A stretch of 64,000 nt of DNA from Mycobacterium barrassiae (GTDB taxonomy: Bacteria; Actinomycetota; Actinomycetes; Mycobacteriales; Mycobacteriaceae). The notes beneath the pieces were generated by a model. That model searched no databases. It had not been told where the DNA came from and saw nothing but the letters and a program-made list of their open reading frames with translations. Each line of letters starts with the position of its first letter. Position 1 is the stretch's first letter. Where the stretch lies: NCBI RefSeq assembly GCF_025822765.1, contig NZ_JACKUK010000016.1, positions 250,458 through 314,457 of the forward strand, read 5' to 3'. A program made the translations under genes and the position numbers. This document shows positions 1 to 64,000 of the stretch, piece by piece.

Positions 1-2
1 CT

Positions 3-524
3 GCGCCGGCGACGTTCCGGTTGCATTCCGGCGACCGAACCGACCACGTGTATCTCACGGGCACGCCGACCGCCGCGACCGCCGAGGTCGAACATGGCGA
101 AACCCATTCGGTAGCAGCGGCTCTGGACGGTGACGTGCTCGCGCTCACCCTGGATGGGTTGCGGACAGAGTTCCGGGTCGCGACCTCCGACGGACAGATC
201 TGGTTGTCCGGCGCCGGACTCACCACCGTGATCGACGAAGTCCGCGAGGCCCCGGTGCGGCCCGACGACGAACTGGGCGGCGATGCCGAACTGACCAGCC
301 CCATGCCGGGTTCGGTTGTCGCGGTCGGTGTTTCCGATGGACAGCAGGTCGACGCGGGAACCGTGGTGGTGACCGTGGAGGCGATGAAGATGGAACACGC
401 CCTCACCGCACCCGTCGACGGCGTGGTGGAACTACTCGTCGCCGTGGGCGACCAGGTCAAGGTGGGTCAGCCGTTGGCGAAGGTCATCGTGGCGGCCACC
501 CCAACGCAGGAGGAAGAGTCATGA
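3..524 (+). CDS. accA1: Acyl-CoA carboxylase alpha subunit, C-terminal part (partial, left edge)
   Basis: This is the 3' end of a biotin-dependent acyl-CoA carboxylase alpha subunit; the frame is open to the left edge, so the biotin-carboxylase domain lies outside. The visible 173 codons end in a biotin-carboxyl-carrier domain with the biotinylation motif VEAMKMEH; the acceptor Lys codon is at 387-389. The enzyme family carboxylates short branched acyl-CoAs. With the leucine-degradation genes that follow, the likely substrate is 3-methylcrotonyl-CoA, as for M. tuberculosis AccA1, whose neighbours are the same. The stop overlaps the next start (ATGA), implying translational coupling. The substrate is inferred from context. 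Confidence 0.92.
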
Positions 525-1681
525 CGGATTTTCTCGCGACGGGCATGTTGCCCGATCACTATGAGCAGCTTGCCAAGACTGTTCGCGACTTCGCCCAGTC
601 CGTGGTCGCCCCGGTCGCGGCCAAACACGATGAGGAGCATTCCTTCCCGTACGAGGTCGTCGCGGGCATGGCCGACATGGGGTTGTTCGGCCTGCCCTTC
701 CCCGAGGAGTACGGCGGCATGGGCGGCGACTACTTCGCGCTGTGCCTGGCGCTGGAAGAACTCGGCAAGGTCGATCAGAGTGTGGCGATCACGCTGGAGG
801 CCGGCGTTTCGCTGGGCGCCATGCCCGTTTACCGCTTCGGCAACGAGGAGCAGAAGCAGGAGTGGCTGCCGCTGCTGGCGAGCGGTAAGGCGCTCGGGGC
901 GTTCGGCCTGACCGAGGCGGGGGGCGGCACCGACGCGGGCGCGACCAAGACGACGGCGAAACTCGACGACGGGCACTGGGTGATCAACGGCTCAAAGCAG
1001 TTCATCACCAACTCGGGTACCGACATCACCAAGCTGGTGACCGTCACCGCGGTGACGGGCGAAACCGACGGCAGGAAAGAGATCTCGTCGATCCTGGTTC
1101 CCGTTCCCACACCGGGATTCACCGCCGAGCCGGCCTACAACAAGGTCGGATGGAATGCGTCGGACACCCACCCGCTGAGCTTCGACGACGTTCGCGTGCC
1201 GCAGGAAAACCTGCTGGGTGAGCGCGGTCGCGGCTACGCCAACTTCCTGCGCATCCTCGACGAGGGCCGGATCGCCATCGCCGCGTTGTCGGTCGGTGCG
1301 GCGCAGGGCTGCGTCGACGAATGCGTGAAGTACTCCAAGGAGAGAGAAGCGTTCGGCCAGAAGATCGGCGCCTACCAGGCGGTCTCGTTCAAGATCGCTC
1401 GCATGGAGGCACGCGCGCACGCCGCGCGCACCGCGTACTACGACGCGGCCGCGCTGATGTTGGCGGGCAAGCCGTTCAAGAAGGCCGCGGCCATCGCCAA
1501 ATTGGTGGCCAGTGAGGCGGCGATGGACAACGCCCGCGATGCGACGCAGGTGTTCGGCGGCTACGGCTTCATGAACGAGTACTCTGTCGCCCGTCATTAC
1601 CGCGACAGCAAGATTCTCGAAATCGGTGAGGGGACAACGGAAGTGCAGCTGATGCTGATCGCCAGGGAGGCCGGGCTGTGA
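521..1681 (+). CDS. fadE19: Acyl-CoA dehydrogenase (isovaleryl-CoA dehydrogenase type, FadE19-like)
   Basis: A full-length (386 aa) FAD-dependent acyl-CoA dehydrogenase. It shows the family's central FAD-binding motif ([12 protein letters not shown], then [12 protein letters not shown]), a helix signature [14 protein letters not shown] and the C-terminal GEGTTEVQ segment. It desaturates an acyl-CoA between C2 and C3, passing electrons to ETF in the cytosol. Position between a carboxylase alpha subunit and a MaoC hydratase, both overlapping it by 4 nt, is the order of the M. tuberculosis leucine-degradation cluster, so isovaleryl-CoA is the probable substrate. The ATG start directly overlaps the upstream stop. 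Confidence 0.93.
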
Positions 1682-2193
1682 GCGGAGCGAACGATTCAGC
1701 TTCGGTGAGCGACAAACGCGTCGTCGTCCAGCGGGGCCTCTGGTTCGAGGAGTTCGAGACCGGAGTGCTGTACCAGCACCGTCCGGGCCGCACCATCACC
1801 GAGGCGGACAACGTCCTGTTCACCACCCTGACCATGAACACCCAGGCGCTGCACCTCGATGCGGCGTTCTCCGATGCTCTACCTCCGTTCAACCAGCGGC
1901 TGGTGAATTCGATGTTCACGTTGTCGACTCTGGTGGGTCTGTCGGTCGCGCAGCTGACGCAGGGCACGATCGTCGGGAATCTCGGATTCGGTGAAGTCGC
2001 TTTCCCGAAGCCGCTTTTCCACGGCGACACGCTCTACGCCGAGACGGAGGTCACCGACAAGCGGGAATCGAAGAGCAGGCCGGGGGAGGGCATCGTCACC
2101 TTCTCGCACATCGGCCGCAACCAGCACGGCGACATCGTCGCGACGGCGTCCCGCAAGACCATGGTGCGCAAGCGGCCTGAGGGGACGGCCTGA
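1678..2193 (+). CDS. MaoC-like hot-dog hydratase
   Basis: A 171-aa MaoC/hot-dog fold protein. The N-terminal part carries the typical substrate entry segment (RPGRTITEADNVLFT) and the C-terminal half the beta-sheet with GEVAFPKPLFHGDTLYAETE. MaoC domains hydrate enoyl-CoAs. In this operon the logical step is hydration of 3-methylglutaconyl-CoA to HMG-CoA in leucine breakdown, as suggested for Rv2499c, to which it corresponds in position. The GTG start overlaps the dehydrogenase stop (GTGA) and the next gene starts one base after its stop. Confidence 0.88.
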   Translation: MSGANDSASVSDKRVVVQRGLWFEEFETGVLYQHRPGRTITEADNVLFTTLTMNTQALHLDAAFSDALPPFNQRLVNSMFTLSTLVGLSVAQLTQGTIVGNLGFGEVAFPKPLFHGDTLYAETEVTDKRESKSRPGEGIVTFSHIGRNQHGDIVATASRKTMVRKRPEGTA

Positions 2194-2194
2194 C

Positions 2195-3013
2195 ATGTCG
2201 TTGGGGAACAACGGTCCGGCCTGGCTGTTCTGCCCGGCGGACCGGCCGGAGCGATTCGAAAAGGCTGCCGCCGCAGCCGATGTCGTCATTCTCGACCTCG
2301 AGGACGGGGTTGCCGCCAAGGACAGGCCCGCCGCGCGCCAGGCACTGATCGACACGTCGCTGGACCCTGCCCGCACCGTGGTACGGATAAACCCGAGCGC
2401 GACGCCCGACCATCAGCTCGATCTTGACGCGCTGTCTCGCACTGACTACAGCGTGGTGATGCTGGCGAAGACCGAATCGCCAAGGCAGGTGCGCGACCTC
2501 GCGCCGCGCGAAGTGGTCGTCCTGATCGAGACTCCGCTGGGCGCGATCGAAGTCAACGAGTTGGCGCGGATGGAGAATGCGTTCGCGGTGATGTGGGGGG
2601 CCGAGGATCTCTTCGCCGCCACCGGCGGCACCGCCAACCGCTGGCCAGACGGCAGCTACCGCGATGTGGCCAAGCACGTGCGGTCGCAGAGCCTGCTGGC
2701 TGCGAAGGCGTTCGGCAAGTTGGCGCTCGATTCTGTGTATATCGACATCAAGGAACTCGACGGGTTGCGGGCCGAGAGCGACGATGCCGTCGCCGTCGGG
2801 TTCGACGCCAAGGTCGCCATCCATCCGACGCAGGTCGCGGTGATCCGGTCGGCATACGCACCGACCGATAAAGAGGTCGACTGGGCGCGCCGGGTGCTCG
2901 AAACCGCGGGGTCGCAGCGCGGCGTGTTCCAGTTCGAGGGGCAGATGGTCGACATGCCGGTGCTGCGGCGGGCCGAACGCATCATGGCCCTCGCACCGCA
3001 CAATCCCGCCTAA
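2195..3013 (+). CDS. citE: CitE-like HpcH/HpaI-family acyl-CoA lyase
   Basis: 272 aa, the usual length of mycobacterial stand-alone CitE. Motifs: PADRPERF near the N-terminus, the Mg-binding ILDLEDGVA segment, VLIETPLGA, MWGAEDLFAATGG and KVAIHPTQVAVI. No citrate-lyase alpha or gamma subunits are nearby. The family cleaves beta-hydroxyacyl-CoAs; the M. tuberculosis homologue Rv2498c is reported as a lyase of the HMG-CoA/citramalyl-CoA type. This fits the last step of leucine catabolism (acetyl-CoA plus acetoacetate). I chose ATG 2195, next to the MaoC stop, over upstream in-frame starts lying inside the MaoC gene. Confidence 0.9.
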   Translation: MSLGNNGPAWLFCPADRPERFEKAAAAADVVILDLEDGVAAKDRPAARQALIDTSLDPARTVVRINPSATPDHQLDLDALSRTDYSVVMLAKTESPRQVRDLAPREVVVLIETPLGAIEVNELARMENAFAVMWGAEDLFAATGGTANRWPDGSYRDVAKHVRSQSLLAAKAFGKLALDSVYIDIKELDGLRAESDDAVAVGFDAKVAIHPTQVAVIRSAYAPTDKEVDWARRVLETAGSQRGVFQFEGQMVDMPVLRRAERIMALAPHNPA

Positions 3014-3018
3014 CTCGG

Positions 3019-3071
3019 GCGACTTGTGTGCGTTTAGGAGCGCTCACCGCGACACATCGCACACAAATCGC
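3019..3071. repeat. Imperfect palindrome between citE and its remnant
   Basis: Arms GCGACTTGTGTGCG (3019-3032) and CGCACACAAATCGC (3058-3071) pair at 13 of 14 positions around a 25-nt loop. It lies 5 bp after the citE stop. It could be a transcription terminator or one copy of a dispersed palindromic repeat; there is no U-tract after it. Confidence 0.7.
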
Positions 3072-3087
3072 AAGGGTCTCGACACGG

Positions 3088-3194
3088 CTCGCAGTCAGCC
3101 CGGTGTCCTCCAATCCGAAGGCATAATGGTGGTTGCCCCAGTGCTGGGGCGAGCAGAGCGCATCGTCGCGTTAGCGCCACACCCCGGCCGCTAG
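3088..3194 (+). pseudogene. Decayed 3' end of a second citE-like gene
   Basis: From 3102 the sequence reads in one frame through GVLQSEGIMV and VLGRAERIVALAPH to a TAG at 3192-3194. The real citE just upstream ends GVFQFEGQMV...VLRRAERIMALAPH, so this is the C-terminal end of a paralogue. Homology extends left to about 3088 (Gly-Ser-Gln) but with a frame change. No start or further body is left. It suggests an old tandem duplication or recombination between citE copies. Confidence 0.75.
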
Positions 3195-3295
3195 CGAACG
3201 AGCCTCCCACCAGGGGTCTTGCTCTGATCGCCTTCGTGCTGAGCACCTCAGTCGCCTGACGGCGTGATCCGCCGCCAGTGACCCTAGGAGGCGGT

Positions 3296-4405
3296 ATGGC
3301 AGGGATCGAAGCGACCCCGCGCACGTCAGAGTCACAATCTGGCGTCGAGCTGGATCCGATACAGCTGGTGGCCCCGGATGGGACGGCCACCGCCGAAACC
3401 CGGTACCGAAGAGACCTCCCTCCCGAGACGCTGGCCTGGCTCTACGAGTCGATGGTCGTCACCCGCGAACTCGACACCGAGTTCGTCAACCTGCAACGGC
3501 AGGGTGAACTGGCGCTGTTCGCATCGTGCCGAGGTCAGGAAGCCGCGCAGATCGGCCCGGCGGCGTGCCTACCCAAAACCGACTGGTTGTTCCCGCAGTA
3601 CCGCGAGATCGGTGCGTTTCTGCTGCGCGGACTCACTCCGGCGCAGATCGGCGCCGTGTGGCGGGGCAAATGGCACGGCGGCCTGGGTTATACCGAAAAG
3701 CGTGTCGCACCCATCTCGATCCCGATCGGCACCCAGGGCCTCCACGCGGTCGGCGCAGCGATGGCGGCGCAACGCCTTGGCGAGGACTCGGTGACTCTGA
3801 CGTTCATGGGCGACGGCGCGACCAGCGAAGGCGATGCGCACGAGGCGCTGAACTTCGCGGCGGTGTTCGGGGCGCCGTGCGTGTTCGTCGTACAGAACAA
3901 CCACTGGGCGATCTCGGTTCCGGTCAGCAAGCAGCTGGCCGCGCCGTCCATCGCGCACCGCGCCATCGGATACGGCATGCCCGGCATCCGGGTGGACGGC
4001 AACGACGTGCTGGCCTGCTACGCGGTGACGGCCGAGGCCGCCAAGCGCGCCAGGGAGGGCGGCGGCCCGACGCTGATCGAGGCCATCACCTACCGGATGG
4101 GACCACACACCACCTCCGACGACCCCACCCGGTACCGCTCCGACGACGAACTCGAGTTCTGGGCGGCACGCGATCCCATTCAGCGCTACCGCACCTACCT
4201 GCAGACGGTGGGCGTATGGAGCGAGCGGCTCGAGGAACGTGTCGCCGCCAGGGCGAAGCGATTACGCACCGAGCTGAGGGAGTCGGTCGTCGGCGCCGAC
4301 GACTTCGCCGTCACGGATGTGTTCGACACCGTCTACCACGACATCACCCCAGATCTGTTGGCGCAGCGCGACCAGGTGCTGGCAGAAATCGCGAAGGAGG
4401 CCTGA
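3296..4405 (+). CDS. bkdA: Branched-chain 2-oxoacid dehydrogenase E1 alpha subunit
   Basis: 369-aa E1 alpha subunit of a thiamine-diphosphate-dependent 2-oxoacid dehydrogenase. The TPP motif begins GDGATSEGDAHEALNFA and ends with the NN of FVVQNN about 30 residues on. It decarboxylates branched-chain 2-oxoacids together with the E1 beta subunit encoded next. The ATG at 3296 is preceded by AGGAGG (3286-3291), so I prefer it to the GTG at 3278. In M. tuberculosis the equivalent is Rv2497c (annotated pdhA, shown to belong to the branched-chain complex). First gene after the citE palindrome, so it may have its own promoter. Confidence 0.92.
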   Translation: MAGIEATPRTSESQSGVELDPIQLVAPDGTATAETRYRRDLPPETLAWLYESMVVTRELDTEFVNLQRQGELALFASCRGQEAAQIGPAACLPKTDWLFPQYREIGAFLLRGLTPAQIGAVWRGKWHGGLGYTEKRVAPISIPIGTQGLHAVGAAMAAQRLGEDSVTLTFMGDGATSEGDAHEALNFAAVFGAPCVFVVQNNHWAISVPVSKQLAAPSIAHRAIGYGMPGIRVDGNDVLACYAVTAEAAKRAREGGGPTLIEAITYRMGPHTTSDDPTRYRSDDELEFWAARDPIQRYRTYLQTVGVWSERLEERVAARAKRLRTELRESVVGADDFAVTDVFDTVYHDITPDLLAQRDQVLAEIAKEA

Positions 4406-4407
4406 GC

Positions 4408-5490
4408 ATGACGCAGATCATCGAGCGGCCGACACTCCACGACGACGACGAACCGCCGCGCGGCCCACTGCTGACCCCCATCCCGCCGAGCCCACCGCCT
4501 GCTGTGCAGGCACCGACGCTGACCATGGCGCAGGCGATCAACAGGGCGCTGCACGACGCGATGGCGGCCGACGAACGTGTGCTCGTCTTCGGCGAGGACG
4601 TCGCCACACTCGGCGGTGTCTTCCGGGTGACCGAGGGGCTGACCGAAAGATTCGGCGAGCAAAGGTGTTTCGACACACCGCTGGCAGAGTCAGCGATCAT
4701 CGGCATTGCGATCGGCATGGCGATCCGGGGGCTCGTGCCCGTTCCGGAGATCCAGTTCGACGGCTTCGCCGCGCCGGCGTTCGACCAGATCGTCAGTCAT
4801 CTGGCGAAGTACCGGATGCGGACCCGCGGTGATGTCGAGATGCCGGTGACGGTGCGGATTCCGTCGTTCGGCGGTATCGGCGCGGTCGAGCATCACTCCG
4901 AGTCGACGGAGAGCTACTGGCTGCACACCGCGGGGCTGAAGGTGGTGTCGCCGTCGACTCCCTCAGACGCGTATTGGCTGCTGCGACAGTCGATCACCTG
5001 CCGCGACCCGATCATCTACCTGGAGCCCAAGCGACGGTACTGGACCCGCGAACCCGTCGACACGGTCACGCCGGGTCTGCCGATCGGGCGAGCGGCGATT
5101 CGCCGTAGCGGCGATGACGTCACGGTGGTGACGTACGGCCCGCTGGTCGCGACGGCGATCAGCGCGGCAGAACTGGCCGCCGAGCAGTACGGGTGGAGCA
5201 TCGAGGTCATCGATCTGCGGTCGCTGAACCCGCTCGACTTCGACACCGTCGCCGAATCCGTCTGCAGGACCGGCCGTGTGGTGGTCATGCACGAAGGTCC
5301 AAAAACATTGGGCTTCGGCGCGGAGCTCGCCGCGCGTATCCAGGAGGAACTGTTCTACGACCTCGAGGCACCAGTCCTGCGCGCCACCGGATTCGACACA
5401 CCGTTCCCGCCGGCGCGACTCGAGAAGCTGTGGCTACCCGGAGTCGACCGGCTGCTGGACTGTGTGGAACGGACGCTGGAGCAGCCATGA
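4408..5490 (+). CDS. bkdB: Branched-chain 2-oxoacid dehydrogenase E1 beta subunit
   Basis: 360-aa E1 beta (transketolase pyrimidine domain plus transketolase C-terminal domain). Motifs: [19 protein letters not shown], the substrate-site segment [18 protein letters not shown], and [17 protein letters not shown] in the C-terminal half. A Pro-rich leader of about 30 residues precedes the domain. Forms the alpha2beta2 E1 with the preceding gene; starts 2 nt after the bkdA stop. Its own stop overlaps the E2 start (ATGA). Confidence 0.93.
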
Positions 5491-6671
5491 GTGAACAAGT
5501 GCGGGACTTCTTGGTGCCCGATCTCGGTGAGGGGCTCGAGGACGCGATGATCACCAGCTGGAACGTCGCGGTGGGCGACACCGTCGAACTGAACCAGACC
5601 CTGTGCACCGTCGAGACCAACAAGGCCGAAGTCGAGATCCCCAGCCCGTACGCCGGACGCATCACAGAGCTCGGCGGTGCCGAAGGGGAGACGCTGAACG
5701 TCGGTGCGGTGCTGGTCCGTATCGCGACGGACGCCTCCGAGTCGGCGCCCACGAAGCGCAAGCCGGTGCTCGTCGGGTACGGCACCGACGACGAGATGGA
5801 CGACAGCAGGCGGACCGCTCGGCCCGCGTCGACCCGACCGCGGGCGAAGCCGCCGGTGCGAAAGCTGGCGGCAGAGCTGAACGTCGATCTCAACGAGCTG
5901 GCGGGCTCCGGCCCCGACGGTGTGATCACCCGTGAGGACGTCCTGTCGTCGGCGGGCCGGTCAGCTCCCAGCCCGGACATGGTGGCGGTGCGCGGTGTGC
6001 AGGCGGAGATGGCACATCGAATGTCATTGTCGCGCAGGGAGATACCGGACGCCCATGCAAGTGTGCAGGTCGATGCAACGAGTCTCTTGAGGCTGCGTGA
6101 CCGAATCCGCGCCCAGGCCGGCGATGACGCGACAATCACGCCCTTCGTTCTCACGTTGCGGCTGTTGACGATTGCGCTGACACGCCATCAGAAACTCAAT
6201 GCGACGTGGGTCGACACCACCGCGGGCCCGCAGATACATCTCCATTCGGCGGTGCATCTGGGATTCGGTGTGGCCGCACCGCGCGGCCTGCTGGTGCCCG
6301 TCGTCAAGGATGCGCAGGACAAAACCACCCGCGAGCTCGCCGACGTGGTCGCCCGGCTGATCCGCGATGCCCGCGCCGGCACGCTGAAACCGACCGAACT
6401 GCAAGGCTCCACGTTCACGGTGTCCAACTTCGGCGCGCTGGGGCTCGACGAGGGCGTCCCCGTCATCAACTATCCCGAGGCGGCGATCCTGGGCATGGGT
6501 GCACTCAAACCGCGACCCGTTGTGGTGGACGGAGAGGTTGTCGCGCGGCCGACGATGACACTCACGTGTGCGTTCGACCATCGCATCGTTGACGGTGCGC
6601 AGGCCGCGGAATTCTTGACCGAACTCCGTGACCTCGTCGAGGCGCCGGAACTGGCGCTCCTCGACCTCTAG
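5487..6671 (+). CDS. bkdC: Branched-chain 2-oxoacid dehydrogenase E2 (dihydrolipoyl acyltransferase)
   Basis: 394-aa E2 component. Order: one N-terminal lipoyl domain with lipoyl-Lys motif [14 protein letters not shown] (about residues 40-53), a short linker, the peripheral-subunit-binding domain ([19 protein letters not shown]), then the catalytic domain ending with the active-site motif [14 protein letters not shown]. It transfers the branched acyl group from lipoamide to CoA. The lipoyl motif has Asn where ETDKA is more usual, but the Lys is present. No E3 gene follows, so the complex presumably borrows lipoamide dehydrogenase (Lpd) encoded elsewhere. Ends 1 bp before a convergent hydratase gene. 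Confidence 0.93.
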
Positions 6672-6672
6672 A

Positions 6673-7425
6673 TCACCTGCGCTTGGCGGCCTCGAGCCGA
6701 CGCGCGAATTCCGGCGATTCGATCGACCTGGCCTGCGGACCGAGTTCGGTGTCGACCGCGATGCGGTGCTGGTCGCTGTCGACGAACCCGGGGTTGGCGG
6801 TCGCCCGCATCGAGGCCTTCGTCGCGATGACCACCTCGCGTGGCGCGCCGGCCGGACCAGCGGCCAACTCGCGAGCGGCGGCGACCGGATCCTCGGCGAC
6901 CTTGAGCGCCAGTCCGTGCCGTACCGCCTCATCGGCGTCGAAGCTCATGCCGAACAGCAACGACGCACGCGCGAGCTGGGGGCCGACCGCGCGCTGCAGC
7001 ATCCACGTGGCGCCGCCGCCGGGGTGGATGCCGAGCTTCTGAAAGCGCGGATCGAAGAGCGCCTTCGGGCCGGCGATGCGCACATCCGCGGCGAGCGCGA
7101 GGTTCAGTCCCGCGCCGACCGCAGGGCCGTTGACGGCCGCGATCGTCGGCAGCGCGCAGTTGGCGACGGCCAGGAAGCCGTCGTAGATCACGCGTAGGCC
7201 GTCCTCGGTCGCCTCGCCCAGCGCTGTCAGGTTCGCCCCGGCGCAGAACGCCTTGCCCGCGCCGGTGACGATCAGCGCGTGCACGTCGGTGTTGGCCTCG
7301 GCGGCGTCGACCGCGGCGCGCAACGCCGCCGAAATCTCGGCGGTGACCGCGTTCCGGCGGTCGGGGTCGTTGATGGTGATGACGGCGACGTTGTGGTCGA
7401 CGTGGACCAACACGAGTTCAGACAC
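6673..7425 (-). CDS. Enoyl-CoA hydratase/isomerase family protein
   Basis: 250-aa crotonase-fold protein starting at a GTG. Visible are the oxyanion-hole segments ([18 protein letters not shown] and the [21 protein letters not shown] block) and a C-terminal helical part ending RRLEAAKRR. The first catalytic Glu position after the second oxyanion motif reads as [15 protein letters not shown], where hydratases with a Glu usually have E-x-G, so the reaction (hydratase, isomerase or hydrolase) is not certain. It is convergent with bkdC. M. tuberculosis has EchA14 at a similar place; orthology was not tested. Confidence 0.85.
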
Positions 7426-7459
7426 GCGGCTCAGCCTAGTGACCGCCCTCGGACGGGGG

Positions 7460-7828
7460 TCAGGCGATGGTCAAGGTGACGTTGTTCAGCGACACCGCGA
7501 CATCGGTGGGCAGGATGTCGACGAAGGTGGGAGCGTCGCGCACGGCGGGTCCGGATGCGATGACGTTGGCCGGAAAGCTGGGGCTGCACGGGAAGTTGTT
7601 GCACCGATACCAGAAGCCGGGCGCACTTTGATACGGGAACATGCTCGGCGCCTGATCCACGCGATAGCGACCGGGCTGGATGAATGCCGTCGCCCACCCG
7701 TCTCGAGGGTTGGTGGCCACGTTGAAGACGCCATTACTGCCGTAGCTCGGCGGGCTCGCGTACGCCGGGGCGGCAAGCGTAACCGCCACTAATGCGGCGG
7801 CCGCTGTCGCCGCGACCTTCGTTTTCAC
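7460..7828 (-). CDS. Small secreted protein
   Basis: 122 aa. A Sec signal peptide is clear: MKTK, a hydrophobic Ala/Val stretch and cleavage near PAYAS (about residue 25). The mature part has two Cys in [13 protein letters not shown], probably a disulfide, and ends in a hydrophobic strand-like NNVTLTIA. No catalytic motif is recognisable. Secreted proteins of this size with one disulfide are common in mycobacteria; function unknown. It lies 34 bp beyond the start of the enoyl-CoA hydratase, same strand and upstream of it. Confidence 0.8.
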
Positions 7829-7887
7829 GACGTGGAGTCTATCGAGCAGCGCGCGCTCCGGAAGCGGATCGCGAAGGCGAGCACCCG

Positions 7888-9588
7888 CTATGCCGCCGCA
7901 GCGCCGCTGTTGTCGTTGTTGTTGTTGTTGTTGTTGTTGTTGTCGTTCTTATCGGCGTCGTTCTTGTCTTTGTCGTTGGGCCCGGCGTTCGTTCCGGTAC
8001 TGCTTCCCGTGCCGGTGCTGGTCGTCGTCCCGGTGGTGGTGCCCGTGCTGGTGCTGGTCGTCGTCCCGGTCTTGGTATCGGTGTCGGTCCCCGTGCCGGT
8101 GCCTGTGCGGGTTCCTGTGCCCGTGCCTGACTCGGCGTCGACGTTCGTATTCGTGTCGACGTCGGTGTCTGTGTCGGTGTCGGTGTTCTTGGGGTTGTCG
8201 GTGTCGGTGTTCGTAGTGCTGTTCGTCGGGCCCGTCTCGGTGCGGGTTCCCGCGCCCGTCAGCTGGTTCTGCGAAAGGTCCGTCTGTTGGCCGCTGCCTT
8301 GACCGTCGCCCTGCGGTTCCGGTCCTGAGTCGGTGGTGCCGACGGTGCCGTCGTCTCCAGTGCCGTCATCGCCACCATCGCCGTCGGGCACCGTGTCAAG
8401 GCCGTCACCCGTGATCGACATCTGCCGCGCGTTGAGGCCGTCCAGATTCGAGTCGGTCGTCGTGCCGACGATCTCGTCGGGCGGCGCGGACTGTCTGGCC
8501 ACCGAAACGGGTTGTGCCGCCTTCGGAAGGAACGGCGAGAAGATCGCCGCGATGGTTTCCAGGATCGCGCCGGGAAGTTTGACCAACGCCGTCAGCATGT
8601 CGCCGATCGACGGAATGAACCGGCCGGGGCGGTACGCGCTCGGGTCCGAGGGAATCGGATTGCCGCCGTAGTAGCCGGCGTCGACCGCCCATTTCAACAG
8701 CGGCGCAGTGATGTTCGCGATGTAGTCACCGAAGATGCCGCGGATCAGCGTGGTCAGCGGCAGCTCCCTGGCCGTGTAGGTGACATACGTCGTGTTACCC
8801 CGCGTCGTGACGTACGCGCTGATCCGGTCGCCGACCGGCGAAATGCACCTGGCGTCGGGACACGCGAGCACGGCGCCGTTGTCGGTGAGCGCGCAGGTGT
8901 TCGCAGAGCATGTGACATTCGGGGTGCCATCTGCGTTCACGGGCAGATCGACATCGTCCTGGCTCAGGCGCGTCGTGAACCATGAGGCCAGCGAGTTGAG
9001 AGCGGAGAACGGGTTGAGCACGTAGCCGGGCGCGTTCGAGTTGTAGTCGTACTCGTAGCCGGTGTTGACGACTCGCAATGCGCCCGTCTGACTCGGCGTG
9101 GGGTACGGGTTCACCCCGATGAGGGCGAACAACGGATAACGGGTGCCGAAACCGCCGTCTGGCCGGGCGACGTCGTTGTCGAGGATGAACACGGTCCTGC
9201 TCAGATCAGTGTCGTTCCTCAGCAGCAGCAAACTCGTGTTCGCGGCGCCCCAGCCCGACGCGATGACGGCGTTGTCCTCACCGGCGTTGGCGTCGAGGGC
9301 CGCCTGGATGCCGGTCGGGCCGTCCCAGAAGTTGACGTGGACGATGTCGTCGAGATCGGGCCCGGTGTAGGTCGGGTCATCGCGGAACTTTCGTCCGTAG
9401 AAGTCCTCGACACCCGCTCCGCTCGGGTGCGTTGAACTGCCCACGACGATGAGGGCGGTCAGATCGACGAGGGATGCGGAGATGGAGGCGGGCTGCGTGG
9501 CCGCAACGCATGCGACGCTGGTGGCCATCCCGATAGCGGCGGCCCCAAACGCGACCTTGACCGCGGGCTTTCTCTGTGGCCCGGCCAT
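7888..9588 (-). CDS. Secreted PE-PPE-domain protein with long Thr/Asp/Asn repeat tail
   Basis: 566 aa from ATG 9588, chosen because a signal peptide (about residues 1-35, positively charged start, hydrophobic core to CVAATQPAS) begins there and a purine-rich RBS precedes it. After it comes TALIVVGSSTHPSGAG and an alpha/beta region of about 230 residues resembling the PE-PPE domain (serine-hydrolase-like fold). From about residue 420 the protein is low complexity: Gly/Asp/Thr repeats (TGTGT, TDTDT, TSTST units) then nine Asn in a row. The tail may be a flexible, wall-spanning or glycosylated (Thr-rich) stalk. Function as esterase is inference; the domain call is by eye. Confidence 0.75.
   Translation of the reverse strand: MAGPQRKPAVKVAFGAAAIGMATSVACVAATQPASISASLVDLTALIVVGSSTHPSGAGVEDFYGRKFRDDPTYTGPDLDDIVHVNFWDGPTGIQAALDANAGEDNAVIASGWGAANTSLLLLRNDTDLSRTVFILDNDVARPDGGFGTRYPLFALIGVNPYPTPSQTGALRVVNTGYEYDYNSNAPGYVLNPFSALNSLASWFTTRLSQDDVDLPVNADGTPNVTCSANTCALTDNGAVLACPDARCISPVGDRISAYVTTRGNTTYVTYTARELPLTTLIRGIFGDYIANITAPLLKWAVDAGYYGGNPIPSDPSAYRPGRFIPSIGDMLTALVKLPGAILETIAAIFSPFLPKAAQPVSVARQSAPPDEIVGTTTDSNLDGLNARQMSITGDGLDTVPDGDGGDDGTGDDGTVGTTDSGPEPQGDGQGSGQQTDLSQNQLTGAGTRTETGPTNSTTNTDTDNPKNTDTDTDTDVDTNTNVDAESGTGTGTRTGTGTGTDTDTKTGTTTSTSTGTTTGTTTSTGTGSSTGTNAGPNDKDKNDADKNDNNNNNNNNNDNSGAAAA
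7915..7941. repeat. (GTT)9 trinucleotide microsatellite
   Basis: Nine perfect GTT units on the + strand, encoding nine Asn (AAC) on the minus strand near the C-terminus of the PE-PPE-domain protein. The surrounding 7942-8330 is a degenerate region of GT/TC-rich repeats in the same gene. Copy-number change would add or remove Asn without shifting the frame. Confidence 0.95.
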
Positions 9589-9976
9589 GCTTTGCCTCTC
9601 GCGAAAGGATTTCCAGCAAACCCTAACTTTGACGGGCATGCTACGCGAGATGGCAGGGTGACGTAAGCGCCCCGGACCAACTCGAACCCTGCGGCCGCCG
9701 TGTTGCGCAAAGCTTTGCCCAATCGGGTCGATCGTGAGCGTGCTTCGGCAGTCGTGGATCAGAACGTGTGTCTGAGCCATTAGCAGGAGTCGAAGTCGGC
9801 AAAGCATGGTCGGCTGAACGTTCCTCGCTTGCTTTCCAATAACACTCGGGCATTCGGCATACCGCAACGGGAGCGTCCTGTGCCTGGTGTGACGGGTGGG
9901 GCGGTAGATCAGTCTGGCAAGCCGTTTGGCTGACCAACATTGCGAATAACGGATTCCCCCACCCCTCGCGGAGTAG
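9589..9976. other. Intergenic region, no gene seen
   Basis: About 390 bp between the PE-PPE-type gene start (minus) and the propeller-like remnant. It should hold the promoter of the secreted protein. A minus-strand frame covers it but has no convincing start, RBS or domain, and is antisense to the remnant. Confidence 0.6.
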
Positions 9977-10150
9977 TACGGATCTGTCGGAGGCGTCAAT
10001 ATCAAAAAAGGGAAAGACGTCCAGCTCGGAAGTACCGTCGATGTCGGGGCGCGTTCGCTGGGCGCTCCGATGTTCAGTCCCGACGGCACCCATGTGCTGC
10101 TCTACACCGGCGGGACCGCGCTCACCAAGATCACTGTTATACCCATTTAA
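9977..10150 (+). pseudogene. C-terminal remnant of a beta-propeller/repeat protein
   Basis: After an in-frame TAG (9974-9976) the frame reads about 57 residues to TAA at 10148-10150. It includes KKGKDVQLGSTVDVGARSLG, then MFSPDGTHVLLYTGG and ends LTKITVIPI. The SPDGTHVLLY strand motif and the TVI ending are like one blade of YncE/WD-type or VCBS-like secreted repeat proteins common in mycobacteria. No start codon with an RBS is in frame, so this is probably the last blade of a lost gene. Confidence 0.6.
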
Positions 10151-10491
10151 CGCCTACGACTTAACAGACAAATCCACGCTTCCTGCTTCTGGTTTCGCTT
10201 CGGCAATTTTCCATCGCCTTGCGCCGACGCACCAGGTTGCCGTGCTCGATGTACGAGCGTGCGCGGCTTGAGGCGCGACTTGGAGTGGGTGTCGATTCAT
10301 GTTGCCGAGGTTGGCTTTGTCTCAGACGACCACATCTCCGTCATCAACGACGCCAGGAGAAGGCTCGCGACACTCCACCCTCGACCCCACAAGGGACTAC
10401 CAACCCACCGGCGCACCAAAGGCCCAAACGGAAAAAACCGCAGACCTAAAGTAGGTCCACGGTTATTCCGATGTCTTGCGACATCACAAAG
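10151..10491. other. Intergenic region, no gene seen
   Basis: About 340 bp with lower GC than the neighbours, between the propeller remnant and tRNA-Arg. A plus frame around 10259-10440 reads RDLEWVSIHVAEVGFVSDD, which looks faintly protein-like but has no support; it may be another decayed gene piece. Confidence 0.5.
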
Positions 10492-10564
10492 CGCCCCCGA
10501 CAGGATTCGAACCTGCAACCTACGGAGTAGAAATCCGCTGCGCTATCCGTTGCGCCACGGGGGC
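10492..10564 (-). tRNA. tRNA-Arg (anticodon TCT)
   Basis: 73 nt. On the minus strand the 7-bp acceptor stem GCCCCCG/CGGGGGC closes the molecule, the anticodon loop is TTTCTAC with anticodon TCT, and the T-loop reads GGTTCGAATCC. Discriminator base is G; CCA is not encoded. Reads AGA codons, rare in this GC-rich genome. A genomic-island-like gene sits next to it. Confidence 0.96.
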
Positions 10565-10648
10565 AAGATCACATCACGCGACCCAGAAACTACACCCTCG
10601 CCAAATTCCCGCAAACCGATGGATGGGTCAGCTTTTATTCTGGGATCG

Positions 10649-11086
10649 ATGGCGAGACATCACACGAAGGACAAAGGCGATCTAGGCATCGGCAAAGCCC
10701 ACGCCGACTTGGTGAGCAAAGGTTTCACGGTCTTGTTCCCCGCAACGGAACATGCGCCGTTCGATCTTGTTGCATATGCGGCAGGAGAGTTCCACCGCCT
10801 TCAGGTGAAGTACCGGTCCGCACGCGCGGGTGCCGTCAGCGTTATGTTCCGGTCTATGTGGGCCGATCGTAATGGGACGCATACGACGCGGATGGATAAG
10901 GGGGCAATCGATACGGTTTGCATCTACTGCCCCGAGACCGACGAGTGCTACTACGTTCGGCCGGACGCACATGGCGCGTCGGTCGCGCTTCGGATTTCGC
11001 CGAGCAGAAATGGTCAGCAAGCAGGAGTTCTGCATGCGACAGCGTTCCGCGAACTGCCAAAACCAGGTGTCCGCGACAGCCACTAA
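10649..11086 (+). CDS. PD-(D/E)XK nuclease-like protein (group I intron endonuclease type)
   Basis: 145 aa. The core has a conserved Asp in FDLVAYAAGEFHRLQVKY, i.e. D followed 10-12 residues later by Q-V-K. This D...QxK pattern, with an N-terminal helix (KGDLGIGKAHADLVSKGF), matches the fold of the I-Ssp6803I-type group I intron homing endonucleases and archaeal Holliday-junction resolvases. Later segments contain Cys and Tyr (CIYCPETDECYYVR). The start is ATG 10649; ATG 10619 is an alternative adding 10 residues. It sits 85 bp past tRNA-Arg, an insertion-prone site, and no intron is visible. It may be a free-standing nuclease from a mobile element or a resolvase-like repair protein. Confidence 0.65.
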   Translation: MARHHTKDKGDLGIGKAHADLVSKGFTVLFPATEHAPFDLVAYAAGEFHRLQVKYRSARAGAVSVMFRSMWADRNGTHTTRMDKGAIDTVCIYCPETDECYYVRPDAHGASVALRISPSRNGQQAGVLHATAFRELPKPGVRDSH

Positions 11087-11165
11087 AGGCACTTCGCACC
11101 ACCGCGCAGCGGACTAGCGTGGTGAGGGCACGAAGGTGGCGGGACCGGAAGGAGAGCGACGACCT

Positions 11166-12650
11166 ATGAGCGATGTGCCGGACCTCGATGCGGACGGGCT
11201 CCCGGAGGAACTCAGCGCATTCGATCAGATCCTGCATCGCGGTGAGGCCAACCCGCGCACCCGCTCGGGGATCATGACCCTGGAGGTCCTCGACACCAAC
11301 CCGGACTGGGAGAAGTTCAGGCGTCGGTTCGACTACGCCTCGCGCAAGGTGCTCCGGCTGCGGCAGAAGGTCGTCACGCCGACGCTGCCGACCGTCGCGC
11401 CCCGGTGGGTGATCGATCCCGATTTCAACCTGGACTTCCACGTCCGCCGTATCCGGATCTCCGAACCGGGAACTCTGCGCCAGGTATTGGATCTCGCGGA
11501 CGTTTTGGCGCAATCCCCGCTCGACATATCCCGTCCGCTGTGGACCGCGACGCTCATCGAAGGACTGGAGGGCGGGCGCGCAGCGATCATGATGCACCTC
11601 AGCCACGCCGTCACCGACGGTGTCGGAGCTGTCGAGATGTTCGCCAACATCTACGACCTGGAACGCGATCCTCCGCCGCAGCCCATTCCGCCGCTGCCGA
11701 TCCCGCAGGATCTGTCGCCCAATGACCTGATGCGCCAAGGGATCAGCCGCCTGCCCGGCACGATCGCCGGCCGGGTGCGCGGTGTCGTGTCCGGCGCCGC
11801 ACACGTGGTGGGGGAGGCGATCCGCGACCCGATCTCGCGCATGGGCAGCATCATCGACTATGCAATGTCGGGGGCTCGGGTGATGGGACCGGTCGCTGAG
11901 CCGTCACCCGTGCTGCGTCGACGCAGCCTGTCTTCGCGCAGCGAGGCCATCGACATCGAGTTCGGACACCTGCATCGCGCGGCGAAGGCCGCCGGCGGCT
12001 CCATCAACGACGCGTACCTGGCCGGCCTGTGCGGCGCGCTGCGTCTCTACCACGACGCCAAGGGCGTTCCCATCGACGCGTTGCCGATGGCGGTTCCGGT
12101 CAACCTGCGGTCGGAAGCGGATCCCGCCGGTGGAAACCGGTTCGCCGGCGTCAATCTCGCCGCGCCGATCGGGCTGGCGGATCCCGAGGTGCGGATCAAA
12201 GACATCCGATCGCAGATGACGAGCAAGCGTGAAGAACGCGCGATCGACATGGTCGGCGCCATCGCCCCCGTCGTCAGCCTGCTGCCCGATTCGGTGCTCG
12301 AGTCGATGGCAGCATCGATCGTCAACTCGGATGTGCAGGCCAGTAACGTGCCCGTCTACGCCGGCGACACATTCATCGCCGGCGCTAAGATCCTGCGGCA
12401 GTATGGAATTGGTCCGCTGCCGGGAGTTGCGATGATGGTGGTGCTGATCTCGCGGTCCGGGTACTGCACCATCACCACTCGCTACGATCGCGCCGCCATC
12501 GATGACCCAGACCTATGGGCGCGCTGCCTGCTAGCGGGTTTCAACGAAGTGTTGGCTCTGGGCGGCGACGGGCGCGCTGAACCGGCGTCGTTCTCGGTAG
12601 AGACGTCCGAACCCGTCCACATATCACCGAACGGAAGTGCGCTGCAATGA
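11166..12650 (+). CDS. WS/DGAT-family acyltransferase (triacylglycerol synthase)
   Basis: 494-aa wax-ester synthase/acyl-CoA:diacylglycerol acyltransferase. The N-terminal condensation-like domain has the active-site region MHLSHAVTDGVGAVEMF, i.e. the HHxxxDG motif with Ser in place of the first His; the second (catalytic) His and DG are kept. The C-terminal domain includes PVNLRSEADPAGGNRFAGV and the NVPVYAGDTFIAGAKI segment typical of the family. It would make triacylglycerol at the membrane from diacylglycerol and acyl-CoA. It overlaps plsC by 4 nt, so it is translated with the two phosphatidate-making enzymes; position equals Rv2484c. A GTG 30 nt upstream is a less likely start. Confidence 0.9.
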   Translation: MSDVPDLDADGLPEELSAFDQILHRGEANPRTRSGIMTLEVLDTNPDWEKFRRRFDYASRKVLRLRQKVVTPTLPTVAPRWVIDPDFNLDFHVRRIRISEPGTLRQVLDLADVLAQSPLDISRPLWTATLIEGLEGGRAAIMMHLSHAVTDGVGAVEMFANIYDLERDPPPQPIPPLPIPQDLSPNDLMRQGISRLPGTIAGRVRGVVSGAAHVVGEAIRDPISRMGSIIDYAMSGARVMGPVAEPSPVLRRRSLSSRSEAIDIEFGHLHRAAKAAGGSINDAYLAGLCGALRLYHDAKGVPIDALPMAVPVNLRSEADPAGGNRFAGVNLAAPIGLADPEVRIKDIRSQMTSKREERAIDMVGAIAPVVSLLPDSVLESMAASIVNSDVQASNVPVYAGDTFIAGAKILRQYGIGPLPGVAMMVVLISRSGYCTITTRYDRAAIDDPDLWARCLLAGFNEVLALGGDGRAEPASFSVETSEPVHISPNGSALQ

Positions 12651-14365
12651 CTTCGGGAAACGGTCAGGCTTCGCAAGCCATCCGCAGGACCATGCGGCTG
12701 CCGGGCTCGGTCGCCGAGATCCAGGCGAGCCCGCCCGGGCCCGAGGTCGGCGCGTTCTTCGATCTCGACGGCACCCTGGTCGCCGGCTTCACCGGTGTGA
12801 TCATGACGCAGGACCGACTGCGTCGGCGCCAGATGTCGGTGGGCGAGTTCATCGGGATGGTGCAGGCCGGCCTGAACCATCAACTCGGCCGTTCCGAGTT
12901 CGAGGATCTCATCGGCAAAGGTGCCCGCATGCTGCGCGGAAACTCCCTGGCGGACATCGACGAATTGGCCGAGCGACTGTTCGTGCAGAAGATCGTCTCG
13001 CGCATCTACCCCGAGATGCGTGAACTCGTCCGGGCCCACATGGCGCGCGGCCACACCGTGGTGCTCAGTTCGTCGGCGTTGACGGTGCAGGTCGAACCCG
13101 TCGCGCGGTTCCTCGGCATCGAGAACGTGCTGAGCAACAAGTTCGAGACCGATGAGAACGGCCTGCTCACCGGCGAGGTGCTCACTCCGATCATCTGGGG
13201 CCCCGGAAAGGCCAGAGCGGTGCAGGAGTTCGCCGCCAAGAACGGCGTCGACCTGTCGAAGAGCTACTTCTATGCCGACGGCGACGAGGACGTCGCCCTG
13301 ATGTATCTGGTCGGAAATCCGCGGCCCACCAACCCGGCGGGCAAGCTCGCGGCCGTCGCCGCCAAGCGTGGTTGGCCGATATTGCGATTCAGCAGCCGCA
13401 GCGGCAGCAGCCCGGTGTCCCAGCTGCGCACCGCGGCGGGCATCGCGACGATGATGCCGGTCGCCGCCGGCGCGATCGGCATCGGGCTGCTGACCCGCAG
13501 CAAGCGCACCGGTGTCAACTTCTTCACGTCGACGTTCGGCCGCACGCTTCTCGGGGCCATCGGCGTCGAGCTCAATGTGCTCGGCAAGGAGAACTTGACC
13601 GCCCAGCGGCCTGCGGTGTTCATCTTCAATCACCGAAACCAAGCGGACCCGCTCATCGCGGGCCGATTGGTGGAAACCAATTTCACGTCGGTCGGTAAGA
13701 AGGAATTGGAGAAGGACCCGATCGTCGGCACCATGGGCAGGATCCTGGATGCCGCGTTCATCGACCGCGACGATTCGGAGAAGGCCGTCGAGGGCCTCAA
13801 GAAGGTCGAGGAACTGGCACGCAAGGGTTTGTCGATCCTCATCGCGCCCGAGGGCACCCGGCTGGATACCACCGAGGTCGGCCCGTTCAAGAAAGGCCCG
13901 TTCCGGATCGCGATGTCGGTGGGAATTCCCATCGTTCCCATCGTGATTCGCAATGCCGAGGTCATCGCTGCCCGCGACTCGAGCACCTTCAATCCGGGAA
14001 TCGTCGACGTGGTGGTCTATCCGCCGATCCCGGTGGATGACTGGACGCACGAGAACCTGCCCGAACGCATTGCCGAGGTGCGCCAGCTCTACCTCGACAC
14101 GTTGAAGGACTGGCCGCAGGACGAGTTGCCGACACCGGACCTGTACAAGCGCAACGCCCCCAAGAAGGCGGCCAAGAAGGCGTCACAGAAGAAGGCGTCA
14201 CAGAAGAAGGCGGCAGCGAAGAACACCGCAGCGAAGAAGACGTCAAAGAAGGCGACCGCCAGCAAGGCGTCCACCAACAAATCAACGACCAAGAAAGCGG
14301 CGGCGACGAAGGCCCCTGCCGAGAAGGCAGCCGCGAAAAAGGCTGTGCAGAAGGGTCGGCCGTGA
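12647..14365 (+). CDS. plsC: PlsC: HAD-phosphatase/lysophosphatidate acyltransferase fusion
   Basis: 572 aa with two domains. Residues ~35-270 are a HAD-IB phosphatase (FFDLDGTLV with nucleophile Asp39 and Asp41; [17 protein letters not shown] near the end). Residues ~290-500 are a 1-acylglycerol-3-phosphate acyltransferase with NHRNQAD (the HX4D-type motif) and IAPEGTRLD. Such a fusion could both make and dephosphorylate phosphatidate, delivering diacylglycerol to the acyltransferase encoded before it. The last ~70 residues are an unusual Lys/Ala tail ([12 protein letters not shown] units), reminiscent of HupB and HBHA tails, perhaps binding membrane phosphates or nucleic acid. Overlaps both neighbours by 4 nt. 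Confidence 0.92.
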
Positions 14366-16707
14366 AAATCTCCACGGATTACTACGCGCCGTTCACCGCG
14401 ACTGACGACGCGCTCGTGCTGGCGTCGGTGTCGTCGCCCGCCGAAGAGGAACTGCTCAACGACTGGTTGGAGCAGCAGCGCCGAGAGCATCCGGACTCCA
14501 AGGTCGACGTTCTGCGACTGCCACACGACGATCCTCCGCCCGCGGTCCTGGCCCAGCTTGTGGCGGAACTGGAGGCCGACGAGGACCGGTCGGTCGTACC
14601 GGTGCGGGTGTTCTGGGTGCCGGGCGGCCTCCCGACACGCTCGAAAGTCGTTGCGCTGCTGTCGGGTCGCGACACCTACCGGCCGCCGGAGATCATTCAG
14701 CGACGGATTCTTCGCCGGGACCCGGCCCGCGCAAGGGTGGTCGCCGGTGAGCCCGCGAAGGTGTCAGAGCTTCGCCAGCAGTGGGCCGACACGACGGTGG
14801 CCGAGAACTCGCGCGAGTTCGCGCGATTCGTCATCCGCCGCGCCGTCCTCGCGATCGAACGGGTCGAGCTCCGGTTGCTCGGACCGGAATACAAATCTCC
14901 GCGACTGATCAAGCCCGAGATACTGGCATCGTCGCGGTTTCGTGAAGGCCTGGAACAGATTCCGGATGCAACCGTCGCCAAAGCGGGGGAGATGCTCGAT
15001 GAACTCTCCACCGGATGGAGTCGGTTCTCGGTAGATCTCATCCCGTCCCTGGGCCGCGCCATATTCAGTCGCGGGTTCGATCCGAACATCGACTATGACC
15101 GTGACGAGGTCGAGGCGATGCGCCGCAACCTGGAGAACCATCCGGCGGTGCTGCTGTTCTCGCACAGGTCATATCTCGACGGTGTGATCGTGCCGGTGGC
15201 GATGCAGGAGAACCGGTTACCCCCGGTTCATACGTTCGCGGGCATCAATCTGTCCTTCGGGTTCATGGGTCCGTTGATGCGCCATTCGGGCGTCATCTTC
15301 CTGCGCCGCAAACTCGACGACCCGTTGTATAAGTATGTCTTACGGCAGTTCGTCGGTTACATCGTCGAGAAGCGGTTCAACCTCAGCTGGTCGATCGAAG
15401 GCACGCGGTCGCGAACCGGCAAGATGTTGCCACCCAAGCTGGGTCTACTCGCCTACGTCGCCGATGCGTATCTCGACGGCCGCAGCGACGACATCCTGTT
15501 GCAGCCGGTATCGATCAGCTTTGACCAGCTACACGAGACCGCCGAGTACGCCGCCTATGCCCAGGGTGGTGAGAAGACGCCCGAGGGTCTGTCGTGGCTC
15601 GTCAATTACATTCGGGCGCAAGGGGAGCGCAACTACGGCAAGATCTACGTCCGGTTCCCCGAGGCCGTGTCGATGCGTGAGTACCTCGGCGAACCCCACG
15701 GCCCGATGGTCGAGGACGAGGCCGCCAAGCGGCTCGCGATGCAGAAGATGGCGTTCGAGGTGTCGTGGCGGATCCTGCGCGCGACCCCGGTCAACGCGAC
15801 CGCGCTGGTGTCTGCGCTCTTGCTGACCGCGCGCGGCGTCGCACTCACGGTCGATCAGCTGCACCACACGCTGCAGGATTCACTGGATTACCTGGAGCGC
15901 AAGCAGACTCCGATGACCAACAGCGCGCTGCGACTGCGCACGACCGACGGCGTGCGCGCCGCGCTCGATGCGTTGTCCAACGGCCATCCGGTCACATGCG
16001 TCGACAGTGGCCGGGAACCCGTGTGGCGGATCAAGCCGAGCGACGAGCACGAAGCGGCGTTCTACCGCAACACCCTCATCGACGCGTTTCTGGAAACCTC
16101 GATCGTGGAACTGGCCCTCGTGTACGCCGCGCGATCGGAAGGAGATCGCTTGGAGGCGTTCTGGAATCAGGCGCTGCGGCTGCGCGATCTGCTCAAGTTC
16201 GACTTCTACTTCGCCGACTCCGCCGCCTTCCGCGAACACCTCATGGAGGAGTTGTCGTGGTTCGACGACTGGGAGGGTGCCGTCGCTGCAGGCAGCGCGA
16301 CGATCGACCAACTGCTCCGCGCGAAGCGGCCGATGATTGCGGGCGCGTTGCTGCGCCCGTTCTTCGAGGCCTACGAGATCGTGGCGGATGTGCTGCGCGA
16401 TGCACCAGCCGAGATCGATGAGAAGGACCTGACCAAACGGGCGTTGGGTCTCGGCAACCAGTACGTCGCGCAGGGCCGCGTCCGCAACAACGAGTCGGTG
16501 TCCGCGTTGCTGTTCGCGACGGCCCGTCAGGTCGTCGCCGACCAGAACCTGCTCACGCCCGCGGCCGATCTGACCGAACGGCGCACTGCGTTCCGCGACG
16601 AACTACGCGGCATCCTGCTCGATATGGACAAGGTCGATCAGATCTCCCGCGACCAGTTCTTCCAGCGCGAAGCGCTGCGCCGAAAAGCCCGCAGGGAATC
16701 GGCCTAG
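14362..16707 (+). CDS. plsB2: Glycerol-3-phosphate acyltransferase
   Basis: 781 aa, the length of mycobacterial PlsB2. The acyltransferase blocks are present in order: FSHRSYLDG (HX4D), [32 protein letters not shown] and the LQPVSISFD block. It acylates sn-glycerol 3-phosphate as the first committed step of phospholipid and triacylglycerol synthesis at the membrane. The GTG start overlaps the plsC stop (GTGA). The three-gene order tgs-plsC-plsB2 contains the complete path from glycerol 3-phosphate to triacylglycerol and matches Rv2484c-Rv2482c. Confidence 0.94.
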
Positions 16708-16759
16708 CCTCGACCACACCGATTTCGGGCGGTCAGCTGCTGCCCCATACGCTGGACCC

Positions 16760-18760
16760 ATGACGACGACTGCCTCTGGCCTGCGCAGCAGCGCGGTGTG
16801 GCCGGTGCTCGTCGGGGTGGCGGTGTTGGCCGGCGCGGTTGCGGCAGGGCTGGCTGCGTTGTCGATCACAGATGCGTTGACGGCGACCGGGCTGCCCGAT
16901 CCCGGCCCGGTCACCACCTATGGCCTGCCGTTTGTGCGCGCGGCGGGCGAGATCGCGGCCGTCGTCGCCGTCGGATCCTTCCTGCTTGCCGCGTTCCTGG
17001 TGCCGCCGCAGACCAACGGTGTGCTCGATGCGGGTGGCTACCGTGCGCTGCGACTCGGCACCGTCGCCTCCGGAGTGTGGACCGTCTGTGCCGCGCTCCT
17101 GGTACCGCTGACCGTGTCCGACATCACCGGCCAGCCGCTGACGTCGCGCCTCGATCCGATGGCGATCTGGTCGGTGGCGAGCCTGGTCGACATCGCCGGC
17201 GCGTGGCGATGGACCGCGTTTCTGGCCGCCGCCGTGACCATCGCCAGCATCCCGGTGCTGCGCTGGTCGCCCACACCGCTGCTGTTCGCCGGTTCCCTGA
17301 TCACCCTGCTGCCGCTTGCGCTCACCGGACATTCGTCCTCGGGTGGTTCGCACGACCTGGCCACCAACAGTCTGCTCATCCATCTCGTGGCCGGTGCGCT
17401 GTGGGCGGGTGGCCTGCTGGCGCTGCTGGTGCACGCGCTGCGTGGCGGCGAACATGGCTACCTGGCCGCGCGCCGGTTCTCGGTGGTCGCGTTGTGGTGC
17501 TTTGTTGCCATGGCGCTCAGCGGTGTCGTCAACGCGCTCGTTCGGGTGCGCCCGGCGGACCTGCTGGACACCACCTATGGATGGTTGATCCTGGGCAAGG
17601 CGGCGGCGTTGTGCGTGCTCGGGGTGATCGGCTGGCTGCAACGACGTCGCGGTGTCGCGGCCCTGAAAGCGGATCCCGGCGCGCGCGGCGCGCTGATCAG
17701 GCTGGCGCTCGTCGAGGCTGTCGTCTTCGGGCTGACGTTCGGTATCGCCGTCGCGTTGGGCAGGACACCACCTCCACCCCCGCCGGTCTTCAATCCCTCG
17801 ATCCCGGCGATCGAGATCGGCTACGACCTTGCCGGGCCCCCGACGGTCGCGCGCCTGTTGTTCGACTGGCGCTTCGACCTGATATTCGGCACGGCCGCAA
17901 TCGTATTCGCGATCATGTATGTGCTCGGCGTGATCCGGCTGCGACGCCGCGGCGACGCATGGCCCGTCGGCCGGACCGTGGCGTGGCTCCTGGGATGTCT
18001 GGTACTGCTGCTGGCCACATCTTCGGGGGTCGGTCGATACATGCCTGCCATGTTCAGCATGCACATGGCAGCGCACATGCTCCTGTCGATGCTCGCACCG
18101 ATCCTGCTGGTGCTCGGCGCTCCGGTCACGCTCGCGCTGAGGGCATTACCCGCCGCAGGTCGCGGCGATCCGCCCGGTCCGAGGGAGTGGCTGCTCGCCG
18201 CCCTGCATTCCCGGGTGTCGCGCGTGCTGACCAATCCGTTGGTCGCGACGGTCATCTTCGTCGTCGGGTTCTACGGCCTGTACTTCGGCGGGATCTTCGA
18301 TGCAGCGGTCGACAGTCATCCGGCGCACCTCGCCATGAATCTGCACTTCCTGCTGTCCGGCTATCTGTTCTATTGGGTCGTGATCGGGGTGGATCCGACA
18401 CCGCGCCCGATCCCTCCGCTGGGCAAGGTCGGAATGGTGTTCGCGTCGTTGCCCTTCCACGCCTTCTTCGGCGTCGTGTTGATGAGCACCAACACCGTTC
18501 TGGGAGAACCGTTCTACAAGTCTTTGCAGCTGTACTGGCACACCGACCTGCTGGGTGATCAGCGGTTGGGCGGTGGAATGGCTTGGGCCGCAGGGGAGGT
18601 ACCGCTCGTCATCGTGATGATCGCGCTGCTGATCCAGTGGCGCCGCACTGACGAACGCACCGCCAAACGGCTTGACCGCGCTGCCGACCGTGACGACGAG
18701 GCCGACCTCGCGGCGTACAACAGGATGCTCGCCGAACTCGCCCGCCGGGACGAGCGCTAG
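16760..18760 (+). CDS. CopD/CtaG fusion membrane protein
   Basis: 666-aa polytopic membrane protein. The N-terminal half is CopD-like (several TM helices, with SLITLLPLALTGHSSSGGSH and LLIHLVAGALWAGGLLAL). The C-terminal half, from about residue 370, is a CtaG/caa3 assembly domain with HMAAHMLLSMLAPILLVLGAP and a His-containing helix pattern. Such fusions (Rv0102 in M. tuberculosis is similar) are thought to handle copper for cytochrome oxidase assembly or copper tolerance; experimental roles are unclear. The stop overlaps the stop of the convergent next gene (18757-18760). Confidence 0.88.
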   Translation: MTTTASGLRSSAVWPVLVGVAVLAGAVAAGLAALSITDALTATGLPDPGPVTTYGLPFVRAAGEIAAVVAVGSFLLAAFLVPPQTNGVLDAGGYRALRLGTVASGVWTVCAALLVPLTVSDITGQPLTSRLDPMAIWSVASLVDIAGAWRWTAFLAAAVTIASIPVLRWSPTPLLFAGSLITLLPLALTGHSSSGGSHDLATNSLLIHLVAGALWAGGLLALLVHALRGGEHGYLAARRFSVVALWCFVAMALSGVVNALVRVRPADLLDTTYGWLILGKAAALCVLGVIGWLQRRRGVAALKADPGARGALIRLALVEAVVFGLTFGIAVALGRTPPPPPPVFNPSIPAIEIGYDLAGPPTVARLLFDWRFDLIFGTAAIVFAIMYVLGVIRLRRRGDAWPVGRTVAWLLGCLVLLLATSSGVGRYMPAMFSMHMAAHMLLSMLAPILLVLGAPVTLALRALPAAGRGDPPGPREWLLAALHSRVSRVLTNPLVATVIFVVGFYGLYFGGIFDAAVDSHPAHLAMNLHFLLSGYLFYWVVIGVDPTPRPIPPLGKVGMVFASLPFHAFFGVVLMSTNTVLGEPFYKSLQLYWHTDLLGDQRLGGGMAWAAGEVPLVIVMIALLIQWRRTDERTAKRLDRAADRDDEADLAAYNRMLAELARRDER

Positions 18761-19155
18761 ACCGCCCGCGCCTCGATCGCTGCCGGCCAGCTGCCGTAAT
18801 CGCTGATATCGGGCCCGGTGGCGGCCGAGGCATCGCAACCGAAACCGGTGCGCCAGGTGCCGTCGTCGAACTCGACCTTGCCGAGCTGCATCGGCGGCGG
18901 CAACGCGTCGAGAAACCGCCCGAGCGCGCTCGGGGACAGCAGCCATCGATGACCCATCAGCGACGCGCCGGATGTGCCATCGGGCACACGGGTGACCGCC
19001 GGTTTGGCCGGCTCGGTCGGCAGGACGGTCATCCGGTACCGCGGTGCGGTTCTGATCTCGCCGGCCCACCGCGCACCGAGGTCCGTGAGTTGGTGCGCCA
19101 GCGGCCCGCCGCGCAGGTGCGCGCCGAACACCACCAGCTCCAGATCCTCGCTCAT
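18757..19155 (-). CDS. Allophanate-hydrolase C-domain-like protein (gamma-glutamylcyclotransferase fold)
   Basis: 132 aa starting MSEDLELVVFGAHLRGGPLAHQL. This matches in layout the C-terminal domain of AtzF/allophanate hydrolase (VFGAHLSGxPLNxQL motif, then YRMTVLP, WLLSPSALGRFLDALPPPM and GKVEFDDG), a gamma-glutamylcyclotransferase-like fold. No amidase domain is attached. Stand-alone versions are common in actinobacteria; the substrate is unknown. The N-terminal ATG at 19155 fits the domain start; longer in-frame options lack an RBS. Confidence 0.78.
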   Translation of the reverse strand: MSEDLELVVFGAHLRGGPLAHQLTDLGARWAGEIRTAPRYRMTVLPTEPAKPAVTRVPDGTSGASLMGHRWLLSPSALGRFLDALPPPMQLGKVEFDDGTWRTGFGCDASAATGPDISDYGSWPAAIEARAV

Positions 19156-19332
19156 GCCGTTCAACTTACGGCGAGCGGTCATGGGACGGCGGCTGTCCAC
19201 AACCGCCGATTCATCCACAGCCGTCGGCGCCCGGGCGGGTTCTCCGGATCGGCTGTCAGTGATCCGACGGCCAATGGGGGTGTCACCGACGAGCCGCGTC
19301 CCGGCTCGTCGCCACCAATGAAAGGAAGCATC

Positions 19333-19812
19333 ATGTTCGAGACGCCCTTCCATATCGTCGGCAACGTCGTCACCGATCCGATCCACCGCCAGGTCGGCGA
19401 GCAGGAGATGGTCAGATTCCGCGTCGCCAGCAATTCACGCCGTCGCACCGCCGAAGGAACATGGGAGCCCGGTAACTCGTTGTTTGTCACGGTGACCTGC
19501 TGGGGGCGCGCGGTGGCCGGTGCCAGCGCCGCCCTGGTCAAGGGCGATCCGGTGATCGTGGTCGGCCACGTCTACACCAGTGAGTACGAGGACCGGGACG
19601 GCAACCGTCGCTCATCGGTCGAGGTACGGGCGACATCCGTCGGCCCCGACCTGGCCCGCTGCGACGCACGAATCGACCGCAAGCAACGGGCCGAAGCGCG
19701 GGTCACCAGCCTCGGCGACGAGGCTATCGCCAACGACGAAGCCGCCGACAGCGCTGCTGACAACGACGACGAAGCGGACCAGTCCGGCGAGGCGCTGCCA
19801 CTGACGGCGTAG
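19333..19812 (+). CDS. Single-stranded DNA-binding protein, second paralogue (SsbB-like)
   Basis: 159 aa. An OB-fold N-terminal ~110 residues (GNVVTDPIHRQVGEQEMVRF, VTVTCWGRAVAGASAALVKGD, VIVVGHVYTSEYEDRDGN) followed by an acidic, Asp/Glu/Ala-rich tail. The tail ends EALPLTA and lacks the DDIPF-type tip that recruits partners in housekeeping SSB, so this is the alternative SSB (as Rv2478c). RBS AAAGGAAG precedes ATG 19333. Probably used in recombination or stress rather than replication; that is inferred from the family. Confidence 0.88.
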   Translation: MFETPFHIVGNVVTDPIHRQVGEQEMVRFRVASNSRRRTAEGTWEPGNSLFVTVTCWGRAVAGASAALVKGDPVIVVGHVYTSEYEDRDGNRRSSVEVRATSVGPDLARCDARIDRKQRAEARVTSLGDEAIANDEAADSAADNDDEADQSGEALPLTA

Positions 19813-19891
19813 GCGCAGGTACACGGTCGAATCAGCCGCTGGAACACACAGTCGGCTCGGCCGAGGGGGCCACGCCTAGGATGGTCGGCGG

Positions 19892-19929
19892 CGATAGACG
19901 CGGATACACGCGGATACACCCGATAGACG
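19892..19929. repeat. Short tandem repeats upstream of ettA
   Basis: The segment reads CGATAGACG, CGGATACAC, GCGGATACACC, CGATAGACG: two near-identical inner units flanked by two identical outer units, on a 10-bp (one helical turn) period. It ends about 33 bp before the EttA start, so it overlaps the promoter/leader. Confidence 0.7.
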
Positions 19930-19961
19930 ACTGAACCATCTTGGAAAGGCAACACCACGGC

Positions 19962-21635
<1,674 letters not shown>

Positions 21636-21727
21636 TGTCGATCAGCGGACCACGACGTCACCTCCGGTTTCGGGGCGACGCCGACAGCCAACGACGGATG
21701 GTCCGCAGGTAGGGCGAGGAGCGTGGC

Positions 21728-24700
21728 ATGTCGGTTAATCCGGGAGCCGTGGGGAGACCAGCTGACCCTGCCGCCGGAGCAGCGGCACCTCAGCTGAGCC
21801 CGGACCAGGTCGCGCGGCTCGCCCATGCGTACTTGGACACATACCGCGGGCCACACGACGCGCCCGCCGCCGATTCGTCGGTGACTCTGCCGGTGGACAT
21901 GTCCACGCGCCAGATGATCGGGCCGGCCATGATCACCTCGCATCACCGCTTGGGCCGGCGTCGGCCGATCGGTGACACCCGTGTCGAGGTCTACGGCGCC
22001 GATGATCCGGCGGGATTCGGTCCGGCATTGCAGATCGTCACCGACTACACGCCGATGGTGATGGACTCGGTGACGGTGCTGCTGCACCGATTCGGCGTGT
22101 CTTACACCGCGATCATGAACCCGGTCTTCCGGGTGCAGCGCGGCCCGACCGGCGAGCTGCTCGACATGCGGCCGCACGCGGACGTCGGGGGATCCCAGGA
22201 GGGCGTCGACGAGAGCTGGATCCACGTCCAGCTCGCGCAGGCAGCCGACAGCAAGGCGCTCACTCAGGTCGCGCAATTGCTGCCAGGCGTGTTGGCTGAC
22301 GCGCGACAGGTCGCCATCGACTCCAACGCGATGGTGGCGACCATGCGCGGTCTGGCGCACGAACTCGACCACGACCCCGAAGGTCGATTCCCCAGTCGTG
22401 ACCGCAGAGACGTTGCGGCGCTGCTCCGTTGGCTCGCTGACGGGCACTTCATCCTGCTCGGGTATCAACGGTGCCCGGTCAGCAACGGACGCTCGTCCGT
22501 CGACCTGTCGAGCCGGCTCGGCGTCCTCCGGCTACGCCAGGACGTGCTGCCGCAGCTGACCCACAACAACGACCTACTCGTGCTCGCGCAGGCCACCATC
22601 CCCAGTTATCTTCGCTACGGCGCGTATCCCTACATCGTCGTTGTCCGTGAGAACCCGGGCACCATGGCCATCGAACACCGCTTCGTCGGCCTGTTCACCG
22701 TCGCCGCCACCAATGCGAACGTGCTTGAAATACCGCTGATTTCACGACGTGTGCGCGACGCCTTGGCGCTGGCCCATCGCGACCCCAGCCACCCCGGACA
22801 GTTGCTGCTGGACGTCATCCAGACCATTCCGCGTTCGGAGTTGTTCGCGCTGTCCGCGCAGGAACTGCTCGACATGGTCAAGGCGGTGATCGATCTCGGG
22901 TCGCGGCGCCGCACACTGCTGTTCATGCGGGCCGATTCGCTCGCCCACTTCGTCTCGTGTCTCGTCTATCTGCCACGTGACCGCTACACCACCGCCGTCC
23001 GGCTCGAGATGCAGGACATCCTGGTTCGCGAACTCGGCGGGGTGAGTATCGAATACACCGCTCGTGTCAGTGAATCACCCTGGGCTGTCGTGCATTTCAC
23101 GGTGCGTATGCCCGACGATTCCCGCCCGGAGAACATCGACACGTCGCTCGCCAATGAGAGCCGGATCCAGAACCTGCTCACCGAGGCGGCGAGGACCTGG
23201 GGCGATCGGTTGATCGGGGCCGTCAAGTCCGGCTCCATCGACCAGGTCAAGGCCGAGCACTACGCGGGGGCGTTTCCTCCGGCGTACAAGCAGGCTATCG
23301 CACCGTTGGATGCGATCCACGACATCGGCATCATCGAAGAGCTGCAGGATGATTCGGTCAAGCCGGTCCTTGTCGACACCGCCGAGGAGGGCATCGCCCA
23401 ACTCACCCTCTATCTGGGTGGACACTCCGCGTCGCTTTCCGACCTGCTTCCGATGCTGCAGTCGATGGGTGTCGTGGTGCTGGAAGAGCGGCCGTTCACC
23501 GTCATCCGCCCCGACGGGCTGCCGGTGTGGATCTATCAGTTCAAGATCTCCCCTCACAAGTCCATTCCGGAGGTGCCTGCCGGTCCGGAACGCGAAGCGA
23601 CCGAGGCGCGTTTTGCCGATGCGCTGACCGCGATCTGGAACGGGCACGCGGAGATCGATCGATTCAACGAGTTGGTCCTGCGCGCCGGCCTCACCTGGCA
23701 GCAGGTGGCGGTGCTGCGGAGTTATGCGAAATACCTGAGGCAGGCCGGATTCCCGTACAGCCAGGCCCACATCGAAACCGTCATCAACGACAACGCCGGT
23801 ACCGCGCGGTCGCTGATCGAATTGTTCGAGGCACTGTTCTATCCGTCCGCTCCGACCGAGGATGAGCCGAGACGCCGCGACGCCCAAGCGGCCGCCGCGG
23901 CCGTCGCCGCCGACATCGACGCACTGGTCAGCCTGGACACCGACCGCGTTCTTCGCGCGTTCGCGTCGATGATCCAAGCCACTCTTCGCACCAACTACTT
24001 CATCACCCGGCAGGACTCCGCGCGAGCGCAGAACGTGCTGTCGTTCAAGCTCAATCCCGGCCTGATCGACGAACTTCCGTTGCCTCGGCCGAAATTCGAG
24101 ATCTTCGTCTACTCGCCGCGGGTCGAGGGCGTACATCTGCGATTCGGATATGTGGCCCGCGGCGGCCTGCGCTGGTCGGACCGTAGGGAAGACTTCCGCA
24201 CCGAGATCCTGGGACTCGTCAAGGCGCAGGCGGTGAAGAACGCCGTCATCGTGCCGGTGGGCGCCAAGGGCGGGTTCGTGGTGAAGAATCCGCCGTTGCC
24301 GACCGGCGACGCCGCCGCCGACCGCGATGCACAGCGCAACGAGGGCGTGGCCTGCTACAAACTGTTCATTTCGGGCCTGCTGGACATCACCGACAACGTC
24401 GACAAGGCCACCGGGGCCGTGGTGACCCCGCCCGACGTGGTGCGGCGCGACGGCGAGGACGCCTATCTGGTGGTTGCGGCCGACAAGGGCACCGCGACAT
24501 TCTCGGACATCGCCAACGAGGTGGCGAAGTCGTACGGGTTCTGGCTCGGGGACGCGTTCGCATCCGGCGGATCGGTGGGTTACGACCACAAGGCGATGGG
24601 GATCACCGCCAAAGGTGCGTGGGAGTCCGTCAAGCGGCACTTCCGGGAGATGGGCGTCGACACCCAGACCGAGGACTTCACCGTCGTCGGTGTCGGCGAC

Positions 24701-26590
24701 ATGAGCGGTGACGTGTTCGGCAACGGAATGTTGCTGTCCAAGCACATTCGGCTGCTCGCCGCGTTCGACCACCGCCACATCTTCATCGACCCCAACCCCG
24801 ACGCGGCCAGGTCATGGGACGAACGCAAGCGACTCTTCGAGCTTCCGCGCTCCAGCTGGGAGGACTACGACCCGTCGCTGATCAGCGAGGGCGGCGGCGT
24901 CTACAGCAGACAGCAGAAGGCCATCCCGATCAGCCCGCAGGCCCGAGCCGCATTGGGCATCGAGGACGGCGTCGAGGAACTCACACCGCCCGCTCTGATG
25001 AAGGCGATCCTGAAGGCGCCGGCCGATCTGCTCTTCAACGGCGGCATCGGCACCTACATCAAGGCTGAGAGCGAGTCCGACGCCGACGTCGGCGATCGCG
25101 CCAACGATCCCGTGCGAATCAACGGTAATCAGGTGCGCGCCAAGGTGATCGGCGAGGGCGGAAACCTCGGCGTCACGTCGCTGGGGCGTATCGAGTTCGA
25201 CCTTGCCGGCGGGCGGATCAACACCGACGCGCTGGACAACTCCGCGGGAGTCGACTGCTCCGACCACGAGGTCAACATCAAGATCCTGATCGACTCGCTC
25301 GTCACCGCGGGCAAGGTCCGCCCCGAGGACCGCACCGAACTGCTGCTGTCGATGACCGACGAGGTCGGGCGTCTTGTCCTGCAGGACAACAAGGATCAGA
25401 ACGACCTGATGGGGACCAGTCGCGCGAACGCGGCCAGCCTGTTGCCCGTCCATGCGCGCATGATCAAGGATTTCGTCGCGGACCGCGGCCTCAACCGCGA
25501 ACTCGAGGCGCTGCCTTCGGAGAAGGAGATCGCGCGCCGCGCCGAGAGCGGGATCGGTTTGACCTCACCGGAACTCGCGACGCTGATGGCTCACGTCAAG
25601 CTGGCCCTCAAGGACGACGTGCTGGCCAGTGACCTGCCTGACCAGGAGGTGTTCGCGTCGCGACTGCCTGCGTACTTCCCGGCCGAGCTCCGTGACAGGT
25701 TCAGCAGCGAAATCCGCTCGCACCAACTGCGTCGCGAGATCGTGACCACGATGCTGGTGAACGACCTCGTCGACACCAGCGGCATCACCTATGCCTACCG
25801 CGTGACGGAGGACGTCGGGGTGGGGCCGGTGGACGCGGTGCGCAGCTATGCCGCCACCGACGCGATCTTCCGCATCAGCGACGTGCTGCGCCAGATCCGT
25901 GCGGCTGACGTGTCGGTCGCGGTGTCGGATCGCATGACGTTGGATCTGCGTCGGCTCATCGATCGTGCCGGGCGCTGGCTACTCAACTACCGGCCACAGC
26001 CCCTCGCCGTCGGCGCCGAGATCAACCGGTTCGCAGCCAAAGTCGCGGCCTTGACACCGCGGATGTCGGAGTGGCTGCGCGGCGACGACAAGGCGATCGT
26101 CGCCAAGGAGGCCGGCGAGTTCAGCTCGCACGGTGCCTCGAGCGATCTGGCGTATATGGTCGCCACCGGGCTCTACCAGTACAGCCTGCTCGACGTCATC
26201 GACATCGCCGACATCGTGGACCGTGAACCGGCCGAGGTCGCCGACACCTACTTCGCGCTGATGGATCACTTCAACACCGACGGCCTGCTCACCGCGGTAT
26301 CGCGACTCGAACGCGAGGACCGCTGGCATTCGTTGGCGCGCCTGGCGATTCGCGACGACATCTACGGGTCGCTCCGGGCGCTGTGCTTCGACGTGCTTGC
26401 GGTGGGTGAGCCCGACGAGAGCGGCGAGGAGAAGATCGCCGAATGGGAGCTGACCAACAGCTCCCGCGTCACGCGTGCGCGACGGACACTCGCCGAGATC
26501 TACGAGGGCGGAAGCCTCGATCTGGCGACGCTGTCGGTGGCAGCCCGCCAGATTCGCAGCATGACACGGACGAGTGGAACGGGGACCTGA
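21728..26590 (+). CDS. gdh: NAD-specific glutamate dehydrogenase, large (180 kDa) type
   Basis: 1620 aa, the L_180 class of NAD-glutamate dehydrogenase (M. tuberculosis Rv2476c is 1624 aa). The long N-terminal half has ACT-like regulatory folds; the catalytic core begins near residue 770 with [16 protein letters not shown] and VGAKGGFV, then [15 protein letters not shown] (cofactor-binding turn) and [26 protein letters not shown]. It deaminates glutamate to 2-oxoglutarate. In mycobacteria this enzyme is inhibited by the FHA protein GarA. RBS GCGAGGAGCG precedes ATG 21728. The stop overlaps the next ATG by one base. Confidence 0.96.
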
Positions 26591-27006
26591 TGGTGACAGT
26601 TGGTTTTGTGGCGCCGGTGCATGTCCGCTGGTCGGACATCGACATGTACCAACACATCAACCACGCCACGATGGTCACCCTCCTCGAAGAGGCCCGGATC
26701 CCGTTCCTGCGTGAGCCGTTCGGCCCCGAGATCGAGACCATCGGCCTGCTCATCGCCGACGTGCACATCACCTACAAGGCGCAGCTGCGGCTCATCGATT
26801 CGCCCTTACAGGTGACGATGTGGTCGAAGCGCGTGCGGTCCGTCGACTTCACCATCGGATACGAGGTGCGGTCGGTCGGTGCGCCACCCGATTCGAAGCC
26901 GGCGGTGATCGCTGAGACCCAGCTGGCCGCCGTGCACATCAAGGAGCAACGACTGCACCGGCTTTCGGAGAGCCAACGCGCCTACTTGCAGCAGTGGCTC
27001 AGATGA
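26590..27006 (+). CDS. Hot-dog acyl-CoA thioesterase (4HBT family)
   Basis: 138 aa. Start reads VHVRWSDIDMYQHINHATMVTL, the 4-hydroxybenzoyl-CoA thioesterase signature with Asp-x-x-x-H-x-N catalytic pattern, and later SVDFTIGYEV. It hydrolyses acyl-CoAs; the substrate cannot be read from the sequence. ATG overlaps the gdh stop (TGATG) and its stop overlaps the next start, so three genes are translationally coupled, as in Rv2476c-Rv2474c. Confidence 0.88.
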   Translation: MVTVGFVAPVHVRWSDIDMYQHINHATMVTLLEEARIPFLREPFGPEIETIGLLIADVHITYKAQLRLIDSPLQVTMWSKRVRSVDFTIGYEVRSVGAPPDSKPAVIAETQLAAVHIKEQRLHRLSESQRAYLQQWLR

Positions 27007-27662
27007 CGCAGCCGGAGCGAGGTCTCTGGGTTGACGGCCCCGCCGACCGCAAAGACCTCGCGACGTTCGTCGAGCGGGCACTAAGACTGGACGACGCAGC
27101 GGTGATCCGGTTGCGGGAACGCGAAGGCGGGCTGATCGTGGCCTGGGTGTCAACGGGGTTCGACGTATTGGCCAGCCGCGTAGTGGTCGGTCGGGTCAAA
27201 CCCGCCGACCTGTCGGCGGGTGCCGATGCGTTGGCCGCCGGCCTTTCCTCGATGAGCGCCGAGGGCTACGTCGACCCTGGTTTCGGCATGGACTCGGCGT
27301 GGCGCGGCGGATTACCGCCCGACTCGGGGTTCGAGCATCTCGACGATGTTCCTGCGGGAGTAATGCTTGATCTGGCGCAGCGCGGTATCGCACTCGCGAA
27401 GGAGCATTCCAGCTCGTTCGGTCCGCCCGCGTCACTGCTGGATCAAGAGGTGGTGGCGGTCAGCGCGGGCGACACTAGTGTCGGGATTCCGATGCGTTGT
27501 GTATTCGCCTTGACCGCAATGGGTTTCCTTCCGCAGTCGGCGGAGGGGTTGGCCGCCGACGAGATCGTTCGCGTGCGTGTGCAGCCTGCGTGGTTGCGCG
27601 TCGACGCCCGCTTCGGTTCGGTGTACCGGCGGCGCGGCGACCCCGCCCTGGTCCTCCGCTAG
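27003..27662 (+). CDS. Conserved mycobacterial protein of unknown function (Rv2474c-like)
   Basis: 219 aa, soluble, no signal peptide or TM helix. It is third in the coupled gdh-thioesterase unit (ATGA overlap) and corresponds in place and length to Rv2474c. The sequence is mixed alpha/beta with DGPADRKDLATFVERALRLDD near the N-terminus and DTSVGIPMRCVFALTAMGFLP in the C-terminal half; no catalytic motif is recognised. Its stop overlaps the stop of convergent aglA. Confidence 0.75.
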   Translation: MTQPERGLWVDGPADRKDLATFVERALRLDDAAVIRLREREGGLIVAWVSTGFDVLASRVVVGRVKPADLSAGADALAAGLSSMSAEGYVDPGFGMDSAWRGGLPPDSGFEHLDDVPAGVMLDLAQRGIALAKEHSSSFGPPASLLDQEVVAVSAGDTSVGIPMRCVFALTAMGFLPQSAEGLAADEIVRVRVQPAWLRVDARFGSVYRRRGDPALVLR

Positions 27663-29224
27663 ACCAGCCAGGCGGCGGCGTCGGGCGGTAGCTTGCCGTC
27701 GACCAGTTCGGCGCTGGCCAGCAGCACCTCGCCCTCGGGCAGCGGGATCGCGCGTGTGCCGGCGTTGAGCACGCACACCAGTCCGCCGCTGCGCCGGAAC
27801 GCCAGAGTGTCTGAGGGGGAGTCGAGCCATTCGATGGATTTGCCGTCGAATTCGCTTTGGCCCCGACGCAATTCGATCGCGGTCCGGTAGAACGACAGCG
27901 TGGATGCCGGGTCGTTGATCTGCTTCTCGACCGTCAACGCCGCCCAATCCGCAGGCAACGGCAACCAGGTGTCCGGATTGTCCGAGAAGCCGAACGGCGG
28001 CGCGTCACCCTGCCACGGCACGGGCACCCGGGCCGCGTCGCGTCCGCGTCGGGTGCGGCCCGAGCGTTCCCACACCGGGTCGCGCAGCGCCTCGTCGGGC
28101 AGATCGACGTTCGGCAAGCCGAGTTCTTCACCGTTGTAGACGAACACCGCACCGGGCAGCGCGAGCATCGCCAGCATCATCGCCCGAGCCCTGGCCAGGC
28201 CGACCGCACCGCCGCCGTAGCGGGTGGGTTCGCGGTCGACGTCGTGGTTGGCCAGCGTCCAGGTGGGCGTCGCATCCACCAGTTCCGCTGCTTCCATCGA
28301 GTTGGAGATGGCGCCGCGGATGTCGTCGGCGTCGAACTTCGCGCGCAGCAGCCGGAAATTGAACCCGAGATGAAGTTCGTCGGGGCGGACATACCGCGCG
28401 AACTGTTCGTTGTCGTAGACCCACACCTCGCCGATCGCGACGGCGTCCGGATAGTCGTTGAACACCCTGCGGATCTGCCGGTGGATGTCGTGGACGCCGT
28501 CGTTGTTGAACCTCGGGTCGTCGTCCATGTCGGCCAGCAGCACCTCGCCCCTGATGACCTCCATGTCGGGGAGTCCCGGTGGCTTGGCCATACCGTGCGC
28601 GACGTCGATGCGGAAGCCGTCAATGCCGCGCTTCAGCCAGAACCGCAGCGTCTTCTCGAGATCGTCGAACACCTCGGGGTTGTCCCAGTTCAGGTCGGGT
28701 TGCTCGGCATCGAACAGGTGCAGGTACCACTGGCCGGGGTTGCCGTCGGGCTCGATGACGCGCGTCCACGCAGGACCCCCGAAGATCGACACCCAGTTGT
28801 TCGGCGGGTGGATGCCGCCTGGGCCGGTGCCGTCGCGGAAGATGTAGCGCTCACGCTGATCGCTGCCGGGGCCTGCGGCCAGGGCCGCCTGAAACCACGG
28901 GTGCGCCGAACTGGTGTGGTTGGGCACCAGGTCCATCGTCACCTTGATGCCCGCTGCGTGGGCGGCGTCGGTCAGCCGGTCCAGTGCCTCGATGCCGCCG
29001 AACATCGGGTCGACATCGCGAGGGTCCGCCACGTCATAGCCGTGGTCGGCCATCGGCGACACCATGACCGGGTTGAGCCAGATCGCGTCGACGCCGAGCG
29101 CCGTGAGGTAGTCCAGCTTGGCGGTCACCCCGTCGAGGTCACCCAGTCCGTCGCCGTTGCTGTCGAAAAACGATCGTGGATAGACCTGATAGAAGAGCGC
29201 GCGCGACCACCAGGGGGCCGACAT
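27659..29224 (-). CDS. aglA: GH13 alpha-glucosidase
   Basis: 521 aa, glycoside hydrolase 13 of the oligo-1,6-/alpha-glucosidase subgroup. Motifs: YQVYPRSFFDSNGDGLGDL, VDAIWLNPVMVSPMADHGYD, MDLVPNHTS, GFRIDVAHGM with the nucleophile Asp, AIGEVWVYD with the acid/base Glu, and LANHDVDREPTRYG with the transition-state Asp (the common HDxxR reads HDVDR). It hydrolyses terminal alpha-glucosidic bonds of malto- or isomalto-oligosaccharides in the cytosol. Position matches Rv2471. Starts ATG 29224. Confidence 0.94.
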   Translation of the reverse strand: MSAPWWSRALFYQVYPRSFFDSNGDGLGDLDGVTAKLDYLTALGVDAIWLNPVMVSPMADHGYDVADPRDVDPMFGGIEALDRLTDAAHAAGIKVTMDLVPNHTSSAHPWFQAALAAGPGSDQRERYIFRDGTGPGGIHPPNNWVSIFGGPAWTRVIEPDGNPGQWYLHLFDAEQPDLNWDNPEVFDDLEKTLRFWLKRGIDGFRIDVAHGMAKPPGLPDMEVIRGEVLLADMDDDPRFNNDGVHDIHRQIRRVFNDYPDAVAIGEVWVYDNEQFARYVRPDELHLGFNFRLLRAKFDADDIRGAISNSMEAAELVDATPTWTLANHDVDREPTRYGGGAVGLARARAMMLAMLALPGAVFVYNGEELGLPNVDLPDEALRDPVWERSGRTRRGRDAARVPVPWQGDAPPFGFSDNPDTWLPLPADWAALTVEKQINDPASTLSFYRTAIELRRGQSEFDGKSIEWLDSPSDTLAFRRSGGLVCVLNAGTRAIPLPEGEVLLASAELVDGKLPPDAAAWLV

Positions 29225-29277
29225 CAGCAGGGCGTTTTCAGAAGAGCGGCCACACGGCCGAAACTAACACCGTGGCG

Positions 29278-29673
29278 CTAGAAGGGTGAGTTCACCATCG
29301 AGTGCGCGGCCATCTCCAGGTACGCCAACAGCTCGGCACGATGCTCGTCGTCGAGTGTCTCCGAGTCGATCTCGGCGACGGCCGTGCGCATACAGCGCAG
29401 CCACGCATCGCGTTCGATGTAGCCGATCACGAACGGTGCGTGCCGCATGCGCAGCCGTGGATGTCCACGCTGATCGGAGTAGGTCCGCGGGCCGCCCCAG
29501 TACTGCTCGAGGAACATCCGCAGCCGCTCCTCGGCGGCGTCGAGCTCGTCCTCGGGGTAGAGGGGAAGCAGGATCTCGTCCTCGCGCACCAGCTGATAGA
29601 AGCGCGACACGATGGCGTTGAAGGTCTCATGGCCACCGACTTCGTCGTAGAACGACCGCTGCGGCTGTGTCAC
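29278..29673 (-). CDS. glbO: Truncated haemoglobin O (group II)
   Basis: 131 aa from GTG 29673 (the longer frame upstream is not protein-like). Typical trHbO features: [20 protein letters not shown] at the N-terminus, [22 protein letters not shown] around CD/E, proximal His in RMRHAPF and W in the G helix (ERDAWLRCM). It binds haem, oxygen and NO; in mycobacteria it is linked to respiration at the membrane. Located 53 bp upstream of aglA on the same strand; matches Rv2470. Confidence 0.95.
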
Positions 29674-29812
29674 GCCACCATTGTGTCTTGTCGCCGGTCG
29701 CGGCCGATCGGCCGGGCACGTCACCCGATGTTCATTGGACTGACCAGGGAACACGTGCAGAATTGTCGTGCGATTGACAGGAATCCATGGTGAACTGTCG
29801 TGCGGAGGACGT

Positions 29813-30481
29813 ATGGCGCATCGCAAGAAAGGCCCGTCCAGACGGACCGGCCAGCGGCTGCAAGGTGCCGCAGCGGGTGTTTCCGGGCCCGCGGTATCGC
29901 ATGCGCAGTCGCGCGTCCTGCACAGTGTCGACACCCATCCGCCCAGTACCGGCGAAGGCTCGATCTGGGGCCGGCGGCGGGTCCTCCTGCTGAACTCCAC
30001 GTACGAACCGTTGACCGCTCTGCCCATGCGGCGGGCGGTCATCATGCTGATGTGCGGCAAAGCCGACGTCGTGCACGACGACCCAGGCGGCCCCGTCATC
30101 CACTCCGCGACCCGCTCGATCGTCGTGCCGACGGTGATCCGGCTGCGGTCCTTCGTGCGGGTGCCCTATCGGGCGCGCATCCCGATGACCAGGGCCGCCC
30201 TGATGCACCGCGACCGCTTCCGCTGCGCCTACTGCGGTGGCAAGGCCGACACCGTCGACCACGTGGTGCCCCGCAGCCGGGGCGGCGACCACTCCTGGGA
30301 GAACTGCGTCGCGGCCTGCTCGACGTGCAATCACCGCAAGGCGGACCGTTTGCTCACCGAGCTGGGCTGGGCGCTGCGCGCCGTCCCGGTGCCCCCCAAG
30401 GGCCAGCATTGGCGGCTGCTGTCGAGCGTGAAGGAACTCGACCCGGCCTGGATGCGGTATCTGGGTGAGGGTGCGGCCTGA
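29813..30481 (+). CDS. HNH endonuclease-family protein
   Basis: 222 aa from ATG 29813, which has GGAGG just upstream. The N-terminal part is basic ([14 protein letters not shown]) and the middle has [21 protein letters not shown], typical of actinobacterial HNH proteins of the Rv2469c family. The HNH core is [21 protein letters not shown] followed by [17 protein letters not shown]: zinc Cys pairs, DHV with His, Asn of WENCV and the final His. Role unknown; conserved as a housekeeping-region gene in mycobacteria, so not obviously mobile. Confidence 0.88.
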
Positions 30482-30504
30482 CGCGTGACTAATACGGTTT
30501 GCGC

Positions 30505-30750
30505 GTGAGCACAGCACTTACCCATGCCCTCATCGGAGGGGTTCCGCTGGCCGTACTGCTGGTGTTGATCTTCTTGATCTACGTGGTCGGCCCGAAGCGC
30601 AAGAATCCGCACCCGGCGACGTACAAGTTGTCCGAGCCGTGGACGCACGAACCGATCCTGTGGTCGGCCGACGAGCCCGCCGACCACGGTCATGGCGGCC
30701 ATGGTTCGCACCCCATCACGGTAGGAGGCGGCGCAAGTGGCAAGTGGTGA
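30505..30750 (+). CDS. ctaJ: Small single-TM protein, CtaJ-like (cytochrome oxidase associated)
   Basis: 81 aa from GTG 30505. One TM helix, [17 protein letters not shown] (about residues 13-29), followed by a basic PKRKNP and a conserved cytoplasmic tail ([20 protein letters not shown]) with a His/Gly-rich end (HGHGGHGSH). Proteins of this type were found as the small subunit CtaJ in mycobacterial III2IV2 respiratory supercomplex structures. Overlaps the next gene by 14 nt, and the two are linked in M. tuberculosis. Assignment is from memory of the family. Confidence 0.7.
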
Positions 30751-31219
30751 AGTCGCAACGACGTCTACGCAAGTAGCGGAACTGCCGCGCGGCTGGGTCG
30801 TGACGAGCAGCGGACGGCTCTCCGGCGTCACCGAGCCCGGTGAGCTGTCAGTGACGTACCCCTTCCCGACGATGGAGCTGGTGGTCCTCGACGACGCGCT
30901 CAAGTTCGGCTCACGGGCCGCCAAGGCGCGTTTCGCGGTCTATCTGGGGGACCTCGGCGAGGACACCGCCGCGACGGCCCGCCAGATCCTGGCCAAGGTG
31001 CCGACACCCGACAACGCCGTGCTGTTGGCGGTTTCGCCGAATCAGCGTGCGATCGAGGTCGTGTACGGCAGCGACGTCAAGGGCCGCGGCATCGAGGAGT
31101 CCGCACCCAAGGGGGTGGCCGCCGCCGCTGAGCTCTTCAAGCAGGGCGAGGTGATCCCCGGGCTGGTCAAGGCCATCGAGGTGATGAGCGCCGGCGTCAG
31201 GCCTGGGGCGTCGCACTAG
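30737..31219 (+). CDS. DUF5130/TPM-like protein, possible respiratory supercomplex factor
   Basis: 160 aa from GTG 30737, starting inside the CtaJ-like gene. After a variable start it reads [62 protein letters not shown] and then a long amphipathic helix. The strand pattern resembles TPM domains. The corresponding mycobacterial protein next to CtaJ is described as associated with the respiratory supercomplex (PRSAF1). No TM helix is seen. Stop overlaps the convergent HNH gene stop. Confidence 0.72.
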
Positions 31220-31578
31220 CCGACGTCGGCCGTCAGCATCCCGCGGATCTCGATGTAGCGCTCGAGGAACCTGCGTTCGTCGAGGCGTTTTCGCCGCATC
31301 CAGCCGGTGACCTCGTCGTTGCACTTGCTGGTGTTGCACTTCGCGCACGCAGGCACGACATTGTCGACCGTGTACCGGCCGCCGCGCGAGATCGCCATGA
31401 CGCAGTCGCGTTGCAGCGCGCCGTCGTTCGCACCGCAGTAGGCGCACCCGTTCCACGCCTCTTTGAGCGCCGCCCACTGCTCAGCGGTCAGGTCATGCTC
31501 GACGGCGGCCATCCGCCGCTTGCGCTTGCGCGCCGCCCGTGCTCGTCGACTGCGATTGACCGCCACACGGAAAATCAT
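31216..31578 (-). CDS. Small HNH endonuclease-like protein
   Basis: 120 aa. A strongly basic N-terminus ([15 protein letters not shown]) and an HNH core: [23 protein letters not shown], then [16 protein letters not shown]. Zinc Cys pairs are present, but the first His of the DH motif reads as RDCV (Cys), so nuclease activity is doubtful or the metal site is altered. An internal Met (MAAVEHDLT) could be the true start. Convergent with the supercomplex-factor gene, overlapping stops. Confidence 0.75.
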
Positions 31579-31633
31579 GCAGCGCTAGCCTGCACAAACT
31601 CCCGCAGAACGACGGCGTGTCGCCCGCAGAGGA

Positions 31634-34219
31634 TTACGTGACGTCGAATTTCCTTGCACGCAGCGACCGCTCCACGCCGGCGCGACCCTCGAGCACCAGC
31701 CGGCGCAGCGGCGGTGGCACATCCGGATCGGACAGGAACCTGTCGGCGGCGTCCAGGCCGTCCTGGCTGATGTCCCACGACGGGTACAACCCGACGACGA
31801 CGGTCTGGGCGACCTCGCTCGACCGCCGTTGCCAGACGCCGGAGATGGCGTCGAAGTACTTGTCCCGGAAGGGCTTCAGCAGTTCCTCTTGGCCCGGGCG
31901 GACGAAGCCGGCGATGATCGAGCGCGCGGTGGCGTTGGCCAGCGTGTCGTCCTCGATGACCTCCTGCCAGTCCGCCTCCTTCACCGCCAACTGCGGGCGC
32001 GCCGCGGCGGCCTGCGCGGCGTGCCGTCCACCCGCGGCAGTCGGATCGCGTTCGGCCTCAGCGTCGATGAACGGCGTCTCCGGTCCGTCGGCGTCGATCA
32101 CCCCGGCAGTCGCGAGCGCGGTGACGATGCGCCACCGCAAATCGGTGTCGATCACCAAACCCGGCATGTTCACCGCCGCTGGCTCGTTGTCCAGCAGTGT
32201 CGACAGCACGGCGACGTGGTTCGGTGACAGCACCGATGCGCACAGCGCGTTCACGAACGCCAGTTGGTGGTCTGAGCCCGGCTGAGATTCACGCGCCAGA
32301 TCCAGCAGCGCGTCTCCGAACGCCGGCCAGCCGTTCTCGGCCGCCCACGTCGGGTCGGCGTAGGAGGCGAGCGCGGTCTGCGCCTGCAGCAGCAGGCGTT
32401 GCGCCACACCCACTTCCGATTCGGCGTGCACACCGCTGATGACCAGTGCGACGAAATCGCGGGCCTTCAGTTCGGCGTCGCGCGTCATCTCCCATGCCGC
32501 CGACCACGCGAGCGTGCGGGGCAGCGGATCGGCGATGTCCGCGATACGGGTCAGCACCGTCTGCAACGACTGCGGGTCGAGCCGCAGCGAGCAGTAGGTC
32601 AGGTCGTCGTCGTTGACGAGGATGAGCTGGCCGCGCGAAACACCCTGCAATGGAGGAACTTCGGTGGTATCGCCGTCGACGTCGAGCTCTTCGCGGTGGG
32701 TCCGCACCAGCTTTCCGTTGCCGTCGTCGTCATAGATCCCGACCGCGAGACGGTGCACACGCGTCTCCCCGGCGCCCGGCTGCGCCCCGCTCTGCGAGAT
32801 CGCGAAGCGCGTGAAACGACCCTCGGCGTCGACGTCGAACTCTGGGCGAAGCGTGTTGAGCCCGGTGGTCTTCAGCCACTGCCTGCCCCAGCCGGACAGA
32901 TCGCGTCCGGAGGCCTTCTCCAGCGCGCCGAGCAGATCCCCGAACGTCGCATTCGCAAAAGCGTGGTCGCGGAAGTAATCCCGCAGCCCCGACAGGAACT
33001 CCTCCAGCCCGACGTACGCGACGAGCTGTTTGAGCACACTGGCACCCTTGGCGTAGGTGATGCCGTCGAAGTTCACCTCGACGGCGGCCAGGTCGGGGAT
33101 GTCAGCGGCCACCGGATGCGTCGACGGCAGCTGGTCCTGCCGGTACGCCCACGACTTCTCGACGTTCGCGAACGTGGTCCACGCCTGCTTGTATTCCGTC
33201 GCCTCGTCCTGGCACAGCACCGACGCGAACGTTGCGAACGACTCGTTGAGCCACAGGTCATCCCACCACTGCATGGTGACCAGGTCGCCGAACCACATGT
33301 GGGCCATCTCGTGCAGCACCGTCTCCGCGCGGCGCTCGTACGACGCCCGGGTCACCTTGCTGCGAAAGACGTAGTCCTCCAGGAAGGTCACCGCGCCGGC
33401 GTTCTCCATCGCGCCCGCGTTGAACTCCGGCACGAAGAGCTGGTCGTACTTGCCGAAGGCGTACGGCACTCCGAAGTTCTTGTGGTAGAAGGCAAATCCC
33501 TGCTTCGTCTCGGTGAACAGTCGCTCGGCGTCCATGAACTCGGCCAGCGATGCGCGGCAGAACAGGCCCAGCGGAATGTCGCCGTGCTCGTCGCTGTAGT
33601 TGTCGTCCCAGCGTGTGTACGGGCCGGCGATCAGCGCCACCAGATAGGTGCTCATCCGTGGCGTGATGACGAAACTGTGCTTCTTGGCGTCACCCGCATC
33701 CTCGACGCCCGCGGTGGCGCCGTTGGAGACGACCTCCCAGTGCGGTGGCGCGGTGACCGTCACCTCGAACGTCGCCTTGAGGTCGGGCTGGTCGAAGCAC
33801 GCGAACATCCGCTTCGCGTCGGCGGTCTCGAACTGCGAATACAGGTAGACCTCGTCGTCGACCGGGTCGACGAACCGGTGCAGGCCCTCGCCGGTGTTCG
33901 AGTAGCGGCAGTCGGCGTCGACGGCGAGGACGTTGTGACCGGCCAGGCCCGTCAGCGGAATGCCGGTCGACTCGTCGTACCCCGACACGTCGATGTCGCG
34001 GCCGTTGAGGACCGCGCTGCGGATCCGGTCGGCGGCGATGTCGATGTAGGTGTCGGCACCGTCCAGCGCGTCGAACTCGACGGTCGTCAGCGATCGGAAG
34101 GTGGTCTCGCCGGGCTTGCCGGCGCCGTCGGTCAGATCGAGTTCGATGCGGTAGTTGTCGACGGTGACGAGGGCGGCGCGTTCGACCGCCTGGTCGCGAG
34201 TGAGGTTGGGAAGTGCCAC
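31634..34219 (-). CDS. pepN: Aminopeptidase N (M1 family)
   Basis: 861-aa zinc metallo-aminopeptidase. The exopeptidase motif GAMEN (FNAGAMENAGAVTF) and zinc motif HEMAHMWFGDLVT...E of WLNESFA are present; the C-terminal ~400 residues are the helical ERAP1-like domain. It removes N-terminal residues from peptides in the cytosol. Starts at GTG 34219 (MALPNLTRDQA). Equivalent to Rv2467. Confidence 0.95.
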   Translation of the reverse strand: MALPNLTRDQAVERAALVTVDNYRIELDLTDGAGKPGETTFRSLTTVEFDALDGADTYIDIAADRIRSAVLNGRDIDVSGYDESTGIPLTGLAGHNVLAVDADCRYSNTGEGLHRFVDPVDDEVYLYSQFETADAKRMFACFDQPDLKATFEVTVTAPPHWEVVSNGATAGVEDAGDAKKHSFVITPRMSTYLVALIAGPYTRWDDNYSDEHGDIPLGLFCRASLAEFMDAERLFTETKQGFAFYHKNFGVPYAFGKYDQLFVPEFNAGAMENAGAVTFLEDYVFRSKVTRASYERRAETVLHEMAHMWFGDLVTMQWWDDLWLNESFATFASVLCQDEATEYKQAWTTFANVEKSWAYRQDQLPSTHPVAADIPDLAAVEVNFDGITYAKGASVLKQLVAYVGLEEFLSGLRDYFRDHAFANATFGDLLGALEKASGRDLSGWGRQWLKTTGLNTLRPEFDVDAEGRFTRFAISQSGAQPGAGETRVHRLAVGIYDDDGNGKLVRTHREELDVDGDTTEVPPLQGVSRGQLILVNDDDLTYCSLRLDPQSLQTVLTRIADIADPLPRTLAWSAAWEMTRDAELKARDFVALVISGVHAESEVGVAQRLLLQAQTALASYADPTWAAENGWPAFGDALLDLARESQPGSDHQLAFVNALCASVLSPNHVAVLSTLLDNEPAAVNMPGLVIDTDLRWRIVTALATAGVIDADGPETPFIDAEAERDPTAAGGRHAAQAAAARPQLAVKEADWQEVIEDDTLANATARSIIAGFVRPGQEELLKPFRDKYFDAISGVWQRRSSEVAQTVVVGLYPSWDISQDGLDAADRFLSDPDVPPPLRRLVLEGRAGVERSLRARKFDVT

Positions 34220-34256
34220 GAGTCCAACCTAGTGGTCGGGCCCGTTGGGAGGCGCG

Positions 34257-34652
34257 TCAGAACCCCGGTATCCCCAGCCTGCTGAGCCCGCTGAGCCCGG
34301 TGAGCCCATTGAGTCCTTCGAGGATGGTGCCGTTGCCGATCTGCGTCATCATCGACGGGCAGTACGCCGAGATGGCGATGCCGGTGAAGAAAGCAGCGAC
34401 GTCAGGGTTGATGCCGTGGTTGGACACGGTGGAGTACACCGACGCCAGGTTCTTCCCCGGTTCGACGAGCATCGGGCAGATCGACTGACCCAGCTTCTCG
34501 GTGCTCACCGGATCGCCGTAGCTGATGCCGGCGTCGTTCAATGCGTTGAGGAAGCTGGTGTCGACGGGTTCGGCGGACGCCGGTGCCGCGAGGCTCAATG
34601 CCGTGGCGACGCCGACCAGTGTCATGGTGGCCGTGCGTTTCGCTTTTATCAC
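34257..34652 (-). CDS. Secreted DUF732-type protein
   Basis: About 131 aa. N-terminal KAKR then a hydrophobic stretch ending PASAEP is a signal peptide; the mature part has two Cys (SICPMLVEPG and SAYCPSM) and a helical fold typical of DUF732 (FLNALNDAGISYGDP). The C-terminus is a Leu/Gly repeat (LNGLTGLSGLSRLG). Start is uncertain: GTG 34652 gives a charged n-region; TTG 34673 and ATG 34625 are alternatives. Small secreted mycobacterial protein, function unknown. Confidence 0.75.
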   Translation of the reverse strand: MIKAKRTATMTLVGVATALSLAAPASAEPVDTSFLNALNDAGISYGDPVSTEKLGQSICPMLVEPGKNLASVYSTVSNHGINPDVAAFFTGIAISAYCPSMMTQIGNGTILEGLNGLTGLSGLSRLGIPGF

Positions 34653-34822
34653 AGGTGCAACACTGATTGACAACCGTCACATCGACAACACCGTTGTGTA
34701 ACGGTTTGCACACTATGCGTGTCCTCTGCGCCATTCCTTGGAAAAGCATGGCAGCGGGAACACCCGCGCAGGGTGCAAGGTTGTGGGAAGAGTCGTCTGA
34801 ACTACCACCCGAGAGGTTTTTC

Positions 34823-35434
34823 ATGGCCGAGAAGTCTGTCGCCGATTTCTGGTTCGACCCGCTGTGCCCGTGGTGCTGGATCACCTCGCGCTGGATCCTC
34901 GAGGTCGAGAAGGTGCGCGATATCGAGGTGAACTTCCACGTAATGAGCCTCGCCGTGCTCAACGAGAACAGGGAAGACCTGCCCGAGCAGTACCGCGAAG
35001 GCCTCAAGCAGGCATGGAAGCCGGTTCGCGTGGCCATCGCCGCCGAGCAGGCGAAGGGCAGCGAGATCCTCGCGCCGCTGTACACCGCGATGGGCACGCG
35101 CATCCACAACCAGGACAACAAGGACTTCGACGCCGTCATCAAGGAGTCGTTGGAGGAGGTCGGGCTTCCGGCCGAACTGGCCGAGGCGGCCGACACCGAC
35201 AAGTACGACGAGGCGCTGCGCAAGAGCCACCACGCGGGCATGGATGCCGTCGGCGACGACGTCGGCACCCCGACGATCCACGTCAACGGCGTCGCCTTCT
35301 TCGGCCCGGTGCTGTCGAAGATCCCGCGCGGCGAAGAGGCGGGCAAGCTGTGGGACGCCTCGGTGACGTTCGCGTCGTATCCGCACTTCTGGGAGCTCAA
35401 GCGCAGCCGCACCGAGCCGCCGACTTTCGACTGA
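34823..35434 (+). CDS. DsbA-fold mycothiol-dependent reductase (Rv2466c-like)
   Basis: 203 aa, thioredoxin-fold DsbA family. The active site is the N-terminal CPWC in [15 protein letters not shown]; the cis-Pro loop is [11 protein letters not shown]. No signal peptide, so cytosolic. The M. tuberculosis homologue Rv2466c (207 aa) is a mycothiol-dependent nitroreductase induced by oxidative stress and activates thienopyrimidine prodrugs. RBS GAGAGG lies before ATG 34823; longer frames upstream begin in non-coding sequence. Confidence 0.9.
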
Positions 35435-35476
35435 CTTCGTCGACCGTGCACTGACCGGTCGTGACGCTCTGCCAGA

Positions 35477-35965
35477 ATGGCCGCCATGCGCGTCTACCTG
35501 GGAGCCGACCACGCGGGCTTCGAGTTCAAGCAGCGGATCATCGAGCACCTGAAGTCGAAGGGGTACGAGCCCATCGACTGCGGCGCGTACACGTACGACG
35601 CTGACGACGACTACCCGGCGTTCTGCATCGCCGCCGCGGAGAAGACCGTCGCCGACCCGGACAGCCTCGGTATCGTGCTGGGCGGCTCGGGTAACGGTGA
35701 GCAGATCGCGGCCAACAAGGTGCCCGGCGTGCGGTGCGCGCTGGCCTGGAGTGTCGAGACGGCGAAACTCGCGCGTGAGCACAACAACGCGCAGGTGATC
35801 GGCATCGGTGGACGCATGCACACCGAAGAGCAGATGCTCGAGATCGTCGACGCGTTCCTGTCCACGCCGTGGTCGAAAGCCGAACGCCACCAACGGCGTA
35901 TCGACATCCTCTCCGAGTACGAGCGCACGCACATCGCGCCGCCCGTGCCGGGCGCACCGAGCTAG
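35477..35965 (+). CDS. rpiB: Ribose-5-phosphate isomerase B
   Basis: 162 aa. Motifs: VYLGADHAGFEFKQ (active-site Asp-His), VLGGSGNGEQIAANKV (phosphate loop and the Glu that replaces the Cys base in mycobacterial RpiB), AREHNNAQVIGIGGRMH and TPWSKAERHQRRI. Interconverts ribulose 5-phosphate and ribose 5-phosphate in the pentose phosphate pathway. ATG 35477 gives the length of M. tuberculosis RpiB; ATG 35486 is also possible. Next gene starts 2 nt after the stop. Confidence 0.95.
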   Translation: MAAMRVYLGADHAGFEFKQRIIEHLKSKGYEPIDCGAYTYDADDDYPAFCIAAAEKTVADPDSLGIVLGGSGNGEQIAANKVPGVRCALAWSVETAKLAREHNNAQVIGIGGRMHTEEQMLEIVDAFLSTPWSKAERHQRRIDILSEYERTHIAPPVPGAPS

Positions 35966-35967
35966 GG

Positions 35968-36762
35968 ATGCCCGAAGGGCACACCCTGCACCGGCTGGCC
36001 CGGCTGCATCAGCGTCGGTTCGGGCGCGCACCGGTGCTGGTGTCCAGCCCCCAGGGGCGATTCGCTGAAGGGGCGGCCGCCGTCAACGGCCGCATCCTGA
36101 AGAAGACCAGCGCGTGGGGTAAGCATCTGTTCCACCACTACGACGGCGGCCGCGTCGTGCACGTGCATCTCGGGCTGTACGGCACGTTCACCGAATTTCC
36201 TGTCCCGCCGCCCCTGCCCGTCGGACAGGTGCGCATGCGGATGGTTGGCGCCGAGTACGGAACCGACCTGCGCGGGCCGACGGTGTGTGAGGTGATCACC
36301 GAGCCCGAGATCGGCGATATCGTTTCCCGGCTGGGTCCGGACCCGCTGCGCCGCGACGCGGACGGCACGCTGGCTTGGGTCCGAATTCGTAAGTCTCGCA
36401 GGGTGATCGGTGCACTGTTGATGGACCAGACGGTGATCGCCGGAGTCGGGAACGTGTACCGCTGCGAACTGCTCTACCGACACGGCGTCGACCCTTACCG
36501 GCCGGGCACACACATCGATGAGGACGAGTTCAAAGCGATGTGGACCGATCTCGTCGAACTGATGAAGGTCGGCTTGCGGCGGGGCAAGATCGTCGTCGTC
36601 CGCCCGGAGGACGACCACGGGCCGCCGTCGTATGCGCCCGGCCGGCCGCGGACTTACGTGTATCGGCGGGCCGGGGACCCGTGCCGGGTGTGCGGTACGG
36701 AGATCCGCACCGCAGTGTTGGAGGGACGCAACTTGTTCTGGTGTCCGACCTGCCAGAGCTGA
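35968..36762 (+). CDS. nei2: DNA glycosylase/AP lyase, Fpg/Nei family (Nei2)
   Basis: 264 aa. Begins MPEGHTLHRLA: Pro2 (after Met removal) is the Schiff-base nucleophile and Glu3 the acid. A helix-two-turn-helix (DQTVIAGVGNVYRCELLYRHGVDP) and a C-terminal zinc finger (CRVCG...FWCPTC, with the DNA-contacting Arg region AVLEGRN) complete the family. Removes oxidised pyrimidines in base excision repair. Corresponds to Rv2464c; coupled to rpiB. Confidence 0.93.
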   Translation: MPEGHTLHRLARLHQRRFGRAPVLVSSPQGRFAEGAAAVNGRILKKTSAWGKHLFHHYDGGRVVHVHLGLYGTFTEFPVPPPLPVGQVRMRMVGAEYGTDLRGPTVCEVITEPEIGDIVSRLGPDPLRRDADGTLAWVRIRKSRRVIGALLMDQTVIAGVGNVYRCELLYRHGVDPYRPGTHIDEDEFKAMWTDLVELMKVGLRRGKIVVVRPEDDHGPPSYAPGRPRTYVYRRAGDPCRVCGTEIRTAVLEGRNLFWCPTCQS

Positions 36763-36768
36763 GGATTC

Positions 36769-36820
36769 ACTCTGCGTCTAGGCCGCATTCTGAGTCGAAA
36801 CTTGGGCCTGGGCGCAGAGT
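36769..36820. terminator. Bidirectional terminator-like inverted repeat
   Basis: Arms ACTCTGCGTCTAGGCC (36769-36784) and GGCCTGGGCGCAGAGT (36805-36820) pair at 14 of 16 positions with a 20-nt loop. It occupies the gap between the convergent nei2 and the next minus-strand gene, where a terminator for both would sit. No U-tract, as usual in mycobacteria. Confidence 0.65.
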
Positions 36821-36835
36821 CAACGGGCGACGGGC

Positions 36836-37618
36836 TCAGAAGCCGCCGAAGTCGCCTCCGAAATCGCCGCCACCCCAATCGCCGCCGCCGTCGCCTCCCC
36901 AGCCGCCACCGTCGCCGCCGCCGTCGCCTCCCCAGCCGCCGCCACCGTCTTGACCCTGATCGAAGCCCTGGTCGTATCCCTGGGCGAAGCCCTGGTCGTA
37001 TCCGCTGCCGTGCATGCCGGAGAACAGTGCGTCGAACAGCAGCACCGACCCGACTCCCCACGCGCCCGCGACGAGCGCCGGCTTCCACCACGGCTCGGAG
37101 TACCAGCCCGCGGGCACTGGCCGACCGGCCACCCGACCGCCGGGGTAGTAGTTCGGGGTGCGCTCCGACGGGGTCGGCGACGCCTCGATTTCGCGGCCCT
37201 CGAAGTTGACCCGCCGATCCTCGGTCACCGTGCCCGCGGCGCGTTGGCCCGTCAGCGTCTCCAGCTCGGGCCCCGGGTCCATGCCCATCGCGACGCGGGC
37301 CGCGCGGACGTAGTAAAGGCCTTCGAGCGCGCTCTCTTTGGCGAGCAACGCCTGCTTGGCGGTGGTGGCCTGCTCGATCTGCGAACCCGCGGCCGTATAG
37401 CGCTCGGACGCGTCGGCGAGGGCCTGCTTGGATGCGTCGTCGGTGCCGGTCAGGTTGATCACCTGGCCGCCGAGACGTTCGATCACGCGGCGAGCGTCCG
37501 CCTTCGCATCGTCGAGTGTGGCGGCGTTGCGTCGATCGGAGGCCTTCATCGCCCCGTACACGACCACGCCGAGCGCCACGACCACCAGGACAACGAGGAC
37601 GAGCAGAACGCCGTTCAT
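36836..37618 (-). CDS. Membrane-anchored protein with Gly/Trp/Asp-rich C-terminal repeats
   Basis: 260 aa. One N-terminal TM helix (VLLVLVVLVVVALGVVVYGAM), a coiled-coil-like middle (KADARRVIERLGGQVINLTG, ERYTAAGSQIEQATTAKQAL), then a second hydrophobic stretch (PALVAGAWGVGSVLLFDALF) and a repeat tail. The tail has GYDQGFAQGYDQGFDQG units followed by GGGW/GGD and WGGGDFGGDFGGF, i.e. flexible and perhaps aggregation-prone. This layout is widespread in actinobacteria without a known function. Convergent with nei2. Confidence 0.78.
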   Translation of the reverse strand: MNGVLLVLVVLVVVALGVVVYGAMKASDRRNAATLDDAKADARRVIERLGGQVINLTGTDDASKQALADASERYTAAGSQIEQATTAKQALLAKESALEGLYYVRAARVAMGMDPGPELETLTGQRAAGTVTEDRRVNFEGREIEASPTPSERTPNYYPGGRVAGRPVPAGWYSEPWWKPALVAGAWGVGSVLLFDALFSGMHGSGYDQGFAQGYDQGFDQGQDGGGGWGGDGGGDGGGWGGDGGGDWGGGDFGGDFGGF

Positions 37619-37673
37619 GACGCTCAGCCTACCGACAGGAAACGCGAAGATCGGCACACGAACAGACAGGCGG

Positions 37674-38819
37674 TTACGCCGAGAGCGGAGGCTGCAGCGC
37701 GAGAATTTCGCGGAGATGCCAGGCGAAGTCGCCGTCGGCGCCCTTGTCGGGATGGCTGAAGTATTCGGTGTGAGCCGATCCACGCTTGAAGCGTTCGGGC
37801 TCGTTGCCGGTCACCGGGATGTCGCGAATGCCGGATCCGAACAGGGGACCCAACTCGCCGCCGAACCAGTCGCCGCTTCGGCTGCCCCGAGTGACCGGAA
37901 ACCACAGGTTCGTCCAGCGGGTGGTTTGAAAGAGCTCGTTGTCGCACGCGACGACTACCCCACGGCGTAGCAGTCCGTCGAACAGCTCCCGTCGGTAGGC
38001 GCTTTCGGAGGTTTTGAAGCCGCTCAGCAGCGGCATCCGCGTCAACAGCAGGTCGGCGTAGACCAAGGGTGCGCCGATGGTGACGAAATCAGTTATGTGC
38101 CAAAGTTTCTGAGCCTGAGCCCGCCACAGCTTCAGCGCGTCATAGGCGATATAGGTGCCGACGCCGTGGGCGACGACCACGATTCGCGTGTATCCCTCCT
38201 CATGCAGGTCGCGTAGAAGGTTCACCAGGCCACCGCGAATGGCCCGTCGCGCCGCATATGAAGACGGCGACGGGTCCAGGTAGCGGGCACTGTCGACCAG
38301 TGGCGCCGTCCTCTTGTTGACCAACGCGCGCGCGAGCATTCGGTAGAGACCGAACCAGAAGATCAGCACGATGGCGCTGGTGACCAGACCGATGATCCAC
38401 ACCGGAACATCGGAATTCAGCGCGTAGCCGGCGATGAACAGCACGGGGATCACCGAGAGCATCGCCAACACAGTTGTCCACACCAGTCGCCATGCCCCGA
38501 ACAGGGCATCGGGGACGTTGCTTGGTCGACGAACCAACAGCCGCAGCGCCGTCGGGGCAACGCCGGCGTACTTGCCCGCGGTCATGAGGTACGGCCAGTG
38601 GTACTCGAAGAATTCGACGCCCCCTTGTCCGGGTCCGCGTTTCGGAGCGGTGAAGCGGCGCGCTTCGTATGTGTCGGTGATCTCCGCAGGTTGCGGGTGG
38701 TAATCCCACTTTTCGTGCAGTGCCGTCCTGACGAACCCGTCGAACGTTTCCATTGGACGTTTCTCACCCATCCCGTGGACGAGCACCACCGCTGTGCGCA
38801 CTTGTTCCTCGGCTGCCAT
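37674..38819 (-). CDS. Membrane protein with degenerate alpha/beta-hydrolase domain
   Basis: 381 aa from ATG 38819, preceded by an AAAGGTG RBS. The start VRTAVVLVHGMGEKRPMETFD has the hydrolase oxyanion HGMG motif; two TM helices follow (VWTTVLAMLSVIPVLFIAGYAL and VPVWIIGLVTSAIVLIFWF). The nucleophile elbow reads VVVAHGVGTYIAYDAL: the expected G-x-S-x-G is A-H-G-V-G, so the catalytic Ser is replaced by Gly. It may be a non-enzymatic or lipid-binding homologue. Function unknown. Confidence 0.72.
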   Translation of the reverse strand: MAAEEQVRTAVVLVHGMGEKRPMETFDGFVRTALHEKWDYHPQPAEITDTYEARRFTAPKRGPGQGGVEFFEYHWPYLMTAGKYAGVAPTALRLLVRRPSNVPDALFGAWRLVWTTVLAMLSVIPVLFIAGYALNSDVPVWIIGLVTSAIVLIFWFGLYRMLARALVNKRTAPLVDSARYLDPSPSSYAARRAIRGGLVNLLRDLHEEGYTRIVVVAHGVGTYIAYDALKLWRAQAQKLWHITDFVTIGAPLVYADLLLTRMPLLSGFKTSESAYRRELFDGLLRRGVVVACDNELFQTTRWTNLWFPVTRGSRSGDWFGGELGPLFGSGIRDIPVTGNEPERFKRGSAHTEYFSHPDKGADGDFAWHLREILALQPPLSA

Positions 38820-38908
38820 GTCACCTTTCGGAATCTCGTGTCGCGACGGACGTCGCTGCATTCTCAACCACATCGCGCGCCCGCGCCGGAAATCTCAACC
38901 AGGCGTGG

Positions 38909-39715
38909 TCAGGAATTGGGGTGGCCCCGCTCGTCGCACGGCGCCAGGTGATCTTGTTCGAAGGTCGCCAGCGAGCGCTCCATCTCGGTCGGCTTGATGC
39001 TGCCGCTCCAGTTCCCATAGGGATGGTCGAGGGCGAAGACAACGATCAGTCCCGCCGCGACGAGCGCCGCCACCAAGCCGATTGGTATCGCTTGAATCAG
39101 AGCCGACTCTCGCCGGTCGGCCTGCACGCACATGTAGGCGAGAATCGCTATCGCGCCGATGCCTAACACGATCCAAAGGGGCAGCGGTACTGACGGGGTG
39201 GCTTCCGCGAGCCGCTCGCGGCGTCCTTCGCGACGCTGGGCCTGCTCGTCGAACCATTGCGCGTAGGCGACCTCCTGTTTGGCGCCGACGGGATTCGCAG
39301 CGGTGAAGTCGTGTGCCATCGTGTTCACCCAGGACTGCACCACCTGCGACGAGGTGCCGTTTCGCATCGCGGGCCACTCATCTGAGATGACCGCTCGCGC
39401 ATAGCAATTCAGGTCACCGTGTAGACGCTCGCCCGGCTCGCCACCGAGCACTTCGGCGATGACGTGGAGTTCGGCGACGGCGATGGCTTCGCGGCTCGCG
39501 CCCTCGCGGGCGTGTTGGTAGGTCTGCAGAGAGAAGAGGATGACGAAGGCGAGCATGACCGCGAACATCGTGCCGAGGACGGACATGTAGGTGTCCGCGC
39601 GGGACGAATCGACGAACCAGCCGTTGTCGGGCATGCGACTTCGCACGAACAGGCGTGTGGCGACTGCGGCTGCGATGGCCGCCGCAATGATGAGCGGCGC
39701 GATCCAGAGCAGCAT
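38909..39715 (-). CDS. DUF4239-like (bestrophin-like) membrane protein
   Basis: 268 aa. Four TM helices: two at the N-terminus (LLWIAPLIIAAAIAAAVATR; YMSVLGTMFAVMLAFVILF) and two at the C-terminus (PLPLWIVLGIGAIAILAYM; IGLVAALVAAGLIVVFAL), with a cytosolic helical domain between them. The topology and the LGTMFAVMLAFVIL helix fit DUF4239. Sits 89 bp from the previous gene, same direction. No enzymatic motif seen. Confidence 0.75.
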   Translation of the reverse strand: MLLWIAPLIIAAAIAAAVATRLFVRSRMPDNGWFVDSSRADTYMSVLGTMFAVMLAFVILFSLQTYQHAREGASREAIAVAELHVIAEVLGGEPGERLHGDLNCYARAVISDEWPAMRNGTSSQVVQSWVNTMAHDFTAANPVGAKQEVAYAQWFDEQAQRREGRRERLAEATPSVPLPLWIVLGIGAIAILAYMCVQADRRESALIQAIPIGLVAALVAAGLIVVFALDHPYGNWSGSIKPTEMERSLATFEQDHLAPCDERGHPNS

Positions 39716-39776
39716 CGCCGCACCTTAACCACCGCGACGATCGACCGTATGCAGATCGGAGAAGCCCGAGTCCCGC

Positions 39777-40469
39777 TTACTCCACCCGTAGGCCGGTGAC
39801 CGCAAAGCGCTCGACCTCGGCGTGATGGCCACCGGTCCACGCCGCCAGCGTGACGACCCCAGGCGCTGCGCCGTTCATCGGTAGCCGAGCCGACCACGGT
39901 CGCTTGTCGCCGCCGGTCATCAGACAGGAGAACTCGCCGAGCACCCGGCGCGCGGGCCCCTGCAACACCGCCAGGTGCACGCATTCGTCGACGCCGGTGA
40001 TGATGCCGCCGGCATCAATGGCTGAGCCCGCGACGATGCTGCCGTAGGCGGGTGTGTCGAGGGTCAACATGGCGTCGCGTGTCCCGACGACTTCCCAGGG
40101 CGCATCGGGGCTGTCGCCGAAGCGGGCGAGGTGGACCGCCGCCGCGGTTCGCTCCTTCCCGTCTGATATCTCGTAGCCGACGTCGACCCACGCCTCGTTG
40201 CCCTCATCGGTGACGTGTAAGGCCCTGTTGATCTCGGTGAACCCGAGGAAGTCCTGGGTGAATCTGACCGCGGTCTCGGCAGCCTCGCCGTGCCAGGGAT
40301 TCTCAGCGCGTGCCGCGCCGTCGATGAGCCATCGCTCCGCTTCCTGCTGGGAGGCGAACGGCCACAGCGGGGGGTACGGAAATGCGGTGGGCTGAGCGGT
40401 CGACGGGGGGCCAACGCAGGCCGTCAGCGTCAGCAAGATCACTAATGCCGTGGTGAAGCATCGACGCAT
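39777..40469 (-). CDS. Lipoprotein
   Basis: 230 aa from ATG 40469. Signal peptide MRRCFTTALVILLTLTAC with a lipobox (TLTAC), so the mature N-terminus is a lipidated Cys18. The mature part is a single domain of about 200 residues with Trp-rich start (WPFASQQEAERWLIDG) and beta-rich end; no known family recognised. Similar predicted lipoproteins are often called Lpq/Lpp. It is divergent from the P450 operon with a 207-bp gap. Confidence 0.8.
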   Translation of the reverse strand: MRRCFTTALVILLTLTACVGPPSTAQPTAFPYPPLWPFASQQEAERWLIDGAARAENPWHGEAAETAVRFTQDFLGFTEINRALHVTDEGNEAWVDVGYEISDGKERTAAAVHLARFGDSPDAPWEVVGTRDAMLTLDTPAYGSIVAGSAIDAGGIITGVDECVHLAVLQGPARRVLGEFSCLMTGGDKRPWSARLPMNGAAPGVVTLAAWTGGHHAEVERFAVTGLRVE

Positions 40470-40626
40470 CAGAGCCAGAGTATCGACGGCGGTCCGGTCG
40501 GGCCCAACGGCACCGAGACAGAACGCCTCGATCATCGGACACAGGTTCACCGAGGCGTTGGTTGGCGACGGGAATCGCATCTTGACGCAGCCCATACCGC
40601 CATGGCATTGTGACGTACGCAACTGT

Positions 40627-40641
40627 AACATAACTTATGTT
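40627..40641. promoter_or_regulatory. 15-bp perfect palindrome upstream of the P450 gene (putative operator)
   Basis: AACATAA-C-TTATGTT (40627-40641), symmetric around C40634, 35 bp before the P450 start. Such short palindromes are typical TetR operators, and a TetR-family gene lies at the end of the same cluster (42222). Binding is inferred. Confidence 0.65.
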
Positions 40642-40676
40642 TCAGTCGGATCTGTGGCCGAACGTGGGAGAAAACA

Positions 40677-41922
40677 ATGTCGACGAGTCTGTTGAGCGAG
40701 GCCGAGGTGGCCGTCGCGGACGTGAATGTCTTCGATCCGCAGTGGTGGGTGGACGGTCCCCCGCACGAGCTGTTCAAGCGGATGCGCGACGCAGCACCCG
40801 TGCACTGGAACCCGCTGCCCGACGGCACCGGCTGCTGGGCGCTGTTCCGGCACGCCGACATCTCGACCGTCAGCCATGACTCGGAGACCTTCTCCAGCGC
40901 CAAGGGCGGCGTGTTCATCAACCCTGATCAGCTGGTGAACCTGGACGTGATCAGCAACATGCTGCTGTATATGGACCCGCCCACGCACACCCGCTACCGC
41001 AAGATCGTGGCCAAGGTGTTCACCCCTGCCTCGGTGGCGAAGCTCGAAGAGGGCGTCCGCGCGCGGGTCGCCAAGACCATCGACAACGTCATCGAAGCCG
41101 GCAAGGCGGATTTCGCCGCGGACATCGCGGTGCCGATCCCGCTGCACATTCTGATGGAGCTGATGGGCGCGCCCGAGGAGGATCTGCCCAAGTTCTATGA
41201 CTGGACCGAGCGCATCGAGCAGGGCATCCGGGCGACGGAGTCCAACACCGGGGCCGTGGTCTTCGGTGAGATGGCCGGCTATCTGGCCCAGCAGGTGATG
41301 CAGCAGATGGAAGCTGCCGTCGAGGACTCCCTGGTGATGCGGCTGCGCAACGCCGAGGTCGACGGGGAGAAGCTCAACGACCTGGAGATCGTCATGTTCT
41401 TCGGGCTGCTGACCTTCGCGGGCAACGACACCACGCGCAACACCGCCGCCGCCGGGCTGCGCACGCTCATCGAGCATCCCGACGCGCTGAATGAGCTCTA
41501 CGACGACCCGAGCCTGATTCCCAACGCCATCGAGGAACTGCTGCTGGACGTCTGTGGTGCAGTGGTTCGCCCGCACCGCCACGCGTGACGTCGAGCTCGG
41601 CGGCAAGCAGATCAACGCCGGTGACAAGGTCGTCATGTGGTATGGCAGCGGATCGCGCGACGAGGCCGTGTTCGAGAACGCGGACACCTTCGACATCCAC
41701 CGCCCCAAGCCCGACCACATGGCGTTCGGCGGCGGCCGGCACTTCTGTCTGGGCGCGAGCCTGGCGCGGCTGGAACTGCGTGTCATCTTCGAAGAGGTCC
41801 TGGGCCGGATGAAGGATCTGCGGCTCGACGGCACCCCCGAACTCGTGCCGTCGAACTGGGCCTACGGACTGTCGTCGTTGCCGGTCGCCTTCACGCCCGG
41901 CCCGCGCACAGTGAGCAGCTGA
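40677..41922 (+). pseudogene. Cytochrome P450 interrupted by a 2-nt frameshift
   Basis: The gene reads as a typical ~415-aa bacterial P450 but in two frames: 40677 to about 41543, then the continuing frame to TGA at 41922. The I-helix (LLTFAGNDTTRN) is before the break; the haem-binding loop FGGGRHFCLGASLAR is after it. At the break the sequence EELL is followed by what should be R-W-T-S; deletion of CG from an expected CTGCTGCGCTGGACG removes the Arg of the ExxR motif. As it stands the first frame stops at 41586-41588, so the product would lack the haem ligand Cys. Ferredoxin overlaps the 3' end. Either a recent pseudogene or an assembly error. Confidence 0.85.
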
Positions 41923-42113
41923 TGAAGGCTCTCGTGGATCCCACTAAATGCGCAGGTATCGGATTGTGCGAAGCCACCGCGCCCAGCGTGTTCGAGGTCG
42001 GTGACGACGGCCTGGGACGCGTCGTGGTCGACGAGGTATCCGCTGACGATGTGCCGGCCGTGCAGGAAGCCATCGGCAACTGCCCGGCGCGGGCGCTGGC
42101 CCTGGCGGACTGA
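41922..42113 (+). CDS. 3Fe-4S ferredoxin (P450 redox partner)
   Basis: 63 aa. The cluster Cys are KCAGIGLCEATAP (CX5C) and NCPARAL near the end (CP), the pattern of 3Fe-4S ferredoxins next to mycobacterial P450s. ATG 41922 overlaps the P450 stop (TGATG), so translation was coupled to the P450. It would pass electrons from a ferredoxin reductase to the P450; with the P450 broken its partner role is in doubt. Confidence 0.9.
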   Translation: MKALVDPTKCAGIGLCEATAPSVFEVGDDGLGRVVVDEVSADDVPAVQEAIGNCPARALALAD

Positions 42114-42221
42114 TATCCAAGCGGACCGATATCGACCCCGGCGCCACCTCCGGCTACCAGGGCGACTGCGCGCACCTTTTGCCTATCCTGGGACGCGAGT
42201 CGCCGGACGGAGTGGTAGTTC

Positions 42222-42818
42222 ATGCACAAATTGGTGGAGCGGAAGGACTACTTTTCGGCAGCCATCGAACTCCTGGCCGAAGCCGACCACGGCGGGTTGA
42301 AGATGGCGCCGCTGTGTCGCCGGCTCGAGGTGACGACGGGGTCGTTTTACAACTACTTCGGCAGCTGGGCTGGATTCAAGACGGCGTTTCTGGAGTTCTG
42401 GCTCAACGACCGGACCTTGAACCTGGCGGAGATCGCCCGTAGGCAAGAGGACCCGCAGCGTTCGTTGACCACCCTGATCGATTTCGCCTGCGCATTCCCT
42501 CATCGCGCCGAGGCGGCCATCCGGGCCTGGTCGCACAGCGATCAGGAAGTTCGCCAGATTCAGACCGTCGTCGACCAGCAGCGCTACCAGGTCACCTACG
42601 ACACGGTGCTCCGGCTGATCGACGATCCCCGAGAGGCCGAAACCCTGGCTCGGATGGCGCTTTTCACGCTGACGGGCTACCAGCAGACCCAGCCGTTGCC
42701 CGAGGTCGAACACCTGCGCACGTCGCTGAACCTGGTGCTCGCCGAACTCCTCAACGCCCGGCGCCCGGCCGATCGTGAACACCCCGCGTCGGCGGCATCG
42801 CAGCCCACGTCGCCGTGA
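42222..42818 (+). CDS. TetR-family transcriptional regulator
   Basis: 198 aa. N-terminal helix-turn-helix (HGGLKMAPLCRRLEVTTGSFYNYFGSWAGFKTA) with the TetR signature FYNYFGS, followed by an all-helical ligand domain. In cis with the P450-ferredoxin pair and the palindrome upstream of them, it most likely controls that operon. ATG 42222. Target and ligand unknown. Confidence 0.88.
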   Translation: MHKLVERKDYFSAAIELLAEADHGGLKMAPLCRRLEVTTGSFYNYFGSWAGFKTAFLEFWLNDRTLNLAEIARRQEDPQRSLTTLIDFACAFPHRAEAAIRAWSHSDQEVRQIQTVVDQQRYQVTYDTVLRLIDDPREAETLARMALFTLTGYQQTQPLPEVEHLRTSLNLVLAELLNARRPADREHPASAASQPTSP

Positions 42819-42858
42819 GGACCGCCAGTCGCCCAAGCTTGCGCGAGGCGGTCGTTGG

Positions 42859-42929
42859 AGCGGGCGACGGGAATCGAACCCGCGTAGCTAGTTTGGAAGA
42901 CTAGGGCTCTACCATTGAGCTACGCCCGC
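42859..42929 (-). tRNA. tRNA-Gly (anticodon TCC)
   Basis: 71 nt on the minus strand. Acceptor GCGGGCG/CGCCCGC closes it, anticodon loop CTTCCAA (TCC), T-loop GGTTCGATTCC. Discriminator T; no encoded CCA. Divergent from tRNA-Pro, 118 bp away. Confidence 0.95.
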
Positions 42930-43047
42930 GTATGTTGCACCAGGCACTGTACCGGCGCCGACGGAATCAAATCCAATTAAGGGCATCGCGTGTCCAGGCC
43001 GTAGTATCTCGCGTGGTCGTTCTGCGTTTTGGAGGCGGCCATCGGCG

Positions 43048-43121
43048 CGGGGTGTAGCGCAGCTTGGTAGCGCATCCGCTTTGGGAGCGGAAGGCCGCAG
43101 GTTCAAATCCTGTCACCCCGA
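43048..43121 (+). tRNA. tRNA-Pro (anticodon TGG)
   Basis: 74 nt on the plus strand. Acceptor CGGGGTG/CACCCCG, anticodon loop TTTGGGA (TGG), T-loop GGTTCAAATCC. Discriminator A. It ends 41 bp before the trigger factor gene in the same direction and may be cotranscribed with it. Confidence 0.96.
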
Positions 43122-43161
43122 CTGCACCCGTCCATAGACCAGAGCAACAAGGAGCACGATC

Positions 43162-44586
43162 GTGAAGAGCACCGTCGAGAAGTTGAGCCCGACCAGGGTT
43201 CGCATCAACGTGGAGGTGCCCTTCACCGAACTCGAGCCCGAGTTCGATCGCGCCTTCAAGCAGTTGGCCAGCCAGGTGCGGCTGCCCGGCTTCCGGCCCG
43301 GCAAGGCGCCGCGCAAGCTGCTCGAGGCCCGCTTCGGCCGCGAGGCGATGCTGGACCAGGTCGTCAGCGACGCTCTGCCCGGTCGCTACAGCGAGGCGGT
43401 CTCCAGCTCGGACCTCCGTCCGATCGGTCAGCCCGAGATCGAGGTCACCAAGAAGGAGTACGGCGAGGACCTGGAGTTCACCGCTGAGGTCGACGTCCGG
43501 CCCGACCTCGAGCTCCCGGAGCTCGATGCGCTGAAGATCACAGTCGACGCCATCGAGGTCACCGACGAAGAGGTCGACGCCGAGCTGGAGTCCCTCCGGG
43601 CGCGCTTCGGCACGCTGACCGGTGTGGACCGCGCCGCCCAGAACGGCGACTTCGTCTCGATCGACCTGTCGGCCACCGTCGACGGCAAAGAGATCCCCGA
43701 AGCCAACACCGAGGGCCTGTCGCACGAGGTCGGCTCCGGTCAGCTGATCGAGGGCCTCGACGAGGCGATCGTCGGCCTCAAGGAGGGGGAGACGCGCGTC
43801 TTCACCACCAAGCTCGTCGCGGGTGAGCACGCCGGCGAGGACGCCCAGGTGACCGTCACCGTCAAGTCGGTCAAGGAGCGCGAGCTGCCCGAGCCTGATG
43901 ACGAATTCGCCCAACTGGCAAGCGAATTCGACACCATCGAGGAGCTCAAGAACAGCCTCACCGAGCAGGTGAAGCGGCTCAAGCGCGTACAGCAGGCCGA
44001 GCTGATCCGGGACAAGGTGCTGGAGACGCTGCTCGAGCAAGTCGACGTGCCGCTGCCCGAGAACATCGTGCAGGCGCAGGTGGACGAGGCGCTGCACAAC
44101 GCCATCCACGGTCTGGACCACGACGAGGAGCGGTTCGCCGAGGCGCTCGAGGCGCAGGGCAGCAGCCGCGAGAAGTTCGACGAGGAGAACCGCACCAACG
44201 CGGAGAAGGCCGTCAAGACCCAGCTGCTCGTGGATGCGATCGCCGACAAGCTCGACATCCAGGTCGGACAGAACGACATCACCCAGCGGCTGATCCTGAT
44301 GTCGCAGCAGTACGGCATGGAGCCGCAACAGCTGCTCGCCGCGCTGCAGGAGAACAACCAGCTTGCGGCGTTGTTCGCGGACGTGCGCCGTGGGCTGGCC
44401 GTGGCTGAGATCGTCGAGAACGCCACCGTCACCGACTCGAACGGCGAAGTGGTGGACACCTCGGAGTTCTTCTCGCGGACGGGTCCGGCGGCGGCCACTT
44501 CCGAAGCGGACGAGGCTGCAGCCGATGACGCAGCCGACGCCGACGACGATGAAGCCTCCGATGAGGAAACCGCCGACGCCCAGTGA
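43162..44586 (+). CDS. tig: Trigger factor
   Basis: 474-aa ribosome-associated chaperone and peptidyl-prolyl isomerase. The ribosome-binding signature [11 protein letters not shown] (about residues 44-54) is intact; the FKBP-like PPIase domain and the C-terminal helical arms follow. The last ~40 residues are strongly acidic ([18 protein letters not shown] type), a tail common in actinobacteria. GTG 43162 with AAGGAG upstream. It precedes clpP1P2 as in many bacteria. Confidence 0.96.
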
Positions 44587-44597
44587 CGCTGTGAGCG
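44587..44597. promoter_or_regulatory. Possible ClgR operator upstream of clpP1P2
   Basis: CGCTGTGAGCG directly after the tig stop is an inverted repeat CGCT-N3-AGCG, close to the actinobacterial ClgR consensus CGCYNANRGCG with one mismatch. ClgR activates clpP1P2 and clp ATPase genes in mycobacteria. The position, about 88 bp before the clpP1 start, suits an activator; not verified. Confidence 0.4.
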
Positions 44598-44684
44598 AAA
44601 GCGCCCCGTCCAGGGAGTGCGCGCCGCTGCAGGTTGGTTAGTGTCGGTGAGTGTTAGGCCTTGAAAGAAAGCAGGTATCCAGTC

Positions 44685-45296
44685 GTGACTGACATGCGTG
44701 GTGCATCGCCCGGTCTCAACCTCGTCGACTCTGTCTACGAGCGGTTGCTGTCCGAGCGCATCATCTTCCTGGGATCACAGGTCGACGACGACATCGCCAA
44801 CAGGCTGTGCGCACAGATTCTGCTGCTGTCCGCCGAAGACCCCAGCAAGGACATCCACCTCTACATCAACTCGCCGGGCGGCTCGATCAGCGCAGGCATG
44901 GCGATCTACGACACGATGGTGCTCGCGCCGTGCGACATCGCCACGTACGCGATGGGCATGGCCGCGTCGATGGGTGAGTTCCTCCTCGCCGCGGGCACCA
45001 AGGGCAAGCGCTACGCCCTGCCGCACGCGCGGATCCTGATGCACCAGCCGCTGGGCGGGGTCACCGGCAGCGCCGCCGATATCGCGATCCAGGCCGAGCA
45101 GTTCGCGGTCATCAAAAAGGAGATGTTCCGGCTGAACGCCGAGTTCACCGGTCAGACCATCGAGCGGATCGAGGCCGACTCCGACCGCGACCGTTGGTTC
45201 ACCGCGCAGGAGGCCCTCGAGTACGGCTTCGTCGACCACATCATCACCAGCGCCAGCGTCAACGGCTCAGGACCAGGAGCAGGACTAGACAAATGA
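44685..45296 (+). CDS. clpP1: ATP-dependent Clp protease proteolytic subunit 1
   Basis: 203 aa from GTG 44685 ([13 protein letters not shown]). Catalytic Ser in GMAASMGEF, His in LMHQPLGG and the Asp further on. ClpP1 combines with ClpP2 into the mixed tetradecamer that mycobacteria need for growth. TTG 44661 is a longer alternative start. The stop overlaps the clpP2 start (ATGA), so the two subunits are coupled, fitting the mixed ring. Confidence 0.94.
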
Positions 45297-45940
45297 CCGA
45301 CCATACAGATCCGCGCTTGGCGCCCCAGGCCCGTTACATCCTGCCGTCGTTCATCGAGCACTCGAGCTTCGGCGTCAAAGAGTCCAACCCGTACAACAAG
45401 CTCTTCGAGGAACGCATCATCTTTCTCGGCGTGCAGGTCGACGACGCCTCGGCGAACGACATCATGGCCCAGCTCCTGGTGCTCGAGTCGCTCGATCCCG
45501 ACCGCGACATCACCATGTACATCAACTCGCCGGGTGGCTCGTTCACGTCGCTGATGGCGATCTACGACACCATGCAGTACGTCCGCGCTGACATTCAGAC
45601 CGTCTGCCTCGGGCAGGCTGCGTCGGCCGCTGCCGTGCTGCTGGCTGCCGGCACGCCCGGAAAGCGGCTCGCGCTGCCGAACGCCCGCATTCTGATCCAC
45701 CAGCCCGCGCTGTCCGGCGTCATCCAGGGCCAGTTCTCCGACCTGGAGATTCAGGCCAAGGAGATCGAGCGGATGCGCACGTTGATGGAGACGACGCTGG
45801 CCCATCACACCGGCAAGGACGCTGCGCAGATTCGCAAGGACACCGATCGCGACAAGATCCTGACGGCCGAGGAGGCCAAGGAGTACGGCGTGATCGACAC
45901 GGTGCTCGAGTACCGCAAGCTCTCGGCGCAGACCGCCTGA
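45293..45940 (+). CDS. clpP2: ATP-dependent Clp protease proteolytic subunit 2
   Basis: 215 aa. Catalytic Ser in [12 protein letters not shown], His in [10 protein letters not shown]-terminal extension typical of ClpP2 ([18 protein letters not shown]). Forms the second ring of the ClpP1P2 protease, to which ClpX (46655) and ClpC1 dock. ATG overlaps the clpP1 stop. Confidence 0.95.
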
Positions 45941-46042
45941 CCTGACTGTTGCCCTCGCGGCAATGCCTCTGAAACCGCGTCTCCGCGGCCGTCGTCCATG
46001 GCAAGCTGTCGAAACTGACGGGCACGTGGACAAGGGAGGGTC

Positions 46043-46366
46043 ATGAAGGTGGGGCTTCGGCTCGGCGTCGCGGCACTGGCATTGGCCGGCGGCATCTTGG
46101 GGCAGTTGGGATCGTCGGCGGTCAGCATCGCCCAACCGCCACCGCCTCCACCGCCCCCACCACCGGCATGCCCGTACGCGATGTACTGGGACGTCTACAC
46201 CCTCCAGTGCGTCCCGGTCGAAGCGACGGTCTACGTGAACCCGCCGAACCCGGTGGTCGGGCCCGCAGGCCCCGTTGGGGTCGGCGGCGTCGTCGGGCCA
46301 GTGGGGCCTGGTCCGGTTGGGCCGGGACCGGTGGGTCCGGGACCCGTCGGGCCGCCCCGCCGATAG
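46043..46366 (+). CDS. Small secreted Pro/Gly-rich protein
   Basis: 107 aa from ATG 46043, RBS GGGAGG. A signal peptide ends near SIAQPP. Then ten Pro in a row, a short globular bit with two Cys (ACPYAMYWDVYTLQC), and a collagen-like tail of GPVGPGPVGP units. The layout (Pro-rich, W/Y and two Cys) is common among small secreted mycobacterial proteins placed between housekeeping genes; function unknown. Confidence 0.78.
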   Translation: MKVGLRLGVAALALAGGILGQLGSSAVSIAQPPPPPPPPPPACPYAMYWDVYTLQCVPVEATVYVNPPNPVVGPAGPVGVGGVVGPVGPGPVGPGPVGPGPVGPPRR

Positions 46367-46654
46367 GACGCGTTCGGTAGCTGTTCGGTTGTGAGTAACC
46401 GCTTTGCGGCGGGTACTTTGGTTGCGGATGGCTCCCGAACCGGTAACGGCGGCGACACGCCAGGGCCGCGCCAGCGCGTTCCAGCGGTTACGGGGGCTGT
46501 TAGGCGATATGTTCTGCGCACACAGATGAATACCAACTACGCGATTCGGCTTTATCGGTCGCCTCGCGCCGGAACAAGCGGGTAGCGTCGGGTCCAACAC
46601 CCGGGGTGAATCGACTAAAGACCTTTTGCTAACAGGAAAGTAGGACCTCACCAG

Positions 46655-47935
<1,281 letters not shown>

Positions 47936-47938
47936 CCC

Positions 47939-48025
47939 TCAGGGCCGCAGCGTACTGGCCAGCGAGCTGATGAGGCACCAGGTCAGGTAACCGACTATCG
48001 CGACGTATTGCAGCGTGTCAACCAT
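47939..48025 (-). CDS. Possible 28-aa hydrophobic small protein
   Basis: From ATG 48025 the minus strand reads MVDTLQYVAIVGYLTWCLI then SSLASTLRP and a TGA at 47939-47941. Most of it is one TM-length hydrophobic segment. GGTGGAGCC just upstream of the ATG is a plausible RBS. It begins 116 bp after the 3' end of the glycosyltransferase gene on the same strand and converges on clpX. Too short for certainty; no known family. Confidence 0.4.
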   Translation of the reverse strand: MVDTLQYVAIVGYLTWCLISSLASTLRP

Positions 48026-48140
48026 GGCTCCACCGTGGTCCGGAAGTTCGACAGAGGCACGCGTAGCCGACTACGCCACCCGACCGGTTCGGCATTGGGC
48101 GCTGGCATAGGCGGCCGGCCGAACGGATCTGCACACGAGC

Positions 48141-49445
48141 TCATCGCTTCACCTCCTCACGCTGGGCGATGACCTCGTCGACCAGTGCCGCGATCTCGGC
48201 CACGCCGTCGCGTCGGGCGAAGGCCGTCTCGAGGTTCCGCGCCGCACGGAGATAACGACCGTCGCCGAGCACCTTGCGGACCGCGGCGCGGATCGCGCCG
48301 GGGCCCGGTGTTCCTGTCTTGAGGTTGACACCCGCGCCGGTCCACGCGACGCGCGCGGCGACTTCCGGCTTGTCCTCGGTGTTGCCCGCCACGACCAGCG
48401 GAACACCCATCGACAACGCCCGCTGCACCGCGCCGTACCCTCCGTTGGTGACCATGACGTCGACCCTGGGCAGCAGGAGGTCATGCGGGATGTATTCCGC
48501 GACATAGGTATTGGCCGGCAGTGGCACCTTGAGCTGGGACACGTCGCGGCCGCCGGTGGTGGCCACCACGATGACGTCCTCACCGCCGAGCGCGTCGATG
48601 GTCGGTTCGATCAGCCGGCCGAGGTCCGCGTTGTCGATGGTGCCCTGCGTGACATGCACGACCGGTCGATCACCGTCGAGTTGCGACCACCACGGCGGAC
48701 GGCGGAATCCTCGCGACGGGCCCGGGTGTACCGCGCCGACGTAGCGCACGTTGGCAGGCAGATCGCTTCGCGGATAGTCGAATTCGGGCACCGTCGGCGC
48801 GATGTAGCGGTCGGCGAGCTTGCCGGAGTCCAGGACGAACGTGGGCAGCTGCCGACTGTTCAAGCGGTCGAGCAGATGGTTGGCGACATTCTGTGTCTCG
48901 CGCAACAGCACCTTGTGCGACAGTGCTGTCAGCGACCGGTTGCGCAGCCGTCCCAGCATGGTCGACGACGGCGCCAGTCCCATACCGAAGGGGGCGGTGT
49001 CGCGGCTGCTCAGTACCAGCGGCATCGTGCTGTAGCTGAGCATCGGCGGTCGGGCCGCGGGGTCGCCGAGCAGGAACGGCAGGGTTCCGAAGAAACCTGC
49101 GTCAAAAAGGATCGCGTCGAAGCGTGTCTGGGCCATGAGCTCCGACAGCGCGCGTGTCTGCAGCGGCATCGGCTGCAGGAAGATGCGCACGATGTCGAAG
49201 TTGACTCGCTTGATGCCCGACGTGTCGGTCCGGCCGGGCAGATCGATGTCGAGGCGGGTCATGTCGAAGTCGGCCTCGGGCGGGATCGCGACAGGAGTGG
49301 CTCCGATCGCCCGGATCTTGCGGGCGTGCGTGGCCGCGGTCAGGACTGTGACGCGGTCACCACGGTCGACAAGACCGTGCGCGACATTGAGCAGCGGCCC
49401 GATGTGGCCGGTGGGCGACAGCGAGGCGATGAGGATTTCTGGCAT
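48141..49445 (-). CDS. UGT-like (GT1) glycosyltransferase
   Basis: 434 aa. N-terminal Rossmann start ILIASLSPTGHIGPLLNVAHGL, the C-terminal donor-binding block (NTYVAEYIPHDLLLPRVDVMVTNGGYGAVQRAL, then GVPLVVAGNTEDKPEVAARV) and the VHVTQGTIDN strand are those of GT1 glycosyltransferases of the MGT/EryCIII type. Acceptor could be a glycolipid or small molecule. A GGTGGAGATCG direct repeat lies just upstream of its start (49492-49520). Not recognised in the standard Rv order, so possibly accessory. Confidence 0.87.
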   Translation of the reverse strand: MPEILIASLSPTGHIGPLLNVAHGLVDRGDRVTVLTAATHARKIRAIGATPVAIPPEADFDMTRLDIDLPGRTDTSGIKRVNFDIVRIFLQPMPLQTRALSELMAQTRFDAILFDAGFFGTLPFLLGDPAARPPMLSYSTMPLVLSSRDTAPFGMGLAPSSTMLGRLRNRSLTALSHKVLLRETQNVANHLLDRLNSRQLPTFVLDSGKLADRYIAPTVPEFDYPRSDLPANVRYVGAVHPGPSRGFRRPPWWSQLDGDRPVVHVTQGTIDNADLGRLIEPTIDALGGEDVIVVATTGGRDVSQLKVPLPANTYVAEYIPHDLLLPRVDVMVTNGGYGAVQRALSMGVPLVVAGNTEDKPEVAARVAWTGAGVNLKTGTPGPGAIRAAVRKVLGDGRYLRAARNLETAFARRDGVAEIAALVDEVIAQREEVKR

Positions 49446-49520
49446 ACCTCGATGCTCTTGATCCTCGGGCCCGCAAGCTTGGAGGTTTCGTGGAGATCGG
49501 GTGGAGATCGCAGGTAGACG

Positions 49521-50345
49521 CTAGTGGGTGACCCTGTCCGGGCGGGTGTAGACGTTCATCGAATCGCCGCGCAGGAATGCCACCAGGGTCAGCCCCGACT
49601 GGCTGGCGAGGTCGACGGCCAGTGACGACGGCGCGGACACCGCGGCGAGCACCGGAATGCCGGCCATCACGGCCTTCTGAGTGAGCTCGAACGACGCGCG
49701 CCCGCTGACCAGAAGGACGGTCGCGGTCAGGGGTATCCGGTCGTTCTCCAGCGCCCAACCGATGACTTTGTCGACGGCGTTGTGCCGGCCGATGTCCTCA
49801 CGCACCACCAGTGTGGTGCCGTCGACGTCGAACAGCGCGGCGCCGTGCAGTCCGCCGGTACTGGCGAACACCTTCTGTTCGTCGCGCAGGCGGTCGGGGA
49901 GCGCGGACAGTGTTTCGGCGGCGACGGTCGAGGGATCGTCGCCGGGACCGTGCTTGCTGATCGTGCGCACCGCCTCGAGCGAGGCCTTCCCGCACACCCC
50001 GCATGACGACGTCGTATAGAAGTTGCGTGTGACATCGACATCAGGCATCGGGACACTTTGGGCCAGGGTCACGTCAAGCACGTTGTAGGTGTTGACCTGG
50101 TCCGGGCCGGCGCCCTTGCAGTAGCGCACGGTGAGTACGTCGTCGCGGCGGGCGATGACGCCCTCGGTGAGCAGGAAGCCTTGGGCGAGTTCGACGTCCG
50201 AACCCGGGGTGCGCATCGTGACGGTGAGCGGAGTGCCGTTGACCCGGATCTCCAGCGGTTCCTCGACGACAAGGGTCTCCGGTCGTGCGACGGCCTGTTC
50301 GGCCGTGACATGTTGCACCCGGCGTCGCGCCGTCACACGCCCCAC
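49521..50345 (-). CDS. fdhD: Formate dehydrogenase accessory sulfurtransferase FdhD
   Basis: 274 aa from GTG 50345, which overlaps the fdhF stop (TAGTG). The CGVC motif ([10 protein letters not shown]) carries the sulfur-transferring Cys, and [15 protein letters not shown] is the other signature. FdhD passes sulfur to the molybdenum cofactor of formate-dehydrogenase-type enzymes. Directly downstream of its probable client. Confidence 0.93.
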
Positions 50346-52708
50346 TAGGTGACCACCCGATCTTCGTCCCGCACACCCGAGGAACGCTCCAGCCGGATGA
50401 CCACAGCCTTCGACACCGGCGTATTCGACCGCTCCGCAACATGATCGAGGGGAACCAGCGCGTTGGTCTCCGGGTAGTACGCCGCCGCGTTGCCGACGGG
50501 CGTCTCGTAGGGCACCACCATGAAGTCCTTGGCCCGCCGCTCCTGGATTTCGCCGTCGCCGCTTGGGAATTCCGATACCAGGTCGACGCGGTCGCCCTCG
50601 CGGAGCCCGAATCGGTCGATGTCCGCCTTGTTCACGAACACGACGCGACGGCCGCCCTTCACGCCGCGGTAGCGGTCGTCGAGGCCGTAGATCGTGGTGT
50701 TGTACTGGTCGTGGCTGCGCAGCGTCTGCAGGATCACCCTGCCTTCGGGGATCGGCACCCACTGCAGCGGGTTCACGGCGAAGTTGGCTTTCCCTGTGCT
50801 GGTGGGGAAGATGCGGGAATCGCGCGGGCCGTGCGGCAACTGGAAGCCGTCGGGCGCACGCACCTTGGCGTTGTAGTCGTCGCAGCCGGGGACCACGGCG
50901 GCGATGGCGTCGCGGATCTTGTCGTAGTCGTCGTTGAACGCCTCCCAGGGCACCGGGTGGTCGGGCCCGAGCAGAGTGCGCGACAGCTGGCAGATGATCG
51001 CGACCTCGCTGCGCACCTGGTCGCTGGGCGGGTGCAGGCTGCCGCGCGACAGGTGCACCATCGACATCGAATCCTCAACGGACACTCGCTGTTTGATGCC
51101 TCGCTGGAGGTCGCGGTCGGTGCGCCCGAGGGAAGGCAGGATCAACGCGGTGCGGCCGTGGACGACATGGCTGCGGTTGAGCTTCGTGGACACCTGCACG
51201 GTCAGGGAGCAGTTGCGCAATGCGGCCTCGGTGACCGCGGTGTCGGGTGTCGCGGTGGCGAAGTTGCCGCCCATGCCCATGAAGACCTTGGCCCGCCCGT
51301 CGCGCATGGCGCGGATGGCGTCGACAGTGTCGACTCCGTGTTTGCGAGGGCTGACGATGCCGAAGTGGTTGTCGAGCGCGGCGAGGAAGGCGTCGGGCAT
51401 CTTCTCCCAGATGCCCATCGTGCGGTCGCCTTGGACGTTGGAATGTCCTCGCACAGGGCACAATCCGGCGCCGGGCTTACCGATCATGCCGCGCATCAGC
51501 AGCACGTTGGTGATCTCGGAGATCATCGGCACGGCGTGGCGGTGCTGGGTGAGTCCCATGGCCCAGCATGCGATCGTGCGCTCGGAGTCGATCAGCATCT
51601 GCGCGACCTTCTCCAGTTGCGCGCGCTCGATGCCGGTCGCTTCCAGCACGGTGTCGAGGTCGACGGCGCGTGTTTGAGCTTCGTACTCTTCGAAGTTCGC
51701 GCAGTACTTGGCGATGAAGTCGCGGTCGACGATTTGGACTCCCGGACCGGCCTTGTCCTGGGCCTCCAGCAACAGCCGGCCGAGTCCGGCGAACAGCGCC
51801 ATGTCGCCGCCGAGGCGGATCTGGACGAACTCGTCGGCGATCGGGATGCCGTGGCCGACGACACCGTGCACCTTCTGGGGGTCCTTGAATCGGATCAGCC
51901 CCGCCTCGGGCAGCGGGTTGACGGCAATGATCTTGGCGCCGTTCTCCTTTGCCTTCTCGAGCACCGAAAGCATGCGGGGATGGTTGGTGCCGGGATTCTG
52001 ACCGGCGATGATGATGAGGTCGGCGTTGGAGACGTCCTCGACGGTGACCGAACCCTTGCCGACGCCGATCGCTTCGATCAACGCGGCGCCGGAGGACTCG
52101 TGGCACATGTTGGAACAGTCGGGCAGGTTGTTCGTGCCGAAGCTGCGGACCATCAGCTGGTAGAGGAACGCCGCCTCGTTGCTGGTGCGTCCGGAGGTGT
52201 AGAAGATGGCCTCGTTGGGGTTGTCGAGGGCTCGTAGCTCGTCGGCGATCAGACGGTAGGCGTCGTCCCAGTCGATCGGCCGGTAGTGGTCGTCACCGGG
52301 ACGGAGCACCATCGGGTGGGTGAGCCGTCCTTGCTGGGACAGCCAGTACTCGGGTCGGCCGTCGAGGTCGGCGATGGAATGCCGCGCGAAGAAATCGGGA
52401 GTGACGACGCGCTTGGTCGCTTCCTCGGCGACTGCCTTGGCGCCGTTCTCGCAGAACTCGGCGAACTTGCGGCCACCGTGTTCCTCGGGCCATGCGCAGC
52501 CGGGGCAGTCGAACCCGTGGCGTTGATTGAGCCGCAAGAGTGATGCGCCGGTCCGCCACGCTCCCATGGATTTGAGCCCGCGTTGCAGCGACACCAGCAC
52601 GGCCTTGACCCCGGCAGCCTCGCGCTCGGGGCCGGTCGTGACGACCGCATGCTCGTCGTAGCTTGCATCGAAATCGCGGGTGACGTCGCGTCGTCTGCCT
52701 AACTGCAT
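50345..52708 (-). CDS. FdhF/YdeP-type molybdopterin oxidoreductase
   Basis: 787 aa. N-terminal iron-sulfur type Cys pair in [12 protein letters not shown], then molybdopterin-binding blocks ([30 protein letters not shown] with a candidate Mo-ligand Cys/Ser, [16 protein letters not shown]) and the C-terminal MopB domain ([23 protein letters not shown]). It belongs to the YdeP/FdhF-like branch of DMSO reductase enzymes (Rv2900c-like); the substrate is unknown, formate being only the annotation tradition. No beta or gamma redox subunits nearby, so electrons must go elsewhere. Confidence 0.9.
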
Positions 52709-52824
52709 ATGCCCAGCCTAGGTCGTCGTTGAACCGAGACGTCGGCGGTTGCTTCGCCGACACCACAGGTCTACCCGAGCAGTGCTGCGGGCATGCGATG
52801 CGACTTCCGTGTCGGTTGGCTTCG

Positions 52825-53328
52825 CTACCAGTCGATGAGTGCAGGGAGGTCGCGGAGCTTCGGATCGGGCGGTGGTTCGTGACCTTCGTCGGCCGACTCT
52901 CGGCCGTACTGGTCGGGGATTGTGCCCCAACCGAAGTAGACCAATGGTTGGCGCGGCGTGCCGCCGAGCTCTGTCGACGGATCGATGGGTTGGTCGCCGA
53001 CCGTGCAGAGATGTGTCCAGCCGTCGCCGAAATCAAACTCGAAAGCGAAACGGTCGCCTGCGGCGATAGTGCTCAGCTTGGTGGCGTGTGCGTCGAGCAT
53101 GTCATCGGCATCGTCCAACTCGGGCAGGCCGATCAGCCGGCCGTCGGCCGTGGTGAATTGATAGAGGTGCGACAGGTCCCACCGAGCGAAAGTGGTATTG
53201 ATCGCGTCAGCGAGCTGCGCGAACGTGTGCGAGCTCGATACTGCAAGCATTCGTCCAGGTCGTGGCCACAAGTACTCGCCGCGTCCGCCGACGAGATCAA
53301 CACGGATCGACCACCATGTGCGGGCCAT
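52825..53328 (-). CDS. Plasmid pRiA4b ORF-3-like / IS1096 TnpR-family protein
   Basis: 167 aa from ATG 53328. Pattern: IRVDLVGGRG, SSSHTFAQLADAINTTFARWDLSHLYQF, RFAFEFDFGDGWTHLCTV and a C-terminal GWGTIPDQYG. This is the pRiA4b ORF-3 domain, found alone in many bacteria and as a passenger in some insertion elements. No transposase is next to it. Function unknown. Confidence 0.75.
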   Translation of the reverse strand: MARTWWSIRVDLVGGRGEYLWPRPGRMLAVSSSHTFAQLADAINTTFARWDLSHLYQFTTADGRLIGLPELDDADDMLDAHATKLSTIAAGDRFAFEFDFGDGWTHLCTVGDQPIDPSTELGGTPRQPLVYFGWGTIPDQYGRESADEGHEPPPDPKLRDLPALIDW

Positions 53329-53362
53329 GGTCCAGATCCAAGCACGCGACGCGGAGCGCTCT

Positions 53363-54754
53363 CTATGGTCCGCGTTCGGGATTTTCATTTGGCTCTTCTG
53401 GTGGGCGGAGGAGGAGTTCGGGGCGGTGGTAGTAGTTGATGCGGGTTTGGCCGGTGTCCAGGTCGGGTGGAGGGATCCATTCGACCTCGCCGCGGTCGTT
53501 GATGGTGTTGGTCCAGCCGCCGTCTTTGTCGACGAGGCGGTTGTCGGGCCCGCAGGCCAGCGCGAGGTCGTTGACGTTGGTGTTGCCGCCGTCGGCCCAG
53601 TCGGCGCGGGCGTGGTGGACCTGGGTGCCGTAGGCGGGCACGGGGCAGCAGGGTTTGGTGCAGCCGCCGTCGCGGCCGATGAGCATGATCCGCTGCGCGG
53701 CGGTGGCCGTGCGCTTGGCGCGAAACAGGTCGAGGGCTTGGCCGGTGGCGCCGTCGAAGATCGCGAGCCAGTGGTTGGCTCGCCCGGCGAGGCGAATCAG
53801 GTCGGTGATCGGCAGGGTGGTGCCGCCGCCGGTGGTGCCCACCCCGGCGCGGGACTCGAGGTCTTGCAGGGTGGTGCGGATGATGATGGTGGCCGGCAGC
53901 CCATTGTGTTGGCCGAGGTCGCCGGATTCCATCAGGTGGCGGCCCAGCGCGACGAGGGCGTCATGGCGGCGTTGGGCCAAGGTGCGGTGATCGGTGTCGA
54001 TCTGCTCTTGAGTCGGGGTGCCGGTCAGACACGGGCTTTCATCGTCGGGATTGCACATGCCCGGTGCCGACCATTTGGCCAGGATGGGTTCGTAGATGGC
54101 CCACCCCTCTGGGGTGAAGGTGCCTTGGAAGGAGATGGTGCCGTCGCGGTGTTGGGGGCCGATGGTGAAGCCGCGTTTGCGGGCGCGTTCGGTGTCGTCG
54201 GGTTCGGGGCCGTCCTGGTCGAGCAGGAACAGCAGTTTGTCGGCGACCTTCTTCAGTTCGGTGGGCCCGACGCCGGTGGCGGTGGCTACGAGCTGGTGTT
54301 CGATCTGCTCGCGGGTGGTGGTGTCGACGAAAGAGGGTAGGTGGTGCATGGCGTCGCGAATCTTGTCCACGTGCTCGCCGTTGATGCGCCCGGCGGCTTG
54401 GGCGGCGGCGGTGGCCGGCAGCACCGGCGCCAACGGTTGACCGGTCAAGGCTTGTCTGGGTCCGAGCTCAACGGCGGCGTTCAGGCGGCGCCCGGCCTCG
54501 GTGGTGGTGATGCGCCACCGGATCGCCAGTACCTCTTTCCACGACTTGGCGCCGAGTTCTTTGGGGGTGGTTTCCGCTTGTAGCCGGGCCAGGGCGCGAT
54601 GCCATTGGGTGGGTAGTTGGCAGTTCAGGGTTTCCAGCTCGTCGAGCACCGCGAGCAGTTCGCGATGGGTCAGGGAATCCAGGTCGCAGGCGGCCAGTGA
54701 GTCGTGGGCGGTGCGCAGCGCGGTCAGGGCTACCTGCACCGGCGTCGCCAACAT
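53363..54754 (-). CDS. 13E12-type DUF222/HNH endonuclease-like protein
   Basis: 463 aa from ATG 54754 (ATG 54769 lies in the LexA box and is less likely). N-terminal ~300 residues are DUF222 (ELETLNCQLPTQWHRALARL, DTDHRTLAQRRHDALVALGRHLMES); the C-terminal part is an HNH region with PAYGTQVHHARADWADGGNTNVND. In the final part GPDNRLVDKDGG the usual last His is Asn, an HNN variant. These are multicopy genes in mycobacteria, linked to the REP13E12 repeats, and several are LexA-controlled. Sequence after the HNH is Pro/Glu-rich. Confidence 0.88.
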   Translation of the reverse strand: MLATPVQVALTALRTAHDSLAACDLDSLTHRELLAVLDELETLNCQLPTQWHRALARLQAETTPKELGAKSWKEVLAIRWRITTTEAGRRLNAAVELGPRQALTGQPLAPVLPATAAAQAAGRINGEHVDKIRDAMHHLPSFVDTTTREQIEHQLVATATGVGPTELKKVADKLLFLLDQDGPEPDDTERARKRGFTIGPQHRDGTISFQGTFTPEGWAIYEPILAKWSAPGMCNPDDESPCLTGTPTQEQIDTDHRTLAQRRHDALVALGRHLMESGDLGQHNGLPATIIIRTTLQDLESRAGVGTTGGGTTLPITDLIRLAGRANHWLAIFDGATGQALDLFRAKRTATAAQRIMLIGRDGGCTKPCCPVPAYGTQVHHARADWADGGNTNVNDLALACGPDNRLVDKDGGWTNTINDRGEVEWIPPPDLDTGQTRINYYHRPELLLRPPEEPNENPERGP

Positions 54755-54757
54755 AAT

Positions 54758-54773
54758 TCGAACATACATTCGA
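54758..54773. promoter_or_regulatory. LexA (SOS) box upstream of the 13E12-type gene
   Basis: TCGAACATACATTCGA matches the mycobacterial SOS box TCGAAC-N4-GTTCGA at 11 of 12 fixed positions. It ends 4 bp before ATG 54754 on the minus strand, where LexA would block the promoter or start. Confidence 0.85.
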
Positions 54774-55143
54774 CTACCGACAGGCCAGCCCGGGAATGTG
54801 ACCACTGGAACCCAAGTGACACAACGGATTCAAGTGAACTGAGTAGCCACCCGCCGGGCGACTTTGTCGCTCAGGTTGGCACATAGATATGTCTCAGGAC
54901 ATGGACCTATGTGTAAGCGATGTCCCGAGACACCAGGATCGGCACATTGATATTGCGCGGCGGCCGAGTGGAACCGCCGAGAGGTGTCGAGACTCGTGGA
55001 CCACATTGGCGTCCCGAGACGCTGTGGATCGAGCAAACGCATTCTGTCGTTGACGGGCGCGTAACAATCCTGGAACGCGAGGTTCCTACTGTTGGCCGGT
55101 CATCGTCCGCAAAGGGTGCGGACTCGCGGCGATAGGAACTTCA
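54774..55143. other. Gene-free region with nested direct and inverted repeats
   Basis: 370 bp between the 13E12-type gene and the glutamine synthetase. No gene was found. It carries the repeat cluster at 54878-54953 and the promoter of glnA; a remnant of a mobile element end is possible. Confidence 0.7.
54878..54953. repeat. Interleaved direct and inverted repeats
   Basis: Direct repeat GGCACATAGATAT (54878-54890) and GGCACATTGATAT (54941-54953), 12/13 identical. Inside: GTCTCAGGACAT (54891-54902) pairs with ATGTCCCGAGAC (54920-54931), 11/12, and CACATAG (54880-54886) pairs with CTATGTG (54907-54913). The two pairings interleave, as in a pseudoknot or a multi-site binding region. Confidence 0.8.
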
Positions 55144-57318
55144 TTGAGCGGAAATGCAGTGCGGCTGCAGGCGATCGTCAACGTCGAGGCCTACGAGCCG
55201 CCGGCGGTGAGCTTCGACCCCGGCGAGGAGCCGGGCGAGATCTTCGGATCGAACGTGTTCACCAAGGCCGAGATGCAGACGCGGCTGCCCAAGTCGGTCT
55301 ACAAGTCGGTCATCGCCACGATCGAGAAGGGCGTCAAGCTGGACCCCGCAGTCGCCGACACGGTCGCCGTCGCCATGAAGGACTGGGCGCTGGAGAAGGG
55401 CGCCACGCACTACGCGCACGTCTTCTATCCCATGACCGGGTTGACCGCCGAGAAGCACGACAGCTTCCTCGAACCGATCTCTGACGGGCAGACACTGGCC
55501 GAATTCGCAGGCAAGACCCTGATTCAGGGTGAGCCCGACGCGTCAAGCTTCCCGTCCGGCGGCCTCCGCAGCACCTTCGAGGCACGCGGCTACACCGGGT
55601 GGGACGTCACCAGCCCCGCCTACATCCTGGAGAACCCGAACGGCAACACGCTGTGCATCCCCACGGTGTTCGTGTCGATGACCGGTGAGGCTCTCGACTT
55701 CAAGACGCCGCTGCTGCGCAGCCAGCAGGCGATGGGCACGCACGCCGCGCGGATTCTGAAGCTATTCGGCCACACCGACTTTGAAAACGTCGTCTCATTC
55801 TGCGGCCCCGAGCAGGAGTACTTCCTGGTCGACCGGCACTTCTTCCTCGCCCGCCCGGACCTGATCAATGCCGGCCGCACCTTGTTCGGCGCCAAGCCGC
55901 CCAAGGGCCAGGAGTTCGACGACCATTACTTTGGTGCAGTGCCTGAGCGGGTGCTGGGCTTCATGATGGATACCGAGCGGGAGCTGTTCAAACTCGGCAT
56001 CCCGGCCAAGACTCGGCACAACGAGGTCGCGCCCGCGCAGTTCGAGGTCGCGCCGATGTTCGAGCGCGCCAACATCGCCTCCGATCACCAGCAGCTGCTG
56101 ATGACGGTGTTCAAGACGATCGCTCACAAGCACGGCATGGAGTGCCTGTTCCACGAGAAACCGTTCGCCGGAGTCAACGGTTCGGGTAAGCACGTCAACT
56201 TCTCGGTGGGTAACTCCCAGTTCGGCAGCCTGCTGGTGCCCGGTGACACCCCGCACGAGAACGCGCAGTTCCTGGTCTTCTGCGCGGCGGTGATCCGGGC
56301 GGTGCACAAGTTCGGCGGCCTGCTACGGGTTTCGGTGGCCTCGGCCACCAACGATCACCGGTTGGGTGCCAATGAGGCTCCGCCGGCAATCATCTCGATC
56401 TTCCTCGGCGAGCAGCTCGCCGACGTCTTCGAGCAGATCGCCAAGGGGGCCGCGACCTCCTCGAAGGGCAAGGGCGTCATGCACATCGGCGTCGACACCC
56501 TGCCGGCGCTGCCCACGGACCCCGGTGACCGCAACCGCACCAGCCCGTTTGCGTTCACTGGCAACCGGTTCGAGTTCCGCGCGCCGGGCTCGGGTCAGAC
56601 GGTCGCGGTGCCGATGATCATCATCAACACGATCATGGCCGACTCGCTGGACTACATGGCGACCCTGCTGGAGAAGGCCGTCGCTGACGGCGAGGACTTC
56701 GACTCGGCGGTGCAGAAGCTGCTGACCGACATCATCACCGAGCACGGCGCGGTGGTGTTCAACGGCGACGGCTACTCGGAGAACTGGCAGATCGAAGCGG
56801 CCGCGCGTGGTCTGCCCAACCTGAAGACCACGCCGGATGCGATCCCCGAGCTGATCAAGCCGGAGTCCATCGCGCTTTTCGAGAAGTACGGGGTTTTCAA
56901 CGAGCGCGAGCTCTACAGCCGCTACGAGGTGCGGCTCGAGCAGTACGTGCTGACCATCGCGGTGGAGGCCAAGCTGGCCCTGGAGATCGGTTCGACCGTG
57001 ATCCTGCCGGCCGCGATCCGGTACCAGACCGAACTCGCCCAGAACGTCGCGGCCTTGAAGGCGGCCGGCGTCGAGGCGGACACCACGCTACTGGAAAGAG
57101 TCTCTGCGCCGATCGCCGATCTAACCAAGGCGCTGAGCGATCTCAAGGCCGCGATGGGCACACACGTCGACGGGGCAGTCGAGGAGGCGCTGCACTACCG
57201 CGACACCATCCTGTCGGCGATGGCCACGGTGCGGGAGGCCGCCGACACGCTGGAAGGCGTTGTGGCCGACGATCTTTGGCCGCTACCCACCTATCAGGAA
57301 ATGCTCTACATCCTCTGA
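55144..57318 (+). CDS. Glutamine synthetase type III
   Basis: 724 aa, the size of GSIII (GlnN), much longer than GSI. Key blocks: [28 protein letters not shown] (metal-binding Glu), [31 protein letters not shown] and [20 protein letters not shown]. It joins ammonia to glutamate using ATP in the cytosol. GSIII is not the main mycobacterial enzyme (GlnA1 is GSI), so this is an accessory activity. TTG 55144 is the start, with ATAGGAA before it. It is the last chromosomal gene before the integrated element. Confidence 0.93.
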
Positions 57319-57338
57319 GTTAGCAGTTCAGCGGGCAT

Positions 57339-57979
57339 TTACTGCGCATCGGGCCGCACTCGGGCCGCAGTAAGTGCCTCGCTCAACATCTGGGCCGCAG
57401 CACTGCGGGTACGGTCCTCAGCCTTCGGCCACAGATGCGCGAGTACGTGTTTAGCGTCAACGACGCTGACCCGTGGCGCATTGCCCGTTGCACAGTCACC
57501 ACGTCGCACCCGGCAGCGATGAGACCCGATGCGTAGAAGTGCCGCAGGTCATGCAGTTTGAAACTCACCTTGGCTTTGGTGCGTGTTTTGTTCCACAGGT
57601 ACCACGCTGAGTTCTGATGAAGCGGGTTCTCGCCGTCGCCGGGGAACATCCAACGGTCGGGATCATCGCCGGGTATGTGAAGGCGCACATGCTCAGACAG
57701 AATTGTTACTAGTTCTTCTGGAATGTAGACGGTGCGTTCACTGCCGTACTTGGGTGGCCGGATATCCACGCCACCACCGTTCACCAACTGGGCCTGTCGC
57801 TGAACATGTACCTCGCGGCGCATAAAGTCAATGTCCGAAACCTTAAGTCCCGCAGCTTCTCCCAGACGCAGGCCACCAAACGCGCACAGCGCCACAAACG
57901 CGGTGAAACCTTCTGGCGCATGGTGCAGAGCATCGCCAACCTGAGCAGTAGTCGGAATGACATTGCCGGTCTGGTCTAT
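57339..57979 (-). pseudogene. Tyrosine recombinase (phage integrase), truncated and frameshifted
   Basis: Catalytic half of a phage integrase. In order: FGGLRLGEAAGL (Arg I), PPKYGSERTVYIP (Lys), HDLRHFYASGL (HxxR), GSASLTLNTYSRI (Tyr). Just after the Tyr an extra CG shifts the frame: without it the sequence continues as HLWPKAEDRTRSAAAQML to a TAA at 57339-57341, the normal integrase end; with it the frame closes at 57383. The N-terminal arm- and core-binding domains are missing; upstream sequence still reads PTTAQVGDALHHAPEGFTAF before it meets capsid sequence of opposite orientation at about 57980. Inactive in integration as it stands. Confidence 0.8.
57351..57378. repeat. Left direct repeat, candidate att site
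   Basis: GGGCCGCACTCGGGCCGCAG plus TAAGTGCC. Matches the right copy at 24 of 28 positions. It falls within the 3' end of the original integrase frame, as many attP/attL sites do. No tRNA is involved. Confidence 0.6.
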
Positions 57980-58123
57980 ATCGTTCAGCGCACCGGTACC
58001 ACGGTCGTCAAGAGCGCTGACGCGGCGTTCGACTATGACGCTGTGCAGGTTCGTGCGACTGCCCGTGTTTCGTTCGGTTTCGCCAACCCTGCTGGCGTGG
58101 TTCGTCTATACGACGCGGCTTAG
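57980..58123 (+). pseudogene. C-terminal fragment of a phage major-capsid-like protein
   Basis: 48 aa reading IVQRTGTTVVKSADAAFDYD and then RATARVSFGFANPAGVVRLYD to TAG at 58121. The end pattern (strand, R-A-x-x-R-V-x-F, N/D-P-A-A/G-V-V) is that of HK97-fold major capsid proteins. The rest of the gene is gone: upstream in the same frame the sequence becomes antisense to the integrase. A connector-like gene follows 2 bp later, the usual order in phage head modules. Confidence 0.6.
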
Positions 58124-58125
58124 TC

Positions 58126-58452
58126 ATGGCAGCACTACCCACCGCTGCCGACCTCACAACCTTGGTGGCACCGCGCCTTCAGATTGAACCCGTCAGGGCA
58201 GCAGCGGAATTGGAATTGATTGCCGCTCTGGCCAAGGGCTACACTCGCGGGAACGGGTTTTACGACGACGGAACGGTCGAAGCTGATCTTCGGGCCGTGA
58301 TCCTCTCCGCGACGGCTAGGTTTCATCACAACCCCTCCCAGATCCGGCATTCGGTGACAAAAGGTCCACAATCAGCCAGCTTTGATAGTTGGAATGGCTG
58401 GTCTCTGTCGGAACTGTTTGTGCTCAACAGATACCGCGTTCGCGCTAGGTAA
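58126..58452 (+). CDS. Phage head-tail connector/gp6-like protein
   Basis: 108 aa. Begins MAALPTAADLTTLVAPRLQIEP, then an all-helical part (AAAELELIAALAKGYTRGNGF) and a Trp-containing end (SFDSWNGWSLSELFVLNRYRVR). Length, helical content and place directly after the capsid fragment fit a head-tail adaptor. It appears intact but without a head module it has no evident role. Lower codon bias toward GC than the core genes. Confidence 0.6.
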   Translation: MAALPTAADLTTLVAPRLQIEPVRAAAELELIAALAKGYTRGNGFYDDGTVEADLRAVILSATARFHHNPSQIRHSVTKGPQSASFDSWNGWSLSELFVLNRYRVRAR

Positions 58453-58590
58453 GCAATGCGCCGCTGGGGCTCGGGAAGTCCACCAGTGTGCGCAGGGGTG
58501 GTTTTCTCGGAAGGAAATACCACCCCAACACGGACCCTCATTCGTTACTGCGCAACCAGACGAGTGGGGGTCTGCTCTATCGTCTGGCGA

Positions 58591-59490
58591 TCATCCCTCA
58601 GCCACTTCGCTGGTCCGGCCCTTTGTGAGATCGGCTATCCGCTCCGCCGACGGCAAAATCTCGTCTGGTACATCTGAAATGATATGCGTCAGTACCATTT
58701 CGGCTTGTCGCAACGAATTCATCACGCACTCGGTATAACTCACCGTGGCCACGTGTCGCTTCGCTCGTCCCCGCGCACCCGCCTCACAGTAATTCGCTAT
58801 CGCAGCGAATCCAACCTGCGATGAGATTACGTTGCGGAAGTCGTCTCCAGGGGCCCTCAAAGGGTTTTCGTTGGGATACGCATCGATGAAGTCGACGCCA
58901 ACGTTGTTGGAGTAATCCCATAGCCCGTGAGCCCCCAGCACCGTCAACGGCATCGGGATTTCGCGATCCATCATTTCAACCACGGTAAGGATCAACTTTG
59001 TCCGTGGAAATGAGAGTCCATGGTCAGGCAAGGGCAGCCTAGTCGTTACAGCGGGTGGCGGGTTGGCGTCGAAGGCCTCGATAGTGCGGAAGGCCTCTTC
59101 GAGGACATCACGTAGTGCTGGCAGCGTGTGTGGTTTCGGGAAGTGGTCGTAACCGAAAGCTTTGGGGTCAGCCTTGCGAACTTCGGCTGACACCATCGAA
59201 AGCAAATCGTTCGCCATGTCGATGAAACCCGAAAACAGCCCGTGCACAAAAATTAACAACGGTTCTGTGCGGCTTTCGGCCTCCTCCCGCGAACGGATCG
59301 TCTCGAAGCGGGACACCAGCAAGTTGCTGAGCACAAGACCGGGCCCCAGCAGTGCAAGTGTCGCCAACACGTTGAGCCAAAAATTGTGGAAGTCGACTGA
59401 CGAGCCACGCCAGATCGCTGCGGCACTGTAAGAACACCGCCGGTAGTCAGACTCAAAGGGAGGAAGTCTTTGCGGCGAGCTGCAATCCAC
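58591..59490 (-). CDS. Membrane-anchored protein of unknown function (element cargo, possible frameshift)
   Basis: 299 aa from GTG 59490. One TM helix near the N-terminus (FHNFWLNVLATLALLGPGLVLSNLLV) and a cytosolic alpha/beta domain containing LLIFVHGLFSGFIDMANDLL, PLTVLGAHGLWDYSNN and EVRKADPKAFGYDH. A better start seems to lie in another frame at ATG 59516, with an RBS-like GAGGGAA and residues MSVGSKITKWIAARRKDF, needing a shift near 59430. So the gene may be broken or the sequence may hold an error. It is divergent from the Abi-alpha-like gene. No family was recognised. Confidence 0.6.
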   Translation of the reverse strand: MDCSSPQRLPPFESDYRRCSYSAAAIWRGSSVDFHNFWLNVLATLALLGPGLVLSNLLVSRFETIRSREEAESRTEPLLIFVHGLFSGFIDMANDLLSMVSAEVRKADPKAFGYDHFPKPHTLPALRDVLEEAFRTIEAFDANPPPAVTTRLPLPDHGLSFPRTKLILTVVEMMDREIPMPLTVLGAHGLWDYSNNVGVDFIDAYPNENPLRAPGDDFRNVISSQVGFAAIANYCEAGARGRAKRHVATVSYTECVMNSLRQAEMVLTHIISDVPDEILPSAERIADLTKGRTSEVAEG

Positions 59491-59606
59491 TTAGTGATCT
59501 TGCTGCCTACGGACATAGCGATCAGTTTCCCTCATTCGCCCAATGGCAACGCCCCCGCCCTCGCGCATCGTCCCGGTCCGCTCAGGGCCGAAGTAGCGTG
59601 TAGCGC

Positions 59607-60443
59607 ATGGTGGAACCTTCGATCGGTGCAGCGAAAGCGATTGAGTCGGTGGGTAAGGGTGTCTCCGAAGCGACGGGGAACGTGCTGACCCGCATGTTTG
59701 GCCCGGCAGGGGACGAAATCGGAGAGTATCTTCGCCGCAACCTCCATTACCGGCTGAACAACGCAGAGAAGATCGCCGAAAAGGCGGAGCGCAAGCTTGA
59801 GAAACAGGCTCGCAAGAATGGCACGGTTGCGCCGAGGCTCGCATGGACATTGCTTGAAGAGGGAACCTACAGCGACGACGAACTGATGACGGACTACCTA
59901 GGTGGCGTACTGGCTGCGGGGATCACACCAAGCGGCAGGGATGACCGGGGAGTCTCGTGGTCGAAGATGATTACTTCGATGAGCGCCTTGCAGCTTCGTG
60001 CGCACTTTATTTTCTATCGAGAGTGGGCGCTTGCGTTGCACGGGAAAACCGATATCGACCTAAGGACGGACGACGGCATCACCAAGGCGGTCATGTACGT
60101 GAACGACGAAGAGCTGACCCCAATCCTCGCTGAAGTCGTTCCTGACCTCTCCCAGGATGCGGTAGTTACGGATGTCCTCACCGGACTGTTGCGGTTTGAC
60201 TTGATTGGTGACGGATATCTGATCGGCAACCCGAAGGAAATGGATAGGCCATTCCCAGAAGGTCTGCCTTTCCCAGAGGTTTTCCGCGTTCACCCAACGA
60301 TCACCGGTCTTACTCTGTTCGGCTGGGGGTGCGGGCTAGCCGACATTCACCCTTTGGAGTTCACTCGGACGACCGAATTTTTGGACGTAGATGTACCGAT
60401 TGCTCGTCCGAGCGTCTTCCTGCCCGACGCGGGGACCGACTGA
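59607..60443 (+). CDS. Abi-alpha-like (DUF4393) protein, possible phage defence
   Basis: 278 aa, soluble, helix-rich. The N-terminal region VGKGVSEATGNVLTRMFGPAGDEIGEYL, then a charged helix (RLNNAEKIAEKAERKLEKQ), VAPRLAWTLLEEGTYSDDELMTDYLGGVLA and MSALQLRAHFIFYREW match in layout the abortive-infection alpha (DUF4393) family: FGP-x3-E-I-G, a K/R-rich helix, P-x-L-x3-LLE with acidic D-D. A longer C-terminal domain follows. Abi-alpha proteins are linked to abortive infection but the mechanism is unknown. ATG 59607. Its seat between the att-like repeats fits cargo of an integrated element. Confidence 0.55.
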   Translation: MVEPSIGAAKAIESVGKGVSEATGNVLTRMFGPAGDEIGEYLRRNLHYRLNNAEKIAEKAERKLEKQARKNGTVAPRLAWTLLEEGTYSDDELMTDYLGGVLAAGITPSGRDDRGVSWSKMITSMSALQLRAHFIFYREWALALHGKTDIDLRTDDGITKAVMYVNDEELTPILAEVVPDLSQDAVVTDVLTGLLRFDLIGDGYLIGNPKEMDRPFPEGLPFPEVFRVHPTITGLTLFGWGCGLADIHPLEFTRTTEFLDVDVPIARPSVFLPDAGTD

Positions 60444-60459
60444 CTCTCCTACCAATCTC

Positions 60460-60487
60460 GGGCCGCAGTGGGGCCGCAGTTGGTGCC
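60460..60487. repeat. Right direct repeat, candidate att site
   Basis: GGGCCGCAGTGGGGCCGCAG plus TTGGTGCC, the partner of 57351-57378 (24/28). It lies just after the Abi-alpha-like stop. Confidence 0.6.
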
Positions 60488-60687
60488 GTTTGGCAGTCTT
60501 GATTGTTCGTGATATTGCCTGTCCAGGCGCTATTTCTCCACGGTTTCCAACAACGTCACATCACCGTAAAAGGCCAGTTGAACGATGCTCTACATTTTGT
60601 GAGTCGTCGCCGAGTGTGGGGGAGGTCCATCCCTATATGGGATCTGGTGACTCGCATTCCCGCACTCGGCGATCCCTCGTTCGGTGC

Positions 60688-61903
<1,216 letters not shown>

Positions 61904-61908
61904 GATCG

Positions 61909-62499
61909 CTACTTCGCTTTCCGGTCGCCTGCGGATCCGACCAGCTGCGACACAACCGTCGAGGCGTCGCATCTGGCGCCGCGGTTGTACGGCAGCTTCG
62001 ACAGCGCCATTCCCATTGCGCAGGTGTTCGTCAGCGACGCGAAGGTCAATCCGCCCCCGATCGCCGCGGCGACCCACTTGAGTTTCGGCGCGCCGATGCT
62101 GGCAAGAATGCTGGTCAGCACGATTGAACCAGCGACGAGGCGGACCTGGCGCTCGAGATCCCACCGCGGTGCGCCGCGGTTGACGGCGAAGCCCTTGGCT
62201 TCCCAGGCGACGATCCCGCCGTCGAGGATGTGCACATTTCCCAGCCCGGCTGCCCGCAGAGTCTCTTCGGCCTGCGCTGCCCGCTGCCCGGAACGACAGA
62301 CCAGTACCACCTCTTCGTCGAGGTGTTTGGTGATCTCGTCCCGGTGTTCGCGCAACAGGTCCAGGGGAACGTTGTAGGCGCCGGCGATGTGCGCAGTCTC
62401 AAATTCACCAGGGGTTCGGACGTCGAGAACTCGCGGCGGCGCATCCGAACTGAGGCGTTCGCTGAGGTCCTGCGAATCGATCATGGTGGGAGCGGTCAT
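61909..62499 (-). CDS. Rhodanese with membrane-anchor domain (YgaP-like)
   Basis: 196 aa. Rhodanese domain in residues 1-110 with catalytic Cys68 in VLVCRSGQRA; then two TM helices (VRLVAGSIVLTSILASIG, KWVAAAIGGGLTFASL) of the DUF2892/YgaP kind. Transfers sulfane sulfur at the membrane. ATG 62499. First gene of the minus-strand half of the divergent Cst-like locus. Confidence 0.88.
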   Translation of the reverse strand: MTAPTMIDSQDLSERLSSDAPPRVLDVRTPGEFETAHIAGAYNVPLDLLREHRDEITKHLDEEVVLVCRSGQRAAQAEETLRAAGLGNVHILDGGIVAWEAKGFAVNRGAPRWDLERQVRLVAGSIVLTSILASIGAPKLKWVAAAIGGGLTFASLTNTCAMGMALSKLPYNRGARCDASTVVSQLVGSAGDRKAK

Positions 62500-62554
62500 G
62501 GTGATCGGGTCCTTTCGGATGGGCCGGCGGTGACGAAAGCCTCTAGAGACTTCG

Positions 62555-62661
62555 ATACCACTGGGGGTATGTTGAGAACACTAGAGAAACATACCCCCAT
62601 GGGTATTGTCAAGACGGGAATAACATACCCCATAGGGTACTTGACATACCCGTAGGGGTAT
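62555..62661. promoter_or_regulatory. Four CstR-type operators in the divergent promoter region
   Basis: Boxes: ATACCACTGGGGGTAT (62555-62570), ATACCCCCATGGGTAT (62591-62606), ATACCCCATAGGGTAC (62625-62640) and ATACCCGTAGGGGTAT (62646-62661). Starts are 36, 34 and 21 bp apart. TTGACA (62641-62646) abuts the last box, fitting repression of the dioxygenase promoter. The first two are nearer the rhodanese start. Confidence 0.88.
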
Positions 62662-62705
62662 ATGCCAGGATGGCAAGACCCGACCTGAACGAAAGGACCC
62701 AGGCC

Positions 62706-64000
62706 ATGAAATTCATCCAGTACTACTTGGACTGCCTGTCGCACGCGTCGTACCTGGTGGCCGACGAAACCACTGGGCGCGCAGTCGTTGTCGACCCGCA
62801 GCGCGATATCGCCGAGTATCTGGCGGACGCCAAGGAACTCGGATTGACGATCGAACTGGTCATCGAAACCCACTTCCACGCCGACTTCCTGTCCGGCCAC
62901 CTGGAACTGGCGAAGGCGACCGGGGCCAAGATCGTCTACTCGTCGGTCGCGGAGACCGAGTTCGAGTCGATGGGGGTCGCCGACGGCGAACGGTATTCGC
63001 TCGGCGACGTCACGCTGGAGTTTCGCCATACCCCGGGACACACCCCGGAATCGCTGAGCATCGTGGTCTACGAACATGCCGATGACGAGACCCCGTACGG
63101 CGTCCTGACCGGCGACGCGCTCTTCATCGGCGACGTCGGTCGCCCCGACCTCCTGGCATCGATCGGCTTCACCCGCGAGGAACTGGCCGACAAGCTGTAC
63201 GACTCGCTGCACGACAAGCTGATGACGCTTCCCGACGCCACCCGGGTGTACCCGGCGCACGGCGCGGGATCGGCGTGCGGCAAGAACCTGTCGACCGATC
63301 TGTGGTCGACGATGGGGGACCAGAAGGCGACGAACTACGCGCTGCGGGCACCCGACAAGGCGACGTTCATGAACCTCGTCACCGAGGGCCAGCCGCCCGC
63401 GCCCGGGTACTTCGTCTACGACGCAATCCTCAACCGCAAGGACCGCGAATTGCTCGACGAGACCAAGATACCGACGGCGATGACCTACGAACAGGTCCGC
63501 AAGGCGATCGACGGCGGAGCGGTCTTGGTCGACGGACGCACCCCCGAAGAATTCGCGCAGGGCCACTTGCGTGGCGCGATCAACATCGGACTCGAAGGTC
63601 GCTACGCCGAATTCGCCGGATCGGTTTTGCCGTCCGACGTCGACGTGGTCCTGTTCACCGAGCCCGGCCAAGAGCTGGAAGGCAAGAACCGGCTCGCCCG
63701 AATCGGATTCGACCGGGTGATCGGCTACCTGGCCGAGCCGTATCAGGCGATGTTCGCCCATCAGGAAGACGTCCAGGTGGCCTCTCGGTTGACCGCGAAG
63801 GCGTTCGACGAGCGGGCATCTGAGCTCACCGACCTGCAGATCGTCGACGTCCGCAACCCGGGCGAGGTCGAGGCCGGAACCATCCCGAACGCGGTCCCGA
63901 TTCCAGTGGGGCAGTTGCCCACCCGAGTGGACGAGCTCGATCCCACCAAGCCGACTGTCGTGTACTGCGCAGGCGGATACCGGTCCTCGGTCGCGGCAAG
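62706..64000 (+). CDS. cstB: Persulfide dioxygenase-rhodanese fusion, CstB-like (partial, right edge)
   Basis: 431 codons seen, no stop before the edge. N-terminal metallo-beta-lactamase domain of the ETHE1 type: H56-F-H58-A-D60-x4-H65 (THFHADFLSGH), FRHTPGHTPES, GDALFIGDVGRPD and YPAHGAGS. Residues ~255-350 are a rhodanese fold whose active-site loop lacks Cys (VVLFTEPGQELE), i.e. a pseudo-rhodanese; a third domain from ~365 has an active Cys in VVYCAGGYRSS. MBL-pseudo-rhodanese-rhodanese is the CstB layout: Fe(II) oxidation of persulfides to thiosulfate. ATG 62706, RBS AAAGGACCC-type upstream. Confidence 0.88.
   Translation, partial: MKFIQYYLDCLSHASYLVADETTGRAVVVDPQRDIAEYLADAKELGLTIELVIETHFHADFLSGHLELAKATGAKIVYSSVAETEFESMGVADGERYSLGDVTLEFRHTPGHTPESLSIVVYEHADDETPYGVLTGDALFIGDVGRPDLLASIGFTREELADKLYDSLHDKLMTLPDATRVYPAHGAGSACGKNLSTDLWSTMGDQKATNYALRAPDKATFMNLVTEGQPPAPGYFVYDAILNRKDRELLDETKIPTAMTYEQVRKAIDGGAVLVDGRTPEEFAQGHLRGAINIGLEGRYAEFAGSVLPSDVDVVLFTEPGQELEGKNRLARIGFDRVIGYLAEPYQAMFAHQEDVQVASRLTAKAFDERASELTDLQIVDVRNPGEVEAGTIPNAVPIPVGQLPTRVDELDPTKPTVVYCAGGYRSSVAA

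Follow-up and report, generated by a model that had tools for sequence, protein, structure and literature searches.

The founding member of the Abi-alpha family (DUF4393; Pfam PF14337), ef2833 from prophage 6 of Enterococcus faecalis V583, is one gene encoding 272 amino acids, and the available portion of the report describing it indicates that, when tested on a plasmid, it causes abortive infection with premature lysis (PMC6356687). In Mycobacterium, integrated regions that combine an integrase with a capsid gene have been termed candidate PICIs, phiRv1 and phiRv2 included, according to the accessible text of PMC10654092.

We analyzed a 64-kb stretch of DNA (hereafter, the window) that lies on contig C16 of a 5.9-Mb genome (G000), probably of Mycobacterium in the wide sense to judge by gene content and the related elements, and carries a phage-derived insertion, approximately 3.3 kb long, at the 3' terminus of a type III glutamine synthetase (GSIII) gene. 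Within it are a plus-strand gene related to Abi-alpha and a minus-strand gene encoding a membrane protein (MEM). The former resembles ef2833 as a single gene on a phage-derived element (278 vs 272 amino acids), the likeness to Abi-alpha being profile-level homology to other PF14337 members. The element resembles the candidate Mycobacterium PICIs and phiRv in having integrase and capsid sequences in a small integrated region, and differs from them, as far as the accessible text of PMC10654092 describes them, in surviving in the window as a remnant of 3.3 kb and in having a glutamine synthetase gene as its site. The single-gene defense family and the kind of element are already known, and what appears to be new is the divergent branch. 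In the reading we favor, this is probably a divergent Abi-alpha-superfamily gene that serves as defense cargo in a wrecked satellite or prophage, most likely acting alone.

A phage-derived remnant at the end of a glutamine synthetase gene

The features of the element are collected in Table 1. At its ends is a direct repeat (ATGCTCTACAT....TGAGT; 20 nt, 17 identical), an attL/attR repeat as expected of a candidate Mycobacterium PICI. A search of the 64-kb window with the left copy, at up to three mismatches, gave no match beyond the two copies themselves, and 100 shuffles gave none. The G+C content is 0.577 in the element vs 0.652 in the window.

Table 1. Coordinates, in the window, of the element, its attachment site, and its genes
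Feature	Position	Strand	Basis or remark
Type III glutamine synthetase gene	55144-57318	+	GSIII_N E 1.2e-75; 3' end is the left att copy
attL	57301-57320	+	17/20 identical to 60585-60604
Possible integrase arm-site repeat, left copy	57349-57378	+	Paired GGGCCGCA(C/G)T words; putative role
Tyrosine integrase remnant	57383-57895	-	C-terminal catalytic half only, 170 aa
HK97-type major capsid protein, last 49 residues	57974-58120	+	Comparison with full capsids
Head-tail adaptor, 108 aa	58126-58452	+	phrog_137 E 4.4e-5
MEM gene; product with two membrane helices and a C-terminal soluble domain	58591-59516	-	Frame interrupted near 59427-59430
Divergent intergenic region	59517-59606	.	90 nt
Divergent Abi-alpha (DUF4393) superfamily gene	59607-60443	+	Open ORF, 278 aa
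Possible integrase arm-site repeat, right copy	60458-60487	+	87% to left copy; putative role
attR	60585-60604	+	Right copy of 20-nt direct repeat

An empty-site comparison, in which we set the joined flanks, and the left junction as a control, against 11 relatives, had a mixed outcome. The joined flanks aligned further than the left junction in five relatives (17-18 nt past the repeat in L034-L037, and 10 nt in L031) and less far in the other six (L032, L033, L038-L041); in L041 the left-junction control reached 15 nt beyond the repeat. The right flank was matched in 3 of the 11 (L034, E 3e-7; L035, 1e-5; L038, 4e-4). As for the attachment site, here the 3' terminus of the GSIII gene, the main text of PMC10654092 nowhere uses the word "glutamine."

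Both the integrase and the capsid are present in the window as fragments only, while related loci hold fuller gene sets. The integrase remnant (Phage_integrase, E 1.7e-20) covers only positions 293-434 of the 611 in phrog_1 (E 3.8e-31), and the capsid remnant is 73-88% identical to the final 48-49 residues of four full capsids (L077, L084, L082, L090). Absence of the integrase N-terminus and of nearly the whole capsid gene makes a large internal deletion likely, and its junction would fall between integrase and capsid, just upstream of 57974. The original prediction had spoken of att-like repeats, a dead integrase, and capsid debris around two genes carried as cargo by a decayed phage-derived element; this remnant anatomy bears it out, and both predicted open reading frames are present at the coordinates given.

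The capsid and adaptor are of a type that recurs in further genomes of the genus. The window adaptor had no match among phage records. Of 198 genomes of the genus, 39 (that of the window among them) have relatives of the adaptor, at a total of 49 places, one being that in the window; G000 itself has three further capsid and adaptor loci of the same type, on contigs C23, C35, and C41 (L087, L089, L090). We retrieved the other 48 places and located the adaptor by tblastn in 46, leaving out L117 and L090, the latter even though blastp did find its adaptor. The capsid match ended directly upstream of the adaptor at 42 of these 46 loci, and many of the 20 loci viewed had, on one strand, terminase-like, portal-like, scaffold-like, capsid, and adaptor genes in that order, the terminase and portal labels being assigned by position and eye, without a family match. 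One of 58 sampled ORFs from the slot downstream of the adaptor matched a tail-terminator family, and full prophages may therefore be among the related loci. The element is the remains either of a capsid-encoding PICI/phiRv-like element or of a closely related prophage. Its history probably ran as follows: through its tyrosine integrase, a small capsid-encoding element of one of these kinds would have inserted at the 3' terminus of the GSIII gene, bearing cargo in the slot that separates its last head gene from attR, and would later have lost everything between the middle of the integrase gene and the end of the capsid gene.

Relationship of the plus-strand gene to Abi-alpha

Against Pfam Abi_alpha the plus-strand protein scored 13.3 bits (E 0.083), below the gathering cut-off of 29 bits. 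Two relatives, gp35 of Gordonia phage Toast (18.6 bits) and L008 (15.2 bits; from an Acidobacteria MAG, its start cut by the contig end), also scored under the cut-off and matched overlapping parts of the profile. A third relative, L009 from a Hyphomicrobiales MAG, passes the same cut-off at 72.5 bits and was matched by the window protein in BLASTP (2e-13). Using hhalign, we compared a profile of the divergent branch (A7; the window protein, Toast gp35, L008, and the one divergent-branch gene of G694, a genome of the same phylum) with a profile of seven Abi-alpha proteins (A9). These thin profiles (4 and 6-7 sequences) matched with probability 96.9, E 1.8e-10, and a score of 77.5 over residues 30-201; control scores were 14.7 for the MEM profile, 12.6 for the reversed profile, and at most 20.7 for 30 column shuffles. 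Since L009 alone scored nearly as high against A7 (76.1), this bridging member was removed and the match was rerun. Against the remaining six Abi-alpha proteins, A7 still matched over 200 columns (probability 94.4, E 8.7e-8, score 59.3, 30 shuffles at most 17.2), with an alignment spanning model columns 53-270, and realignment of the six-member set gave a score of 53.6.

Simpler searches did not make this connection. BLASTP of the window protein against the canonical Abi_alpha of a sister element in genome G035 (discussed below) gave nothing (E 13), and HMMER profiles of the divergent and canonical branches each failed to find the representative of the other at E ≤1. On the level of sequence, the two branches are joined solely by profile-profile comparison and the L009 bridge. 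From these comparisons we conclude that, as judged by its sequence, the plus-strand gene belongs to the same superfamily as Abi-alpha, in a divergent branch, and the kinship named in the original prediction is supported.

The divergent branch has features of its own. A DDEL stretch followed by YxGGxLA is common to all four members and sets the window protein apart from the Abi-alpha family. So does a C-terminal tail, which extends (by eye) approximately 34-70 residues past the terminal motif in the divergent branch, whereas canonical members end there; this T-x-x-G motif was itself placed by eye, at 231-244, and a regular expression missed it in most canonical members. The original prediction of a longer C-terminal domain is accordingly partly right: by eye, the window protein has roughly 34 extra residues, as its three closest relatives do in kind, and its total of 278 amino acids is ordinary for the family.

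Other libraries yielded little. PADLOC returned 0 families for the plus-strand protein at E ≤1, NCBIfam returned none, and PHROGs gave a single weak match, to a family with no assigned function (E 0.17). The models of PADLOC PDC-S47, a single-gene candidate defense system, matched L009 and the sister element's canonical Abi-alpha, but neither the window protein (E ≤1) nor Toast gp35 (E ≤0.1). The comparisons add a divergent branch, missed at Pfam and PADLOC thresholds, to a one-gene family for which abortive infection has been tested. The predicted structure of the plus-strand protein was poor (mean pLDDT 46.8, pTM 0.48). Among solved structures this protein had two matches at E 0.87-0.89, A9 had only weak, unrelated-looking ones (best E 0.15), and A7 and the membrane family had none. 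A housekeeping identity for the gene was considered and rejected: no further match appeared in Pfam, NCBIfam, or PADLOC. A sigma-70 scan of the divergent intergenic region found no consensus-like site, a type of scan that may not suit this host.

Relatives of the branch are few. The closest named one is Toast gp35 (36% identity over 81%, E 6e-35); with its counterpart in Gordonia phage PCoral7 it accounts for the matches among phage records (3 of 50,697, two being the same phage). Across four genome sets the family was present in 1 genome of 61, 1 of 298, 2 of 217, and, counting a 50-residue piece as the second, 2 of 396; each count includes the window's own genome. No viral contig was matched by the window protein, the other members retrieving a Toast-length contig only, and plasmid records held no Abi-like match. 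The contig scan that gave L008 and L009 was based on a pair of short peptide patterns, and little can be read into absences from it. PF14337 itself had no match in G000 and 14 control genomes; over seven chosen genomes it matched in G035 and G024. Our literature search found no mention of "Gordonia phage Toast" and, among the matches listed, no description of the divergent branch, including in the available text of PMC10654092, PMC9122126, and PMC6356687. The 50-residue piece (L007, G078:C1:2730197-2730346) is C-terminal and adjoins a tRNA-His gene, and the site is probably that of another lost element.

One may ask whether the two genes are now anything more than decaying debris with no present function. 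The integrase, capsid, and MEM are all broken, and the arrangement is known from one genome only. Against this, the plus-strand ORF remains open over 278 codons, aligns to Toast gp35 over most of its length, and has gene-like codon-position G+C (0.62/0.43/0.67). The capsid end, however, is still 73-88% identical to other capsids, and loss may thus be too recent for an open ORF to mean selection. We regard the debris explanation as rather unlikely. That the plus-strand gene is an Abi-alpha-type defense gene in origin seems, from its sequence, quite probable; that the present copy still works is less so, because the element is dead.

The sister element and the slot downstream of the adaptor

The sister element in G035 has a capsid end 77% identical to that of the window over 49 residues. 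Its genes are, in order, serine-integrase-like (25% to that of L053), terminase-like and portal-like (52% and 43% to those of L071), scaffold-like, capsid, adaptor, and a lone Abi_alpha; the gene called next is GTPase-like by eye, and no MEM match was found in this stretch. The 286-residue slot protein is a genuine Abi_alpha, at 146.9 bits and E 9.7e-43 (PADLOC PDC-S47, 5e-33). A canonical Abi-alpha in the same post-adaptor slot of a sister element supports the interpretation of the window gene as defense cargo, as had been originally suggested. Five Abi-alpha genes in phages of Staphylococcus, Streptococcus, and Moraxella were viewed with 600 nt on each side: both immediate neighbors were on the opposite strand in four, and the gene of Moraxella phage Mcat4 had one co-directional neighbor.

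The plus-strand gene might instead serve the element itself, in lysogeny control or the blocking of related elements, rather than broad defense. Toast gp35, of the same branch, is encoded (as in PCoral7) on a phage genome with an integrase and an immunity repressor and lies near both genes, and superinfection control and defense are hard to separate by sequence. It differs from the window protein in its length (328 amino acids) and longer tail, in belonging to a complete phage, in its position one gene from the serine integrase, and in its annotation as hypothetical. Homology to a family with a tested abortive-infection phenotype, as the available part of PMC6356687 describes it, and the position of Abi-alpha alone after the head genes of the sister element both argue against a role confined to the element, which we consider unlikely.

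If the defense reading is correct, gene 59607-60443, which is still open, would be expressed from the integrated element, and its protein would act on an incoming phage at a late step, by sensing that step or interfering with it, by analogy with the Abi-alpha of Enterococcus prophage 6. The infected cell would then lyse or die too early, and few phages would be released. By the same analogy, the protein would most likely act alone.

We also surveyed the slot elsewhere. At least 3 kb of downstream sequence was available for 44 of the 46 adaptors; 172 ORFs were called beside the 46, and 58 were chosen (start ≤1.9 kb, ≥120 amino acids, composition limits). At E ≤0.001, PADLOC matched 38 families in these 58, the best 25 of the 38 each in one member. 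Among the matches listed were mad6, PD-T4-6, PDC-S47 (i.e., the Abi-alpha), MkoA, C3a189 kinase, and PglW; our guess is that mad6, PD-T4-6, C3a189, and PglW reflect one ordinary protein kinase (Pfam Pkinase, one member). Individual slots held a TIR-effector-like protein (L074:5544-6329, on G035:C52; PADLOC 3.1e-6) and a trypsin-like protease (L082:7725-8465, in G191; Trypsin_2 2.2e-12, PADLOC LmuA 4.9e-7). A defense "hotspot" was rejected as a finding, as the slot matches lack a background rate. It is conceivable, if doubtful, that the region between adaptor and att, in capsid-encoding elements of this genus, is a turnover site for single defense genes (the two Abi-alpha branches, TIR-like, trypsin-like protease), that MEM is one more gene for anti-phage action or helper interference, as yet undescribed, and that the divergent branch is shared between such elements and Gordonia phages. 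The slot is, in any case, a place within small capsid-encoding elements in which to look for defense genes; no paper on defense slots in such elements was found among the matches listed in our literature search, as far as the texts were accessible. Two slot ORFs, L073:7203-7895 and L085:5529-6257, look alike by eye ("LSGLLRLILIDKPTPL" vs "LAGLLRLMLTDE") and may be recurrent cargo; clustering at E 1e-5 kept them apart.

The interrupted membrane-protein gene

The minus-strand ORF called at 58591-59490 (299 amino acids) is the 3' part of MEM with an accidental start. An intact MEM relative in G031 (309 amino acids, 82% identical) aligns in two pieces that lie in different frames: its residues 1-29 correspond to 59516-59430 and its residues 31-308 to 59427-58597. 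The ORF was accordingly rejected as a complete protein. The first 30 codons of MEM are hence out of frame, and the break falls inside the first of two hydrophobic stretches. On the evidence of one genome, it may be a mutation or a sequencing error; this copy probably makes no working product. The divergent arrangement noted in the original prediction stands, but with starts at 59516 and 59607, since the called ORF lacks a natural start.

MEM had no match in family libraries, solved structures, phage or plasmid records, or viral contigs. Of 396 genomes of the genus, 7 have MEM relatives, that of the window among them; weak matches in G412 (E 6e-4, two stops) and G514 (E 1e-3) were set aside. 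Hydropathy gave two N-terminal hydrophobic stretches in four of the five relatives scanned. The five other MEM loci all lie in mobile-looking DNA. That of G024 has a tyrosine integrase, a helicase, and a capsid, and that of G297 a serine integrase (by eye), a replication gene, and an adjoining capsid. The G188 locus has a replication gene and, 0.4 kb off, a tRNA-Met gene, with no integrase or capsid match; in G214 there is a serine-recombinase fragment (by eye), and MEM itself is split over two frames. The G031 locus has an integrase-like region (31% identical) and a trypsin-like gene (PADLOC PDC-S45, 1.5e-11).

These loci bear on the proposal, made in the original prediction, that the two genes form a two-gene system, a soluble Abi-alpha-like sensor and a membrane effector retained after the phage body was lost. 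Such a pairing would suit divergent neighbors 90 nt apart between att sites, one of them from a family with two N-terminal hydrophobic stretches, and soluble/membrane defense pairs do occur in phages and satellites, according to the accessible text of PMC9122126. Yet MEM is frame-broken in its first helix, and the families did not keep company elsewhere: the pair was seen at 0 of 5 other MEM loci and 0 of 46 adaptor slots, which, within these samples, is the outcome that the original prediction had named as its refutation. With tblastn (three queries; 11-26 kb at each locus, one of the two G297 stretches) no Abi-alpha-like gene was found at any of the five loci, nor did profiles of both Abi-alpha branches find one over all six MEM stretches from these loci. 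Conversely, the MEM family was absent from ORFs within 3 kb after the 46 adaptors. In G024 both families are present, on separate contigs; the sister element has Abi-alpha alone; Toast gp36, beside gp35, is without a hydrophobic helix; and the founder Abi-alpha is one gene, as the available text of PMC6356687 describes it. The lack of an Abi-alpha-like gene at the five MEM loci and of MEM in the 46 slots argues that MEM is recurrent cargo in its own right and not a regular partner. We therefore consider a two-gene sensor/effector unit very improbable, which removes a false lead, and prefer the plus-strand gene as a single-gene system; MEM would be cargo of its own, carried by further elements of this kind and interrupted in the copy here.

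In the DNA to the right of the element, ATACCC..GGGTAT-type palindromes occur at 60997-61015, 62555-62573, 62588-62606, and 62623-62641. They surround a minus-strand gene for a CsoR/CstR-family repressor (60688-60996; PF02583, E 1e-23) together with TauE-like and rhodanese-like ORFs (by eye), and their appearance suggests operators in an operon for the sensing of metal or persulfide.
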